Assembly: GCA_022824405.1 (NCBI GenBank)
Contig: JAJDZZ010000082.1
Span: forward strand, 1 to 44,853
Direction of reading: 5' to 3'
Length of the DNA: 44,853 nucleotides
Source of the DNA: Opitutales bacterium
GTDB lineage: Bacteria; Verrucomicrobiota; Verrucomicrobiia; Opitutales; UBA2995
Shown here: piece after piece, positions 1-44,853 of the stretch
Layout of the letters: the number at the start of each line of letters is the position of its first letter
Position numbering within the stretch: the first letter of the stretch is position 1
The notes under the pieces: model-generated
What the model was told of the DNA's origin: nothing
The model's input: only the letters and a program-made list of their open reading frames with translations
The model's database searches: none
Translations under genes and position numbers: made by a program

Positions 1-418
1 AGTGCTTCTTCCGAGCGTCTCCAGTAGCCACCCGCGGGTTAGCACAATCACCCACGAGTTGCTTCTAATGCTTCCGAACGCTGCCATGCTTAACAAGTTT
101 TATCAGATTCGGATTGAACGCATACCATCACAAAAGGCGCAAAGAAGGATTTAACGGAGGGCGGGTTTTCCAACCCGCCTATTTAAGAAAATGGGTGACC
201 CGCCTCCCGGCGTGGCGGACTGGAAAGTCCGCCCTCCGTTACAAATCTGTGCTCATCTGCGTAATCGGCGGTTTATCTCCTTCATCCTAATTCCTCCTCT
301 TGGCGCTTCTTTGCGAGCTTGGCGAGAGTCCATTTCGATCAGGATCACGATCACGATTAATTAGCCTCTGTGCTTAATCCCCTCTCAGCATCTCTTTTCA
401 ATTCCTCATTCCTAATTC
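1..418. repeat. Gene-free stretch with paired-hairpin element and repeat string
   Basis: No gene is seen. Positions 1-120 hold no pattern I recognise. Positions 151-241 form an element of two 8-bp hairpins (listed separately). From about 241 to 420 come short repeat words also found elsewhere in the window: an ATCTGTGCTCATCTGCG word, TTGGCGAGAGTC, GATCACG units at 336-360, and CCTAATTCCTAATT, which runs into the queF stop codon. Confidence 0.8.
151..241. repeat. Paired-hairpin repeat element, copy 1
   Basis: Two perfect 8-bp hairpins: 160-179 (GGCGGGTT, loop TTCC, AACCCGCC) and 214-233 (GGCGGACT, loop GGAA, AGTCCGCC). The outer ends are also inverted, TAACGGAGGG at the left and CCCTCCGTTA at the right. 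The middle contains GACCCGCCT and CGGCGTGG. A second copy at 3431-3531 keeps the frame and loops but has different stem bases. Layout resembles bacterial REP doublets (BIMEs). Confidence 0.8.
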
Positions 419-769
419 CTAATTGCCCGTCCGCGGGCTCTTGTATTCCGCGGTGATGTGGGAATGAATGCCCCCTCTACCCTTCCAGATGGTCTCGACT
501 TTCATCCGGCGGGGAGCGCAGCATTGGACCAGGTCGTCGAGAATTTTGTTGGTGAGAGCTTCGTAGTAAATGCCTTGGTTGCGGTATCCCTGCAAATACT
601 CCTTGTAGGATTTCAGCTCGATACACCGGGCATCGGCCACGTAGGTGAGCACGATGCTTCCAAAATCCGGATGCCCCGTGACGGGGCAGACCGAGGTAAA
701 CTCCTCGGCCACGTGGCGGATTTCATAATCTCTCTCCGGGTTGGGATTTTCAAACAGGTCGATTGCCAT
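419..769 (-). CDS. queF: NADPH-dependent 7-cyano-7-deazaguanine reductase QueF
   Basis: Reduces preQ0 to preQ1 in the queuosine pathway, in the cytoplasm. The protein has the short type I QueF layout. EFTSVCP carries the nucleophilic cysteine, the downstream GHPDF carries the conserved aspartate, and ELKSYKEYL matches the QueF NADPH-binding signature. The start is the ATG at 769, giving 116 residues; a TTG at 805 would add 12 residues but has no usable ribosome-binding site. The last codons lie inside a repeat: the end of the gene forms a GCCCG-CGGA-CGGGC hairpin and the stop TAG comes from the AATTAGG repeat that follows, so the C-terminus has probably been rewritten by a repeat. It is downstream of tgt and queA on the same strand, separated from queA by about 375 bp of repeats, so it may be transcribed separately. 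Confidence 0.93.
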   Translation of the reverse strand: MAIDLFENPNPERDYEIRHVAEEFTSVCPVTGHPDFGSIVLTYVADARCIELKSYKEYLQGYRNQGIYYEALTNKILDDLVQCCAPRRMKVETIWKGRGGIHSHITAEYKSPRTGN

Positions 770-1145
770 GACCTTACTTGTTATGGCTTGGGCAGGTCCG
801 TTCAATCCTGAAAATGAAACATGGATCCCGCTTCGTCTGAAGACTACGGCAGGACACGTGCACAGGATGGGCAGGATTTGGTAGAAGGAGTGATGGAGTG
901 TTGGAATTGGGAATGGGATCTCGCCAAGGCGAGATGGCAGACTTTTACGCCAACGGCGTTGAAGAAAGGGGCGCCTCTTAGCGGTCTTGGCGAGAGTCTT
1001 TACCTTTTATCGATCAAGATCACGATCACGATTAATCTCAGCTTTTTCTTCCTTCTTGCTTCCTCCTCTGTGTTCTCTGGGTTCTCTGTGGTTATTTTCT
1101 CCTCAACCGTGGTCATCCGTGTGATCCGTGGTTAAAAAATAAGGA
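770..1145. repeat. Repeat string between queA and queF
   Basis: No gene is seen in 376 bp. It contains the ATCTCGCC-AA-GGCGAGAT palindrome near 919-936, an ACGCCAACGGCGTT hairpin at 947-960, a GGCGCC word, TTGGCGAGAGTC, GATCACG units at 1011-1034, the CTCTGTGTTCTCTGTGGTTA word and a GATCCGTGGTTA word. The ORF that runs through it on the plus strand is made of these words and has no recognisable protein. Confidence 0.75.
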
Positions 1146-2174
1146 TTATTGGATAAGCATGGCATCCCCGAAGCTGAAAAAGCGGTATTGCCGGCGCACG
1201 GCTTCCGCATAGGCCCGAAAGACAGGATCCTTGCCGGCAAAACTACAGACCAACATGAGCAGGGTGCTCTTGGGCAAATGGAAATTGGTGATCATGGCAT
1301 CGACAAATTTCCACTGGTATCCGGGGTAAATAAACAGTTCCGTCTGCGATACTTGAGGTATCAACCGACCCCGATGACCGGTGGAGGATTCCAGGACCCG
1401 GACTGAGGTGCTTCCTACCGCCACTATTCGGCGGCCTCGTTCCTTGGCCCGGTTCAAGCGGTCCGCCACATCCTTGGGAAGTTCGAAATGCTCCGCATGC
1501 ATGATGTGATCCTGCAAGCGGTCGGCCTTGACATCCTGAAAGGTTCCCCGGCCCACGTGAAGCGTCACCTTTTCCACCCGCACCCCGACAGAATCCAACC
1601 GGGAAAAGAGCTCCTCGGTAAAATGGAGTCCCGCCGTGGGCGCCGCACTGCTGCCCGGGTCCCGGGCGTATATGGTCTGGTACCGGTCCCCGGAAGCGCG
1701 GGAGCCCTTGATATACGGTGGGAGCGGGGCATGTCCGATGCGATCCAAATGACGGGGCAAATCAGATGGAGGGCAATCGAACCCGAGCAGCCTGGTCCCA
1801 TCGCCTTCCACTCCCATTACCTCGGCAGTCAACCGGTCGTCGAACACAACTTTGCATCCCACTCGCAATTTCTTGGCCGGTTTGGCCAGGACGCGTTGGA
1901 ATGGACCCACTGCCTCGTTGAGGAGGAGCACCTCGACCTTTCGCCCCCCGGTCTCCGGAAGGGTCCCAAACAACCGGGCCGGCAGCACTTTGGTGTCGTT
2001 CAATACCAGCACGTCTCCCTTCCTCAGAATTTCCGGCAAATCGAAAAAATGCTTGTGGGCAAGAGGCGCGCTACCTCGGCTCAATACCATCAATCGGGAA
2101 CGGTCGCGCGGCACGACGGGATTTTGGGCGATCAAGCCCCGGGGCAAATCATAATCGAAATCCGCGGTGCGCAT
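1146..2174 (-). CDS. queA: S-adenosylmethionine:tRNA ribosyltransferase-isomerase QueA
   Basis: Transfers and isomerises the ribosyl part of S-adenosylmethionine onto preQ1-34 in tRNA to make epoxyqueuosine. The 342-residue protein opens with the family pattern DFDYDLPRGLIAQ followed by RDRSRLMVL, has PTAGLHFT near residue 180, and VGSTSVRVLESS near 255; length is close to that of E. coli QueA. The ATG at 2174 lies 4 bp after the tgt stop codon, so the two genes are almost certainly co-transcribed. No queG or queH for the last reduction is present in the window. The 3' side runs straight into repeats. Confidence 0.96.
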   Translation of the reverse strand: MRTADFDYDLPRGLIAQNPVVPRDRSRLMVLSRGSAPLAHKHFFDLPEILRKGDVLVLNDTKVLPARLFGTLPETGGRKVEVLLLNEAVGPFQRVLAKPAKKLRVGCKVVFDDRLTAEVMGVEGDGTRLLGFDCPPSDLPRHLDRIGHAPLPPYIKGSRASGDRYQTIYARDPGSSAAPTAGLHFTEELFSRLDSVGVRVEKVTLHVGRGTFQDVKADRLQDHIMHAEHFELPKDVADRLNRAKERGRRIVAVGSTSVRVLESSTGHRGRLIPQVSQTELFIYPGYQWKFVDAMITNFHLPKSTLLMLVCSFAGKDPVFRAYAEAVRRQYRFFSFGDAMLIQ

Positions 2175-2178
2175 TTTC

Positions 2179-3300
2179 TTACTGCCCCGCCGCGTATTTC
2201 AATTCGAAGTCCGCTTTAAAGGCGGCGAAAGTCCCCTCCTCGATGCTCCGCCGCATGCCTTTCGTGAGATTCCCGTAAAACGACAGGTTGTGCAGGGTGG
2301 CCAACCGGCCGCCCAGGGACTCTCCAGCCTTGAACAGATGGCGCAGGTAACCGCGAGAGAAGTTCCGGCTGACGGCTGATTCGTTGTGGTCATCGAGCGG
2401 ATCGTTGGAATTTTTCCACCGTGCCGCGGTGAGATTTACTTCGCCAAAGGTGGTAAAAATTTTGCCGTGGCGACCATTCCGGGTGGGCAGCACGCAGTCA
2501 AACATGTCGATACCCATTTCGACCGCGTTCAACAAATCCTGCGGCGTCCCAATACCCATGAGGTAGCGCGGTCGATCGACCGGCAAATGGGGAATGGAGG
2601 GTAAAACGGCCTCTGCCGTACGGGAAAAATCGACCACTACTCCTCCGATGGCGTAGCCGGGGAAATCGAGGTCGGCCAGGATACGAGCCGACTCACGGCG
2701 CAGATCCCCAAAAAAAGATCCCTGACCTATGCCAAAAAGGAGCATGGATTGGCTCGCCCCTGTCTCCTTCCATCGGGTCCGGCAACGTTTGGCCCAACGC
2801 ATGCTGCGCCGCATGGATAATCTGGCCTGTTCGTGCGAACAAGGATAGTCGCTGCATTCATCCAGAACCATGGCCACGTCGATCCCCAGGTCGGATTGAA
2901 TATCCACCGCCTTTTCAGGGGTAAGGTTTACCGGGCTGCCATCCACGTGGGATTGGAAGGTTATTCCCTCTTCCGTGATGCGATTGGTTTTGGCCAGGGA
3001 CCAGGCCTGGTAACCGCCTGAGTCGGTCAGGATGGGGCCGTCCCATCCCATGAATTGAGCCAGTCCTCCAAAATTTTTAACGCGTTCCTCCCCCGGCCGA
3101 ACGTGCAAATGGTAGGCATTGGCCAAAATCAATTCAAATCCCAGGTTTCCCGCCTCCGTTGCGGCCACGCCCCCCTTGATGGCTCCTCCCGTGGCAACGG
3201 GCATGAAAAGAGGCGTCTGGACGTCTCCGCGCAGGGTATGGAGCACCCCGCGTCGCGCCTCGCCGTCCCGGTGGAGTAAAGTGTAGGTTTTCCGCGGCAT
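2179..3300 (-). CDS. tgt: tRNA-guanine(34) transglycosylase Tgt, with atypical zinc site
   Basis: Exchanges guanine-34 for preQ1 in GUN-anticodon tRNAs. At 373 residues it has the usual TIM-barrel length. Family motifs are clear: TPLFMPVAT near 30, TDSGGYQAWSL near 93, MVLDECSDYP near 145, and MGIGTPQDLL then DMFDCVLPTRNGRHG near 250-280. Two parts are unusual. The normal CxCxxC zinc ligands before NxSRxYLxHL are replaced: the aligned stretch is DDHNESAVSRNFSRGYLRHL with no cysteine, although the later TLHN histidine is kept. The usual LAVGE loop reads VVVDF, so the glutamate that shapes the base pocket is absent. The assignment to Tgt is supported by its position 4 bp before queA. Whether it still uses zinc is open. 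The ATG at 3300 has a palindrome rather than a clear Shine-Dalgarno in front of it. Confidence 0.92.
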   Translation of the reverse strand: MPRKTYTLLHRDGEARRGVLHTLRGDVQTPLFMPVATGGAIKGGVAATEAGNLGFELILANAYHLHVRPGEERVKNFGGLAQFMGWDGPILTDSGGYQAWSLAKTNRITEEGITFQSHVDGSPVNLTPEKAVDIQSDLGIDVAMVLDECSDYPCSHEQARLSMRRSMRWAKRCRTRWKETGASQSMLLFGIGQGSFFGDLRRESARILADLDFPGYAIGGVVVDFSRTAEAVLPSIPHLPVDRPRYLMGIGTPQDLLNAVEMGIDMFDCVLPTRNGRHGKIFTTFGEVNLTAARWKNSNDPLDDHNESAVSRNFSRGYLRHLFKAGESLGGRLATLHNLSFYGNLTKGMRRSIEEGTFAAFKADFELKYAAGQ

Positions 3301-3668
3301 GGAAATGAAATCTCGCTATGGCGAGATGGCACAAAGGCGCCTAGCGGCGCCCAAAGGCGCGGAGAGAGGAGAGGGATCTCGCAAAGATCGCAAAGCAACG
3401 CAAAGTGATCCGGCTTCGCCGGAACAGGATTTAACGGAGGGGGGACATTCCTGTCCCCCGCCATGTTTTGCGAGAGGGGGACCCGCCTTCGCCAGAGGTC
3501 TTCGGCGTGGTAGGGGACAGGAATATCCCTCCTCTGTTCTTGGCGAGAGGCTTTTCTTTATTTCGATCAAGATCACGATTATTCGTGGTTCATCTTTCTC
3601 CCAATTCATAATTCCTAATTCCTAATTCCTAATTCCTAATTCCTAATTGGTGCCATCGGCGCCTTTTG
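3301..3668. repeat. Repeat-filled gap between the ferredoxin gene and tgt
   Basis: No gene is seen in 368 bp. In order it holds the AAATCTCGC-TAT-GCGAGAT palindrome (3306-3324), GGCGCC hairpins (3338-3356), a CCGGCTTCGCCGG hairpin near 3411-3424, paired-hairpin element copy 2 (3431-3531), GATCACG (3563-3580), five CCTAATT units (3610-3649), and a GGTGCC-ATC-GGCGCC hairpin (3649-3664) just after the ferredoxin stop in its direction of reading. Confidence 0.75.
3431..3531. repeat. Paired-hairpin repeat element, copy 2
   Basis: The first hairpin (3440-3459) is GGGGGACA, loop TTCC, TGTCCCCC. The second (3512-3531) is AGGGGACA, loop GGAA, then TATCCCTC, imperfectly paired. The left edge TTTAACGGAGGG and the inner words GACCCGCCT and CGGCGTGG match copy 1 at 151-241, while the stem bases differ and still pair. 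Confidence 0.75.
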
Positions 3669-3893
3669 CTATCCTTCAATACGGATTATGTTTACCGGGC
3701 AGCTTTTTTCCGCTCTACGGAGCGTCTCGGCGTCGTCTTCCCAACCCTCGCCAAACTGTAAATTGTCTTTTACCCGTAATACGTAGCGCAGTTGGGCCAG
3801 GCCTTCATCATTCATATGCCAGTAATCCGGAGCCACCTCGCAACAGAGGTCGCACCCGATACATTCCCGGTGTTTATGGATAATGTGCAGCAT
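3669..3893 (-). CDS. Single-cluster [4Fe-4S] ferredoxin
   Basis: A 74-residue electron carrier. Cysteines 11, 14 and 17 form CxxCxxC (ECIGCDLCC) and Cys65 is followed by proline (SCPVNII), the pattern of small one-cluster ferredoxins; an extra Cys18 is present. It has no signal peptide, so it is cytoplasmic. It follows the U32-family gene on the same strand with a 38-bp gap, so it may supply electrons to that enzyme or to another enzyme of the cluster; this link is inferred from position only. A hairpin followed by AATTAGG repeats begins a few bases after the stop codon and may act as a 3' end. Confidence 0.85.
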   Translation of the reverse strand: MLHIIHKHRECIGCDLCCEVAPDYWHMNDEGLAQLRYVLRVKDNLQFGEGWEDDAETLRRAEKSCPVNIIRIEG

Positions 3894-3931
3894 GGGGAAA
3901 AATCAATCGGACGGCAGGCAGGGATATCGGC

Positions 3932-5176
3932 CTAACGGACCGCTGGAACCATGAGGAAAACCTTATCGTTGGGGCGTACCATTTGCCCTACCCGGATAGA
4001 GAATACATCCTTGGGTTGGACTGCATTCACCTTCCCGCGGTCAAGGTGGATTTCCTCCACCCTTCCATCCACAACCCCGGTGGTCTTGCCGATTATAGCA
4101 AAATCGTCGCCCACCGAGACCTTCCCCGTGGCCGCGATTTCCGCCACCTTGAGTTTGCTGTAATAATGGGTCACCTTTCCCACCTGGACCTTGCGCTTGC
4201 TCGCTTTGGACCCGTATTGACCCGACCAGCCTTGCTCCCGCCCCAAGTAATAACCGGAGGACAGTCCCCGATTGTAAACGGAATCCAGATCTCCCAACAA
4301 GGCCTCCACCAACTCGGGGGAGTAGGTTCCCGCCCGAACCGCATCGATAGCCCTGCGGTAAGCCGTGACCACGGTGTAGACGTACTCGGGAGCGCGACCC
4401 CGGCCTTCGATTTTCAATACCTTGATACCGGATTGCAGCAGTTCATCGAGAAACTCGATGGTCGAAATATCGTTGGGCGACATGACAAAATTATTGTCGA
4501 TGGTCAGCTTCTGTCCGGTTTCCTTATCCACCACGTCGTACTCCCTGCGACAATTCTGAATACAGGCTCCGCGGTTGGCCGAAGCGTTGTCCGTATGGAG
4601 TGACATCCCGCAGCGCCCGGAAATCGCGATGCACAAGGCGCCGTGGGCAAAGGCTTCGATCTCCGCCGGTCGACCTGAAGGTCCCCGCACATCCTCCCGC
4701 ACGATGCGTTCGTAGAGTTTGCCAATCATGCTCAAACTCAACTCGCGGGCGAGGACGATGCGGTCGCAATATTGGGTATAAAATTTGAAGGCCTCGAAAT
4801 TTGAAACGGAGAGTTGGGTGGACAGGTGCACCTCCAGGCCCAGTTCACGGGCCCGCTGAATGCAGGCCATATCGGCGGCGATGACGGCATCGACCCCATG
4901 CTCCGCCGCCGCGTCCAGCAGTCTGTAGACCAGTTTCAGGTCGTGGTCGTAGAGCAGGGTGTTCAGGGCAAGGCAGGCTTTTATCCTACCCTCCCGGCAC
5001 CGCCTCATTATTTCGGGCAGGTCGGGCAAATGAAAGGACCGGCGCGACCTGGCCCTCATGTTCAATTGGGCCAGCCCAAAATAAACCGCGTCGGCGCCCG
5101 CCGCTATGCCCGCTTGCAGGGAGGGGTAACAACCGGCCGGAGCCAGGAGTTCGGGCAAGGGAAGGTCGGCTTTCAT
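3932..5176 (-). CDS. U32-family protein, TrhP/YegQ-like tRNA hydroxylation enzyme
   Basis: A 414-residue protein of the 'peptidase U32' family. The family signature is intact: [19 protein letters not shown], followed by [11 protein letters not shown], giving four cysteines that in characterised relatives bind an Fe-S cluster. The N-terminal barrel begins [26 protein letters not shown], and a small beta-rich C-terminal domain starts near residue 325. Relatives TrhP (YegQ) and RlhA hydroxylate tRNA uridine-34 and 23S rRNA C2501 using prephenate. Its length and its position beside tgt, queA and queF favour a tRNA wobble (ho5U34) role here, which is an inference. A true protease role is unlikely. 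The neighbouring ferredoxin fits an Fe-S enzyme. The ATG at 5176 has no strong ribosome-binding site. Confidence 0.88.
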
Positions 5177-5492
5177 CCGGATTCGGAGAGAAGAGGAAAA
5201 ACCACAGAGGACACAGAGAGAGGAGCGCGCTGAGGCGCGCCAATTAGGAATTAGGAATTGAGAAAGAGGTTAACCACGGATTACACGGATAGGCACGGAT
5301 TTAAATGAGGAATCGGGAGGAGACCTTGGCGATCTTGGGGATCTTGGCGAGAGTCAATTTCTTCACCCTCATTCGATCACGATCACGATCAGGATCACGA
5401 TTATTGTCAGCTTTATCTTCCTTCTTGCTTCCTCCTCTGTGTCCTCTGGGTTCTCTGTGGTTATTCTCTCCTAATCGGTGGTTTAGACTTTC
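5177..5492. repeat. Repeat string upstream of the U32 gene
   Basis: No gene is seen. It contains a GCGCGC-TGAG-GCGCGC hairpin followed by CAATTAGGAATTAGG (5228-5255), an ACCACGGATTACACGGAT word, TTGGCGAGAGTC (5344-5355), four GATCACG/GATCAGG units (5373-5402), and the CTCTGTGTCCTCTGGGTTCTCTGTGG word. The word order is the same as at 960-1145, 6460-6590 and 12900-13075. Confidence 0.75.
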
Positions 5493-5954
5493 TCAGGAGA
5501 TCTCAAAAATGGCTTCGATCTCTACGGAGATATTGCCGGGCAGGGCCGCCACTCCCAAAGCGCTGCGGGTTCCGACCCCGGCATCCTGGCCGAATACCTG
5601 GGCGAACAATTCGCTGCACCCGTTGATAACGGCCGGGTGCCGATGGAAATCGGGCGTGCTGTTGACCAGTCCCAAAACCTTTACAACCCGCACCACCCGA
5701 TCGAGTGATCCCAGGCCGTGGCGAAGGGTTGACAACAAAGCCAGGCCGGTTTGGCGAGCCGCGCGGTAGCCCCCGTCCAGATCGACCTCCGATCCGACCC
5801 GGCCCTGCAGCATGGAACCATCCGAACAGACGGGACCGTGCCCGGACAGGTAGGCCAGGTTATCGACAATGAGCAGGGGTTTGTAGACCCCGGCAGGAGT
5901 GGGAGGCGGAGGTAATTCGATGTTGAGTTGAGAAATTATCGCTTCGGCATTCAT
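5493..5954 (-). CDS. RidA/YjgF family protein
   Basis: A 153-residue member of the RidA superfamily, whose best-known members hydrolyse reactive enamine/imine intermediates; this longer variant belongs to a subgroup with less certain activity. Seen: the N-terminal sheet and YLSGHGPV region, and the C-terminal GTRSALGVAALPGNISVEIEAIFEI, which carries the conserved arginine that binds the substrate carboxylate in RidA. The start is taken as the ATG at 5954, because the in-frame extension to 6008 is a translation of the cacaaagg octamer repeat. An 18-bp palindrome (ATCTCGCC/GGCGAGAT) ends 7 bp before this ATG. No operon partner is evident. Confidence 0.87.
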   Translation of the reverse strand: MNAEAIISQLNIELPPPPTPAGVYKPLLIVDNLAYLSGHGPVCSDGSMLQGRVGSEVDLDGGYRAARQTGLALLSTLRHGLGSLDRVVRVVKVLGLVNSTPDFHRHPAVINGCSELFAQVFGQDAGVGTRSALGVAALPGNISVEIEAIFEIS

Positions 5955-5961
5955 GAATTTG

Positions 5962-5979
5962 ATCTCGCCAAGGCGAGAT
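5962..5979. promoter_or_regulatory. Start-proximal palindrome before the RidA gene
   Basis: ATCTCGCC and GGCGAGAT pair with a two-base AA centre and end 7 bp before the RidA ATG (5954). The same palindrome with a three-base centre ends 5-6 bp before the tgt ATG (3306-3324), and an identical 18-mer lies near 919-936. It occupies the place of a Shine-Dalgarno site, so a role in translation or mRNA structure is possible but untested. Confidence 0.5.
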
Positions 5980-6459
5980 GGCACAAAGGCACAGAGGCAC
6001 AAAGGCACAAAGGTTGAGAGAGGTCAGGTTGAAGAGTCTTTAATGGAATAAATTAAGGCTGAAAGCATGCGGTCGATTTCAAATGTGAGATTTTCCAAAT
6101 CCGCAAATTGATCTTTCCCGATGAAATCCAGGTTGACTGAAATTTGCAACTGGGTTTGAAGTTCAAATAAGGAGCCGGACGCTATTTGAAGGAATCGAAT
6201 GTATTCTTGAGTGGACCTTCTTCCGTAACCTTCAGCAATGTTGCTTGGAATCGAAATAGAGCAGCGGCGGATTTGTGAAGTTAAGCCGTACACTTCAGAG
6301 GAAGGAAAATTGCGGGTCAGTCCATAGATTTTTGTCACCAAGTCGATTCCCTTTTGCCAAACGATCAAATCTCGATATGTTCTGACCCTGCTCACTTTGT
6401 GCCTTTGTGCCTTTGTGCCTTTGTGCCTTTGTGCCTTTGTGCCTTTGTGCCTTTGTGCC
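5980..6459 (-). mobile_element. Putative cassette: IVS gene between inverted octamer arrays
   Basis: The four-helix-bundle gene (6024-6395) lies between a left array of four GGCACAAA-type units (5980-6011) and a right array of exactly eight TTTGTGCC units (6396-6459). The arrays are reverse complements of each other, so the gene is bounded by inverted repeats. The GTG start codon directly adjoins the right array. Two broken copies of the same gene elsewhere (12768-12890, 25425-25465) carry the same array at their start. No transposase is encoded inside, so any movement would need help from elsewhere or homologous recombination. Confidence 0.5.
6024..6395 (-). CDS. Four-helix bundle protein (23S rRNA IVS / S23 family)
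   Basis: A 123-residue helical protein of the family first noted inside 23S rRNA intervening sequences and related to the Avd accessory protein of diversity-generating retroelements. Family hallmarks are the opening YRDLIVWQKGIDLVTKIY, the middle TSQIRRCSISIPSNIAEGYGRRS, and the third-helix pattern FLQIASGSLFELQTQL. It starts with GTG at 6395, immediately next to eight TTTGTGCC units. No reverse transcriptase and no 23S gene is nearby, so the role is unknown. Two truncated copies are present in the window, which suggests that the gene has been copied about. Confidence 0.9.
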   Translation of the reverse strand: MSRVRTYRDLIVWQKGIDLVTKIYGLTRNFPSSEVYGLTSQIRRCSISIPSNIAEGYGRRSTQEYIRFLQIASGSLFELQTQLQISVNLDFIGKDQFADLENLTFEIDRMLSALIYSIKDSST

Positions 6460-6573
6460 TTTTCTTATCGGTCTTGGCGATCTTGGCGAGAGTCCCTTCT
6501 ATATTCGATCACGATTAATTTCAGGATCTTCATCCTTTCTCCCTCTCTCTGTGGTCTCTGTGGTTAATCTCTC

Positions 6574-8457
6574 CTAATTTTTAATTGGCGCCCTTTGGAG
6601 GCGGGTCCGTAATTGGATGATGAGTCCGGACCCAATGGCGAAGACCGCCTCTCCGACACAGAAATAATAAAGGTTGGTGGCAACTCCGTCGTCGAAGCCG
6701 TAACTGTGCAGCCCCACCTGCAACAGGTTGACACCAAACCAGGCCAGGGCCACGGAGATGGGTGTCAATGCGAGGGCCACGGAAAAACCGAGTTCCTTGA
6801 GCCGGCCGGCCAAGCGCCCGTGAATGACGATGAGCAACCAGAGAACGATTAAGAGGGCGCCGTTTTCCTTGGGGTCCCATCCCCAAAAACGCCCCCAGGA
6901 TTGGTCGCCCCAAATTCCTCCCAGAATGGTTCCGAAGGTGGTGAAAAAGACGGCCACCAGGCAAATTCCGTAGGATACCTTGAAAGCCTCTCTGGCCCAG
7001 CGTCTGCGCGCCGGGAAAATCAACCGCAGCAGGAGATACACGTGGGCCACCAGCCCCGCCGTCAAGGCAACCCCGTAGCCGATGGTGATGGTCAAGACGT
7101 GGGTGCCGAGCCAGAAGTTTGAATTGAGTACGGCCACCAGCATCTTCATGGTATCGCCTTCGGCCGAGTAGCTGAACCCGATGAAGTGCAGAGCGGTTCC
7201 GGCCACCGAACCCACGAGCAGCCCCAGGGTGTCGTGACGCACCGCTTCGAGGATGATCGATAACAAGACCAGGACCCAGCCCACAAAGACGATCGACTCG
7301 TAGAGGGTGGACACGGGCGGACGGCCCATGATATAAATTCTGAACAACAACCCGACCAGGTGGAGGGCAAAACCGACGATCAGACTGGCAAAGGAGAGAC
7401 GACCCACCCATTTGCTGGTAAAGACGTAGCTTACCAACAGCAACAGGAAGGCCAGGATGTAGAACACGATGCTGTTTCGGAAAAAGTTGGCTTTGTTATA
7501 GAACAACTCACCCTTCAATTTTACATTGGCATTAACAGCATCCACCAACGGGTCCACTTCCTGGGAAACCTGGGCCAGTCCGTCGGCATAAAAGGCGGCA
7601 ACAATGGTTTCCAATTCCCGCAACCGGTCCAACTGCCACGGGGTCAGTTGACGTCCGTCCAATAATTCCCAGGGCGCAAACCAGGTCGCCTCCTCCTGCT
7701 CGCCTTCCGGCATGACAATTTTCAGGATCTGGGAACTTCGATCGGCCAGTTTGACGTTCAACTGTTGAACCAGGTCGATCAAGGCGCTCTCCTTAGGGGA
7801 AATGGCATCCCCTTCCTGGCGGCCCCGCAGGCTCTCCAATTCGGTGGCCATCGCCCCGCGCACCTCCAGAAACTGCCGGTAGGTATAGCCCTTCCCCACT
7901 TCAAAACCAATGGCTTCGGCCAACTCGGGGTTGGATACGCTAATGTCCGGTATCAGCCCCGTTAGAGACCGGCTCAAGGCAAGGTAGCGCAACGCTTTCA
8001 GGTAAAGGGTGACCAATTGCCCTTCCGCCCGCGTCCGTTCCCCCTCCCCTTTTTCCACCAGTTTGTTGAGGGATTCCTGGCGCTCCCTTATGGCTTGGCT
8101 CAGTTCTGCAAACGAATAACGGGACTCCGGGTCCAAACCCAGGCCCAATCCCAGGATGGCTTCCTTTTCCCGCACCTTGAAAACCTTTCGCTGGTAGGCG
8201 GCCTGCGGGGCTATCATCAATTCCAACAACCAGTCGATGGCCTTTTGCCGGTCGATGGTCGATTTGGAATGGTAGAGTAAAAGTTGGGACCGGGCAAAGG
8301 TGTCCAGAGGTTTGAGCCTTCCCTGATCCTGGACGATCAGTTTCTGGAAGGCGCCGGCCCGCACCGGGGATTCGTAGGCTTCCCCTCCCAGAACCGCCCC
8401 CCAACCCATGAGGAAAACCAGGGAGATAAACAGGCGTTGAATGGAGAGCGGTTTCAT
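6574..8457 (-). CDS. ccsA: Cytochrome c biogenesis protein CcsA/ResC-like (system II)
   Basis: Membrane half of the system II haem-export and cytochrome c assembly complex. The 627-residue protein has an N-terminal membrane segment, a long periplasmic region (about 30-320), then about eight membrane segments with the tryptophan-rich haem-handling motif GDQSWGRFWGWDPKEN near residue 515 and conserved histidines in the helices around it. This is the long form in which a soluble domain precedes the CcsA part. The start is the ATG at 8457, which overlaps the ResB stop as ATGA, implying translational coupling. The final residues APIKN and the stop are encoded by the GGCGCCAATTA repeat, so the 3' end has been altered by a repeat. 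Confidence 0.92.
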   Translation of the reverse strand: MKPLSIQRLFISLVFLMGWGAVLGGEAYESPVRAGAFQKLIVQDQGRLKPLDTFARSQLLLYHSKSTIDRQKAIDWLLELMIAPQAAYQRKVFKVREKEAILGLGLGLDPESRYSFAELSQAIRERQESLNKLVEKGEGERTRAEGQLVTLYLKALRYLALSRSLTGLIPDISVSNPELAEAIGFEVGKGYTYRQFLEVRGAMATELESLRGRQEGDAISPKESALIDLVQQLNVKLADRSSQILKIVMPEGEQEEATWFAPWELLDGRQLTPWQLDRLRELETIVAAFYADGLAQVSQEVDPLVDAVNANVKLKGELFYNKANFFRNSIVFYILAFLLLLVSYVFTSKWVGRLSFASLIVGFALHLVGLLFRIYIMGRPPVSTLYESIVFVGWVLVLLSIILEAVRHDTLGLLVGSVAGTALHFIGFSYSAEGDTMKMLVAVLNSNFWLGTHVLTITIGYGVALTAGLVAHVYLLLRLIFPARRRWAREAFKVSYGICLVAVFFTTFGTILGGIWGDQSWGRFWGWDPKENGALLIVLWLLIVIHGRLAGRLKELGFSVALALTPISVALAWFGVNLLQVGLHSYGFDDGVATNLYYFCVGEAVFAIGSGLIIQLRTRLQRAPIKN

Positions 8458-9590
8458 GCCCGTTTCGAACGTCGGAGGAGTTTGGGCACCTGCAAAATGA
8501 GGTGAAAGAGCAATCCACAGCACATGATGATACTGGAAACGTAGGGGAAGTTTCGGCCCGCATTTTGAACGACCGCCAGAACGGTGGTCTCGTCGGGACC
8601 GTCTTCAATGAAGGATGCCTGATAAAAAGTGTAGTCCAGGTTCCGCAGGGGTTCGTTCATGGAAATGAGAACCTCTCTCTTGAGGCCGCTGCCGCTGTCT
8701 ACCACGTTTACCAGCGAACTGTAATGGGAGGCGGTCTGCGTTCCCGGGTGCACCTTTTTGGTAAAATCGATCAATTCAATGGAAAAGGGTAATTGGTAAC
8801 GCTTATTGCGCAACTCAATGGCATATTCCTTGCCTCCGGCCCGAATGGTCTGGGGAACCTGCATGAATTGAAAAACCAGATAGGCGCCGTCGGCCTCGTC
8901 ATCGAGCCCTTGCAGGTCCAGGATCATTCCTGCCATATTCCGGGAAAACTCGTTTTCCAGTTCCTTGGAGACTATTTTGAAACGCCGGGCAACCCCATGG
9001 AAGCCTTCGGTCGCGGCAGGTTCACGCTGCACCAGGTCCACGTTCCGGTAAAAGGATCTTACCCCGATGCTGAAGGGAAATGAATCATGGGAAATGACCG
9101 CTCCGCTTCGAATGTATTCCTTGCTGAATACGGTTACGGCATCGTAATCGGCCGGGGATTTATCGATAACGGCAAACTCCAGTTCATGATAGTCCTGGTA
9201 GTAGCTGGAGGATTGCCCCTCTGGGATGGGCATGCTTCCTTCGTTGGAAAAATAGGCGGTGAAAAAGCCGCCTAACAGCAACAGAAGCATGCCCGAATGG
9301 GTTATCAAGGTTCCGATCCGGCTGAATCGCCATGGACTGTTGAAAATCAATTTGAAGGTGAGGTTGATAAACATCACCGTCATGGCCAAACGCCCGCCCG
9401 GCAATATCCCCCAGGTAAACCAGGATGAAAAATACTTCTGCTGGGCCAGGTAGAGGCCGTCCCATTTCTGAGTGACGGTTCCCACCACCAGCAAAACGAG
9501 CAACCAGATCGCGGTGTAGAAAAATACCTCCGGAGAAGCCAGGAAGTGGGCTATCCTACTCAAGGTGGATTTGGACTTTGCTCTACTCAT
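8454..9590 (-). CDS. resB: Cytochrome c biogenesis protein ResB/Ccs1-like
   Basis: Partner of CcsA in system II cytochrome c maturation. The 378-residue protein has three N-terminal membrane segments (about 20-40, 57-77, 93-113), a large periplasmic beta-rich domain and a last membrane segment near 350-370, the ResB layout. The phrase FSRIGTLITHSGMLLLLLGG is typical of ResB, with a histidine at the membrane face. A GAGAGG ribosome-binding site sits 8 bp before the ATG at 9590. It follows the lipoprotein gene by 12 bp and overlaps ccsA by 4 bp. Confidence 0.92.
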   Translation of the reverse strand: MSRAKSKSTLSRIAHFLASPEVFFYTAIWLLVLLVVGTVTQKWDGLYLAQQKYFSSWFTWGILPGGRLAMTVMFINLTFKLIFNSPWRFSRIGTLITHSGMLLLLLGGFFTAYFSNEGSMPIPEGQSSSYYQDYHELEFAVIDKSPADYDAVTVFSKEYIRSGAVISHDSFPFSIGVRSFYRNVDLVQREPAATEGFHGVARRFKIVSKELENEFSRNMAGMILDLQGLDDEADGAYLVFQFMQVPQTIRAGGKEYAIELRNKRYQLPFSIELIDFTKKVHPGTQTASHYSSLVNVVDSGSGLKREVLISMNEPLRNLDYTFYQASFIEDGPDETTVLAVVQNAGRNFPYVSSIIMCCGLLFHLILQVPKLLRRSKRA

Positions 9591-9602
9591 GGTCGGTCCC
9601 TC

Positions 9603-10181
9603 TCATCCACCGGTGAAGGTCAGGGATTGGCAGAAGGCCTCAAAGGAGGGCTGGGCTTTTTCAACTCCGGCTTGGGAAGCGGTCAGCTTGGCAAACAATA
9701 CGTAGTCGGATAATTCAAATATGGCGGCCAAAATGGCGCTGCCCGGGTTTTCCGGGTTGATCAGGGTCATCAGCATATAGGGACGCCCCTGGGCCGTGGA
9801 ACGGATATGGGCAAATTTTGAAACCTCCTCCGCAGAAACCGGCCCCAACCCAATCTGGCCCCTCCAGCGATTGAGATTGGCCATAACACCTCCGGCTCCT
9901 CCACCCAGCCGAACCAGGGAAAAATCCCCCGTTTCACCGTCGAGAGGCACCTCGTAGCTGGCCGTCCGCATGGCGGAGGATTTTCCCTGCCTCCACCCGG
10001 ACGGGACCGTCCAGCTAAAAGGCAATCCATCCGGGACAGAGGCCTGGTTCTCCACGGGTGGAGACGAACCGGGAGCCTTTTGTACGCGGTATTGCTTTAC
10101 CGATGGCTCCTCCTTGCAGGCCGAAAACCCGAGGAGGCAGATTAAAACCATGGCCGCCTTATTCGATATCATGCGTTTCAT
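9603..10181 (-). CDS. Predicted lipoprotein of the cytochrome c biogenesis operon
   Basis: A 192-residue protein with a lipoprotein signal: a charged start, the hydrophobic run AAMVLICLLGF, then the lipobox FSAC with the cysteine at about residue 21. A low-complexity linker precedes a compact domain (about 50-190) with LPFSWTVPSGWRQ, a glycine-rich GGGAGGVMANLNRWRGQIG and a hydrophobic C-terminal half. I do not recognise an enzyme motif. It is the first gene of a three-gene operon with resB and ccsA and is probably exported and anchored to a membrane, so a part in haem or apocytochrome handling is plausible but unproven. Confidence 0.75.
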   Translation of the reverse strand: MKRMISNKAAMVLICLLGFSACKEEPSVKQYRVQKAPGSSPPVENQASVPDGLPFSWTVPSGWRQGKSSAMRTASYEVPLDGETGDFSLVRLGGGAGGVMANLNRWRGQIGLGPVSAEEVSKFAHIRSTAQGRPYMLMTLINPENPGSAILAAIFELSDYVLFAKLTASQAGVEKAQPSFEAFCQSLTFTGG

Positions 10182-10400
10182 GGGGAGAGAAAAGGCACAG
10201 AGTTTGGAAATGGGAAATGGACTCTCGCAAAGTTAATTGGAATTTCAAAGAAAATCTTGGCGGTCTTAGCGTGCTTGGCGAGAGGATAAGGCGCCCAAAG
10301 GCGCCAATCAGGAATTAGGATTTAGGAATTGAGAATGAGGAATATTGTGTTTTTTGTGCCTTCTAATCATAATCCGCGGTCATATCCAGCATCCAGAATC
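10182..10400. repeat. Divergent intergenic region with GGCGCC hairpin
   Basis: This gap separates two divergent genes. It holds CTTGGCGAGAGG, a GGCGCCCAAAGGCGCC hairpin (10291-10306) followed by AATCAGGAATTAGG (10307-10320). I could not pick a convincing promoter. Confidence 0.55.
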
Positions 10401-11504
10401 ATGCATATCCGGCTTGTTTTCCTCTTATCCTCATACCTTTTCGCCTTTAGCCTTCAGCCTTCAGCCTTATTAGCCGACGGGTCTGCCCAGGCTCTGGAAT
10501 TGATCCTGAAAAATGGAGACAAATTGACTGGAACTCTGGTAGGGCAAACGGAATCCCACGTTGTAATCGAGCATCCGCATCTGGGTGAAATCGAAGTCGC
10601 CAAATCCGCCTTGCAACCCCTGCCCGCCTCGCTCCAAGCCATTCCTCCTGCAATCGATGCTTCTTCCCCCGACCCCGTCCCTGACCCCGACCCGGTAGCT
10701 GGTCCGGCTTCGCCAACCGCGGGCCCAACCCAACGGATAGACCAGCCCCAATTGTCGGGAAAAGCCGCAATAAAGAAGATAGGGAAAGGAAGAAGAAACA
10801 GGCCCTTATTGATGCGTATTCTTCCCCGGGACCTGATTCGCGCCATGGTCAAAATGAACGCCAGATTTGGGTTGGCCTACGATATTCAGAAAAGCAGGAA
10901 GAACCACGAAGACATGCGGTTCTATTTCAATAGCCGATGGAATAACGGACAGAGCAATTTTCGATTCGATACCGATTACCGATTCGGCGAAGTCAACGAG
11001 GAGATCAGCGAGGACCGATTCCAGGCCGACTTCAGGTTTCGGCAGGAGAAAGAGGGGATGCTATTTACGCAAACCAGATCCCGTTATAGAACGGACGGGA
11101 TTCGCGAAATCGACCACTTTTTCGAACAACACCTCGGCGTGGGTTGGGAATGGGTTGCACTCCCGCGGCTGAAACTTGTCGGAGGACCGGAAGTGGCTGT
11201 CCATTTTCGGGATCTGGACGTGTCGAACGAGGAACTGGGAGGTTGGTCCTACCTGGGATCGTTCTTCCAGGACTCCGAATTTCAAATCAGCGAGGTTTAC
11301 CAACTCGATCAGGAGGCCCATGCCTACTTGGACCCGGAGGATAGGGAAAACTGGGGCTACACCCTTGAAATGATGCTGACCGGAAAAATTTCCCAGGGCT
11401 TCAGCGTGCGACTCGCCTACGAATACAACTACGATAATCAAGTGCCTCGGAGAGTGCCGCAGGAAGAAATCAGTTTCCTCAGCTCCTTGATGTATACCTT
11501 CTGA
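10401..11504 (+). CDS. DUF481-like outer-membrane protein
   Basis: A 367-residue exported protein. A signal peptide (first ~26 residues, ending near LLADG) leads to a small Sm-like segment LILKNGDKLTGTLVGQTESHVVIEHPHLGEI that is often found before DUF481 barrels. A proline/aspartate-rich linker (about 90-130) and a beta-rich C-terminal part with alternating aromatic strands follow, ending in LSSLMYTF, a typical outer-membrane insertion end. Start is set at the ATG at 10401; in-frame codons upstream belong to repeats. The signal-peptide region contains the repeat word CAGCCTTCAGCC that also occurs between genes. The substrate is unknown. Confidence 0.75.
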   Translation: MHIRLVFLLSSYLFAFSLQPSALLADGSAQALELILKNGDKLTGTLVGQTESHVVIEHPHLGEIEVAKSALQPLPASLQAIPPAIDASSPDPVPDPDPVAGPASPTAGPTQRIDQPQLSGKAAIKKIGKGRRNRPLLMRILPRDLIRAMVKMNARFGLAYDIQKSRKNHEDMRFYFNSRWNNGQSNFRFDTDYRFGEVNEEISEDRFQADFRFRQEKEGMLFTQTRSRYRTDGIREIDHFFEQHLGVGWEWVALPRLKLVGGPEVAVHFRDLDVSNEELGGWSYLGSFFQDSEFQISEVYQLDQEAHAYLDPEDRENWGYTLEMMLTGKISQGFSVRLAYEYNYDNQVPRRVPQEEISFLSSLMYTF

Positions 11505-11595
11505 GCCTTTTCAGGGAGAAGGGAGATTAACCACAGAGGACACAGAGAGCACAGAGGGTGGAAGGCGCCAGGAGGCGCCTTTCCGCATCCAGCAT

Positions 11596-11985
11596 TCAGG
11601 AGGTTGCTTTTTCAGACAGGAAGGCTTGAGGATCAAGGGCATCCGCATCCTTCCAAAGTTCATCCAATTGGTAGAACCGTCTTTGATCGGGAAGAAACAG
11701 GTGGATCATGACATCGAAAGCATCGACCACGGTCCAGCCGCTCCCCGGTTCGGAATCCGTTCCAACCAGGTTTACCTGAAGATCCTTCATTTGGCGGGAC
11801 AGAGCATTTGACAAAGCCCTGAGGTGGGGGTCGGAGTTTCCCGTAGCCAGGACAAAGAAATCGGTTATGGATGATTTTTTACCCAGGTAGAGTACTTTCA
11901 GGTCCTCCGCCTTTTTGTCCTCGAGGGCGCCAACCGCTGCTCTCAACAAGGTAATCTGTTCCTCGGGAATCTCCTCGATTTGCAT
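11596..11985 (-). CDS. rsfS: Ribosomal silencing factor RsfS
   Basis: Binds ribosomal protein uL14 and blocks joining of the 30S and 50S subunits when nutrients are short. The 129-residue protein has the family core: ALEDKKAEDLKVLYL, SSITDFFVLATGNSDPHLRAL and GWTVVDAFDVMIHLFLPDQRRFYQLDELW. It follows nadD by 6 bp on the same strand, a gene pair common in bacteria. A GGCGCC-AGG-AGGCGCC hairpin at 11564-11579 lies just beyond its 3' end and may serve both rsfS and the convergent DUF481 gene as a terminator. Confidence 0.95.
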   Translation of the reverse strand: MQIEEIPEEQITLLRAAVGALEDKKAEDLKVLYLGKKSSITDFFVLATGNSDPHLRALSNALSRQMKDLQVNLVGTDSEPGSGWTVVDAFDVMIHLFLPDQRRFYQLDELWKDADALDPQAFLSEKATS

Positions 11986-11991
11986 ATAGGC

Positions 11992-12585
11992 CTAGAACTT
12001 CGAATAGAATTTACGCTCCATTATGAGGTCTCCAACCGGTTTTGGCAACAGATGATTCACCGCTTTTCCCTCGGCAATGCGTAGCCGGATATCGGTGGAA
12101 GAGATATCGAGCAGGCGGGAAGCAACCCGTTGCAGCCGCAATCCGGGGATATCGGTTTGGAAAAGGGCCATTTCAACTCCCGGCCGGGCAACCACGATAA
12201 AGCGTACCCTTCGGGCCAATTCCCCTATGTCGCGCCATCGATCCAACAATCTCACCTGGTCGGCGCCGATGATCCAACTGAAGGTTACGTTCGGATAGCG
12301 AACCTCCAATTGGCGGACGGTGTCGATGGTATAACTTGTTCCCCCGCGACGGAGTTCAACCCGACAGATTTGAAAATCCGGAAAATCGGCCAGGGCAAGC
12401 CGCAAGAGATCCAGGCGGCCGGCTTCGTGGAGACCGGGAGGCTCGTCCTTAAGCGGGGACTGGGCCGTGGGAACAAACCAGATAGCATCCAGGTCCAACT
12501 CGGCAAAGGTGTCCTCAGCCAAGGCCAGGTGCCCCAAATGCACCGGGTCGAAGGCGCCGCCCAAAATTGCAATTGCTTTCTTCAT
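11992..12585 (-). CDS. nadD: Nicotinate-nucleotide adenylyltransferase NadD
   Basis: Makes nicotinate adenine dinucleotide from nicotinate mononucleotide and ATP in NAD synthesis. The 197-residue protein begins AIAILGGAFDPVHLGHL, the nucleotidyltransferase GxFDPxHxGH motif, and has DISSTDIRLRIAEG near 160, the ISSTxIR motif. The start is the ATG at 12585. The octamer repeat array (cacaaagg) touches this ATG directly, so there is no ribosome-binding site in the usual place. The in-frame extension upstream is a translation of repeats. Confidence 0.95.
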   Translation of the reverse strand: MKKAIAILGGAFDPVHLGHLALAEDTFAELDLDAIWFVPTAQSPLKDEPPGLHEAGRLDLLRLALADFPDFQICRVELRRGGTSYTIDTVRQLEVRYPNVTFSWIIGADQVRLLDRWRDIGELARRVRFIVVARPGVEMALFQTDIPGLRLQRVASRLLDISSTDIRLRIAEGKAVNHLLPKPVGDLIMERKFYSKF

Positions 12586-13082
12586 GCACAAAGGCACAGA
12601 GGCACAAAGGCACGGAGGCACAAAGGGGGGGAGAGGCGCGCTGGGACGCGCCAATTAGGAATTAGGAATGAGGAATGAGGAATTGGGGAGAAGGGAGTGG
12701 TGGAATGATGGAAGGTTGGAGTAGTGGAGTGAGGAATCGCAGATGGGGCAGATAAGCGCAGATTTTTTTGCGAAGTTAAGCCGTACATTTCAGAGGCGGG
12801 AAAATTGCGGGTCCAGCCATAGATTTTTGTCACCAAGTCGATTCCCTTTTGCTAAACGATCAAATCTCGATAGGTTCTGATCCCGCCCACTTTGTGCCTT
12901 TTCTTAGCGTTCTTGGCGTGCTTTGCGAGAGTTAATTCTTCACCATCAATAGACCACGATAATGATTAATTTTCAGCCTTCAGCTTTCTTCCTTTTCCCT
13001 CCTCTCTGTTTCCTCTGTGTTCTCTGTGGTTAATTTCTTCTAATTCCTAATTCTTCATTGGCGCCATTGGCGCCTATAATCC
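12586..13082. repeat. Repeat-filled region with decayed IVS gene
   Basis: This gap of about 500 bp has no intact gene. It holds five GCACAAAGG-type octamers (12586-12625), a GGCGCG-CTGGGA-CGCGCC hairpin followed by AATTAGGAATTAGG (12633-12669), an ATCTGCG-type word, the truncated IVS gene (12768-12890), one TTTGTGCC unit (12891-12898), then the standard string: GCGAGAGTT, CACGATAATGATTA, CAGCCTTCAGC, CTCTGTGTTCTCTGTGGTTA, CCTAATTC and a GGCGCC-ATT-GGCGCC hairpin (13059-13073). Confidence 0.75.
12768..12890 (-). pseudogene. Truncated four-helix bundle (IVS) gene, copy B
   Basis: Reading from the GTG at 12890, the sequence follows the intact IVS gene at 6024-6395 closely for about 120 bp. The tryptophan codon in LIVWQ is TAG, an in-frame stop. 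The match ends after GGCTTAACTTC at about 12770 and continues directly into a repeat word (ATCTGCGCTTATCTGCCC). The start is joined to a single TTTGTGCC unit. It is therefore a dead copy, cut off about one third of the way through. Confidence 0.85.
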
Positions 13083-13709
13083 GTGAGCCAAGCCCATCTA
13101 TCCACCGACCTCGAAGAGTTGCTGTCTCAGGGGGACGCCAGGGGGATCTCCATCGGTCGCCTTCTCCAGGCCCTGGGCGATCGCGGATTCGGACTCCTCT
13201 TCATAATTCTCTCCTTGCCCAGCGCCCTGCCCGTACCGGCTCCCGGCTACAGCACTCCATTCGGAATAATTATAACCATCCTCGCCCTGCAACTGATGGC
13301 CGGACGCCGAACGCCCTGGTTGCCAAAATGGGCCACTGAAAAGTGGATCCGTCGAAACCTGGCCGAGACCTTGATCGGAGCTGGGGCAGGATTTTTCAGG
13401 CGGGTGGAACACCTGATCAAACCGCGCTGGGAGTTTGTGCTGGCCCGGGGCGGACAATTCTTTGCCGGAATTCTGATCATTATCATGGCCGCGCTCATGA
13501 TTGTGCCCATTCCCCTGACCAATACAGCGCCGGCCATGGTCATATTTGTTATAGGTGTGGCCATGGTGGAAGACGATGGCCTGGGAATGTTGTTGTCCTG
13601 TGTGCTGGCCTTACTGGCCGTGCTGCTCTACCTGGCGGTTTTTGCCGCCATCGGCTATTTCGGCCTGCAAGGATGGGATGAACTCAAGGAGATCTTCACG
13701 AGCGGTTGA
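13083..13709 (+). CDS. ExoD-family membrane protein
   Basis: A 208-residue protein of the ExoD family, named after a Rhizobium protein affecting exopolysaccharide production; biochemical function is not established. It has a soluble N-terminal helix region, the family phrase LSLPSALPVPAPGYSTPFG near residue 45, a basic middle part, and two strongly hydrophobic segments, about 125-160 and 172-197, with MIVPIPLTNTAPA between. The start is a GTG at 13083. Inner-membrane location is expected. Confidence 0.82.
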   Translation: MSQAHLSTDLEELLSQGDARGISIGRLLQALGDRGFGLLFIILSLPSALPVPAPGYSTPFGIIITILALQLMAGRRTPWLPKWATEKWIRRNLAETLIGAGAGFFRRVEHLIKPRWEFVLARGGQFFAGILIIIMAALMIVPIPLTNTAPAMVIFVIGVAMVEDDGLGMLLSCVLALLAVLLYLAVFAAIGYFGLQGWDELKEIFTSG

Positions 13710-13820
13710 CCGGTGGTGTATTCGTTGGAAAATAAAGCCCCTGCGCACAAAGATGGCAATTCATGGCCGGCTCGTTTTTGGAGGAATTTCCGGGACACGA
13801 CACAATAACTGTTTTACTCT

Positions 13821-15383
13821 ATGAAAATGCTTACCCGCCAATTATTTACGTCCTATCTGTGGCTTTGTTTATCCTTTATTTCCGGATTGTCCGCAGCCAA
13901 TCCCAATGTGGTATACGTCCTTGCCGATGACCTGGGTTGGGGAGACCTGAGATCTTTCAACCCAGGCTCCAAAATCCACACTCCGCACCTCGACCGCATG
14001 GCGGCCCAAGGCATGCGGTTCACCGATGCTCATTCGGGTTCTTCCGTGTGCACACCCACTCGCTACGGCATTCTCACCGGGCGCTACAGTTGGAGAACCC
14101 GGTTGAAAAGTGGAGTCCTGGGGGGTTTTTCCACTCATCTGATCGATCCGGATCGCTACACCGTGGCGGACCTCATGAAAGAACAGGGTTATGACACGGC
14201 GATGATCGGCAAATGGCATTTGGGGTGGGATTTCGTTTTTAAGGAAGGCGAACCCAACGATCGTTTTCTTTTAAGGGAGAACGAGGTAATCGATTATGAG
14301 GGCAAAGTTAGGAACGGGCCCGATGTATTGGGATTCGATTATTATTACGGCCACTGCGGATCCCTTGATATGGCGCCCTACGTCTACGTGGAAAACGGGA
14401 GGGTTACCGCTCCTCCCGACAGGATAACGGTAAACCATGACTACAAAGGGTTTTGGCGGGAAGGCCCGACCGGATCGGATTTCGATCATGTTCAGGTAAC
14501 CCCAAACTTTGTGGACCGGGCCTGCCGCTATATCGACGAGCAAGCCAAATCCGGCCAACCTTTCTTCCTCTATCTGGCATTGCCCAGTCCCCACACCCCC
14601 ATTCTCCCTTTGGATAAATTCATGGGGACCAGCAACACCAACTTCTACGGGGATTTTGTCAGGCAGGTGGATTGGCACATGGGGCAGATCATGGAGGCCC
14701 TGGATCGAAATGGCCTGGTCGACAATACACTTTTCATTTTTACCAGTGACAATGGATGCTCTCCACGGGCCGACTTCGAGGAACTCAAAAAGGCAGGTCA
14801 TAACCCCGGGGGCATCTTCCGGGGCAACAAGGCCGATATTTACGAGGCGGGTCATCGGGTGCCGTTTATCGCGCATTGGCCGGACGGCATAACAGGAGGT
14901 TCGGTATCGGAAGCGACGATCTGCCTGACCGATCTCTTTGCCACCCTGGCGGACATAGCAGGCGCCGGCATACCTCAAAATGCCGCCGAAGACAGTGTAA
15001 GCTTCTTGCCGGCTTTGAAAGGCGAAGCCGATCGGGTTCGCGATGCCACCGTTCATCATTCTATCAACGGCTCCTTTGCCATCCGCAAGGGCGTCTGGAA
15101 ACTTGCCCTCTGCCCCGGATCGGGAGGCTGGAGTGATCCACGCCCGGCAGAGGCCAAACTACTCGACTTGCCTCCCATCCAACTCTTCAATCTGGAAGAC
15201 GATCCGGGGGAGACGACAAATGTCCATGCGACTCATTTGGAGGTAGTCAGGGAACTCTACCTCTTGCTTGGAAGTTACATTATGAATGGCCGAAGCACGC
15301 CCGGCCCCGCGCAGACCAATGAGGAGGACACTCCTTTTGAACCCGCTGGATTTGAAACCATAAAGCGAAAACTGAACCTCTGA
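13821..15383 (+). CDS. Secreted arylsulfatase (sulfatase family S1)
   Basis: A 520-residue sulfatase. A signal peptide ends near SGLSAANP. The metal site begins VLADDLGWGDL (Asp36, Asp37) and the active-site motif is CTPTRYGILTGR, with Cys77 expected to become formylglycine. KWHLGWD, HTPILPLDKF and FTSDNG complete the fold. The CxPxR form needs a formylglycine-generating enzyme encoded elsewhere. The substrate is probably a sulfated polysaccharide or similar ester, but no carbohydrate genes adjoin it to narrow this. Verrucomicrobiota commonly carry many such sulfatases. Confidence 0.93.
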   Translation: MKMLTRQLFTSYLWLCLSFISGLSAANPNVVYVLADDLGWGDLRSFNPGSKIHTPHLDRMAAQGMRFTDAHSGSSVCTPTRYGILTGRYSWRTRLKSGVLGGFSTHLIDPDRYTVADLMKEQGYDTAMIGKWHLGWDFVFKEGEPNDRFLLRENEVIDYEGKVRNGPDVLGFDYYYGHCGSLDMAPYVYVENGRVTAPPDRITVNHDYKGFWREGPTGSDFDHVQVTPNFVDRACRYIDEQAKSGQPFFLYLALPSPHTPILPLDKFMGTSNTNFYGDFVRQVDWHMGQIMEALDRNGLVDNTLFIFTSDNGCSPRADFEELKKAGHNPGGIFRGNKADIYEAGHRVPFIAHWPDGITGGSVSEATICLTDLFATLADIAGAGIPQNAAEDSVSFLPALKGEADRVRDATVHHSINGSFAIRKGVWKLALCPGSGGWSDPRPAEAKLLDLPPIQLFNLEDDPGETTNVHATHLEVVRELYLLLGSYIMNGRSTPGPAQTNEEDTPFEPAGFETIKRKLNL

Positions 15384-15470
15384 TCCGCAAGGCTTGACCC
15401 CTTAGGCCATAAGCTTACCTACATCCCTACGTCCATCATGGGGTCCCTACCATATTCCGAGGCATCAATT

Positions 15471-15557
<87 letters not shown>

Positions 15558-15719
15558 TCCCAAAAAGGCAGGGAAAGTAGGCGAAAAGTAGTTACCGCCC
15601 TCTCCAGTGCAAGCACGGAGTGCGGAAAGGGGCGCCGAGGGCGCCTCAAGATGACTGACCTCTTTGGGGAGCGAACGGAACGTTGACGCCCCGTGGGAAG
15701 CTTCTTTAACTGCCGATCT

Positions 15720-16817
15720 ATGCCCAATATCTTCGGCAAAGTTTTCAGCATCGCCACGTGGGGGGAAAGCCACGGCGGCGGAATCGGTGTAGTGGTAGAC
15801 GGATGCCCGCCCAATCTGCCCATCACCGAAGAAGAAATTCAATTGGAACTGGATCGCAGACGGCCCGGCCAGAGCGCCATAACCACTCAGCGCAAGGAAA
15901 CGGATTCGGTGACGATCGTTTCGGGAGTCTACGAAGGCAGAACCTTGGGCACGCCGATAGGCATGTACATTCCGAATGCCGACCAAAGGCCAGAGGCCTA
16001 TGAGGAAATTAAAAAGAAATTCCGGCCATCCCACGCTGATTTCACCTACCTTACCAAGTTTGGAATACGCAACCACGAGGGCGGGGGGCGAAGCTCGGCG
16101 CGGGAAACCGCCGGCCGGGTCGCCGCCGGAGCCATCGCCAAAAAGATCCTGAGACTGGCCGGAAACGTTGAGATCCGGGCTTATGTTGCGAGCATAAGAG
16201 ATATCCAAGCCCCGGCCCGGCAAACCCTTCCCAGTATGGAAGCGGTCGAGGCCAATCCCGTTCGCTGCCCCGACGCGCCCACGGCCGAAAAAATGATCGC
16301 ATTGATCAAATCGGCCCGCCGCCAAGGCGATTCGGTGGGCGGAGTCATCGAATGCCGGGTCGAGAACCTTCCCGCCGGTTTGGGGGAACCCGTTTTCGAC
16401 CGATTGGAAGCCGATCTGGCCAAGGCGATGTTGTCCCTGCCCGCCACAAAGGGATTCGAGATCGGCAGCGGTTTTTCCGGCACGAGGTTGAAGGGGTCCG
16501 AACACAATGACCCGTTCGAAAACCGCAAAGGAAAAATCCGCACTTCGACCAATCGGTCGGGAGGGGTCCAGGGCGGTATCAGCAATGGAGAGGAACTGGT
16601 CTTTCGCACCGCCTTCAAACCGACTGCCACCATACTGAAAGCCCAGGCCACCGTCGATATTGAGGGAAAGGAAACGGTCCTGAGAGGACGGGGGCGACAC
16701 GATCCCTGTGTTTTGCCGCGAGCCGTGCCCATCGTGGAGGCCATGACGGCGCTGGTTCTACTCGATCACTGGATGCGACAAAGCGCCCAAAACCACACCT
16801 TTCGGTTTGAGGACTAA
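15720..16817 (+). CDS. aroC: Chorismate synthase
   Basis: Catalyses the last step of the shikimate pathway, EPSP to chorismate, with reduced FMN. The 365-residue protein shows all three family signatures: [16 protein letters not shown] near residue 17, [18 protein letters not shown] near 120, and the later region with RDPCVLPRA-like sequence ([12 protein letters not shown]) near 325. The start is the ATG at 15720, giving MPNIFGKVF; the earlier in-frame GTG is less likely. Its stop TAA overlaps the next gene's ATG by one base. Chorismate also leads to prephenate, which the U32-family enzyme is thought to use. Confidence 0.97.
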
Positions 16818-17533
16818 TGGAATCCCCGGCCTATTTGATATTAGGCGCCACCCATACCGGTCGCAGAGCAGCGGTTTTCGATCTGATCAAGGACTTGGCC
16901 TCGGAATCGGATCCGTTCCAAGTCGCCCTTTCCAAGCGCGAACCGCCATCCGAATACGATGAAAGGATCCCGGCCCTGGAAGGCGTTGAATCGATCTGCT
17001 TCGAAACGGATCCGGGCAGTTTACCCCCCACAGAACTAAGATCCGGATCCGCTTCTATTATCATAGCCGCCGGAGCCATGAACCCGGTCGATCAAGTAGA
17101 GAGCCTGAAGGATCTGTTGGTTCGCGCAGGAAAGGAGTTGGGCCGGATCATAACCGTGGCCAATTGCCCCATGCTCAACCGCCACCCCAGCCTCTTGCCT
17201 TACTACGACGCCTGCATTCATTTTTCCGACGTCGTTCTGATCAATGAGCCCGAGTCGGTCGGAAAACCATTCGTCAATGACTTCATTCAACGTTACAAGA
17301 ATGATTACTACCCTTGCCTTTTTGAACGGATGAAACGGGGAAAGGCAAAAAACCCCAGCCTGATTCTGGAGACTCAAGCCCGTAGAATCTCCCTCTATTT
17401 CGACCCGGAGGAGGACTTGCCGGAGGAAGAAGACCATGAAACCATCCCGGTCGATCCTTATCTGGATCGCCTGCCCAACGGAACGCGCCGGAAAACCATT
17501 CCCGATATCGCCAAAATTCTGGCAGAAGGCTAA
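16817..17533 (+). CDS. Uncharacterised protein translationally coupled to aroC
   Basis: A 238-residue protein that I do not recognise with certainty. The N-terminus LILGATHTGRRAAVFDLI resembles a degenerate P-loop (G-x4-G with Arg in place of Lys). SASIIIAAGAMNPVDQVESL and DACIHFSDVVLINEPE recall the strand and NKxD-like positions of G3E/CobW-type GTPases, but no clean nucleotide-binding signature is present. A cysteine follows in ANCPMLN and another in YYPCLFERM, and the tail is acidic (about 195-210). The start overlaps the aroC stop (TAATG). The link to aromatic biosynthesis is positional only. Confidence 0.7.
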   Translation: MESPAYLILGATHTGRRAAVFDLIKDLASESDPFQVALSKREPPSEYDERIPALEGVESICFETDPGSLPPTELRSGSASIIIAAGAMNPVDQVESLKDLLVRAGKELGRIITVANCPMLNRHPSLLPYYDACIHFSDVVLINEPESVGKPFVNDFIQRYKNDYYPCLFERMKRGKAKNPSLILETQARRISLYFDPEEDLPEEEDHETIPVDPYLDRLPNGTRRKTIPDIAKILAEG

Positions 17534-17888
17534 AAAGAGAAACCACGGATTACACGGATGGGCACGGATAATGATTTCGAAAGGCACGAAAATTGTAACT
17601 ACTCAGATGGTTTTTTGCCCTACCGCGATGAACGGCAGAGCAGGGATGCTCTTGCCCTACCATTCCTACCCAGCGTGCGCTGTGCGACACTGGGCTTTGG
17701 ATTTTAACGCCGTTGGCGTAGAAGAAATTGGCGCCCCCGGCGCCTCCGTGCCTTTGTTTGTCTTGACCCGCTTTCCCTAGGTAGTCATAGCTTCAGGAAG
17801 TCGCTTGACTAAACACCCTTCTTTCCGGGCTCCCCATTACAAATGGCAACTCCGGCCTTCTTTTTTCACCCTTTCCGAAAAGCAACCG
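17534..17888. repeat. Repeat region after the aroC-linked gene
   Basis: About 350 bp hold mainly repeats: an ACCACGGATTACACGGAT word (17541-17559), a GAGCAGGGATGCTC hairpin followed by TTGCCCTACC (17638-17661), part of the three-hairpin element (17665-17733), and GGCGCC words (17737-17755). The barrel-protein gene that follows may begin inside the last 80 bp at a TTG at 17805. Confidence 0.65.
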
Positions 17889-18962
17889 ATGCAATACCCG
17901 ATTGGACGAACCGATATAATGCTTCCCGTTGACAAGGACTCCGGTCCTCTCTCCCCAAAACACGGGCCCGGTCCGGGGAAGGCCTGGCGGGGCCTGCCTT
18001 TCCTTACTTACTTACCTCTCCTGGTATTAGCCCTATGGGGAATTTCCACGCCTTCGGCATCGGCCGAATCGGGGTTTTATCTGAGTGGGGAGTTGGGCGC
18101 CAATTTCGCCTCCGGCCTGGATATGACCGGCACCTCCAACGACAGGGCCAGCGTGTGTGACGAGTTCATCAACCCGATGTTCGCCACGGTCACTCAAACT
18201 CCGGGATACGAGAACTACAACTGTACGGGCCCGGATCGTGGAATTGGCAATTTCTGGAAAAACGGGTTCGACAGCGCGCAAGGGATTCTGGCCGGCGCGG
18301 CGCTCGGTTATGACATTAGGGGAAAGGACCCAGGCCGTGGGTGGGGCCGATTCAGGTTTGAACTGGAATACTTCTTTCGGAACACCGAATACGATCAGAC
18401 GTCCCCCATTCCGGGCGCCACCGGGGTTCAGGACGACAAGCTGGCCCAGGAAATTCGCACCGCCATCGACCGCATTGGCAACGTTACCGCCCATAACCTG
18501 TTTACCAATCTATACATCGACTTTCCCAATAGCAGCCGCTACACCCCCTACCTGGGGATCGGCCTAGGGGTGGGTTATACCGATATGGACTACGCCAGCG
18601 TGTGGTCGAGAAATCCCGATGTAACCGCCATTGCCACCGGCGGCGGCTTGCCCAATGTGGATGAGATCCGCCGGAACCTTGCCGGTAGCACCAGTACCGC
18701 CCTGGCCGAGATCTCCGACACCCTGTTCGGCTACCAGGCACTGTTCGGATTGGACTATGATCTCACCGAATCGATCTCTTTTGGCGTAAAGGGAAGGTGG
18801 GTCAATTTCGACTCCTTTGGCGGGGACAACTTCGCCTGGGATCCGCTACGCAGTCACGTCCCCAATCTGCGCAAAGACTTGAGCGAACCCGTATGGGGCT
18901 GGCTCACCACAGGGGACCTCAGAATGTTCGGGGTCAGCCTGACCATGAAATACCACTTCTAG
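17889..18962 (+). CDS. Outer-membrane beta-barrel protein
   Basis: An exported barrel protein of roughly 350 residues. A late signal segment, FLTYLPLLVLALWGISTPSASAES, is followed by alternating strands: GFYLSGELGANFASG, ILAGAALGYDI, FELEYFFRNTEY, YTPYLGIGLGVGYTD and SISFGVKGRWVNF, ending in SLTMKYHF with a terminal phenylalanine typical of outer-membrane proteins. The layout is like the opacity/OmpA-barrel group. The start is uncertain: in-frame codons are TTG 17805, ATG 17889 and ATG 17919, and the signal segment is unusually far from all of them. Two cysteines (CDEF, YNCTG) in an outer loop may form a disulfide. Confidence 0.7.
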   Translation: MQYPIGRTDIMLPVDKDSGPLSPKHGPGPGKAWRGLPFLTYLPLLVLALWGISTPSASAESGFYLSGELGANFASGLDMTGTSNDRASVCDEFINPMFATVTQTPGYENYNCTGPDRGIGNFWKNGFDSAQGILAGAALGYDIRGKDPGRGWGRFRFELEYFFRNTEYDQTSPIPGATGVQDDKLAQEIRTAIDRIGNVTAHNLFTNLYIDFPNSSRYTPYLGIGLGVGYTDMDYASVWSRNPDVTAIATGGGLPNVDEIRRNLAGSTSTALAEISDTLFGYQALFGLDYDLTESISFGVKGRWVNFDSFGGDNFAWDPLRSHVPNLRKDLSEPVWGWLTTGDLRMFGVSLTMKYHF

Positions 18963-19320
18963 CCCGCATGTCTCACAAAATTCGTAGCGAGCGTTTTAAG
19001 GCCGAGTGCTCGTGCGGGTTTCGTGCAGATTCGCGGGTGAAGCTGGGTCGACACCCTGCAATGCCGCTAATCCAGCGATTCCCGCTCCAGCGCCGGTATT
19101 CGGGCGCGCAGTAGAAGATTTGTTAGACATGCGGGCTAGGACAGGCCCAAAGGCGCCGAATGCGCCAATCCGGACAGGCCTGCCACGCCGCAATAAATGA
19201 CTCTCGCAAGAGCGCGGAGAGGAGTGGGAAGCACAAATACCGAGCGCCATTCTCGTCTTGACCCCTCCCAGACAATTAATTCTCATGCTTCGGCAAGGAA
19301 TAAGCTCAACCAAGTAGAAT
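18963..19320. repeat. Intergenic region before the first TonB receptor gene
   Basis: No gene is seen in 358 bp. It contains CTCGTGCGGGTTTCGTGC-type sequence at 19009-19050 that is repeated at 42623-42665, a GGCGCCGAATGCGCC hairpin near 19154-19168, and a CTCTCGCAAGAGCGC-type word near 19201. The last 60 bp before the ATG are not made of recognised repeats and may hold the promoter, but no convincing -35/-10 pair was found. Confidence 0.6.
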
Positions 19321-21759
19321 ATGAAGTTTATTAACTCCCGATCGAACCTCGTAATCAGCCTTTTCATTTTTGTCGGCGCTACCCTTCCTTCCTCCCATAC
19401 GGTTGCACAGGAGGAGGAGGAGGAAGCGTTTCTGGCATTCATAGACCTGGAGGAATTTGTCGTCACAGCCACCAAGAGGGAACGGAATTCCCAGGAACTG
19501 AGCATGGCCCTGACGCCCTTTTCGGAGGCTCAGCTCGAATATTCCGGCGTGACCGACATCCGCGATCTGATGGCCGTTTCCTCCAGTCTTTTCCTAACCT
19601 CCTCCCAGGCCGAGAGCACCGGAGCCACCGCCAAGATCCGCGGTATCGGCACCAATGGCGACAACCCCGGCTTCGAATCTGCGGTCGGGGTTTTTATCGA
19701 CGGCGTTTACCGGAGCCGTAACACCGTCGCCCTCACCGAACTCGGTGAGGTGGAGCGCATCGAGGTCTTGCGCGGTCCGCAAGGCACGCTGTTTGGCCGG
19801 AACACTTTGATGGGATTGATCAATGTGATCACGAAGGGCCCATCGTTTGAAACGAGCGGTTATGGAAAGATCGAATACGGCAATTACAACAATCTCCGCC
19901 TGGAAGCCGGTGTTGGCGGAGGGCTGATTGAAGATACCGTGGCCGGCCGCATCGATGCCGTTTTTACGGAAAGGGACGGGTTTCTCGAGGACATCGTGTC
20001 CGGCAAGGATTACAACAACCGGGGTCGCATGCTCACGCGCGGCCAACTCCTTATCAAACCAGGAGAGGATTCCGAAATTCGCATCATTGCCGATTATTCC
20101 GACCGGAATGAACAATGCTGCGGCGCCGTCACCCTGGTTCCGGGAGCTACGCAAGGCCTGATTCAGGCCATGGGGGGCGACCTGCTGGGAGACCCGTTCG
20201 ATCGAAACGTCTCGGTCAATCCCAACCGGGACTTCAATGAAGACGTTATCGAATGGGGGCTCTCAAGTGAATTCACCGTGGATACGAACGCCGCATCCTT
20301 CACTTGGCTCACAGCTTACCGCGACTGGGAGTCGTCGCGCGGCCAGGATATCGACTACACCAACCTCGATATTGCCTATCGGGACAGGGGCGGATATTTT
20401 CAGGGGTTCGAAACTTTTACCCAGGAGTTTCGCGTACAGTCTGAAACGGATTGGGCGGAATGGATGGTCGGGCTGTTTTACATTCGAGAGGATCTCGACT
20501 ATCGAGACGCGCTTCGCTATGGAGCAGCCTTCGAAGGATACGCCAACGGACTTGTTTCGGGCAATCCCCTGAGCGGATTTTATTCAGGCCTGACTCATTT
20601 GCCGCCCGGTCAGGTTTTCCCGGAAGGTGACGGCGTCGTCGAAGACAGCTTTCTGCAAAAGGTGGACAGTTGGGCCCTCTTTACCCATAACCACATCCAC
20701 GTGACCGAGGACTTCGAAATAACCTTGGGTTTGCGCTACACAGAAGAAACGAAGGAGATGGAGGCGGATCTGAGGAGCCGAAATCGCGCCTGCAGTCCGA
20801 CCTTTCTGGCCAACCTGGGGGGGGCGGTCGCCGCTGGTCTTTTGCCACCCCAAGCAGCCCCCACTGTTTCCGGTTTGGCCTGTTTGCCGTTCGTTAATCC
20901 TTTCCTCGACGGCAATTACACCGACACTCTGGCGGAGGACAGGTGGTCGAGCACCATCAGTGGGGCCTATCACCTGAATGAAGACCACATGCTCTTTGCG
21001 GGATACTCCCGAGGATTCAAAGCGGGCGGTTACAATCTCGACAGGGCCATTCTGGCCAATCCCCTATTGGGTGGCATTCCTTCGGCTTCGGACCTCGAAT
21101 TCGGCGAGGAGGTGGTCGACTCTTTCGAACTCGGCGGCAAATTCGCTCTCCTGGAAAATCGAGCAAATCTCAATGCCACGCTTTTTTACACCGACTTACA
21201 GGATTTCCAACTGGTTTCTTTCACGGGCACAAGTTTCGTTTTGGAGAATATTGAAAAAGTAACCTCCAAGGGTTTCGAATTGGAAACGACGGCCCGACTG
21301 ACCAACGAGCTTACCCTACGCAGTGGTGTGACCTATGCCGATACCCGGTACGGCGTACACATTACCAACGAAAACCTGGCAGGCCGCCAACTGACCAATG
21401 CCCCCAAGTGGTCCTTTACAGGCGCCGCCACTTACGAGCACGACCTGAACAATACCTGGCGAGCCTTTGCCCACATCGACCTGCGCTACATGAGCAGCTT
21501 CAATACCGGCGCAGATCTGGACATTGAGAAGATGCAAGCGAGTTTTGCCGTTTTCAACGGCCGTATCGGGCTGGCTCAACTCAATAATGACTGGGGGATT
21601 GAATTGTGGGCCAAGAATCTCTTCAACAAGGATTATATCCAAATTGCCTTTGACGCGCCGATTCAGGGGTCGGGAACGGGCCCAGGATCCACCCAGACCT
21701 TTGCCGCCTTTCTGGGCAATCCCCGCACCGTCGGCGTTTCCTTGCGCAAGCAGTTCTGA
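19321..21759 (+). CDS. TonB-dependent receptor 1
   Basis: An 812-residue outer-membrane transporter. After the signal peptide (about 1-29) come an acidic run, the TonB box-like LEEFVVTATKRERNSQEL, and the plug with IRGIGTNGDNPG, VGVFIDGVYRSRN and VERIEVLRGPQGTLFGRNTLMGLINVIT. A long barrel ends in VGVSLRKQF with terminal phenylalanine. The plug and barrel phrases are those of the large iron/complex-substrate receptor group common in marine bacteria; the ligand cannot be named from the sequence. A GGCGCGC-GGAG-GCGCGCC hairpin followed by CAATCGG starts at the stop codon. Confidence 0.94.
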   Translation: MKFINSRSNLVISLFIFVGATLPSSHTVAQEEEEEAFLAFIDLEEFVVTATKRERNSQELSMALTPFSEAQLEYSGVTDIRDLMAVSSSLFLTSSQAESTGATAKIRGIGTNGDNPGFESAVGVFIDGVYRSRNTVALTELGEVERIEVLRGPQGTLFGRNTLMGLINVITKGPSFETSGYGKIEYGNYNNLRLEAGVGGGLIEDTVAGRIDAVFTERDGFLEDIVSGKDYNNRGRMLTRGQLLIKPGEDSEIRIIADYSDRNEQCCGAVTLVPGATQGLIQAMGGDLLGDPFDRNVSVNPNRDFNEDVIEWGLSSEFTVDTNAASFTWLTAYRDWESSRGQDIDYTNLDIAYRDRGGYFQGFETFTQEFRVQSETDWAEWMVGLFYIREDLDYRDALRYGAAFEGYANGLVSGNPLSGFYSGLTHLPPGQVFPEGDGVVEDSFLQKVDSWALFTHNHIHVTEDFEITLGLRYTEETKEMEADLRSRNRACSPTFLANLGGAVAAGLLPPQAAPTVSGLACLPFVNPFLDGNYTDTLAEDRWSSTISGAYHLNEDHMLFAGYSRGFKAGGYNLDRAILANPLLGGIPSASDLEFGEEVVDSFELGGKFALLENRANLNATLFYTDLQDFQLVSFTGTSFVLENIEKVTSKGFELETTARLTNELTLRSGVTYADTRYGVHITNENLAGRQLTNAPKWSFTGAATYEHDLNNTWRAFAHIDLRYMSSFNTGADLDIEKMQASFAVFNGRIGLAQLNNDWGIELWAKNLFNKDYIQIAFDAPIQGSGTGPGSTQTFAAFLGNPRTVGVSLRKQF

Positions 21760-21781
21760 GGCGCGCGGAGGCGCGCCAATC
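21760..21781 (+). terminator. GC-rich hairpin at the end of the TonB receptor gene
   Basis: GGCGCGC and GCGCGCC pair around GGAG, 1-2 bases after the TGA stop, followed by CAATCGG. There is no T run, so it is not a classical intrinsic terminator. The same kind of hairpin sits at the stop of the 24314 oxidoreductase and in several other places. Confidence 0.4.
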
Positions 21782-21942
21782 GGAAATTGGGAAAGTTTCG
21801 ATTTGGGAGTTGGCGGGTGGAGAAATGGACTCTCGCAAAGCTCGCCAAGAGCGCAAAGATGGGAGCGAGAATAACCTCAGAGGTCTCATCCCGCTTCGCC
21901 TGAAGCAGGCTACGGCAGGACAGAGGAGGGAAAAAGGGCCTC

Positions 21943-22188
21943 CTATCGTTTATCCGAGGCAGGTCCGGACTCCAGCTCCGAAACAGTTCTTTCCCCTAAC
22001 AGAGCAAACCGGTTCCCAAACTTGATAAGAATCCTCAATGATTGCATCAGAGGACTGGAGGTCTTACTAGGCCCCTTATTTGTAATTTCCAGGATGCATT
22101 CATCCGTTATTGCGTCGATTTGGTCCTGTGTATTGGAAACGATATTCTTGACCTTGTTGGTAATGGATGGATCGGTTGGATTTGTCAT
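21943..22188 (-). CDS. Small hypothetical protein
   Basis: A possible 81-residue protein from the ATG at 22188: MTNPTDPSITNKVKNIV at the start, then polar helix-like sequence with QDQIDAITDECILEIT, and a hydrophobic stretch SLRILIKFGNRFALL. I recognise no family. It is more AT-rich than its neighbours and lies just downstream of tmRNA, a common integration site. There is no clear ribosome-binding site. An earlier in-frame start at 22233 is possible. It could be a remnant of acquired DNA or not a gene at all. Confidence 0.35.
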   Translation of the reverse strand: MTNPTDPSITNKVKNIVSNTQDQIDAITDECILEITNKGPSKTSSPLMQSLRILIKFGNRFALLGERTVSELESGPASDKR

Positions 22189-22462
22189 GGATATTAATTT
22201 ATGGCAGGATTTATCGGGAATAATCTCAGGCAAACAACTAAATGAGTTTTTGTCATGGCGTCAACTATGAGATGGTGGGAATACCTTCTCCTGCCAACAT
22301 CGTCATACTTATATTCAGGACCCGCGATTTCCTCCTTTGAGCTCATGCAGGGATCTCCCTTTGCTTACCCGGGACAGCCAAAAAATTTACCTGAGAAATA
22401 ATTTGTCCGGACCGAGAGCATTAACCCAGGCCTTCCTGCTAAGCGTTGCTGGGAGTGAAAAT

Positions 22463-22820
<358 letters not shown>

Positions 22821-22931
22821 AAAAAATTCGGAGAATTACTTTGAACTCCAAAGAACACTCAGTGGGAAGAAAAGTGCCCGCTTTTCCGGCGAAATCAAGC
22901 GGATTTTCGGATAAGGAAGGGCGGAGGCGCC

Positions 22932-23852
22932 TCAAAGGGTAACCCCGATGGATTTCAGGGTGTCGACCAACTCGGGGTCCATGGGGTGTCCGTTGAACAA
23001 CACGCCGCCATCCGGACTGATGAGGACCATGCGCGGAATAGAATCAACCATGAGAGCCCGGGAAAAGGGACTGGACTCCGGCTCGATCAACCAAGGCATC
23101 TCCATGCCGTGCTCCTCCTGCACCCTTTTGGCCTTTTCCAAAGGGTCGGTTCGGTCGGTGTTCATACCGGCGACGGGGACGCCCTGGGAGGGGAGGATCT
23201 CGGCCTTGTTTTTCAATTCGGGCATGAGGGCGATGCAGGGCCCACACCAACTGGCCCAAAAATCGACCAGAACGGCCTTCTGGCCTTCCGACATCTCGGC
23301 TAAAGTTGTGGTTGAACCGTCCACACTGACAATTGCCGTCTCCATGGGAATTTTCAATTCCGCCATGGCCTTCTTCATGGCTTGGTCCGCTCTGGTTTCG
23401 GATATCAATTCCCCCATTCCAAAGGCCCGGCTGAGATTGGGAGCCTTCCAGAAGCCCTCTTTGACGTGCCTTTCAAAGGCTTCCCAATCCTTGTCCTGGC
23501 GGGCGATGAGGGCTTTCAGATTTTCGATGAGGCCGAAGACCTGGGTCAGATCGGTAAAAAATCCGTCCTCTCCCACTCGAAAATTTTCGGCGTGTTCTTC
23601 CATGGCGGGCACGAGGTCCATTACGGCTTCCAGATCGCCGCGACCGAGCAAATGCAGCACCTTGCTTTCGAGCAGGTCCGATTCCCCCACCCCGGCAGCC
23701 TCGGCCGCCGAATAGGCCTCGGCGAAGTCGTTTTCCGGGTCGATGGCGGCTTCTTGCAGGGCCTCCCTGGCCTGCTCGACGGTGGCTGGACCTTCCGCCC
23801 ATAAAAAAGAGGAAAGACCGAGAAGAAAAAGGGAATAAATAATTTGTTTCAT
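22932..23852 (-). CDS. TlpA-like thioredoxin-fold protein
   Basis: A 306-residue exported thiol-disulfide protein. A signal peptide (about 1-19, ending FLWAEG) is followed by a helical region (about 25-165) without known motifs, and then a TlpA/AhpC-type thioredoxin domain: VLVDFWASWCGPCIALMPELK with Cys203 and Cys206, and the cis-proline loop DSIPRMVLISPDGGVLF. Such proteins reduce disulfides in the cell envelope, for example in apocytochrome c. It could serve the cytochrome maturation operon at 6.6-10.2 kb, but it is not linked to it. The ATG at 23852 is chosen because the upstream extension lacks a signal peptide. Confidence 0.9.
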   Translation of the reverse strand: MKQIIYSLFLLGLSSFLWAEGPATVEQAREALQEAAIDPENDFAEAYSAAEAAGVGESDLLESKVLHLLGRGDLEAVMDLVPAMEEHAENFRVGEDGFFTDLTQVFGLIENLKALIARQDKDWEAFERHVKEGFWKAPNLSRAFGMGELISETRADQAMKKAMAELKIPMETAIVSVDGSTTTLAEMSEGQKAVLVDFWASWCGPCIALMPELKNKAEILPSQGVPVAGMNTDRTDPLEKAKRVQEEHGMEMPWLIEPESSPFSRALMVDSIPRMVLISPDGGVLFNGHPMDPELVDTLKSIGVTL

Positions 23853-24313
23853 GATACGGGCTTGGCTCATAAGAGGACTGAAGCGTATGATTGTTCCCGA
23901 CATAATGTCACGACAACTCGGGAAAATCCATTAAATGGCTGGCCTGAGGCGCGCCGGAGCGCGCCAATCAGGAATTAAAAGGCTGAAAAGGGAGAGGTTG
24001 AAAGAGGAAGGAAGAAGGGGCCGGGATCAATCATGATCGTGATCGAAAGAAAGGGTACTTTGGAAATGATTTGTGGAACCCCGTTGGGGTTCGTTATTTA
24101 TTACCCATTCCTACCCAGCGTGCGCTACGCGACACTGGGCTTTGGAGTTTAACGCCGTTGGCGTAGAAGAAAGGGGCGCCCAAGGGCGCATCTTAGCGAT
24201 CTTTGCGAGCTTTGCGAGAGGCAAAGGCGCGCTGAGGTGGGCCAATCAGGAATGAGGAATGTTTCGATTTGGGAGTTGACGGGGGAGGAGGCATTAATTT
24301 TCAACATGAGGAC
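23853..24313. repeat. Repeat region between the TlpA-like gene and the oxidoreductase gene
   Basis: About 460 bp without a gene. It contains a GGCGCGC-CGGA-GCGCGCC hairpin with AATCAGGAATT (23947-23975), an AGGCTGAAAAGGG word, an inverted GATCGTGATCG word (24033-24043), the full three-hairpin element (24072-24170), GGCGCCC, GCGATCTTTGCGAG and a TCAGGAATGAGG word. The ORF through 24073-24255 is a translation of the three-hairpin element. Confidence 0.7.
24072..24170 (+). repeat. Three-hairpin repeat element, copy 1
   Basis: Three successive hairpins: GGAACCCCGTTGGGGTTC (24075-24092), CCCAGCGTGCGCTACGCGAC-ACTGGG (24114-24139, imperfect), and AACGCCGTTGGCGT (24151-24164). A reverse-orientation copy lies at 38143-38245, and a copy lacking the first hairpin at 17665-17733. 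I recall similar hairpin words in unrelated bacterial genomes, but this is from memory and was not checked. Confidence 0.75.
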
Positions 24314-25195
24314 ATGCCAAAAATTAACATGAGCAAAGAGACCATAGCATTTATCGGAACCGGGGTCATGGGTCAAAGCATGGCCGGGCACTTACTCAAA
24401 GCGGGGCATCCGCTACAGGTTTACAATCGCACCAAATCCAAAGCGGAAGGTTTATTGGAGGGCGGCGCCATCTGGTTTGACACACCGGGACAAGCCGCGT
24501 CCGGAGCAGACGTTATCATAACCATCGTCGGTTTCCCCAAGGACGTGGAGGCAGTCTACTTCGGAGCGGAAGGGATCCTGAACCGAGCCCCAAAGGGTTC
24601 CCTGGCGATCGATATGACAACCTCCAGCCCGATCCTGGCAAAACGAATCGCGGCGGCGGCGTCCGAAAAAGGGATGGGTTCCCTGGATGCCCCCGTTTCG
24701 GGCGGCGATCTGGGCGCGCGAAACGCCAAGCTCTCCATCATGGTGGGAGGAGAACGGGAAGACTTCGATCGGGCCATGCCCATCTTCCAAATCATGGGAA
24801 AGAATATCGTGCTACAGGGGCCGGCTGGCTCCGGGCAGTACACCAAGATGTGCAATCAGATCGCCATCGCCAGCGGGATGATAGGGATTTCGGAAGCCAT
24901 GGCCTATGCCGGGAAGGCCGGGTTGGATCCGTTTACGGTGCTGAAGAGCATAGAACCCGGCGCCGCCGGCAGTTGGTCCTTATCCAACTTGGCGCCTCGC
25001 GCCCTCAAAGGCGACTTCGACCCGGGGTTTTACGTAAAACACTTCATCAAGGACATGCGAATCGCCATTGAATCGGCCGAAGAAATGGGGCTCGACCTGC
25101 CCGGCCTGAAACTGACCAAAACGCTTTACGGGAAACTGGCGGCGCAGGGAGGAGAGGATTTCGGAACCCAGGCCCTGCTGAAGGTTTACCGGTAA
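24314..25195 (+). CDS. NAD(P)-dependent beta-hydroxyacid dehydrogenase
   Basis: A 293-residue member of the 3-hydroxyisobutyrate / 2-hydroxy-3-oxopropionate (tartronate semialdehyde) reductase family. The Rossmann start is IAFIGTGVMGQSMAGHLLKAGH and NRTKSKAEGL follows. The family signature appears in DAPVSGGDLGARNAKLSIMVGG, and the catalytic lysine is expected in GQYTKMCNQIA near residue 175. LKGDFDPGFYVKHFIKDMRIA is the usual dimer-helix region. NRTKSK favours NADP. The exact substrate is not decided by the sequence. The start is the ATG at 24314, preceded by GAGGA; the ATG at 24329 is an alternative. A GGCGCGC-CGGG-GCGCGCC hairpin starts at the stop codon. Confidence 0.92.
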   Translation: MPKINMSKETIAFIGTGVMGQSMAGHLLKAGHPLQVYNRTKSKAEGLLEGGAIWFDTPGQAASGADVIITIVGFPKDVEAVYFGAEGILNRAPKGSLAIDMTTSSPILAKRIAAAASEKGMGSLDAPVSGGDLGARNAKLSIMVGGEREDFDRAMPIFQIMGKNIVLQGPAGSGQYTKMCNQIAIASGMIGISEAMAYAGKAGLDPFTVLKSIEPGAAGSWSLSNLAPRALKGDFDPGFYVKHFIKDMRIAIESAEEMGLDLPGLKLTKTLYGKLAAQGGEDFGTQALLKVYR

Positions 25196-25213
25196 GGCGC
25201 GCCGGGGCGCGCC
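25196..25213 (+). terminator. GC-rich hairpin at the end of the dehydrogenase gene
   Basis: GGCGCGC and GCGCGCC pair around CGGG directly after the TAA stop, followed by CAATTAGGAATTAGGAATTAGG. No T run follows. It is in the same place and of the same build as the one after the TonB receptor 1 gene. Confidence 0.4.
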
Positions 25214-25538
25214 AATTAGGAATTAGGAATTAGGAATGTTTCGATTTGGGAGTTGGCGGGTGGAGGAAAGGCCTCATTCGATCACGATCACGATTATCCG
25301 TGCTCATCCGTGTGATCCGTGGTTCATCTTTCTCCCAATTCCTAATTCCTAATTCTTAATTCCTAATTGGCGCCATCGGCGCCTCTTAGCGGTCTTTGCG
25401 AGCTTTGCGAGAGTCCTTCTCTATTGCCAAACGATCATATCTCGATATCTTCTGACCCCGCTCACTTTGTGCCTTTGTGCCTTTGTGCCTTTGTGCCTTT
25501 GTGCCTTTGTGCCTTTGTGCCTTTGTGCCTTTTCGAGT
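25214..25538. repeat. Repeat string containing IVS gene remnant
   Basis: No intact gene. AATTAGG units (25215-25235), GATCACG units (25277-25297), ATCCGTGTGATCCGTGGTT (25303-25322), CCTAATT units (25338-25370), a GGCGCC-ATC-GGCGCC hairpin (25370-25384), GCGAGAGTCC, the IVS remnant (25425-25465) and eight TTTGTGCC octamers (25466-25529) that end about 10 bp from the next gene's stop codon. Confidence 0.75.
25425..25465 (-). pseudogene. IVS gene remnant, copy C
   Basis: Only the first 14 codons of the four-helix-bundle gene remain, reading MSGVRRYRDMIVWQ from the GTG at 25465, followed by TAG and then the GAGAAGGACTCTCGC repeat word. The start is joined to eight TTTGTGCC units (25466-25529), the same number and spacing as at the intact copy (6396-6459). 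There is no matching left array. Confidence 0.8.
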
Positions 25539-27788
25539 TTAATACCGAAGGGTGTAATGGAACTTGGCGGCCAGTTTGGTATCCCCGGTGAGAAAACGCA
25601 GGCTGCCCGTATTCTCACTGATCCAACCCTGGTTGAAAGAGACGAAAAGGTCGTTACCCGGTTTGAGGGTCCAACGCATGCGGCTCTGCCAGCCGAGGTT
25701 GCGGGACCGGTTGTCGTACTGGACCAGGTTGGAGAAGGTAAGGCGGGGCGAGGCGGAAAAATTGACGGTGGAGGTAAGGATGCGGGCGGTGAACTTACCC
25801 TGGGGGAGGTTGGCGAAGGTTTGGTTGGCGCTGGCCGTAAAGGTGAACCAAGGGGGCAATTTGTAGGTGAGCCTCGCCAAAACGTCTTCTGAAGAACCCG
25901 ACCAAAAATCCCCCCAACCCAGGCTCAGGCTACCGGATAAGGGACGCTTTCGGGCAAAGGCAACGTTAACTTTGTGTCGGGTGGTATGGTATTCGCCCGC
26001 TGGCAGAACCACTCCCGGAGAAATCTCAAACGGCTCGAAAAGGCGCTCGAATCCTTGGATGAAATCGCCCAACTGGTGAATGGAATCCCCGGAGCGAAAG
26101 TGCCAGTCGATAGGGGTGATATAGAGTTCGGAGCTTTCCGTCATTCCGTTATCCAACCGCTCGAAATGGGTATAGTAGATATCGTGAAACATCTGCTGCA
26201 TGTTCCAGAAGTCTTTCGGACGCGGGTTATAGCTGCCCGCCACCCGGTACATGCGCACATTGTTTCTCTGCACGAATCCAATACCCGGATCGAAGTTTTT
26301 CTGAATCTCCCTGTAAACCAGCATCCCATCCCACTTATCGTTGGGATAACGAGCTGAAACCCCATAGGACATATCATCGCCGGATACACCTTCATTCTCA
26401 CTCTTCAGCCCATAGGCATTGAAAACAAAATTGCGCGGCCCGCCCAGAAACTGGGAAGTTGCCAAGCTGAGGTCGGCCCCGTAGGTTTCGCCGGACCGCC
26501 CGGTCCTCGGGTTGCCCCGGGTAAAAATCCCACCCACGTAGGACTGCTCGAACAAATCCTGTTTGAAACGCCCCACGTAGAAGGTTTTGTCTTCCACAAA
26601 ATTCGTACTACCGGTCCGAACACCCATAAACCCGATATCGGTGTTGTTGACTTTCCCGGTCAACTTGACACCCACGTCGATGGGAACTTCCCGACCGTCC
26701 AGCAACCCGATTCTCCGACTGAAGAAAGGGTAGACGTCGGCTCCCGCTCGGGGAATACCCCCCGGGGGAATGGGCCCGGTGCTGGCGAAATCGAAAACCC
26801 CCACGTCCTCCAGGAAGAAAGACCGTTTCTCGGGAAAAAACAGGGAGAAGCGGGTCAGGTTGATTTGGCGCTCATCCACCTCGGTCTCGCCGAAATCGGT
26901 ATTGATGGTACCGGTCAGGTTCAGACTCGGGGTGATATTGTAGAAGATATCGAGACCGGGTTCGAGGTCGATGTCGTCACTTTCTCCGCGCCGGCTTAAC
27001 CAGGTGGAGGCCAAAAAAGGCCGCACATCCAAACCGATACCCTGGTTGAGTCCCGTCATATTGGAAATCTCTCCTGCCTCGGAAATTTGCAGGAAATCCG
27101 TTTCCAGGCGGGCCCCCGACCAATAATCCTCCTCCTGTTTGCGGAAAATATTCCGCGCGAAATTGAATCCCCACACCTCGCTTCCGGAGGGAAAGTTGAG
27201 ACTCTTGAAGGGAATGGCCAATTCCGCTACCCAACCGCTATCGCTACGGGTGGTACGAAGGTCCCAAATGGCGTCCCAATCGGTATTCAGATCCTGGTTG
27301 CCGAAGGCCAACCCATCGACGAGGGCTCCGGCCGGAGTGGTGGCAAAATAGAAGGCGTTGCGTTGATCGCGGAAGGTATCCAAAAGGATTTCGATGCGGT
27401 CATCGGCCGAGATAAGCCCGTCGCGCACCATCTGGGTTCCAATCACCTTGTCCGGCTCGGAATCGTAAGCCCTCACCCCAATGTAGAGATAATCGGCATC
27501 ACGCAGCAATATGACCTCGGTCCGTTCGGATGGGGGTTCTCCGGTATGGGGCTGTTGCTGGACCAGATCGCCGATATTCGGCGCGGAACTCCAGATCGGT
27601 TCGTCGAGCACGCCGTCGACGGTGATAGGGTCGGAGATTTCCGTGACGAAAAACGATCTTTTTCCCGTCTGGGGGTCGGCTGGAAAATCCTGATTATTGC
27701 CCGCCGTGGCCAAGTGCCCCGTGGAAATAGTCAGGGCGCAGGAGGCGAACCTGGAGCACAACCAAATAATCTTTTTCGTCCGTATCAA
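25539..27788 (-). CDS. DUF5916 / CBM9-like outer-membrane protein
   Basis: A 749-residue exported protein. After a signal segment comes a carbohydrate-binding family 9-like domain (about 50-220) recognisable by ITVDGVLDEPIWSSAP, ADYLYIGVRAYD and WVAELAIPFKSLNF. The rest is a predicted outer-membrane barrel: RPFLASTWLSRRG, LNLTGTINTDFGETEVDERQINLTRFSLFFPEKRSFFLE, and the end LAAKFHYTLRY with terminal aromatic residue. This two-part build is DUF5916. Its function is unknown; family members are often near TonB systems or peptidases. The start is TTG at 27788; there is no ATG nearby in frame. It is 18 bp downstream of the PQQ-like gene, last in a likely four-gene operon. Confidence 0.85.
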   Translation of the reverse strand: MIRTKKIIWLCSRFASCALTISTGHLATAGNNQDFPADPQTGKRSFFVTEISDPITVDGVLDEPIWSSAPNIGDLVQQQPHTGEPPSERTEVILLRDADYLYIGVRAYDSEPDKVIGTQMVRDGLISADDRIEILLDTFRDQRNAFYFATTPAGALVDGLAFGNQDLNTDWDAIWDLRTTRSDSGWVAELAIPFKSLNFPSGSEVWGFNFARNIFRKQEEDYWSGARLETDFLQISEAGEISNMTGLNQGIGLDVRPFLASTWLSRRGESDDIDLEPGLDIFYNITPSLNLTGTINTDFGETEVDERQINLTRFSLFFPEKRSFFLEDVGVFDFASTGPIPPGGIPRAGADVYPFFSRRIGLLDGREVPIDVGVKLTGKVNNTDIGFMGVRTGSTNFVEDKTFYVGRFKQDLFEQSYVGGIFTRGNPRTGRSGETYGADLSLATSQFLGGPRNFVFNAYGLKSENEGVSGDDMSYGVSARYPNDKWDGMLVYREIQKNFDPGIGFVQRNNVRMYRVAGSYNPRPKDFWNMQQMFHDIYYTHFERLDNGMTESSELYITPIDWHFRSGDSIHQLGDFIQGFERLFEPFEISPGVVLPAGEYHTTRHKVNVAFARKRPLSGSLSLGWGDFWSGSSEDVLARLTYKLPPWFTFTASANQTFANLPQGKFTARILTSTVNFSASPRLTFSNLVQYDNRSRNLGWQSRMRWTLKPGNDLFVSFNQGWISENTGSLRFLTGDTKLAAKFHYTLRY

Positions 27789-27806
27789 GGGATAGTTCGC
27801 GCCACC

Positions 27807-29030
27807 CTAGTTTTTCCCCAAACAATACAACATGCCTTCAGTGCGGTAATAAATACGTCCGTCGACAATAGCGGGGGTGGCGTGGGTCATTCCCGGTATG
27901 ACGTTTTCGGAAACCTCCAGGTATTCTTTCGGATCGGGCTTTATCACCTTGGTGACCCCATTGGCCAAAGTCAGGTATATATGACCGCCGGCAACAAAGG
28001 GGGAAGCCAGGACTTCTTCCCTGAGCAAATTGCGCCAGAGGATCTCCCCGGTCTTGGCGTCCATACAGGCAAATTCGCCCCGATTGTTGGAGCCGTAGAG
28101 ATAACCTCCATGCAGAACGCTGGATACGATGTAGGTGGCGATCCGGTTGCTCCACTCCTGCTCCTTGGTTACCACATTGAAAGAAAAAGTCCCTCGTTCG
28201 GGATAACCGCCGCTAAAGTAGATGAGGTTGCGACCCGCCACTGGAGCGGCAACCGTCACCCGCGCGCCCCCTTCGGTTGTCCAGAGCACCTGGCCGGTAT
28301 CGGGATCGTAACTGGTCATAATGCCATGTCCCGTGGTGACCAGTTGATCTCTCCCCTCCAAACGGAAAACTCGCGGAGTCTGATAATTGTGGTTCTCCTG
28401 ATAATTTTCGCGATCGCCCTGCCGCTCGGTTTTCCAAATCCGATTTCCGCTCCTCAAATCGTAAGCGGCCACAAAATTGTGGGGCCGAATGTCGTTTAGA
28501 ACGATGACTTTCCCCTTATAGAGTAGCGGGCTGGCCCCGATGCCAAACCGGGAATCGATTTCCGCCACCTGGGTCGACCAAAGCCGCTCTCCATCCAGAT
28601 CGAAGGCGGCCAGAGATTGGCCCCCGTTTATGCCAAAGAGGGTGACGACGATTTCTCCGTCGGTTACCGGGGTGGGTGAAGCCTCGGTGTTGAGACGATG
28701 AGAGGGAACGAGAAACTCCCCTTCGAAAGCGAGTTTCTGCCAGAGCAATTCGCCTGAGTTGCGGTCGTAGCAGAGGAGGAACTGCTTGCCCGCTTCGTCG
28801 TCCGCCGTGGTGAGAAACAGCTTCGATCCCGCGATAATGGGCGAGGAAGCGCCGCGACCGGGAACCGGCGACTTCCAAATGACGTTTTCGGCATCGGACC
28901 ACTCGGTGATCAACGGACCGCCCGCTATGATCCCGGCTCCGTCATAGGAGCCGCGCCATTGCGACCATTCGGAGTTGGCCAAACAGGCAGGAACAAAGCT
29001 GAGTAGAGAAAAAGTATAAATTCGCCACAT
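27807..29030 (-). CDS. PQQ-like beta-propeller protein
   Basis: A 407-residue exported propeller. A signal segment ends near FVPACLANS; the cysteine might be lipidated but the box is not standard. Blades with the repeat WQxAxxG-like pattern follow: NVIWKSPVPGRGASSPIIAG, SGELLWQKLAFEG, TGQVLWTTEGGARVTVAAPVAGRN and TGEILWRNLLREEVLASPFVAGG. These are PQQ/BamB-type repeats, but no cofactor or catalytic residues typical of quinoprotein dehydrogenases are seen, so a binding or scaffold role is likelier. It follows the PVC fusion gene by 66 bp. Confidence 0.87.
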   Translation of the reverse strand: MWRIYTFSLLSFVPACLANSEWSQWRGSYDGAGIIAGGPLITEWSDAENVIWKSPVPGRGASSPIIAGSKLFLTTADDEAGKQFLLCYDRNSGELLWQKLAFEGEFLVPSHRLNTEASPTPVTDGEIVVTLFGINGGQSLAAFDLDGERLWSTQVAEIDSRFGIGASPLLYKGKVIVLNDIRPHNFVAAYDLRSGNRIWKTERQGDRENYQENHNYQTPRVFRLEGRDQLVTTGHGIMTSYDPDTGQVLWTTEGGARVTVAAPVAGRNLIYFSGGYPERGTFSFNVVTKEQEWSNRIATYIVSSVLHGGYLYGSNNRGEFACMDAKTGEILWRNLLREEVLASPFVAGGHIYLTLANGVTKVIKPDPKEYLEVSENVIPGMTHATPAIVDGRIYYRTEGMLYCLGKN

Positions 29031-29096
29031 AGAGACAAATTCAGCCCATTGAACGAAAAAAGCAAATATTTCCTGCCTGGATTGGAAGGGAGACCA

Positions 29097-32000
29097 TCAG
29101 TCGGTCATGGGATGTTCGGCCAGAATTTCATCCACCATGTAAAAGGTATTCCTGTCCTTGATCTCCTCCCGGATGCGAGCCACCCGGTCGGGCCTGATGA
29201 CCTTGGCCAACCCTTTGGGATTCCCGAATTGGATGCGCGAATAGGTAAGCACTCCGGCAATTTCCTCATCGGTAAGCAAATGCTCAAACCCGGTCATGGG
29301 GGGAACACCGGTAGCGGGATCGTAAATTTTTCCACCTACTTCAATCGGACCCCAAAGGCCTTTGAGGGTAAGTTTGATCAACCGGTCATCGTCCCCATTT
29401 ATCCATTCATTATTGGTAAGGGGCGGATAAATGCCTTCGGTCGTCCCCCTGCCTCTCTCCCCGTGGCAGGTGACGCAATGAGCATCGCGGTGGTAAACTT
29501 CGGCGCCGATACGGAGGAGTTCCAGATCGGCCGCGGGAAGGTTGGTCTGGGGAATTCTTGGGGGAGCGTCGCGCTTTTTGTCGTACAACGCGAGGTCTCC
29601 CGCCAAGTAGGAATGAAGCGTGGGGTGTAGGGTCCGATCCAATTGCTCCAGGTCTTGCAAGGCGCGAATTTCGCCATCCAGGGTGAGCAAGACCCCTTCC
29701 AGGGCCGGACCCATCCACCGGGTCAGCGGGTGCTTCAATGCTTCAATGACGATCCTGGCCCCGGCCTGGTCGGCCATCCAGGAAGCGGCTACGGCTGCTT
29801 CCAGGCGGACGCGCGGATGGGAATCGGCCGCGGCTTTCAGGAAAAGGTTCAGGTAATGAGGGATTTGCCGGTAGGCATAACGCATGACCCGGACTGCGGC
29901 GGCCCGGCTTTGATAACTCTCCGCCTCCAGACAGCGCTTGAGCAAATCCAAATCGACTCGATTTTGACCCCAGGTGACCCAGAGGGCTTCGAGCAGATGA
30001 CGCTGGTAGAGGGGATCGTTTTTTTCGAGCTTCCCGGCCCAATCCTTCACCGCTTTCAGGACCTCATCGGCATCGCGGCCCCGGAGTTCGCGCCGGGTGC
30101 GATAACGGGTGCGGTATTCGTGCGCCTTCAGGTTCTCCAAGAGGACGGGGATGGGAGCGCCGGCGACGTTGGCCGGTTCGACCGGAGGCCGGGATGGGTA
30201 GGTGACGCGGTAGATGCGCCCGTGATCGTGGTCGCGGTTGGGATCGCGGGCGGAATGTTGCATGTGACCGATCAGGGGGTTATGCCAATCAATGAGGTAG
30301 AGGGAACCGTCGGGGGCAAATTCGAGGTCGACGGGGCGAAAATTGGGATCGGTGGAATAAACCAGATCCTGTCGCAATCGACCGGTAAAGCCCGCCCCGT
30401 CCTCCACCAGCGTATGCTGCTTGGTTCCGAGAAACCCGATGGTATTGTTGATGAGAAAATCTCCCTGAACCTCATCGGGGAAATGCCGGGAATAGATAAA
30501 CTCCGATCCCGAGGTGGGGCGGACCCGATGGGTGGTAAACTGGTCCACCTTGGCGATTTCAAAACCGTGGGGCACTTTGGCGGAAAGGGGAAGCGACCAC
30601 CAGTTTTGCCCACCGGAGGCATCGGATAAAAAGTTCTGCCCCCATTGGTCGAAGGCCATTCCCCAGGGATTGGATACATCGGTCTGCATGAACCGCTCCA
30701 ACCGCCAGGACTTCGGATCGAACCGCCATACTCCGCCATCGGTGCAGCGCTCGGGACCGTATGGCGTTTCCACTTGGGAATGCAAAAACCGGCCTTCGCT
30801 CATGTAGAAGGCGCCGGAGGCATCGGCGGTAAAGGCCGAAATGGCGTGGTGGGTATCGTGAGAGTCGAATCCATGCAGAAGTATTTCCGTGCGGTCCGCC
30901 CTGTCGTCCCCGTCATCGTCGACCAACAAGACGAGGTTTGGCTCCTGTGCGACGTAGACCCCTTCAGGGGCCAGTTCAAATCCGATGGGCAAATGTAATT
31001 CATCGGCAAAAACGGTCTGCCTGTCCGCCCGGTTATCCCCGTCCGTATCCTCAAAAATGAGCAACTTGTCGTTGGGCCTGGCGTCACCCGGTCGGTAGTG
31101 GGGATAAGACGGTATGACGGCCACCCAGAGGCGCCCCTCGTTGTCAAAGGACATCTGGACGGGATTTTTCAGGTCGGGAAATTCCGATTCGGAAGCAAAC
31201 AGATCGATGGCGTACCCCTCGGAGAGAACAAACCTGTCCAAGGCGCGATCCACGTCCAGAAATTCAATCGGTTGGTTGAAGTTGGTTTCCACCGGGGTGA
31301 GGGGCCGTGTGCGCTGATCGTTCACGGCGAGGTCCCGCGTCTTACCCTGAGCCACGTGGTGAATTCGGGCATCCCGCAGATCGGTCATCTGGCGAATTTT
31401 CTCTATTTCCTCGGGGTAGTTGACGTTTCCATAAGGCTTGTAACGTCGACCGTATACGTGCACGCCGTTCAACATGCGGTAGTCGTTAAACCAGAACCAA
31501 TTCTTTTCCTGGACGGCCCGATTGACCATATTATGGGTGGCCTTGGATTGTATCTGAGATCGGCCGAACAAGGCATTGGTGAGGAGTGGGGCAAGCTTGC
31601 GGTATCCCGTATCGGTCAAGGCGAACCCATTAATGGTGAGGGGCTCCTCATTTTGGTCGTAGAGCCGCATGGTGGGCTGGAATAAATCGACAAACCCCAC
31701 GTTTCGGCGGAGGGCAACGCGCCTCATGGCATCGGTGTAGGCGGCCAGCCGCTCGTTCTCCTTCACCCCGTCGGGAAGGGGTTGTCGGTCGGACAGGTCT
31801 TCGAAGGCGATGGGAGAAATCAAGACCAGCCGGGGCGCGGTTTCGCCGTTGTATTGTTGCGATAAGGTATGCCGGACGAAGGCATCGAGTTCCCCTGAAA
31901 AATCTTCCAACCGGTCCAGTCCGCCGAAGGATTCATTGTAGCCGAAAAAGGCCAGGATGATATCGGCTTTCAAGTTGGTGAGCCATTGGTCGGGAGTGGG

Positions 32001-32324
32001 AAAATGGCCGATTCCCAAATGGGTTTGGTACTCGGGACGATAGGCCTCGGCGCCCGGGAAGGCCCACTGGCTCTTGCGCGATGGATGGGGCCGGAAGCCC
32101 GGGGTATCCCCGGGGCGGCAGATATTGCGGATGGTGAGGTTTGCATCCGGATAGAGACGGTGCAAACGGGTTTCAAAATGGGGGAAGTTGAGCATGCGTT
32201 CGCCCAATCCGTTGCCCAGAAGAACGATGCGGTCATTTTCCCTCACTCCCAAAGGAAGCGCCTCGGCCCGTCCCACCGAAAGCAGCGCGAGGCATGCGAG
32301 TAGTATAAGAAGATATTTGCCCAT
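29097..32324 (-). CDS. PVC-type fusion: SGNH-like domain, beta-propeller, HEAT repeats and cytochrome c
   Basis: A 1075-residue exported multidomain protein of the PVC membrane-bound dehydrogenase family (TIGR02604). After the signal peptide (about 1-20) an SGNH/GDSL-like domain spans about 25-260. Its first block reads VLLGNGLGE, without the nucleophilic serine, so it is probably not a hydrolase; FFGYNES corresponds to block III. A propeller domain follows (about 350-720, VDRALDRFVLSEGYAIDLFASE onward, with DTDGDNRADR and DDDGDDRADR calcium-like loops), then helical repeats (about 740-890). The C-terminal cytochrome c has Cys950, Cys953 and His954, with Met1010 as the likely second haem ligand. 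The substrate is unknown, and redox of a sugar or similar compound is a guess. It is 32 bp after ThuA. Confidence 0.9.
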   Translation of the reverse strand: MGKYLLILLACLALLSVGRAEALPLGVRENDRIVLLGNGLGERMLNFPHFETRLHRLYPDANLTIRNICRPGDTPGFRPHPSRKSQWAFPGAEAYRPEYQTHLGIGHFPTPDQWLTNLKADIILAFFGYNESFGGLDRLEDFSGELDAFVRHTLSQQYNGETAPRLVLISPIAFEDLSDRQPLPDGVKENERLAAYTDAMRRVALRRNVGFVDLFQPTMRLYDQNEEPLTINGFALTDTGYRKLAPLLTNALFGRSQIQSKATHNMVNRAVQEKNWFWFNDYRMLNGVHVYGRRYKPYGNVNYPEEIEKIRQMTDLRDARIHHVAQGKTRDLAVNDQRTRPLTPVETNFNQPIEFLDVDRALDRFVLSEGYAIDLFASESEFPDLKNPVQMSFDNEGRLWVAVIPSYPHYRPGDARPNDKLLIFEDTDGDNRADRQTVFADELHLPIGFELAPEGVYVAQEPNLVLLVDDDGDDRADRTEILLHGFDSHDTHHAISAFTADASGAFYMSEGRFLHSQVETPYGPERCTDGGVWRFDPKSWRLERFMQTDVSNPWGMAFDQWGQNFLSDASGGQNWWSLPLSAKVPHGFEIAKVDQFTTHRVRPTSGSEFIYSRHFPDEVQGDFLINNTIGFLGTKQHTLVEDGAGFTGRLRQDLVYSTDPNFRPVDLEFAPDGSLYLIDWHNPLIGHMQHSARDPNRDHDHGRIYRVTYPSRPPVEPANVAGAPIPVLLENLKAHEYRTRYRTRRELRGRDADEVLKAVKDWAGKLEKNDPLYQRHLLEALWVTWGQNRVDLDLLKRCLEAESYQSRAAAVRVMRYAYRQIPHYLNLFLKAAADSHPRVRLEAAVAASWMADQAGARIVIEALKHPLTRWMGPALEGVLLTLDGEIRALQDLEQLDRTLHPTLHSYLAGDLALYDKKRDAPPRIPQTNLPAADLELLRIGAEVYHRDAHCVTCHGERGRGTTEGIYPPLTNNEWINGDDDRLIKLTLKGLWGPIEVGGKIYDPATGVPPMTGFEHLLTDEEIAGVLTYSRIQFGNPKGLAKVIRPDRVARIREEIKDRNTFYMVDEILAEHPMTD

Positions 32325-32356
32325 AAATTCCTTAGCGTCTTATCCCCTGAAAAGGA

Positions 32357-33436
32357 TTAGTTTGAAAAGCTTTCGACGCTTACTTTTTGCGCCTCCCAGT
32401 AACCCTTCTCTTTAAAACCGTAGGCGGTCGGCTTGAAGCTCCCGACGATGTCGACGTTGGTACCCCCTTCGGGGACGGGAATGCCCAGGCACCAGTAAAC
32501 CCCATTCACGATCATGCGACGGGTTCCGGCCTCCTCCAGATCGGTCGAAGATCCCATGGTGGTAGCGAATACTTTGCCCTTTTTGCCGCCAGGCAATCGA
32601 TAGCTCTTGGTCCAGGCCAGCGGCATCATGGGATCGTTTTTGTGAAATCCCGGGTGTTTCCCATACTTGGGCGCCCTTTCGTAAGGTCCCGGGCCAATGG
32701 GCGGGTCGCCCTTGTTCATTCCGGCCAGGACCTGGCCCAATACTACGGCCTTGGAATCGCCGGGCTGGGGCAATTTTACCCCGTAGACATCGGTGGGACC
32801 CCAAATTTCGCCCTCCCCTATTCCATTGGTAATCTCATGATTTCCCACGGGAATGCCTCTGGTGCTTTCCTTCTTGTGCCAGCCATGGTGGCTTATCCAG
32901 GTGGTGCCCAGGACCAACTCCCCGAATCCATTATGCCAGGCGGATTTTTCGCCGGAATAGTTGAAACTGTAGTGAGCCCACTTCGAATCGGCCGGGAAGC
33001 GAAAGGCGTGGGTAGCGGTTCGTAGGCCTACAACCGGCCGACCGGAGGCGAGATAGTCGTCGATTTCCCGCATCTGCTCGTCCGGCAAAGCGCGAAAGCG
33101 GGTTGCGATGATCATCAGGTCGGCATCCCGCAAGGCCTCCAATCCGGGTATATTTTCCTGGAAGTCGGGATCGATAAATCCGGGAGTATCCGGCTGCTGG
33201 GCAAAAAGAACGGTGCATTTGAACCCATGGCGCTTGGATAAAATCCTGCCCAGTTGAGTCAGAGCTTCCTCGGACCGGTATTCCTCGTCGCCGCTGATCA
33301 ATACCACCTGTTTTCCCTGGCCGGGACCGTTCATCCCTTCGAAGGCCAACCAACGAAGCGGTTCGGAACCGCTATCCCCGAAACAACAAAGCATGAAAAA
33401 TATCAGGCTGACTCCTTGGTATAAGACAAATCTCAT
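32357..33436 (-). CDS. ThuA-domain protein
   Basis: A 359-residue exported protein with a ThuA-like, glutamine-amidotransferase-type fold (about 40-330). Seen: VVLISGDEEYRSEEAL, DLMIIATRFRALPDEQMREIDDYLASGRPVVGLRTATHAF, FGELVLGTTWISHHGWH and GSSTDLEEAGTRRMIVNGVYWCLG. ThuA proteins act in trehalose or sugar use, and related ones serve as 3-keto-sugar enzymes or binding proteins; the exact activity here is not known. It is the first gene of a probable four-gene operon with the PVC fusion, PQQ-like propeller and DUF5916 genes. Confidence 0.88.
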   Translation of the reverse strand: MRFVLYQGVSLIFFMLCCFGDSGSEPLRWLAFEGMNGPGQGKQVVLISGDEEYRSEEALTQLGRILSKRHGFKCTVLFAQQPDTPGFIDPDFQENIPGLEALRDADLMIIATRFRALPDEQMREIDDYLASGRPVVGLRTATHAFRFPADSKWAHYSFNYSGEKSAWHNGFGELVLGTTWISHHGWHKKESTRGIPVGNHEITNGIGEGEIWGPTDVYGVKLPQPGDSKAVVLGQVLAGMNKGDPPIGPGPYERAPKYGKHPGFHKNDPMMPLAWTKSYRLPGGKKGKVFATTMGSSTDLEEAGTRRMIVNGVYWCLGIPVPEGGTNVDIVGSFKPTAYGFKEKGYWEAQKVSVESFSN

Positions 33437-33591
33437 CGTGAAAATAGGTTGATGGCCATTTTACGGACCGGAACCGGGTCATGGTCCGGAAATGGCGGAT
33501 AATTTAGGAATTGCGAAAATAAAAGCAACGCATTCTTTTGTGAACCGGCTGACATGCCTGGGGGGATGGGTTTCAAACTACACGGCTCCCG

Positions 33592-34158
33592 TCAAAACGA
33601 AATCAAAGCGCGCCGCAGCCGCCTCACCCGCTCGGCCAAGGTTTTCTGAAAGGTCGGCACGGGCTCCTCTCCCCTCTCCACTTTCCAGATGAAAACGCTC
33701 GGGCCCTTGCCCTGGAAAATCAAAGGCAATCGCTCTTCGAATTCTTCCTCGTCTTCGACGGTATAAACCTGCTCGATCCCCGCTCCCCGGGCCATGGCTG
33801 CAAAATCGACCGAACCGACTCCGGGGACCTCCTGGTTGCCCGTCACTTCGTAGGTACCGTTTTCGATGATCACCATGACGTAGTTTCGGCACGGCCTCTG
33901 GGCAATGGTGACCAGAGTGCCCAAAGACATGAGCATGCTCCCATCGCCGTTCAAAACGATCACCCGGCGACCGGGTTGCGCTAGGGCGATCCCCAGGCCG
34001 AAGTCGGCGGCATGGCCCATGGCGCTATCCACCGAAGCGAAGTCCAGGGCGGTATCGGACAAATTTTCCCAAGGCTTGGCCGTGCCCATGCAGGTAATGA
34101 TGATTTCATCGGTTCGGCCGGCGGCCAATTTTTCCAGACAGGTGTATTTATCGAGCAT
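33592..34158 (-). CDS. ThDP-binding decarboxylase subunit, ComE-like (beta)
   Basis: A 188-residue subunit carrying the thiamine-diphosphate pyrophosphate site: GDGS at 71-74 and Asn100, the GDG-x26-N motif. MGHAADFGLGIALAQPGRR and IENGTYEVTGNQEVPG are typical of sulfopyruvate and phosphonopyruvate decarboxylases split in two. Together with the adjacent alpha subunit it would form a complete ThDP enzyme that removes CO2 from a 2-oxo acid. The substrate is not fixed by the sequence. The ATG at 34158 lies 2 bp after the alpha-subunit stop, so they are co-translated. Confidence 0.85.
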   Translation of the reverse strand: MLDKYTCLEKLAAGRTDEIIITCMGTAKPWENLSDTALDFASVDSAMGHAADFGLGIALAQPGRRVIVLNGDGSMLMSLGTLVTIAQRPCRNYVMVIIENGTYEVTGNQEVPGVGSVDFAAMARGAGIEQVYTVEDEEEFEERLPLIFQGKGPSVFIWKVERGEEPVPTFQKTLAERVRRLRRALISF

Positions 34159-34160
34159 GG

Positions 34161-34658
34161 TCAGACCGTGGTATCGGCCAGAATTGCGGCGGCCGGCTTG
34201 GAAGTGGTGTCGGCCTTGGCGAAGGCGTCATGGAGCTTGGCGAGGTCCCGGTCGTCGCGGATTATCCCGTAGGGAATATGCCATGCATCCAGGGTGGGTT
34301 CGGTAAACAAGGCGGCTGAATCCGTGCGCTCCCTTTCCCCTTTGAGCGACTTGAAACCCCGATAACAGAGAAGGATCACCTGGGGAATCCGCATATTCCA
34401 GGAGGTCCCCCGCAACGCGTCCCCCGCCTCCAGGAGACCCGTATTCTGAATGAGCACCACCGCCTTTTTCCCCCCGATGTGAAGCCCCGCAGCAATGGCA
34501 AAAGCCTCCCCCTCCCGGCAGACCTTGATCACTTCCAAATCGGGGTCTTCCTCCAAACCTCGAAAAAACACGCGGGAAAGGTTATCGGGCAACCCCACTA
34601 CGTGGGTGATACCCTGCTCTTTCAAGGCCTGGTGAATCTTGGAGGCTGTCAGCTTCAA
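34161..34658 (-). CDS. ThDP-binding decarboxylase subunit, ComD-like (alpha)
   Basis: A 165-residue subunit with the pyrimidine-binding half of a ThDP enzyme. Glu49 in KVCREGEAFAIAAGLH sits in the E-x2-A-x3-A-x-G pattern and is the expected cofactor-activating glutamate. VVGLPDNLSRVF and IQNTGLLEAGDALRGTS resemble ComD of sulfopyruvate decarboxylase. The start is TTG at 34658, overlapping the stop of the LarA-like gene (TTGA), so translation is probably coupled. A coenzyme M role is unlikely in this organism; sulfolactate or another hydroxyacid route is more plausible and is an inference. Confidence 0.85.
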   Translation of the reverse strand: MKLTASKIHQALKEQGITHVVGLPDNLSRVFFRGLEEDPDLEVIKVCREGEAFAIAAGLHIGGKKAVVLIQNTGLLEAGDALRGTSWNMRIPQVILLCYRGFKSLKGERERTDSAALFTEPTLDAWHIPYGIIRDDRDLAKLHDAFAKADTTSKPAAAILADTTV

Positions 34659-35938
34659 ACCGTTACCGGCTCCAAGGCTTTGACTTCGGGCAACATGCCC
34701 TGCCGGTCCAATGGCAGGGGGCGCGGTCCGATTACGATTTCCAAATCATCCCTCTCCCGGGCTTCATCCAAATACATGGCCGAACATTCCAGCTCCGCGA
34801 CGTCCAGGGTATTGCGGATCCACATCAGCCTGGCTTGGGCGGGAGGGGTCAATCCGATCAAAGGCAATGCCGCGTCCAAAACCTCGCGGTCGGTTTCATA
34901 ATGAATCGGAATCATGGCGGCGGCGGCGCCTCCCCCGGTGAGACTATTGATGCGGGTTATTTCGACGTCCATTTGCTCGATGGCACGGGTCAGGGCAAAT
35001 TCCACCATGCCCATTCCCACGGCGTTTCCATGCGTTTCATAGGTCAGGCTGCGCACACAAATATTCCCGATTACGGGAGTTTCACCGGGACCGGCCGAAT
35101 GCCAGCCGAATTTGCGTCCGATCACATTGGTATCCATTCCCGTTCCACTGATGTTTTTACCCATCTCGTCCACCAGGAGGATGTCGCCTGCATCGAAGGG
35201 CAAGCGGGGCAGCCAGCGCTTGGCCAGGACCAGCAACTCTTTTTCCCGCTCTTCCAACTCCTCCGGAGCAACCGCCAACAGCTTGGCTGTTTCGTCATAG
35301 GAATTTTCCACTATGCCCAACCCGGCGACGATATTGCATTTGGCGAGCACTTCGCGTCCCACACTGCGGATGATTTGTCCGAAATTGTAATCCAGAATGG
35401 CCCGGTGGTATACCCTGGCGCCGTTGTGTTTACCCAGCCCGATCAGCATCATTTTCATCAAACCGCTTTCGATGTCCCCCACGAAATTGGTGTGCGGTTT
35501 TACGCGGCCCACCACACAAACGTGATCCGCTTCCCAGGCAAATTTATCGAAGTGGACGGGGAAACCTTCCGCCGCCTGGCAAACGATGACGGTTTCCATA
35601 CTGGCCTTGATGGGGCACCCGCAATACTCTTCCGTCACGCCGTAAGACGCCAAAATCTCCCGCTGCCCGGCGGCGGTGCCGCCTCCGTGACTACCCATGG
35701 CCGGGACGATGAAGGGCGCGGCCCCAAGCCCTTTGAAGTGATCCACTACGGCTTTGATGATGGTGGCGATATGGGCGATCCCACGGCTGCCCGCGGTTAT
35801 TGCCACCGTCTGACCCGGTTGTACTCTTTTATGAAGAGAGAGCCTCCGCAGTTGGGCCTCCACCTCGGCCGGTATGTCCTCAACCAAAGGGCGCTCGAAG
35901 GTTTGGCGTACGCGAAAAATGTGGGGATATTCAGACAT
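34655..35938 (-). CDS. LarA-like protein (lactate racemase domain / DUF2088)
   Basis: A 427-residue protein of the lactate racemase superfamily. The N-terminal region has AGSRGIAHIATIIKAV and then MGSHGGGTAAGQ (His84). GRVKPHTNFVGDIESGLMKMM follows, where His149 and Lys162 match the positions of the histidine and lysine that hold the nickel pincer cofactor in LarA. Known relatives racemise or epimerise 2-hydroxyacids. No larB, larC or larE gene for making the cofactor is in the window. The start is the ATG at 35938. It is the first gene of an operon with the two ThDP-decarboxylase subunits, so it may act on the hydroxyacid that leads to their 2-oxo acid substrate. Confidence 0.82.
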   Translation of the reverse strand: MSEYPHIFRVRQTFERPLVEDIPAEVEAQLRRLSLHKRVQPGQTVAITAGSRGIAHIATIIKAVVDHFKGLGAAPFIVPAMGSHGGGTAAGQREILASYGVTEEYCGCPIKASMETVIVCQAAEGFPVHFDKFAWEADHVCVVGRVKPHTNFVGDIESGLMKMMLIGLGKHNGARVYHRAILDYNFGQIIRSVGREVLAKCNIVAGLGIVENSYDETAKLLAVAPEELEEREKELLVLAKRWLPRLPFDAGDILLVDEMGKNISGTGMDTNVIGRKFGWHSAGPGETPVIGNICVRSLTYETHGNAVGMGMVEFALTRAIEQMDVEITRINSLTGGGAAAAMIPIHYETDREVLDAALPLIGLTPPAQARLMWIRNTLDVAELECSAMYLDEARERDDLEIVIGPRPLPLDRQGMLPEVKALEPVTV

Positions 35939-35990
35939 AGGAACTCTCAGAATGCGGAGAAAATGGGGATCTTGCAAGCTTACAGCGGCG

Positions 35991-36054
35991 GAGCAAGGAT
36001 GCTCTCGCCCTACCGTTATTGATGATTGGTAGGGCTACTGCGTCCTCGCAGTGC
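35991..36054. repeat. GAGCAnGGATGCTC element and short hairpin upstream of the LarA-like gene
   Basis: GAGCAAGGATGCTC (35991-36004) is followed by TCGCCCTACC, matching 17638-17661. ACTGCG-TCCT-CGCAGT forms another hairpin near 36039-36054. Their place between the LarA-like and phosphatase genes could include the promoter of the former, but no clear -35/-10 pair was found. Confidence 0.55.
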
Positions 36055-36090
36055 CGATGCTACCCCATGGCGCATGCAGACCCCTTTCTT

Positions 36091-37329
36091 CTACGCATCG
36101 GGCTTCAAACGCAGGGCGAGGACGGTCGTATCGTCCTGGGGAAAATCTCCCCCGCAATACCGGGCGAGGTGGTCCCTCACCCCTTGCACGATTTCCTCGA
36201 TGGGGTTTTTGGCATTCCTCCCGAATGTCTCAACCAGCCCCTCCGTCCCCAATTCATCGCCTTGGGGATTGCGAGACTCTATGACGCCGTCGGTCATGAA
36301 GAGCAGACAATCCCCTTTATCGAGGTCGAGTTTCAGGGTCTCTATTGACTGGCAAATCCCCAAACTCACCACATTTGCACTCGGCACGGTGACGACTTCA
36401 ACGGTGGATTTCGCCTCCCTGAACCATAAGACCGGCGGCAACGCGGCATTGGCCAAGGTGAGGGTGGGATGTTCATCGTTGCTCAGATCCAACGCGCCGG
36501 CCAAGGCGGCGACAAATCCAAAGGGAATGAGGCCTTTCAGGTGCTGGTCCAGAGAAATCAAGGCTTTATCGGGATGGGCAAATTTGGAGGGCATGATAAA
36601 ATCTGCCATGTGTTTGACCAGAATGGTGAAAATACCCGCCGACACGCCATGGCCACTGACGTCTCCCAACAAAAAAGATAGTTGATGGGGTGAAACGAGG
36701 GGAAAAGTGACGACGTCACCACCCACGTCCCCCATGCTCAAACTCATAACGGCAATCTCGACGGCGGGATGTTCCGGCAAAGGTCCGGGAATAAGAATCT
36801 GCTGCACGCGCCCGGCGTTCTGAAAGTCCATTTCCAAGGTTTCGTTCTTCTGGCGGAGTTGTTCCCGGCTTTCTTCCAAGGCCCTTTGAGCTTCCACCTG
36901 GGCGGTAATATCGCGCGTGATCCCCATGAGCCCGGCCGGTTTCCCCGATCCCAGATTAATCGGCACCTTGGTCGATGTAACCCAGGTCACCCTGCCATCC
37001 GGCCAGGTTTCCTTTTCGGTTTTGTTTATCAGCTTCTCATTATTTTTCATGACCTTCTGTTCATCTTCGAAGGCCTCGCGGGCGTGCTCCTCGGAGAAAA
37101 AATCGAAATCGGTTTTGCCAACCAGTTCCTCGGAGGACTTCAACCCGAATTTGGCGGGCACGGCATCGCTCACCCTGATAAACCGACTCTTCCGATCCTT
37201 GAAGTATATCTGGTCCTGAGTCTGGTGCAATACGGCATCGAAAAGCACCGAAGCCGAAGCCTTGAAAAGAACGGAATCTTCTCTAACGGAAGCGCTCATG
37301 TTGGGAGAAAATAATTCCCCAGGGATCAT
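36091..37329 (-). CDS. PAS domain-containing PP2C-type (RsbU/SpoIIE) phosphatase
   Basis: A 412-residue signalling protein. A PAS domain (about 30-145) shows IYFKDRKSRFIRVSDAVPAKFG, LVGKTDFDFFSEEHA and WVTSTKVPINLGSGKPAGLMGITRDIT. A coiled-coil linker (about 145-180) precedes a SpoIIE/RsbU phosphatase domain (about 185-410) with metal-binding aspartates in LLGDVSGHGVSAG, LFMTDGVIES and QDDTTVLAL. Such proteins dephosphorylate anti-sigma-factor antagonists in partner-switching systems. No anti-sigma or antagonist gene is next to it, so the partner is elsewhere. No membrane segment is seen. The start is uncertain (ATG at 37329 or 37299). Confidence 0.88.
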   Translation of the reverse strand: MIPGELFSPNMSASVREDSVLFKASASVLFDAVLHQTQDQIYFKDRKSRFIRVSDAVPAKFGLKSSEELVGKTDFDFFSEEHAREAFEDEQKVMKNNEKLINKTEKETWPDGRVTWVTSTKVPINLGSGKPAGLMGITRDITAQVEAQRALEESREQLRQKNETLEMDFQNAGRVQQILIPGPLPEHPAVEIAVMSLSMGDVGGDVVTFPLVSPHQLSFLLGDVSGHGVSAGIFTILVKHMADFIMPSKFAHPDKALISLDQHLKGLIPFGFVAALAGALDLSNDEHPTLTLANAALPPVLWFREAKSTVEVVTVPSANVVSLGICQSIETLKLDLDKGDCLLFMTDGVIESRNPQGDELGTEGLVETFGRNAKNPIEEIVQGVRDHLARYCGGDFPQDDTTVLALRLKPDA

Positions 37330-37555
37330 TGTCCATCCACCAATGCAAAAATCTTCCACCGGCGATTCTCCACCTTAAACGCGGAAGAAGGCGCCATCGG
37401 CGCCTCTTAGCCTTCTTGGCGTGCTTTGCGAGAGTCAATTTCCGGATGCTGGGTTATAATCCATGGTTCGTCTTTCTCCCCATTCCCCATTCCTCATTCC
37501 TAATTCCTAATTCTTAATTGGCGCCCCCGGCGCCTCTGTGCCCTCTCTTAATTCA
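37330..37555. repeat. Repeats between the phosphatase and haem-binding genes
   Basis: GGCGCC-ATC-GGCGCC (37390-37404), TTGGCGTGCTTTGCGAGAGTC (split by a CTT), CCTAATTC units and a GGCGCC-CCC-GGCGCC hairpin (37519-37533). The last hairpin lies about 20 bp beyond the haem-binding gene's stop in its direction of reading. Confidence 0.6.
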
Positions 37556-37990
37556 TCACAGTTCTCCGTCCAGCCATTGTTCGATGATGAGAAATTCCTC
37601 TTCGGTGACCTTTGAATCGGGGTGGGTAATGCGGTAGCTTTTGATGGGCATCAGGTCGTCCAGAATTTCATCGTAGGTTTCCTCGATTTTATCCTCCTTT
37701 TTTCCTTCGGAGTATTTGCCCCACTCCGAGTAATTGACTTCGCGGCGGCCTTCTTCCACGTGGTGGGCGATCCACCAGGAAAGGGGGGCCACGTAGGAAT
37801 ACCAGGGCCAATCGCTTTCATTGGAGTGGCAATCGTAGCACTTGGCTTGCAGAATCGCTCTTACCTCCTCGGGGCCGTCGAAGTCCAAGTCCGCATCCAC
37901 GGGCGGATTGGTGCGGTCGACCGGTTTCAATTGAATGCCGATAAAGGCAATTCCCAATAGGATTACCGTAATTTTGAGGACTTTCTTCAT
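37556..37990 (-). CDS. Haem-binding domain protein
   Basis: A 144-residue protein of the haem-binding family PF14376. An N-terminal membrane anchor (about 4-22) leads to a short periplasmic domain with CYDCHSNESDWPWYSYVAPLSWWIAHHV: Cys51, Cys54 and His55 form a c-type haem site, so it would depend on the ResB/CcsA system. Later HPDSKVTEEEFLIIEQWLDGEL is the usual C-terminal helix. It has no operon partner on the same strand nearby. The electron partner is unknown. Confidence 0.88.
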   Translation of the reverse strand: MKKVLKITVILLGIAFIGIQLKPVDRTNPPVDADLDFDGPEEVRAILQAKCYDCHSNESDWPWYSYVAPLSWWIAHHVEEGRREVNYSEWGKYSEGKKEDKIEETYDEILDDLMPIKSYRITHPDSKVTEEEFLIIEQWLDGEL

Positions 37991-38337
37991 GCTTTCCGGG
38001 GGAGAGGTTTTTTGAATGGCAGGATGTTAATAGAGATTGAAATCCTCTAATCGCAGCCAGGAAATTTCCACATTATTTTCTTATGGAATGTACTCTCGCA
38101 AAGCTCGCCAAGACCGCTAAGAGGCGCTCCTGGGCGCCCCATTCTACTAACGCCAACGGCGTTGAACTCCAAAGCCCAGTGTCGCGTAGCGCACGCTGGG
38201 TTACCGATCACCCATATGACCGAACCCCAACGGGGTTCCACAAAAGGCATGCCCTCGGTACGCCTCTTAGCGGTCTTGGCGAGCTTTGCGAGAGTACATT
38301 CTATTTTCGATCACGATCGTAAGAAATCCTCTAAACT
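37991..38337. repeat. Repeat region with three-hairpin element, copy 2
   Basis: About 350 bp without a gene. CTCTCGCAAAGCTCGCCAAG (38093-38112), GGCGC words, the reversed three-hairpin element (38143-38245), TTAGCGGTCTTGGCGAG, and CGATCACGATCG (38308-38320). The ORF 38047-38250 on the minus strand is a translation of the element. Confidence 0.7.
38143..38245 (-). repeat. Three-hairpin repeat element, copy 2
   Basis: Reverse-orientation copy of 24072-24170. It reads ACGCCAACGGCGT, then CCCAGTGTCGCGTAGCGCAC-GCTGGG, then GAACCCCAACGGGGTTCC. All three hairpins are kept. Confidence 0.75.
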
Positions 38338-40956
38338 TCAAAAGGGAATGGTCAGGCTGAGCCGGGCCTGCACTGTCTCCGGCGCCTTTGTAATCAGGGC
38401 GTTGCCGGCAAAGGTCGGTTCGGACCCCACAAAGTAATTTTCACTGGTCAAGTTCTCCAAATTCAGAAGGACTTCCCATGTATCGGCCTCATAGGAGAGG
38501 TTGGCGTGGAGGACGAAGGTCGGGTCGACGCGCAGGGTATGGTCGTAATTGTGGTAGTAGCTTCCATTATAGATGCCGCCTAGGGCGAAGCCCCACCGAT
38601 CCCCCAAATCGGTGGCGAGAAAGAGCTTTGCCGTTTCTTCCGGGATACCCGGGACCATCAATTCCGCATTCCGGGAGGGATTTGCCCCTTCCGGGGTAAA
38701 TCCGCCAAAGGCGTTGGAAAACTGAGACAACAATGCTCCGCCTTCCAGAGCCAAACCGATCTCATCGTTACCCTGCCCGGTGGGGTCGGCCAAGGAGAAG
38801 GGCATGGTGCGGAAACCCAGGCTGCTTTTGCGGCGGGTTTCCCGATTGCTGTAGGAACCAATCAGGGTGGTGTGCTCATTCAGGGAAAAAGTGATTTCAA
38901 GCTCGAATCCTTCCGAGGCGTAGGGATCGGAAGTATTGGTGCGGTCGTTGAAGGCGGACTGCTCCCATTCATAGTAGGCCGCGGTGGCGTAAAACCGGTT
39001 TTCCGGAAAAGAAACCTTTATACCTCCTTCCGTGAGCCCGGAATCACCAAAATTTCGTTCGTCCAGGATGGGTCCCCCTTGCAGGGGCGCATAGGTGACC
39101 GCCTTCTGGTGGGAGGCGTATAGACTCACCGCCTCGGATAACCTCAACACCGGATTTATACTCCCGTTGAAAAAGCTGTCATCTCCTTCGCTTTGGTTTT
39201 GGGCTATGTCGGTTGGGGCCTCCGGCACTTTTACCTTGAAGTCGACACTGTCAAACCGGCCGCTGACGATCAGGAGAAAGGGGCCATCCCAATCGATAAG
39301 GGCGGAAGCGAAACCGCCGAATTGCGCGAGATCGGATTGGGCGGCATGGCCTCCGGGAGCGGCGGCGCCAAATCCTCCCCCCCAAAAGTTGTGCCCCGAA
39401 ATCGGATCGATCTGGTCGCCCGAAAGAAACCTGGTGTTGTCACTGATGGCTCCCCGCGAAACATCCCGGCGGGCGAAGGGCTCAACCCAGAAGTCCTGCA
39501 ACTGAGTGGCCTGGGTGAACCTGGCTTGCAATCCGTAGTCCAAAACCAGTTCCGCTTTCCCACCGAGATCCCATTGCGTAGTCAAAGACAAGCGGTTGTC
39601 CAGAACCCATTGATCCGATCGAGTGGCGTATTGGTAGGAACTGAGTTTCCGGGTGTTTATCTTTTCGAAGAAGAATTTGTTCTCCAGGGTGGTGCTATCC
39701 GAGATGAACCGCTCCAGATCCAGGAATGCCATGAGATCCTCGGAATCGGCGAAATCCTCCCGGTCGGAAAGGACCTGACTGCCCTTGATGGAGGTGGTAA
39801 AAACCGGACCGCCAGCCCGAAAATAATCGGGAGTATACAAATAACCGCTCTCGGTCTGAATGACGTCCTCGGGCAATCCGGCGTAGATGGCAGCTCGGAT
39901 ATGCGGATCGCTCAAATCCTTCATTGCCGCCAATTGCGCGGCCGAGACGGTCCCTTCGGAAACGGCGGCATCGATCACCGCGGGAGGCACGACCAAGGCC
40001 CGGAAGTCTCCGTAGTTCTTGTTCAGCAAAGGCGCCCTTCCGAAAACCATTCCACCGAGCAATCCCCGATCGGGGTATCCTCCATTTTCACTGCGAACAA
40101 GGCTGAGCGGTTCCCCGATGACGTATTCTCCATGGTCGATGAGGTTTTGGGAAGGACGGTTCCATCCGGCGTTTTCATTGGATTCAAAAGTGTAATATTC
40201 AGCCCCGGCGAAGAGGTAGGTGTCATCGGACAATTTCATTTTGATCGATCCGTAGACCGAAATAAAATCGTTCCTCACCCGATCCCACCAGCTTTCCGCT
40301 TGCTGAGTCGTTACCGCCAGACGATAAGCGGCCGGTTTGTCGAAAACCAGAAACGGCCCGCCTTTGTCCACCTCGACGTGGTACAGGTTGTTCGAGTCCA
40401 ACTCGATTTTTATGGAACCGCGGGAGGTATCGAAGAAGGGAGATTTCGGCATCATGTTAACGAACCCTCCCACGTGGCTGGGCAGGTATTGGGCCGGGGC
40501 GGGGCCCTTCATGACCTCCATGGCCTCCAGCGAGCAAAATGACGCGGGCATTTCGTTTCGTTGGAAGGCTCGTAGCATTCCGTTGAAATAGATGCCTCCC
40601 TGCCAACCGCGCAGGACAGGAGCCCCGGCGATGCCGTAAAAATTGTAGCGCTCCGTACCGGCCCCGACTTTGTGCAGGTCGTCAAAATCATGGATCTGGA
40701 ACTGTTCGATGGTTTCGGGCGAAAGAACCAACACCGATCTCGGTATATCCATCAGGTCCATGTCGGCAAAGAAAGCCGAGTCGATCTTTCGGTCGGTGGC
40801 CAGCAGCGAATCCGAATCCTCCTGGGCGATGGCCTCGGTGATGAACTTTTCCAATTCGAAAATGGGACTCTCCCTCTCTTCCTGGCCGGAAAGGCTACCG
40901 GTCAGGAGAACCACACCGAAAAATACCCCGGTTAATATGGATTTGTTCAAATTCAT
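38338..40956 (-). CDS. TonB-dependent receptor 2
   Basis: An 872-residue outer-membrane transporter. The signal peptide (about 1-24, ending LSGQE) is followed by FELEKFITEAIAQED in place of a plain TonB box, then a plug with DIPRSVLVLSPETIEQFQIHDFDDLHKVGAG, PVLRGWQGGIYFNGML and LEAMEVMKGPAPAQYLPSHVGGFVNMMP. The barrel ends LTIPF with terminal phenylalanine. The plug lacks the common VxxRGxQ-type core seen in receptor 1 and has the siderophore-receptor-like form common in Verrucomicrobiota; the ligand is unknown. It is more than 2 kb from any other transport gene. Confidence 0.92.
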   Translation of the reverse strand: MNLNKSILTGVFFGVVLLTGSLSGQEERESPIFELEKFITEAIAQEDSDSLLATDRKIDSAFFADMDLMDIPRSVLVLSPETIEQFQIHDFDDLHKVGAGTERYNFYGIAGAPVLRGWQGGIYFNGMLRAFQRNEMPASFCSLEAMEVMKGPAPAQYLPSHVGGFVNMMPKSPFFDTSRGSIKIELDSNNLYHVEVDKGGPFLVFDKPAAYRLAVTTQQAESWWDRVRNDFISVYGSIKMKLSDDTYLFAGAEYYTFESNENAGWNRPSQNLIDHGEYVIGEPLSLVRSENGGYPDRGLLGGMVFGRAPLLNKNYGDFRALVVPPAVIDAAVSEGTVSAAQLAAMKDLSDPHIRAAIYAGLPEDVIQTESGYLYTPDYFRAGGPVFTTSIKGSQVLSDREDFADSEDLMAFLDLERFISDSTTLENKFFFEKINTRKLSSYQYATRSDQWVLDNRLSLTTQWDLGGKAELVLDYGLQARFTQATQLQDFWVEPFARRDVSRGAISDNTRFLSGDQIDPISGHNFWGGGFGAAAPGGHAAQSDLAQFGGFASALIDWDGPFLLIVSGRFDSVDFKVKVPEAPTDIAQNQSEGDDSFFNGSINPVLRLSEAVSLYASHQKAVTYAPLQGGPILDERNFGDSGLTEGGIKVSFPENRFYATAAYYEWEQSAFNDRTNTSDPYASEGFELEITFSLNEHTTLIGSYSNRETRRKSSLGFRTMPFSLADPTGQGNDEIGLALEGGALLSQFSNAFGGFTPEGANPSRNAELMVPGIPEETAKLFLATDLGDRWGFALGGIYNGSYYHNYDHTLRVDPTFVLHANLSYEADTWEVLLNLENLTSENYFVGSEPTFAGNALITKAPETVQARLSLTIPF

Positions 40957-41394
40957 GGAAAGCTGGTCCGGCAACTGGCAAGCTCGCGACGGAGCCGGAG
41001 ATAAATTTGCCAATAAAGGGGATATCCGAAAAGCAAACAAGCTTGGAAACCTCCCGCCTCCAGCATCGAGCATTCAGCATCGAGAAAAGGACTCTCGCCA
41101 AGCTCGCCAAGACCGCAGAGATTGGGAAGAGAGGGCCCAGAGACCACAGAGAAAGGCATTATAAACTGTAGGAGCGGCTTTACGCCGCGATTGCTCAGGG
41201 GAGGGAGAAAAGGAAGAAGGATGAAGGCTGAAAATTAATCGTGATCTCTCTGTGCTCTCTGAGTCCTCTGTGGTTATTCTCTTCCCCATCTCTGCGGTTT
41301 TGGCGATCTTTGCGAGAGGCAAGGGGTTCAAAAAAGAGTGGCTATTTTGAGGGAAACCAACAAAGTGCTAAGGTTTCATACAATTAAGTTTATC
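40957..41394. repeat. Divergent intergenic region with GTAG REP
   Basis: About 440 bp between TonB receptor 2 and the DUF1080 gene, which diverge. It holds CCGCCTCCAGCATCGAG words, CTCTCGCCAAGCTCGCC, an inverted CTCTGTG word, a GTAG-type REP (41166-41192), AGGCTGAAAATTAATCGTGATC, and TTGGCGATCTTTGCGAGAGG. The last 55 bp before 41395 are AT-rich and may hold the DUF1080 promoter. Confidence 0.65.
41166..41192 (+). repeat. GTAG-type REP, copy 1
   Basis: CTGTAGGAGCGGCTTTACGC-CGCGAT. GCGGC and GCCGC pair around TTTAC, with GTAG at the foot. This is the layout of GTAG REPs known beside RAYT genes in Gammaproteobacteria such as Stenotrophomonas and Pseudomonas. A second copy lies at 42253-42278, 1.5 kb from the RAYT gene. 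Confidence 0.8.
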
Positions 41395-42087
41395 ATGAAC
41401 ACATTTCCTAAGATATTGCTTCCCGTCGCCCTGTTCTCCTGCCTCAGCGCCCCCGTGCAATTGATGGCAAAAACCCAGCCTCCCGAAGGTTTTACAGCCT
41501 TGTTCGACGGAGAGTCCATGGATGGATGGTTCACTGTCCCCGAAGCCCCGCAAAAGGCCTGGAAGGTCGACTCCAAACAAGCCACCTTGGGTCGCTCTTA
41601 TCGTGGCGGATACATCTGGACGGAAAAATCCTACGGAGACTTTATTCTGCAACTGGAGTATAAGATCTCCCGGCATTGCAACAGTGGGGTATTTTTCCGG
41701 ACCGATCCCAAAAATCCGGTCCAGGGCGGTTTTGAGATCCAGATCCTCGATTCCAAAGTCATGGAATTATTGGGGCCGGGACGTGAAAAACACGCCAACG
41801 GAGCGCTCTACGATGCGGTGGCTCCTTCCAGCGACCCGGCCAAGCCGGTGGGAAAGTGGAACAAGATGCGCATTCGCACCAAAGACGACTCGGTACGCAT
41901 CTGGATAAACGGAACCTTGGTCGCAGAGGCCGATTTGTCCAAATGGACCACCCCGGAGATGAATCCCGATGGAAGCAAAAACAAGTTTAAGACCGCATTG
42001 AGCAAGTTGCCCAAAACCGGCCATATCGGCCTTCAGGACCATGGCCATAACGTGTGGTTCAAAAATATCTTCATAAAGGAACTTTGA
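41395..42087 (+). CDS. DUF1080 (3-keto-disaccharide hydrolase-like) protein
   Basis: A 230-residue exported protein of the DUF1080 family, which contains 3-keto-disaccharide hydrolases and many lectin-like proteins. After a signal peptide ending near LMAKT the domain shows GFTALFDGESMDGWF, TEKSYGDFILQLEYKISRHCNSGVFFRT, GGFEIQILDSK and TGHIGLQDHGHNVWFKNIFIKEL, all family landmarks. Some relatives cleave 3-keto-glucosides, matching the role of ThuA-type proteins elsewhere in the window, but they are 8 kb apart. The ATG at 41395 is used because the upstream in-frame residues lack signal-peptide character. Confidence 0.9.
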   Translation: MNTFPKILLPVALFSCLSAPVQLMAKTQPPEGFTALFDGESMDGWFTVPEAPQKAWKVDSKQATLGRSYRGGYIWTEKSYGDFILQLEYKISRHCNSGVFFRTDPKNPVQGGFEIQILDSKVMELLGPGREKHANGALYDAVAPSSDPAKPVGKWNKMRIRTKDDSVRIWINGTLVAEADLSKWTTPEMNPDGSKNKFKTALSKLPKTGHIGLQDHGHNVWFKNIFIKEL

Positions 42088-42252
42088 GGAAAGGCTGAAT
42101 AGGGACTCTCGCAAAGATCGCCAAGGTCGCAGAGATCCTTAGGTAAAAACATGGATGAACAGGATGGATGGGATAAATAGCCACAAAAGGCACAAAAAAC
42201 TCAAAATTCCTCATTCCTCCCTGGCGCGCCCCAGCCGAGACATTTTTGTCAA

Positions 42253-42278
42253 CTGTAGGAGCGGCTTTATGCCGCGAT
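42253..42278 (+). repeat. GTAG-type REP, copy 2
   Basis: CTGTAGGAGCGGCTTTATGC-CGCGAT, one base different from the copy at 41166-41192, with GTAG at the foot and a GCGGC/GCCGC stem. Confidence 0.8.
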
Positions 42279-42342
42279 CCCAACAAACGGCCTCTCGCAA
42301 AGATCGCCAAGACCGCCAAGACGCGATAGAAGAAACCAAAGA

Positions 42343-42611
42343 AACCACAGATTTCACGGATGGGCACGGATTTAAAAAAACAACGCTTCGCTTGATGCCT
42401 TCCGCCTACGCCCAAGACTACGGCATGACAGGACGGCAACAGGATGGCACTGCGTGCCAACAGGAAAAAAATCAAAAAAATCCTGTTCGCGAAGCGGTCC
42501 TGTTCCGGCAAAGCCGGATCAAGCGACTGAAAGGCGCGTTGTTCAACTCCTCCCTTTGCACTGCTTGGCGAGCTTTGCCAATTGCGTGACTTGTCCGCTT
42601 TGCGAGAATCG
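42343..42611 (+). repeat. Left direct repeat flanking the HicAB-like pair
   Basis: About 269 bp that match 43405-43643 in the same order with small differences, from AACCACAGATTTCACGGATG through CAACGCTTCGCTTGATGCC, GGCACTGCGTGCC, GTTCCGGCAAAGCCGGA, CGTTGTTCAACT and GCGTGACTTGTCCGCTT. The left copy has a 30-bp stretch (near 42403-42433) that the right one lacks. Confidence 0.8.
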
Positions 42612-42670
42612 TTTCCTCAATGCTCGTGCGGGGTTTGAAGCAGATTCGCAGGTGAAGCTGGGTCGCCCAG

Positions 42671-42928
42671 TCAGGAATTTTCTCTTAAAATGCTGAAATA
42701 CTCTTCAGCTGACATGGAGCATTGAGCGAGTCGTTGAAGCTTACTCAATGGAAGACCTAGATCGTTGATTAGGTGTTTATGATCACTTTTTCTGCCGTGT
42801 CTGATAGAAAATCTGTAGGCTTTACCATTGACCCTGAATTTGAACCACATGTGTTTTGCCTTTTTTCTTTTTACGCGTTCAGCATCGATTTTCCTGGCAA
42901 TTTTTTGAGCATCATTTCTCTGTAACAT
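42671..42928 (-). CDS. HicA-like / RNA-binding toxin-like small protein
   Basis: An 85-residue basic protein. The middle KKAKHMWFKFRVNGKAYRFSIRHGRKSDHKHLINDL has a conserved-looking Phe-x-Phe core and basic strand, then LGLPLSKLQRLAQCSMSAEEYFSILRE. The build recalls the short HicA-like proteins ending in CxLSxExY. It overlaps the upstream gene by 17 bp, so the two are co-translated. Its role as a toxin is a guess from size, base content and gene pairing; it could also be an uncharacterised small protein. It is AT-rich, unlike the neighbouring metabolic genes. Confidence 0.6.
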   Translation of the reverse strand: MLQRNDAQKIARKIDAERVKRKKAKHMWFKFRVNGKAYRFSIRHGRKSDHKHLINDLGLPLSKLQRLAQCSMSAEEYFSILRENS

Positions 42929-43283
42929 GCCGTTCTTTTATATAGGAAAGGACGGTTTTCACATCCTTGGTAAAATCCGGATCATTTCGAAATACTTTCA
43001 AAAAATCCATGATGGTATAGGCAAGCTCATCTCGCGCATTGGATTTACTGTATCCAGTCATTGAGATATTAGCTTCCTTAAAGACGGCCACGCACGATTC
43101 AGGCTCTTCGTGTTCAAATTCGATTGGAATTGGCCGTAATATTTCGTACCGATCCAAAAACTCCCGTGGAATTTCTTTTATGACATGGGGTTCAGGCGGA
43201 GCTATAATGGTTCCATCTTCCGTCCGATATTCTGACCACGGTTCTTCAACCGTCTTATGAGAATCTCGTTTTGGTTTTGGCAT
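42912..43283 (-). CDS. HicB-like putative antitoxin partner
   Basis: A 123-residue protein. The N-terminal part is proline-rich (PPEPHVIKEIPREFLDRY), and the C-terminal part has IEFEHEEPESCVAVFKEANISMTGYSKSNARDELAYTIMDFLKVF, which recalls the HicB fold in which a beta-strand, a TGxT-like turn and a helix follow each other. It starts at the ATG 43283 (AAGGAG 12 bp before) or possibly at 43310. It precedes the HicA-like gene and overlaps it by 17 bp. The order antitoxin-like then toxin-like is less usual for hicAB but known. Evidence for a working pair is indirect. Confidence 0.55.
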   Translation of the reverse strand: MPKPKRDSHKTVEEPWSEYRTEDGTIIAPPEPHVIKEIPREFLDRYEILRPIPIEFEHEEPESCVAVFKEANISMTGYSKSNARDELAYTIMDFLKVFRNDPDFTKDVKTVLSYIKERHVTEK

Positions 43284-43797
43284 AGTCTTCCAATTCTCCT
43301 TTTTCCCCATGGGGACAAATCACTCCCCCTTTGCCCCGATGGAACCGTAAAATCCTGTAATCAGTCAATGGAATTGCGGAGTCTCTTCCTCGATGACGGA
43401 GGGTAACCACGGATTTCATGGATGGGCACGGATTTAAAATAAAACAACGCTTCGCTTGATGCCTACGGCAACAGGATGGCACTGCGTGCCAACAGGAAAA
43501 CAAATCAAAAAAATCCTGTTCGCAAAACGATCCTGTTCCGGCAAAGCCGGACCAAGCGACTGAAAGGAGCGTTGTTCAACTTCTTCCTCTGCGCTGCTTG
43601 GCGTGCTTGGCCAATTGCGTGACTTGTCCGCTTGGCGAGAGTCAATTCCCTTTTCCGTAAGGATGCGGAATCGATATCGATATCTTGGTGCCGACTTGGT
43701 GCCATCTCGCCTCAGCAAAATCCCATTCCTAATTCCTCATTCCTAATTCCTAATTGGCGCCTCTGGGCGCCCCCTCCCCATGCGGCCGGTTGGGAAT
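43284..43797. repeat. Repeat region with right flank of the HicAB-like pair
   Basis: About 510 bp. A purine/pyrimidine-rich lead (43284-43404), the right direct repeat (43405-43643), TTCCCTTTTCCG, an interrupted ATCTCGCC word (43704-43711), CCTAATTCC units (43726-43757), and a GGCGCC-TCTG-GGCGCC hairpin (43756-43771) 23 bp beyond the RAYT stop codon in its direction of reading. Confidence 0.7.
43405..43643 (+). repeat. Right direct repeat flanking the HicAB-like pair
   Basis: About 239 bp matching 42343-42611. Together the two copies enclose about 790 bp with the gene pair. Recombination between them would delete the pair. Confidence 0.8.
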
Positions 43798-44766
43798 TCA
43801 GGAGAAAATTCCTTTTCTCAAATCGCGCATCACCATCAACCCCGAATCCTTCAGGCCCAGCATGGGCCGCGCCCCCGAAGTCCGACGTTTCCCAAATAGA
43901 CCGCGATGCGTCTCGAATATCCCGTTCACGTAATCCTTCGAGCCGAGAACCATGCCATCGGTAAAATAACGTACCCGCAGCCTCAACACCTGTCCCAGCG
44001 GCAAGGTTCCATCAGCTTCCAATACCTTTCTGACCGCCTCGCGGTCCATCGCTTTCTGGCCTTCCCGCGATGTCGTCGCTCCCATCAGGAACAGAATCTT
44101 GCGATACTCCGACAAGGCGGCCTTCCCAGCCTTCATGGCAAGCGCACGACACAGCCCACTTCGCGCTTCGATGTTCCCGGCCACCGCCTCGGAGTAGCCG
44201 CAGTAACGATAGTCCTTGGGATCCTCCACCAGGCTCGCCCGCACCGGGTTCAAGTCTATGTAAGCGGCCACCGCACCCAAACAACTCGCCGTATCCTCGA
44301 TCAGCACGCTCTTGAACCGCTCCGCCCACAAGGTCCCGTAACGCCGGTGTGTACGGTTATACCAGATGCTGAAGCGTTGCTTCAACTCTTTCATATACAA
44401 CGATATATCCCCCATCCGCGCCAGGAGCCTCTCCCGTTCCGCCTGCGCTTGATCCCCTCCCTTTTTAAGGATGCCCTCCAAGGTTTCCACCCGCCCCTTT
44501 TGCCGCCCGTACAATTCGCAAAACCGGGCCAATAATTCCGTGTCATCGACTTCCTGATTTTCCGGCACCCGCACCAGGACGTGGAAGTGGTTGGTCATGA
44601 TGCAATAGGTCAGAATTTCCACCCCGCAGAAACGGGCCATGTACCACATCTGCTTGCGCAACACTTCCTTAGCCCGATTATCCAACAGCATCGCGCCACC
44701 CACCACGCGCGTCACGCAGTGATACACCGCACTTTGCCCCTTCACCTTCAACCTGGACGTTCTCAT
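43798..44766 (-). CDS. REP-associated tyrosine transposase (RAYT, Y1/HUH)
   Basis: A 322-residue single-strand DNA transposase-like protein of the IS200/RAYT group. The HUH motif is His60-Phe-His62 in LTYCIMTNHFHVLV, the start is QSAVYHCVTRVVGG, and the third block is YMKELKQRFSIWYNRTHRRYGTLWAERFKS, which holds the expected catalytic tyrosine (Tyr of WYN is a candidate). AAYIDLNPVRASLVEDPKDYRYCGYSE is a family landmark. In this family the protein cuts and joins at REP hairpins. GTAG REPs occur at 41166 and 42253. The start is taken at 44766, and a longer in-frame start at 44835 is possible. It lacks terminal inverted repeats, as is usual for RAYTs. Confidence 0.93.
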   Translation of the reverse strand: MRTSRLKVKGQSAVYHCVTRVVGGAMLLDNRAKEVLRKQMWYMARFCGVEILTYCIMTNHFHVLVRVPENQEVDDTELLARFCELYGRQKGRVETLEGILKKGGDQAQAERERLLARMGDISLYMKELKQRFSIWYNRTHRRYGTLWAERFKSVLIEDTASCLGAVAAYIDLNPVRASLVEDPKDYRYCGYSEAVAGNIEARSGLCRALAMKAGKAALSEYRKILFLMGATTSREGQKAMDREAVRKVLEADGTLPLGQVLRLRVRYFTDGMVLGSKDYVNGIFETHRGLFGKRRTSGARPMLGLKDSGLMVMRDLRKGIFS

Positions 44767-44853
44767 ACCCCCCACCCTGCCCATTCCTAATCCCCTGTCA
44801 ACAAATTTTAGCCTGTCCCTTTTAATCTCCCCCATGGGTGTCCACCTTTGATC

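Follow-up and report, generated by a model that had tools for sequence, protein, structure and literature searches.

H7, a hairpin-heptamer repeat of one Opitutia genus, follows an inward polarity rule in intergenic mosaics and is probably an arm of short non-autonomous mobile elements

The window analysed here is one entire contig of 44,853 nucleotides (JAJDZZ010000082.1) from an Opitutales bacterium, and the spacers between its genes carry copies of a short repeat, termed H7. The repeat consists of a GC hairpin with the foot A-GGCGC and a loop of mostly 2-4 bases, followed immediately by tandem heptamers AATTAGG or AATGAGG. An H7 arm is sharply bounded on its outer side, at the tip formed by A plus the GC hairpin, and ragged on its inner side, where 2-6 heptamers stand in tandem. 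Copies at 21760..21791 (+; TGA directly before GGCGCGC) and 25196..25234 (+; TAA directly before GGCGCGCC) begin right after the stop codons (0 bp) of a TonB receptor gene and a dehydrogenase gene, respectively. The copy after the ferredoxin gene (ORF 3669-3893) lies 5 bp past the stop at 3600..3663 (-) and comprises GGCGCC-GAT-GGCACC plus up to seven heptamers, while others are found 21 bp past the stop of a haem-binding gene (37478..37534, -) and 26 bp past that of a RAYT/Y1 transposase gene (43721..43771, -), the latter directed away from the gene. The original prediction had placed a hairpin at or near the stop codons of seven named genes; these five bear it out, and at queF and ccsA the heptamers themselves contain the stop codon. 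At the queF 3' end (397..438, -) the array at 397-424 supplies the TAG stop at 419, and the apparent hairpin at 425-438, whose GCCCG/CGGGC stem had been taken for part of the element, corresponds in alignment to normal queF coding sequence of the sister species, a congener (AAACCACTGATCGGC); therefore, only the heptamers belong to the element there. At ccsA, a degenerate copy (6573..6603, -) has a broken stem, and its second heptamer holds the TAG stop (6576-6574).

Copies away from gene ends had also been noted and are present. One lies at 5224..5262 (+) in a spacer between two minus-strand genes and is not at a stop codon, and divergent spacers contain others at 10290..10333 (+), 12635..12687 (+) and 23948..23979 (+). 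In the divergent spacer 12586-13082, the copy at 12635..12687 forms the left inward-facing arm, behind a GGCACAAA array, and a copy at 13039..13074 (-) forms the right one; likewise, the dehydrogenase copy is the left arm of spacer 25196-25538, with the right inward-facing arm at 25334..25383 (-), then a ACACGGAT module. A degenerate copy at 24226..24257 (+) has a mismatched stem. In the sister species, the orthologous spacers of the copies at 10290..10333 (L096) and 37478..37534 (L084) are without a copy. The window also holds an intact small inverted-arm element at 38086..38301, with 41-bp matched terminal arms GAATGTACTCTCGCAAAGCTCGCCAAGACCGCTAAGAGGCG (38086-38126 and, in reverse complement, 38261-38301), and this element was not found in the sister species' orthologous spacer. 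In addition, a 152-bp repeat occurs twice, at 89% identity, in the spacer behind the RAYT gene (42465-42616 and 43498-43649), and a similar stretch is present in L091.

H7 is present well beyond chance, and that part of the original prediction is confirmed. Exact matches to CAATYAGGAATKAGG number 138 in the 3.39-Mb, 92-contig genome, with none for the reversed pattern, and in the window CAATYAGGAATTAGG has 35 matches with up to three mismatches versus 2.25 expected. Hairpin-plus-heptamer copies number 184 in 988 kb of fetched stretches (reversed control, 8), a sample that was picked around copies and is weighted to repeat-rich regions. Both this genome and that of the second species, the congener, are metagenome-assembled. 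The hairpins are stable (-9 to -15 kcal/mol, z about -1.7 to -2.5), the conserved context is A-GGCGC...GCGCC-AATTAGG, and three main stem types are found: GGCGCC (80), GGCGCCC (31) and GGCGCGC (22). A link between stem type and replication strand or contig strand was rejected, the pattern being inconsistent. Rfam covariance models gave no match at any H7 copy in the window; only tmRNA and tRNA matched, the tmRNA gene lying at 22463-22820 in the spacer behind the TonB receptor, where it was treated as non-coding in spacer counts. A search of the accessible literature for the repeat strings returned none in a bacterial context, the sole match being one unrelated cardiac paper.

It had been proposed that structure rather than sequence is kept in the stems. 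For copies selected by their heptamers only, arms pair with their own partner in 721 of 876 cells versus a mean of 652 and a maximum of 676 with shuffled partners, so pairing does exceed the shuffles. Most of this excess comes from pair 6 (C-G in 78, G-C in 29) and is explained by the existence of stem subfamilies with either C-G or G-C at that position, whereas changes elsewhere in the stem are largely one-sided and uncompensated. The proposal is borne out only at the level of the three stem subfamilies, the stems not being freely variable, and the case for covariation is weak.

Enrichment at stop codons depends on the null chosen. With genes called by a simple, heuristic codon-usage method, spacer copies that overlap a stop or have an edge within 10 bp of one amount to 27.8% in this genome and 17.5% in the second species, versus 3.7% and 3.2%, respectively, under uniform placement; H7 tips fall between 1 bp inside and 10 bp past the stop in 21 of 165 (p = 1e-6) and 8 of 91 (p = 0.009) cases. 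The predicted enrichment accordingly stands against uniform placement in both species, but under a stricter null that makes the last 40 coding bases available as well it shrinks to a modest excess in this genome (p = 0.009) and disappears in the second species. Orientation is the stronger signal, as near-stop copies run hairpin-first in the gene's direction without exception (46:0 here and 11:0 in the second species). Some 60 copies near stops are co-oriented in this way; in about 23 of them the gene ends on a stop codon within the element, located in one of the first three heptamers or in the hairpin, and in 11 the stop sits at the hairpin foot (TGA before GGCGCC, TAA before GGCGC, or TA-GGCGCC). 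A 7-base unit with TAG or TGA moves the frame by one per unit, and three units therefore stop all frames. C-termini are altered relative to the congener: the end points differ between L181 and L148, and the tails are replaced between L185 and L156 and between L107 and L092, while L108 and L139 have the same site in both species. H7 is consequently a route by which genes gain new C-terminal ends, as the stretches sampled contain at least 20 genes that stop inside the repeat.

This co-orientation is one consequence of a wider rule: at both edges of a spacer, the tips point towards whichever gene is closer. Several short repeats make up these mosaic spacers, among them (GGCACAAA)n, ACCACAGAG-ACACAGAG-, ACCACGGAT-ACACGGAT-, CTCTCGCAAAG-, CTCGCCAAGGCGAGA and H7, and the coexisting arm families are H7, (GGCACAAA)n, ACACAGAG, ACACGGAT, CTCGCAAAG and CTCGCCAAGGCGAGA; several of these modules were defined by eye and later by pattern. 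In the left half of a spacer H7 and five other short repeats run to the right, and in the right half they run to the left, in every spacer class (tandem in either direction, convergent or divergent) and independently of gene direction. Counted per spacer, 83 are inward, 1 is outward and 4 are mixed in this genome (p = 9e-24), and 27, 0 and 4, respectively, in the second species, whereas the GTAG-type repetitive extragenic palindromes (REPs) of the same genome, used as a polarity control, gave 2 and 1 and show no such rule. Ordered pairs of different modules occur 218 times as +- and 6 times as -+, purine content changes sign across spacers in parallel with module polarity, and paired H7 arms are inward only (19:0 spacers here and 10:0 in the second species), with unmatched left and right copies. 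These statistics are independent of fine gene boundaries, and the rule also holds for modules that lack a hairpin. Near spacer middles, GATCACGATCACGAT hexamer repeats (5372-5409 and 25277-25302) have a polarity that is opposite or mixed relative to the other modules. Short intergenic repeats are usually catalogued family by family; here, several unrelated families share a single geometric rule, which is imposed by the borders of genes and not by their transcription. The origin of intergenic mosaics thereby becomes open to testing, since the rule carries a prediction about the way insertions arise, and any genome with these repeats allows a check. Cyanobacterial heptamer STRRs, together with small dispersed repeats, were reportedly described by Elhai in 2008 as tandem heptamers and tiny hairpin repeats forming intergenic mosaics; they resemble H7 in placing heptamer and hairpin mosaics between genes and differ from it in sequence and phylum, and they are not known to show inward polarity.

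The polarity rule bears directly on the suggestion that H7 is a terminator-like or mRNA 3'-end element, that is, a dedicated transcription terminator or stabiliser selected at gene ends, with a hairpin that halts the polymerase or blocks exonucleases. Hairpin stability and the strict co-orientation near stops are what such an element would display. However, the hairpin is followed by AATTAGG and not by a T run, the copies past stop codons between 20 and 40 kb of the window are missing from a terminator scan, and copies are usually missing at the orthologous gene end in the other species. Moreover, orientation is equally strict where there is no gene 3' end, in divergent spacers and upstream of genes, and in hairpin-less modules; it therefore cannot be due to transcription, and a terminator or stabiliser function is very unlikely.

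H7 is confined to one Opitutia genus, comprising this genome and the second species, which matches MAG 287ce. Among 53 related genomes, GCGCCAATTAGGAATKAGG is found in two, this one (119 copies) and the congener (112 copies), and in a scan of GTDB contigs the full element occurs only in Opitutia bacterium isolate 287ce. Loop types are species-specific (GGG and GAT here versus GTT and TGGG in the congener), which points to separate expansions. The two species retain a common gene order, with about 88-90% identity, but their spacers have had their contents replaced. L091, for example, has a 0.6-kb mosaic where L190 has 6 bp, and genes that abut in L079 are separated by a 365-bp mosaic in L106. 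The alternative offered in the original prediction, an insertion that favours gene ends, gains support from these orthologous spacers, which are occupied in one species and, in its relative, either empty or occupied by other repeats, with the apparent 3'-end preference explained as part of the wider inward-facing rule.

Such presence and absence at orthologous sites, seen here between two species, is a criterion for miniature inverted-repeat elements (MITEs), which are non-autonomous and intergenic, with inverted arms and a variable interior (reviewed in PMC10969869). H7 elements share all of these features; unlike MITEs, they gave no precise excision or target duplication in filled/empty pairs, no autonomous parent or partner and no matched terminal repeats. 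Probably, H7 represents one of several kinds of arm found in short inverted-arm elements (foldback, or REPIN- or MITE-like) that are non-autonomous and nest in spacers. Newer elements would insert between the arms of older ones, producing nested spacers, with the arms on the left reading rightward and those on the right leftward. H7 itself would be mobile, likely mobilised by a transposase acting in trans; nesting and later arm loss or recombination may have produced the polarity, and insertions at gene 3' ends may persist because the array offers a stop codon in every frame. In Drosophila, foldback elements have inverted arms of short tandem repeats of variable length, an arm design like that of H7 but by analogy only, as they are far larger and eukaryotic.

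Insertion between arms is observed in other families of the class, where the ACACGGAT repeat forms compact inverted pairs. Two inverted arms at short distance, as in REPINs, are thus found for the ACACGGAT arm in other genomes, where close pairs number 19 as +- and 4 as -+. The complete genome G163 has ten close ACACGGAT pairs as +- and none as -+; at six loci a second inverted pair lies inside the ACACGGAT arms, with an IS110-family gene also present in three of the six, and at a seventh (L228 345-1152) ACACGGAT arms spaced by about 0.8 kb enclose an IS200-like Y1 gene. Such interior insertion generates inward polarity naturally. In L219, L220 and L221 of the same genome, identical IS110-family genes lie within nested inverted repeats (CTGTCATCCTGAGCG..AGCGAAGGATCC) that are themselves within ACACGGAT arms. 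Two further candidates were rejected: the 1.4-kb units of G163 as an autonomous element, since they are IS110-family copies nested inside arms, and the presence of a Y1 transposase, which does not predict ACACGGAT arms in the class as a whole (p = 0.12).

Arm types on the left and right sides of spacers match no more often than by chance, and arms within one spacer are no more alike in sequence than random pairs. A single element per spacer with terminal inverted repeats was rejected on these grounds, and simple Russian-doll nesting is therefore an incomplete explanation. Either arms were often lost or exchanged after nesting, long palindromes being unstable in bacteria, or the sides were built independently, for example by repair synthesis, in which the 3' ends of a broken spacer are each extended by copying repeats with template switching, such that the two sides acquire inward repeats independently. 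Such synthesis would account both for the inward polarity and for a composition that is independent on the two sides, and it agrees with module ends that are sharp outside and ragged inside, with shared gene ends from which a different module starts in each species, and with a switch inside a shared hairpin half (L107 versus L092). By itself, however, it gives no reason for copying only one strand of each repeat; the genome has no reverse transcriptase match (RVT_1), for which an origin by reverse transcription was rejected; and the intact paired and nested elements in related families are what transposition predicts. Repair synthesis as such appears unlikely, although it is the chief competitor of nesting with loss or exchange of arms, which is preferred. 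More broadly, assembly of the spacers in this lineage by an undescribed process, such as 3'-end extension with template switching or obligate insertion at a palindrome centre, is a possibility to which we give a minority share of our confidence. If true, the process lays families of short tandem-repeat arms, with a fixed inward polarity, at each of the two bordering genes, which are thereby capped with portable stop codons for all frames.

The RAYT-type gene in the window raises one more explanation, namely that H7 copies are REP elements mobilised by this neighbour as in a REPtron system. REPs carry a GTAG or CGTC tetranucleotide tag at one end of the palindrome (PMC3733652), and REPINs and BIMEs are RAYT-linked inverted REP pairs (PMC3116915, PMC2817692). 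H7 resembles the latter in being short, palindromic and intergenic, in its hundreds of copies, putative inverted-pair unit and species-specific expansion and, probably, in its mobilisation in trans; a copy also lies 26 bp past the RAYT-type gene. Unlike REPINs and BIMEs, H7 lacks a GTAG- or CGTC-type tag, has a heptamer tail, is mixed with other arm types, keeps to the inward polarity of whole spacers and is not linked to a RAYT. Of the Y1/RAYT loci read, H7 adjoins two, at generic gene-end or upstream positions, and in the window it is directed away from the RAYT, like any gene-end copy. The genome has a separate family of GTAG-tagged REPs, GTAGGAGCGG, outside the polarity rule, and on C63 the RAYT-type gene is directly followed by two inverted GTAGGAGCGG REPs and not by H7. 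A left end of their own, AAAAAGGGACAGGCTAAAATTT, is common to the RAYT copies of C19 (where it was read as protein), C73 and C89. The REP reading was therefore rejected as highly improbable, and the proximity of H7 to RAYT is probably coincidental.

Several minor observations concern these transposase-like genes. The two inverted REPs (GTAGGAGCGG...) past the C63 stop, at L031 60-170, form a REPIN-like pair. RAYT-type genes on three contigs (window 44535-44853, L032 and L033) lie at contig ends and share the left end AATAAAAAGGGACAGGCTAAAATTT... while their flanks differ; the RAYT therefore behaves like a multi-copy mobile gene. TIRYT elements, in which TIR repeats are linked to RAYT-like genes (PMC3733652), also invite comparison: their repeats, like H7, are inverted, abundant and without relation to GTAG REPs, and they occur as dimers or groups, some of them being self-complementary, with the difference that no Y1 transposase gene was found between H7 arms here. 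Only three genes in the fetched stretches are flanked by inward arms, and none encodes a transposase. Finally, in L034 (1400-1600, on C22), the 3' end of a Y1 transposase gene is followed by long inverted repeats, AAAAGGGGTCAAACGTAGAAAATAG, and this arrangement may represent a TIRYT element.

Follow-up and report, generated by a model that had tools for sequence, protein, structure and literature searches.

We consider it likely that the feature examined here is a mobile element made up of a single IVP gene (PF05635, the four-helix-bundle family of 23S rRNA intervening sequences, IVS) that is bounded at either end by an array of 7-8-bp repeats, each array mirroring the other. It lies in a stretch of 44,853 nucleotides from an Opitutales bacterium (the window), where the whole element spans 5978..6462 on the minus strand, within the intergenic region 5957..6571. 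Its sole gene (6024..6395, minus strand) encodes 123 amino acids from a GTG start and is enclosed by inverted GGCACAAA/TTTGTGCC arrays. An earlier sequence-only reading of this DNA had described a four-unit and an eight-unit array, reverse complements of each other, with the GTG start abutting the latter; this is correct, except that the four-unit array has one variant unit. The array on the 5' side of the gene (6396..6459, minus strand) has eight perfect units, (GGCACAAA)8 on the gene strand and (TTTGTGCC)8 on the plus strand. The array on the 3' side (5980..6011, minus strand) has four 8-bp units that read TTTGTGCC TTTGTGCC TCTGTGCC TTTGTGCC on the gene strand, or GGCACAAA with a variant second unit, GGCACAGA, on the plus strand. 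The window holds 25 exact octamers where 1.8 are expected by chance, a number reached in 0 of 100 shuffles. When the minus-strand RNA of the element is folded, the arrays form a long terminal stem that encloses the reading frame (MFE -152.5 kcal/mol, z -6.06).

Profile searches match the encoded protein to PF05635 (E 1.6e-40, 138 bits, cut-off 33.8), TIGR02436 (132.9 bits, cut-off 24) and NF008911. Its match to PF22296 (Avd) is weaker (E 3.9e-8), and its 24.7 bits against the Avd equivalog model DivGenRetAVD fall below the cut-off of 80. The element does not lie in a 23S rRNA helix: a YjgF-like gene borders it on one side and another protein-coding gene follows downstream. No Y1 transposase was found within the element itself.

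The same profile search yields 10 PF05635 matches in the genome to which the window belongs. Three other sites hold copies of the GGCACAAA family: L002, L006 and L010, the last being a remnant. The 3' array TTTGTGCC-TTTGTGCC-TCTGTGCC-TTTGTGCC, variant unit included, is common to L001, L002 and L006, and the homology among these three stops at the array ends. Other IVP copies in this genome have GGCTGAA/GGAAGAA arrays (L005 and L007) or GGGAAGA-type arrays (L003, L008 and L009). There are also about 20 truncated copies in which a long GGCACAAA array adjoins the initial 45-90 bp of the gene, beyond which the DNA is unrelated. Two broken copies at which the junction of gene and array had been said to recur were found in the window. 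One, at 12767..12901 on the minus strand (L249/L010), retains the 5' end of the gene and one array unit at 93% identity, and a GGCACAAA-type array lies on its far side (12586..12626, plus strand). The other, at 25417..25532 on the minus strand, with the junction at 25417-25529, retains about 44 bp of the 5' end of the gene and an eight-unit array. The sequence-only reading had drawn attention to the eight units shared by the arrays at 6396-6459 and 25466-25529; the count stands, but we do not regard it as meaningful because arrays with the IVP 5' junction elsewhere in the genome vary between a single unit and more than 15, in a short-read assembly that may shorten arrays, so the equal number is probably a coincidence. 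Two-unit matches, (TTTGTGCC)2, number 391 genome-wide, mostly without an adjoining IVP gene, and given the truncated copies that join an array to the 5' end of the gene, many of them are plausibly derivatives of the window element.

Comparison of occupied and empty sites demonstrates that the cassette is mobile. In cyanobacterial plasmids of T. variabilis and Scytonema, an IVP element splits AAAAAGTAATTAACAAAT; in four plasmids with 97-98% identity this sequence is uninterrupted. Where the element is present, the site reads AAAAA-GTAAT-(AAATCAGAATTCAG...IVP...GTTCTTCTTT)-GTAAT-TAACAAAT, with the 5-bp sequence GTAAT duplicated, and the IVP site of Nostoc ATCC 53789 pNsp_a has a 5-bp target duplication of TTCTA. 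Insertion with a 5-bp duplication is thereby seen directly at two sites. Among about seven occupied/empty sites these are the only clean duplications, and they come from a single cyanobacterial subfamily; the remaining junctions have diverged or lost bases. Picosynechococcus PCC 7003 has an IVP gene between cas10 and cmr3 where the PCC 7002 site is empty, and Aulosira (compared with Microchaete), Nostoc C052 (compared with C057) and pNsp_c likewise differ by presence or absence, in each case with no clean duplication. When whole plasmids were mined for more array insertions, the IVP insertions of T. variabilis and Scytonema came up again, along with insertions lacking arrays and, in W06, a single insert that has array flanks and no duplication. 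At the spot occupied in T. variabilis, Brasilonema has an array-only hairpin. The region orthologous to that of the window element in a sister species (G001:C116; flanks 92% and 90% identical) has no IVP gene and contains other inverted arrays. Taken together, the occupied and empty sites, the two clean 5-bp duplications, the truncated derivatives and the copies whose homology stops at the arrays support the sequence-only proposal of a small mobile cassette.

To assess the generality of the arrangement, we reverse-complemented the downstream flank of each gene and aligned it locally to the upstream flank, using a score cut-off of 29. Inverted arrays of 7-8-bp units were found at 44 of 73 IVP genes from related genomes, at 56 of 80 from 80 named genomes that span many phyla and include one archaeon, and at 16 of 19 from viral contigs. 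By the same measure, arrays flank 6 of 132 other reading frames in the same 8-kb loci, 6 of 424 shifted windows and none of 22 HepT genes (Fisher p 7e-19 and 6e-48), and 1.5% of mismatched flank pairs reach the cut-off. The possibility that such arrays are equally common at other genes is therefore contradicted, at 60-70% of IVP genes versus 1-5% of controls. These surveys show that IVP genes of many phyla have inverted-array ends. The octamer of the window is not general, since the unit differs between IVP lineages. The 30-40% of IVP genes below the cut-off include many at which degenerate arrays are still visible. A tblastn search of a phage collection found no IVP gene. The top-scoring control reading frame (score 55) proved to be a GxxExxY gene, and 24 of 30 GxxExxY genes have inverted arrays. 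Within 6 kb of another contig of the same genome (G000:C92, 4795-10736), one IVP gene and two GxxExxY genes with nearly identical scores form an island of array-flanked genes. Nested inverted arrays of ACCACAGAGGACACAGAG, CACGGATTACACGGAT, AATTAGG and CGCCAAGATCGCC, as seen around GxxExxY genes, occur at 5183-5480 of the window and in many intergenic regions. At 42671-43310 (minus strand), two adjacent small reading frames with no NCBIfam match have CACGGATTT-type repeats on either side and are perhaps another small cassette.

Five IVP elements are nested in longer same-strand reading frames, all in relative frame +2, with the host frame open through the element. An open frame was required in this search, and cases in which the frame is closed or spliced are therefore also compatible with the data. 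In a dnaE gene on a viral contig (L312, 1101-4937), the product aligns to 5fku as 28-590 and 787-1243; an insert of about 196 residues lies between residues 579 and 582, after which homology to the E. coli polymerase III alpha subunit resumes. Similarly, a BrxX protein (L308) aligns to 9ewz as 161-686 and 835-1023, with an insert of about 148 residues. The nested IVP genes of L067 and L192 lie in methyltransferase genes, and the fifth case (L236) is weak, its upstream frame being short. IVP genes also occur in cas operons, in the order cas6-IVP-cas4 in Anabaena 90 pANA02 (L280) and Pseudanabaena galeata (L291) and cas10-IVP-cmr3 in Picosynechococcus PCC 7003 (L293). Comparison of the Anabaena 90 cas6-cas4 region with that of Dolichospermum did not yield an exact empty site, since the gap that holds the IVP element in Anabaena 90 is filled in Dolichospermum by a different, palindromic insert (GTTGGGTTGACGC...CTTAACCCAACCTAC; L289, 985-1330).

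The repeat unit varies from locus to locus, yet it is the same at both ends of one gene, and only close relatives have units in common between loci. Above 70% protein identity, 55% of locus pairs have matching arrays; below 50% identity, the figure is about 0.5% or lower. Within a locus, the match between the ends has a median score of 40. Agreement between the arms is 0.81 in register versus 0.74 when shifted by one unit, and is higher in register at 69 of 94 loci. The period is 7 bp at 67 IVP loci and 8 bp at 25, compared with mostly 9-10 bp for GxxExxY arrays. When mapped onto the IVP protein tree, the period changes 11 times, a value below that of all 200 shuffles (mean 21.4, minimum 17). 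This fit suggests that the arrays are recognised by the IVP protein, although period and unit could instead be inherited together with the gene, with no functional link.

Under the mobile-element reading, the arrays would serve as terminal inverted repeats by folding into hairpins, either in RNA or in single-stranded DNA, much like the stem of the 23S rRNA IVS. A pentameric, Avd-like IVP protein (the solved homologues 2gsc and 2rld have five chains each) probably recognises the array stem, given that the period follows the protein tree. Insertion would then proceed by a 5-bp staggered cut, and one arm may serve as the template for the other, which would keep the ends alike. Candidates for the catalytic step are IVP itself, a host nuclease or reverse transcriptase, and a factor acting in trans. 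We know of no transposase catalytic motif in IVP, and the similar ends of the unrelated GxxExxY genes suggest a shared trans factor rather than the IVP protein. Many scattered heptamer and octamer arrays would be remnants of IVP-type elements. A broader proposal, which we advance tentatively and rate at a little under an even chance, is that IVP genes, and in parallel GxxExxY genes, are widespread, minimal mobile elements that lack a fixed terminal sequence. Their inverted arrays would change together and be recognised by the cognate protein as a repeat geometry or hairpin, insertion would be polite (intergenic, or in-frame within genes), and decay of these elements would be a main source of the heptamer and octamer arrays scattered through bacterial genomes.

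Alternatively, IVP and GxxExxY could be passengers of a general mobile hairpin comparable to MITEs, REPs or Rickettsia palindromic elements (RPEs), the inverted arrays being moved by one common host process. Such ends do occur on two unrelated protein families, array-only derivatives are common, and in-frame insertion within genes resembles that of RPEs (PMC10969869). However, the period differs by family (7-8 for IVP, 9-10 for GxxExxY) and follows the IVP tree, so cognate proteins fit better, and we regard passenger status as rather unlikely.

The sequence-only reading had named a RAYT as a possible mover, and a RAYT or other Y1/HUH transposase acting in trans could recognise hairpin ends. 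This idea gains some weak support from co-occurrence, RAYT-like genes being present in 24 of 25 genomes with IVP versus 6 of 28 without, but genome size confounds that comparison. A RAYT-like gene adjoins the IVP locus in L106, and the window itself has a reading frame (43798-44835, minus strand) with a weak match to REP-associated tyrosine transposases (E 2.9e-10 at G000:C19:44200-44409). On the other hand, one genome with IVP (G044) has no detected RAYT, and five with GxxExxY (G017, G026, G036, G044 and G045) lack RAYT and have arrays in most of the cases examined. Y1 transposition makes no target duplication, unlike the two 5-bp duplications seen here. A RAYT acting in trans is possible and not favoured, and we judge this class of mover quite unlikely to be the explanation.

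The hairpin might also be selected at the RNA level for IVP expression or stability, with mobility incidental. On this proposal, the 5' array would supply a ribosome-binding site and the 3' array a protective stem, which accords with the strong terminal stem and with an inward strand that is G-rich at 48 loci and C-rich at 1. IVP genes are also co-directional with their neighbours in 105 cases and antiparallel in 8, but resident reading frames show an equivalent bias (171 versus 24; p 0.18 against IVP), and we therefore did not count orientation as evidence. Target duplications and truncated copies that retain the array are left unexplained by RNA-level selection, which we consider very unlikely. 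Finally, ordinary slippage-prone repeats, with IVP genes gathered in repeat-rich intergenic DNA and the inversion incidental, are extremely improbable: despite the abundance of two-unit matches away from IVP genes and the many other arrays in the window, control reading frames and shifted windows seldom have such flanks, both flanks of a gene have the same private unit, a match seldom reached by mismatched pairs, and isolated plasmid insertions carry the gene and both arrays at once, in a single step.

Both IVP genes and the heptamer arrays of bacteria are common, and for decades neither has had an explanation; the link between them gives the arrays a source. Free-standing IVP genes are recast as mobile elements, and those in CRISPR or BREX loci, such as those in the cas operons and inside brxX, therefore need not be functional parts of these systems. 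Guilt-by-association screens could take IVP genes in cas operons for CRISPR components; the 23S rRNA IVP is named in a figure legend on CRISPR-associated domains in one report (PMC10910872). If true, ends that change in sequence and yet match each other would be an unusual definition of a mobile element.

Among known systems, the Avd protein of DGRs (bAvd) is a four-helix bundle homologous to IVP, and the element was found to include neither a DGR reverse transcriptase nor a TR or VR. Genes of the GxxExxY family (TIGR04256) also have inverted arrays, but the protein is unrelated and the period is 9-10 rather than 7-8. The heptamer repeats of cyanobacteria (STRR), Beggiatoaceae and Xanthomonas/Nostoc share unit length and intergenic location with IVP arrays and have been described as regulatory or G-quadruplex sequences of unexplained origin. 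A mobile repeat-binding protein was proposed for the TAACTGA repeats of Beggiatoaceae (PMC4679880). The GGGNATC repeats of Xanthomonas and Nostoc are G-rich and lie between aligned ORFs, and two Xanthomonas genomes have 70-75 convergent inverted pairs each (PMC4692102). Term searches in the text of both papers gave no connection to IVP genes, nor did we find a paper joining IVP genes to heptamer arrays in the open-access literature, as distinct from subscription papers and preprints. TAACTGA and GGGAATA/GGGAACA units form the ends of some IVP genes here, and IVP cassettes probably explain the origin of many unexplained bacterial heptamer repeats. RPEs form hairpins and lie in-frame within protein genes (PMC10969869). 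Like the IVP element, RPEs and MITEs combine hairpins, in-frame insertion in genes and array-only (non-coding) copies; RPEs, however, are about 150 bp long, are known in Rickettsia and contribute an in-frame peptide to the host protein, whereas the IVP element has its gene in a separate frame and variable ends. The 23S rRNA IVS is sporadically distributed, and its mobility has long been suspected. Where it carries an S23/IVP reading frame (Coxiella, Leptospira), the protein is homologous and the frame lies inside a terminal inverted-repeat stem, as here; in Coxiella this is a 28 bp stem associated with RNase III (PMC4990558). Unlike that IVS, the element described here lies outside rRNA, between and inside protein genes, its stem is a short tandem array that differs in each lineage, and target duplications are seen.

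Follow-up and report, generated by a model that had tools for sequence, protein, structure and literature searches.

The window analysed here is the whole stretch of 44,853 nt of contig JAJDZZ010000082.1 from Opitutales bacterium GCA_022824405.1 (genome G000). Three genes lie on its minus strand, in the order LarA homologue, alpha and beta: a homologue of the nickel-pincer-nucleotide isomerases, assigned to group 22 (427 aa; 34655..35938), a ThDP decarboxylase alpha subunit with the PYR domain (165 aa; 34161..34658) and a beta subunit with the PP domain (188 aa; 33592..34158). Their Pfam domains were all recovered above the cut-offs (Lar_N, 29.2 bits; TPP_enzyme_N, PF02776, 36.4 bits; TPP_enzyme_C, PF02775, 76.9 bits). 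The stop codon of the LarA-type gene and the TTG start codon of alpha overlap in the four bases TTGA (34655..34658), and alpha and beta are separated by 2 bp (34160-34159). This layout agrees with the coordinates of the earlier note; its word "fused" was too strong, since the genes overlap and the proteins are separate. The TTGA overlap recurs in the other genome of the genus (L013, 6629-6632) and, being common to both genomes, is no sequencing accident; in the L013 MAG the LarA-type gene is broken by a frameshift. The locus is flanked by genes for a ThuA-type protein (32357-33436) and a PAS/SpoIIE phosphatase (36091-37359), and the closest dehydrogenase-like ORF found (24269-25195, plus strand) is 8.4 kb away, which bears out the previous remark that no dehydrogenase adjoins the three genes.

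The LarA homologue matched NF052515, the NCBIfam model of nickel-pincer isomerase group 22, over its whole length with 501.7 bits (cut-off 400). Residues R52, K162 and H178, which by homology are the NPN contacts R75, K184 and H200 of LarA, and residues H84 and H149, by homology its catalytic histidine pair H108 and H174, were identical in all 36 aligned rows and were also present in all five distant plasmid relatives; they were placed onto LarA by motif and spacing. The spacing of 16 between K162 and H178 equals that of LarA, Mar2 and GntE2, according to the residue numbers in the main text of PMC7583248. The AlphaFold2 model (pLDDT 88.5) gave Z scores of 18.6-20.2 against twelve LarA-family entries, and the next fold scored 6.1; neither the sequence of the LarA homologue nor the profile A1 retrieved a LarA entry when searched against PDB sequences, so that the LarA entries were reached via fold comparison only. 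A larE-larB-larC cluster is found on contig C14 of the same genome (L102), with LarE (281.8 bits, cut-off 150) and LarC (380.5, cut-off 22.1) over their thresholds and an AIRC domain in the LarB-like protein (50.9, cut-off 30). With group 22 the protein shares the whole-length score above the cut-off, the cofactor and catalytic residues, the LarA fold and the larEBC genes, which supports its prediction from sequence as a nickel-pincer-type 2-hydroxy-acid isomerase. The earlier description of a 2-hydroxyacid racemase-type protein is upheld to that extent, and the objection foreseen then, that the protein might lack the nickel site, is contradicted at the same level by the retention of all the cofactor residues. 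To our knowledge, the substrate of group 22 is not known. The term "group 22" is absent from the main texts of two papers on the superfamily (PMC7583248, PMC11770544).

At the spacing of LarA Asp72, three residues before R52, the protein carries Ala49 (Ala, Val or Cys across the 36 rows) in place of the aspartate, and LarA Lys298 could not be placed, which suggests that the active site may depart from that of LarA. GntE-type gluconate 2-epimerases and the malate racemase Mar2 have the same fold (4NAR, Z 18.9; 6D6Z, Z 20.2) but only 11-18% identity, and where the comparison with them shows Glu-Val/Ser as specificity residues, the LarA homologue has Thr150-Asn151. By analogy, the GntE-type epimerases are a plausible model for an epimerisation of sugar acids by this protein. 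Alternatively, the LarA homologue could act on lactate or a lactate-like acid from the breakdown of deoxyhexoses (rhamnose, fucose), the decarboxylase acting elsewhere. A rhamnose isomerase gene (674 bits, cut-off 572) does lie close to the LarA homologue in G349, on the same strand and together with an XdhC-type gene, and distant relatives in Rubrobacter and Haloferax have LUD/LutB-type lactate oxidation genes in their vicinity; however, lactate racemases have Phe-Phe after the catalytic histidine, as described in the main text of PMC11770544, whereas Thr and a variable residue follow it here, and this reading is regarded as improbable.

With regard to the decarboxylase, both halves of the split enzyme are present, and the glutamate of the alpha REGEA motif and the beta motif GDGS...EN (GDGS...ENGTYEVTGNQ in the window) were conserved in the alignments. 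In this type of enzyme the glutamate is catalytic and GDG...N is the ThDP motif. The pair shares with ComDE the two small subunits, the PYR and PP domains, their order and the ThDP motifs, and the best PDB sequence match of both subunits was RhiEF (PDB 9IZ3; E 1.9e-14 and 1.6e-16), supporting a predicted heteromeric ThDP decarboxylase on the ComDE/RhiEF plan. On the other hand, alpha reached 78.6 bits against TIGR03845 (cut-off 147.95) and beta 119.7 bits against TIGR03846 (cut-off 221.5), the sulfopyruvate decarboxylase (ComDE) models, while in a control pair from a DHPS-type operon beta passed (244.5) and alpha stood at the line (147.6). Against the phosphonopyruvate decarboxylase model TIGR03297 the subunits scored 59.5 and 96.6 bits (cut-off 312.5), a comparison that disfavours split pairs because the model describes a fused protein. 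Where ComDE reads NTAIGVTINTL, alpha has NTGLLEAGDALRG; the subfamily reads E(S/A)GDxxR at this motif and phosphonopyruvate-type relatives read GNxxN, including the fused Ppd-type rows aligned (L086, L087), which branch apart from alpha-beta. In the tree the subfamily formed a separate branch with a support of 94/80, just under the usual mark. Sequence comparison thus places the pair in a new, distinct ThDP subfamily, and naming such pairs by best hit as sulfopyruvate or phosphonopyruvate decarboxylases would mislead. The comparison with ComDE-like enzymes made in the earlier note is retained for the split architecture and dropped for the specificity towards 3-sulfo- or phosphonopyruvate.

These data also bear on the suggestion that a racemase of sulfolactate (or phosphonolactate) feeds a decarboxylase of the ComDE type. 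The top NCBIfam matches of both subunits are indeed sulfopyruvate decarboxylase models, and the two-subunit plan is that of ComDE and RhiEF; but both subunits remain far under cut-offs that a DHPS-type beta passes, and the alpha motif and the tree branch are separate ones. Furthermore, the survey for Xsc found none over the cut-off in G000 (best 231.9 bits against 676.4), no sulfonate-context genes (Xsc, sulfolactate or DHPS genes) were seen among the flanking ORFs examined, and the sulfolactate racemisation described in the main text of PMC12421959 uses two dehydrogenases, SlcC and ComC. The sulfolactate route was consequently rejected as the leading reading and is considered very unlikely.

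Outside the two genomes of this genus no such overlapping operon was found, which comes close to the absence of the pairing from other genomes that had been named in advance as counting against it. Outside the window's family, alpha-beta lay within the retrieved flanks of the LarA homologue in none of 77 loci, and within the family the two are unlinked in most genomes (in G389, at 1.14 Mb and 1.99 Mb). On an 11.7-kb contig from a sister genus (L002), the LarA homologue, a galactonate-dehydratase-like enolase gene and the genes for alpha and beta share one strand, interspersed with other genes. It has also been considered that the two enzymes form a redox-neutral pair, in which the nickel cofactor yields a 2-oxo acid that passes on to the ThDP enzyme, and the aldehyde then takes back the stored hydride, no dehydrogenase being needed. 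LarA-type enzymes do form a 2-oxo acid intermediate in turnover (main text of PMC11770544), and none of the genes adjoining the locus encodes a dehydrogenase; nevertheless, both catalytic histidines are kept, as for plain racemisation, and genes that are unlinked in nearly every other genome speak against a dedicated complex, leaving this mechanism hardly credible.

The distribution of the two enzymes was assessed in two phyla. In the window's family the LarA homologue was present in 8 of 8 genomes and beta in 7 of 8. Among 387 genomes of Verrucomicrobiota, a LarA homologue with at least 60% identity was found in two, G000 and G349, the same two that hold a beta with at least 45% identity. Many planctomycetes encode group-22-like proteins (70 of 392 genomes at E <= 1e-60), and against this background all five subfamily pairs seen among the candidates scored in these 392 genomes sit in genomes with the LarA homologue (hypergeometric p 1.6e-4, rising to 9e-4 when the chosen centre genome is removed; the relatedness of the genomes is not corrected for). 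In that draw at most eight candidates were scored per genome, so that its beta count, at least 10 positive genomes, is a lower bound; the motif check covered all of these except G705 (L204) and put four loci (L202, L203, L205, L206) outside the subfamily, and only one of the five genomes of L202-L206 (G671) has the LarA homologue. When 80 of the 392 genomes were rechecked with all candidates scored, beta was found in 2 of the 33 genomes with the LarA homologue, the other 31 lacking it at E <= 1e-15, which indicates that the LarA homologue in most cases functions independently of this decarboxylase; six weak beta matches, taken on score alone, came from genomes negative for the LarA homologue (L244-L249; E 1.6e-19 to 1.7e-16). 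Beta was also found in 30 of the 50 genomes with the closest LarA homologues (E <= 1e-15), a proportion not used as a rate because the set was picked by similarity and is clustered in few lineages. An E(S/A)GD-type alpha accompanies beta in 21 of those 30 (20 directly, and G394 from L132 of G388, with an identical beta match); of the rest, five have beta with no alpha found and four are of other types. The co-occurrence is evidence beyond adjacency and supports the view that the LarA homologue and the decarboxylase belong together.

The simplest alternative is that both are chance or loose neighbours, a group-22 isomerase and a ThDP decarboxylase with separate jobs, whose operon in one genus reflects shared regulation only. 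The 77 loci without the pair, its separation in most of the family and the 31 rechecked planctomycetes devoid of beta favour this explanation, but the 4-base overlapping operon is preserved in each of the two genomes of the genus, and there is co-occurrence between the subfamily and group 22 in two phyla, albeit uncorrected for relatedness; it is judged possible, on the unlikely side. A common route is preferred, partly on account of the gene neighbourhoods. Besides the rhamnose isomerase of G349, the LarA homologue of G391 has enolase-type and SDR genes on its own strand, a UxuA-type gene lies near alpha-beta in three (L131, L132, L133) of the five sister-genus loci L130-L134, and araBAD is near alpha-beta in L131. 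Distant relatives adjoin OtnK/PdxA, UxaA with MR/MLE, KDPGal aldolase, or MR/MLE with ALDH. The informative neighbours of both enzymes are sugar-acid genes (galactonate- and mannonate-dehydratase-like genes, rhamnose isomerase, araBAD). Sugar neighbours are, however, easily come by in a genome with many sugar genes. On visual inspection, several of the neighbouring dehydratase-like proteins begin with Tat- or lipoprotein-like signals, which makes their export possible.

We infer that the LarA homologue and alpha-beta are two enzymes of one catabolic route, most likely with a sugar-acid substrate and a dehydratase step, a reading held with a confidence slightly below an even chance; for such a shared uncharacterised pathway, sugar acids are probably a better candidate than sulfolactate. 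The LarA homologue would bind the nickel-pincer cofactor and invert C2 of a 2-hydroxy acid, most likely an aldonate-type sugar acid, by taking the hydride off C2 and returning it on the opposite face, as in LarA. Dehydratases of the enolase or UxuA type make 2-oxo-3-deoxy acids out of 2,3-dihydroxy acids with no redox step. Such an enzyme, or an unlinked dehydrogenase, may supply the 2-oxo acid, from which alpha-beta, to judge from its domains and motifs, would remove CO2 to give an aldehyde. A more specific version, in which C2 of an aldonate is set by a group-22 epimerase, the 2-oxo-3-deoxy acid arises through a dehydratase and the split E(S/A)GDxxR subfamily decarboxylates it to a deoxy-aldehyde of shorter chain, would be a new decarboxylative sugar-acid route of Opitutia, Planctomycetota and relatives and is put forward as a speculative proposal. 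It is plausible that the route is undescribed so far; no report joining a LarA homologue with a ThDP decarboxylase was found in the open-access literature searched (PMC11770544, PMC7583248, PMC12611868, PMC12141560 and PMC12421959 among others). Many groups of the LarA superfamily are without a known substrate, and for group 22 the operon partner and the decarboxylase subfamily that follows it narrow the search to hydroxy acids with a decarboxylatable oxo acid.

Clustering of the genes around the LarA homologue in planctomycetes gave no conserved neighbour worth a claim (the commonest cluster occurred in 16 of the 73 loci clustered out of 80); L010, L022, L027, L042, L043, L053 and L074 gave no ORF with the finder, which is crude in GC-rich DNA. 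Around alpha-beta, 22 planctomycete loci contained alpha in 20 cases, an upstream protein of unknown function in 11 and a xylose-isomerase-like TIM barrel in seven, from which no pathway follows. Additionally, an E(S/A)GD-type pair is present on Bradyrhizobium plasmids amid amidase, aldehyde-dehydrogenase and ABC-transporter genes (L106), a context suggesting that the subfamily may reach beyond sugar acids.

The isomerase of the known nickel-pincer family and the split ThDP decarboxylase of an unnamed subfamily were confirmed to form one operon on the minus strand (window 33592-35938), read in the order LarA homologue (34655-35938), alpha (34161-34658) and beta (33592-34158). The stop codon of the LarA homologue and the start of alpha overlap in TTGA, with 2 bp between alpha and beta, as the earlier note had described; the same TTGA overlap was present in L013, the locus of an 'Opitutia bacterium' MAG, the closest named relative. 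The genome carrying the window (G000) is 3.39 Mb in size and 96% complete. Downstream of beta, also on the minus strand, are a ThuA-type protein (32357-33436) and a 1075-aa GDSL/DUF7133/HEAT/cytochrome-c protein (29097-32324), in the same order in L013.

The LarA homologue passed the NCBIfam model for group 22 of nickel-pincer-nucleotide isomerases (NF052515; 501.7 bits, cut-off 400). Its residues R52, H84, H149, K162 and H178 were invariant over 36 aligned rows, retained in five distant plasmid-borne relatives, and correspond by motif and spacing to R75, H108, H174, K184 and H200 in LarA, the functions of which are described in PMC11770544 and PMC7583248. The AlphaFold2 model (pLDDT 88.5) matched twelve LarA-family entries with Z 18.6-20.2 (next fold, 6.1), and G000 carries larE, a larB-like gene and larC clustered on a contig other than that of the window. 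Together, the five residues, the fold and these genes argue that the nickel site is present as far as the sequence can tell. Unlike in LarA, the position of Asp72 is Ala, Val or Cys in the aligned rows, and no counterpart position could be assigned for Lys298, which may count against full identity with LarA.

Domain searches placed the PYR domain in alpha and the PP domain in beta, and both subunits resemble sulfopyruvate decarboxylase (ComDE) and two-subunit phosphonopyruvate decarboxylase (RhiEF). On the sulfopyruvate decarboxylase models they scored below both cut-offs (alpha 78.6 bits vs 147.95; beta 119.7 vs 221.5). As a control we used a roseobacter pair encoded in one operon alongside a hisD-type gene, a TRAP transporter and a hydroxy-acid oxidase, taken to be true ComDE on the pattern of DHPS operons; it scored 147.6 and 244.5, respectively. 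The alpha motif, NTGLLEAGDALRG, differs from SGxGNxxN of phosphonopyruvate-type relatives and from NTAIGVTINTL of the control ComD. The subfamily form (E/D, S/A/C, GD, A/S, any residue, R) was found in the partner alpha of 33 of the 54 beta rows in the tree; one clade, separate from ComDE and fused types, held 32 of these 33 plus five betas with no alpha found (support 94/80, slightly below the customary 95/80), and the Bradyrhizobium row L106 fell outside it on a very long branch. Given these scores, motif and tree branch, the sulfolactate route proposed in the earlier note is not supported.

Betas of this subfamily with no alpha found beside them were seen in L169 (8886-9473, minus strand), L170 (4472-5056) and L171 (3333-3917, minus strand), each immediately preceded by an ORF of about 410 aa that starts with a Tat-like signal, and in L173 (9031-9585), preceded by a different secreted-type ORF. 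Of 22 planctomycete alpha-beta loci, 11 encode a conserved protein upstream of alpha and in the same orientation; the only one of these ORFs tested (L174, 7350-8393) had no Pfam match.

By position, isomerase and decarboxylase are only narrowly linked. Alpha-beta was found in two of the 80 closest LarA-homologue loci, L013 (as an operon) and L002 of the sister genus (about 8 kb apart), and in none of the 77 outside the window's family (L002, L003 and L013 removed; flank lengths varied). Across eight genomes of this family the LarA homologue was present in all and beta in seven, mostly unlinked. Co-occurrence links them more broadly, beyond the window's genus. Among 387 evenly drawn Verrucomicrobiota genomes (LarA homologue at least 60% identity, beta at least 45%), each occurred in two genomes, the same two (G000 and G349). 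Among 392 Planctomycetota, 70 had the LarA homologue (E <= 1e-60), including all five genomes in which a subfamily pair was seen (p 1.6e-4; 9e-4 when the centre genome, chosen for its LarA homologue, is left out; uncorrected for genome relatedness). When 80 of these 392 genomes were rechecked and every candidate was scored, beta (E <= 1e-20) was found in 2/33 genomes with the LarA homologue and 0/47 without. These counts indicate that the decarboxylase tends to accompany the isomerase, which usually lacks this partner.

Neighbours of both units point to sugar acids. Near the LarA homologue are genes for L-rhamnose isomerase and an XdhC-type protein (G349), enolase-type and SDR genes (G391), and 2-hydroxyacid dehydrogenase, SDR, DUF1989 and hydantoinase genes (three gammaproteobacterial loci). 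Distant plasmid relatives (about 40-44% identity) have among their neighbours OtnK/PdxA and lactate-oxidation genes, and others lie beside MR/MLE, a TTT transporter and UxaA; TRAP and KDPGal aldolase; or MR/MLE and ALDH. In a sixth, Haladaptatus L108, no clear sugar-acid gene immediately adjoins, and class II aldolase, FGGY kinase and 2-hydroxyacid dehydrogenase genes lie at 3-6 kb. Near alpha-beta, the sister-genus loci carry a galactonate-dehydratase-like enolase protein (L002; 281.5 bits, below the cut-off of 311), UxuA-type proteins (L131-L133) and araBAD (L131); in G349 a zinc alcohol dehydrogenase gene overlaps alpha. A dehydratase rather than a dehydrogenase could convert a hydroxy acid to an oxo acid, and the dehydratase-type neighbours may answer the puzzle, raised in the earlier note, of a dehydrogenase missing next door. 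Several of the neighbouring dehydratases bear export-like signals, and these genomes are rich in sugar genes, both of which weaken the pointer. A sugar-acid route for isomerase and decarboxylase is, tentatively, our best guess; the chief rival, that the two are loose neighbours, is less likely.

On the strand opposite the operon, window 24269-25195 (plus strand) encodes a dehydrogenase resembling 2-hydroxy-3-oxopropionate reductase (256.4 bits, cut-off 340.75; threonate dehydrogenase model, 159.1). Gammaproteobacterial group-22 homologues in L008, L009 and L011 (about 1.8-15 kb) share one conserved cluster that also comprises Rieske-like, D-2-hydroxyacid dehydrogenase, NAD-epimerase, SDR, MFS, DUF1989 and hydantoinase-like genes; at other sites, the genomes of these three loci (G399, G400, G402) encode ThDP betas of a different type. 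Two ORFs, window 43798-44853 (minus strand) and L002 488-1495 (plus strand), are near-identical in an N-terminal stretch and resemble REP-type transposases; that of L002 sits immediately upstream of its LarA homologue.
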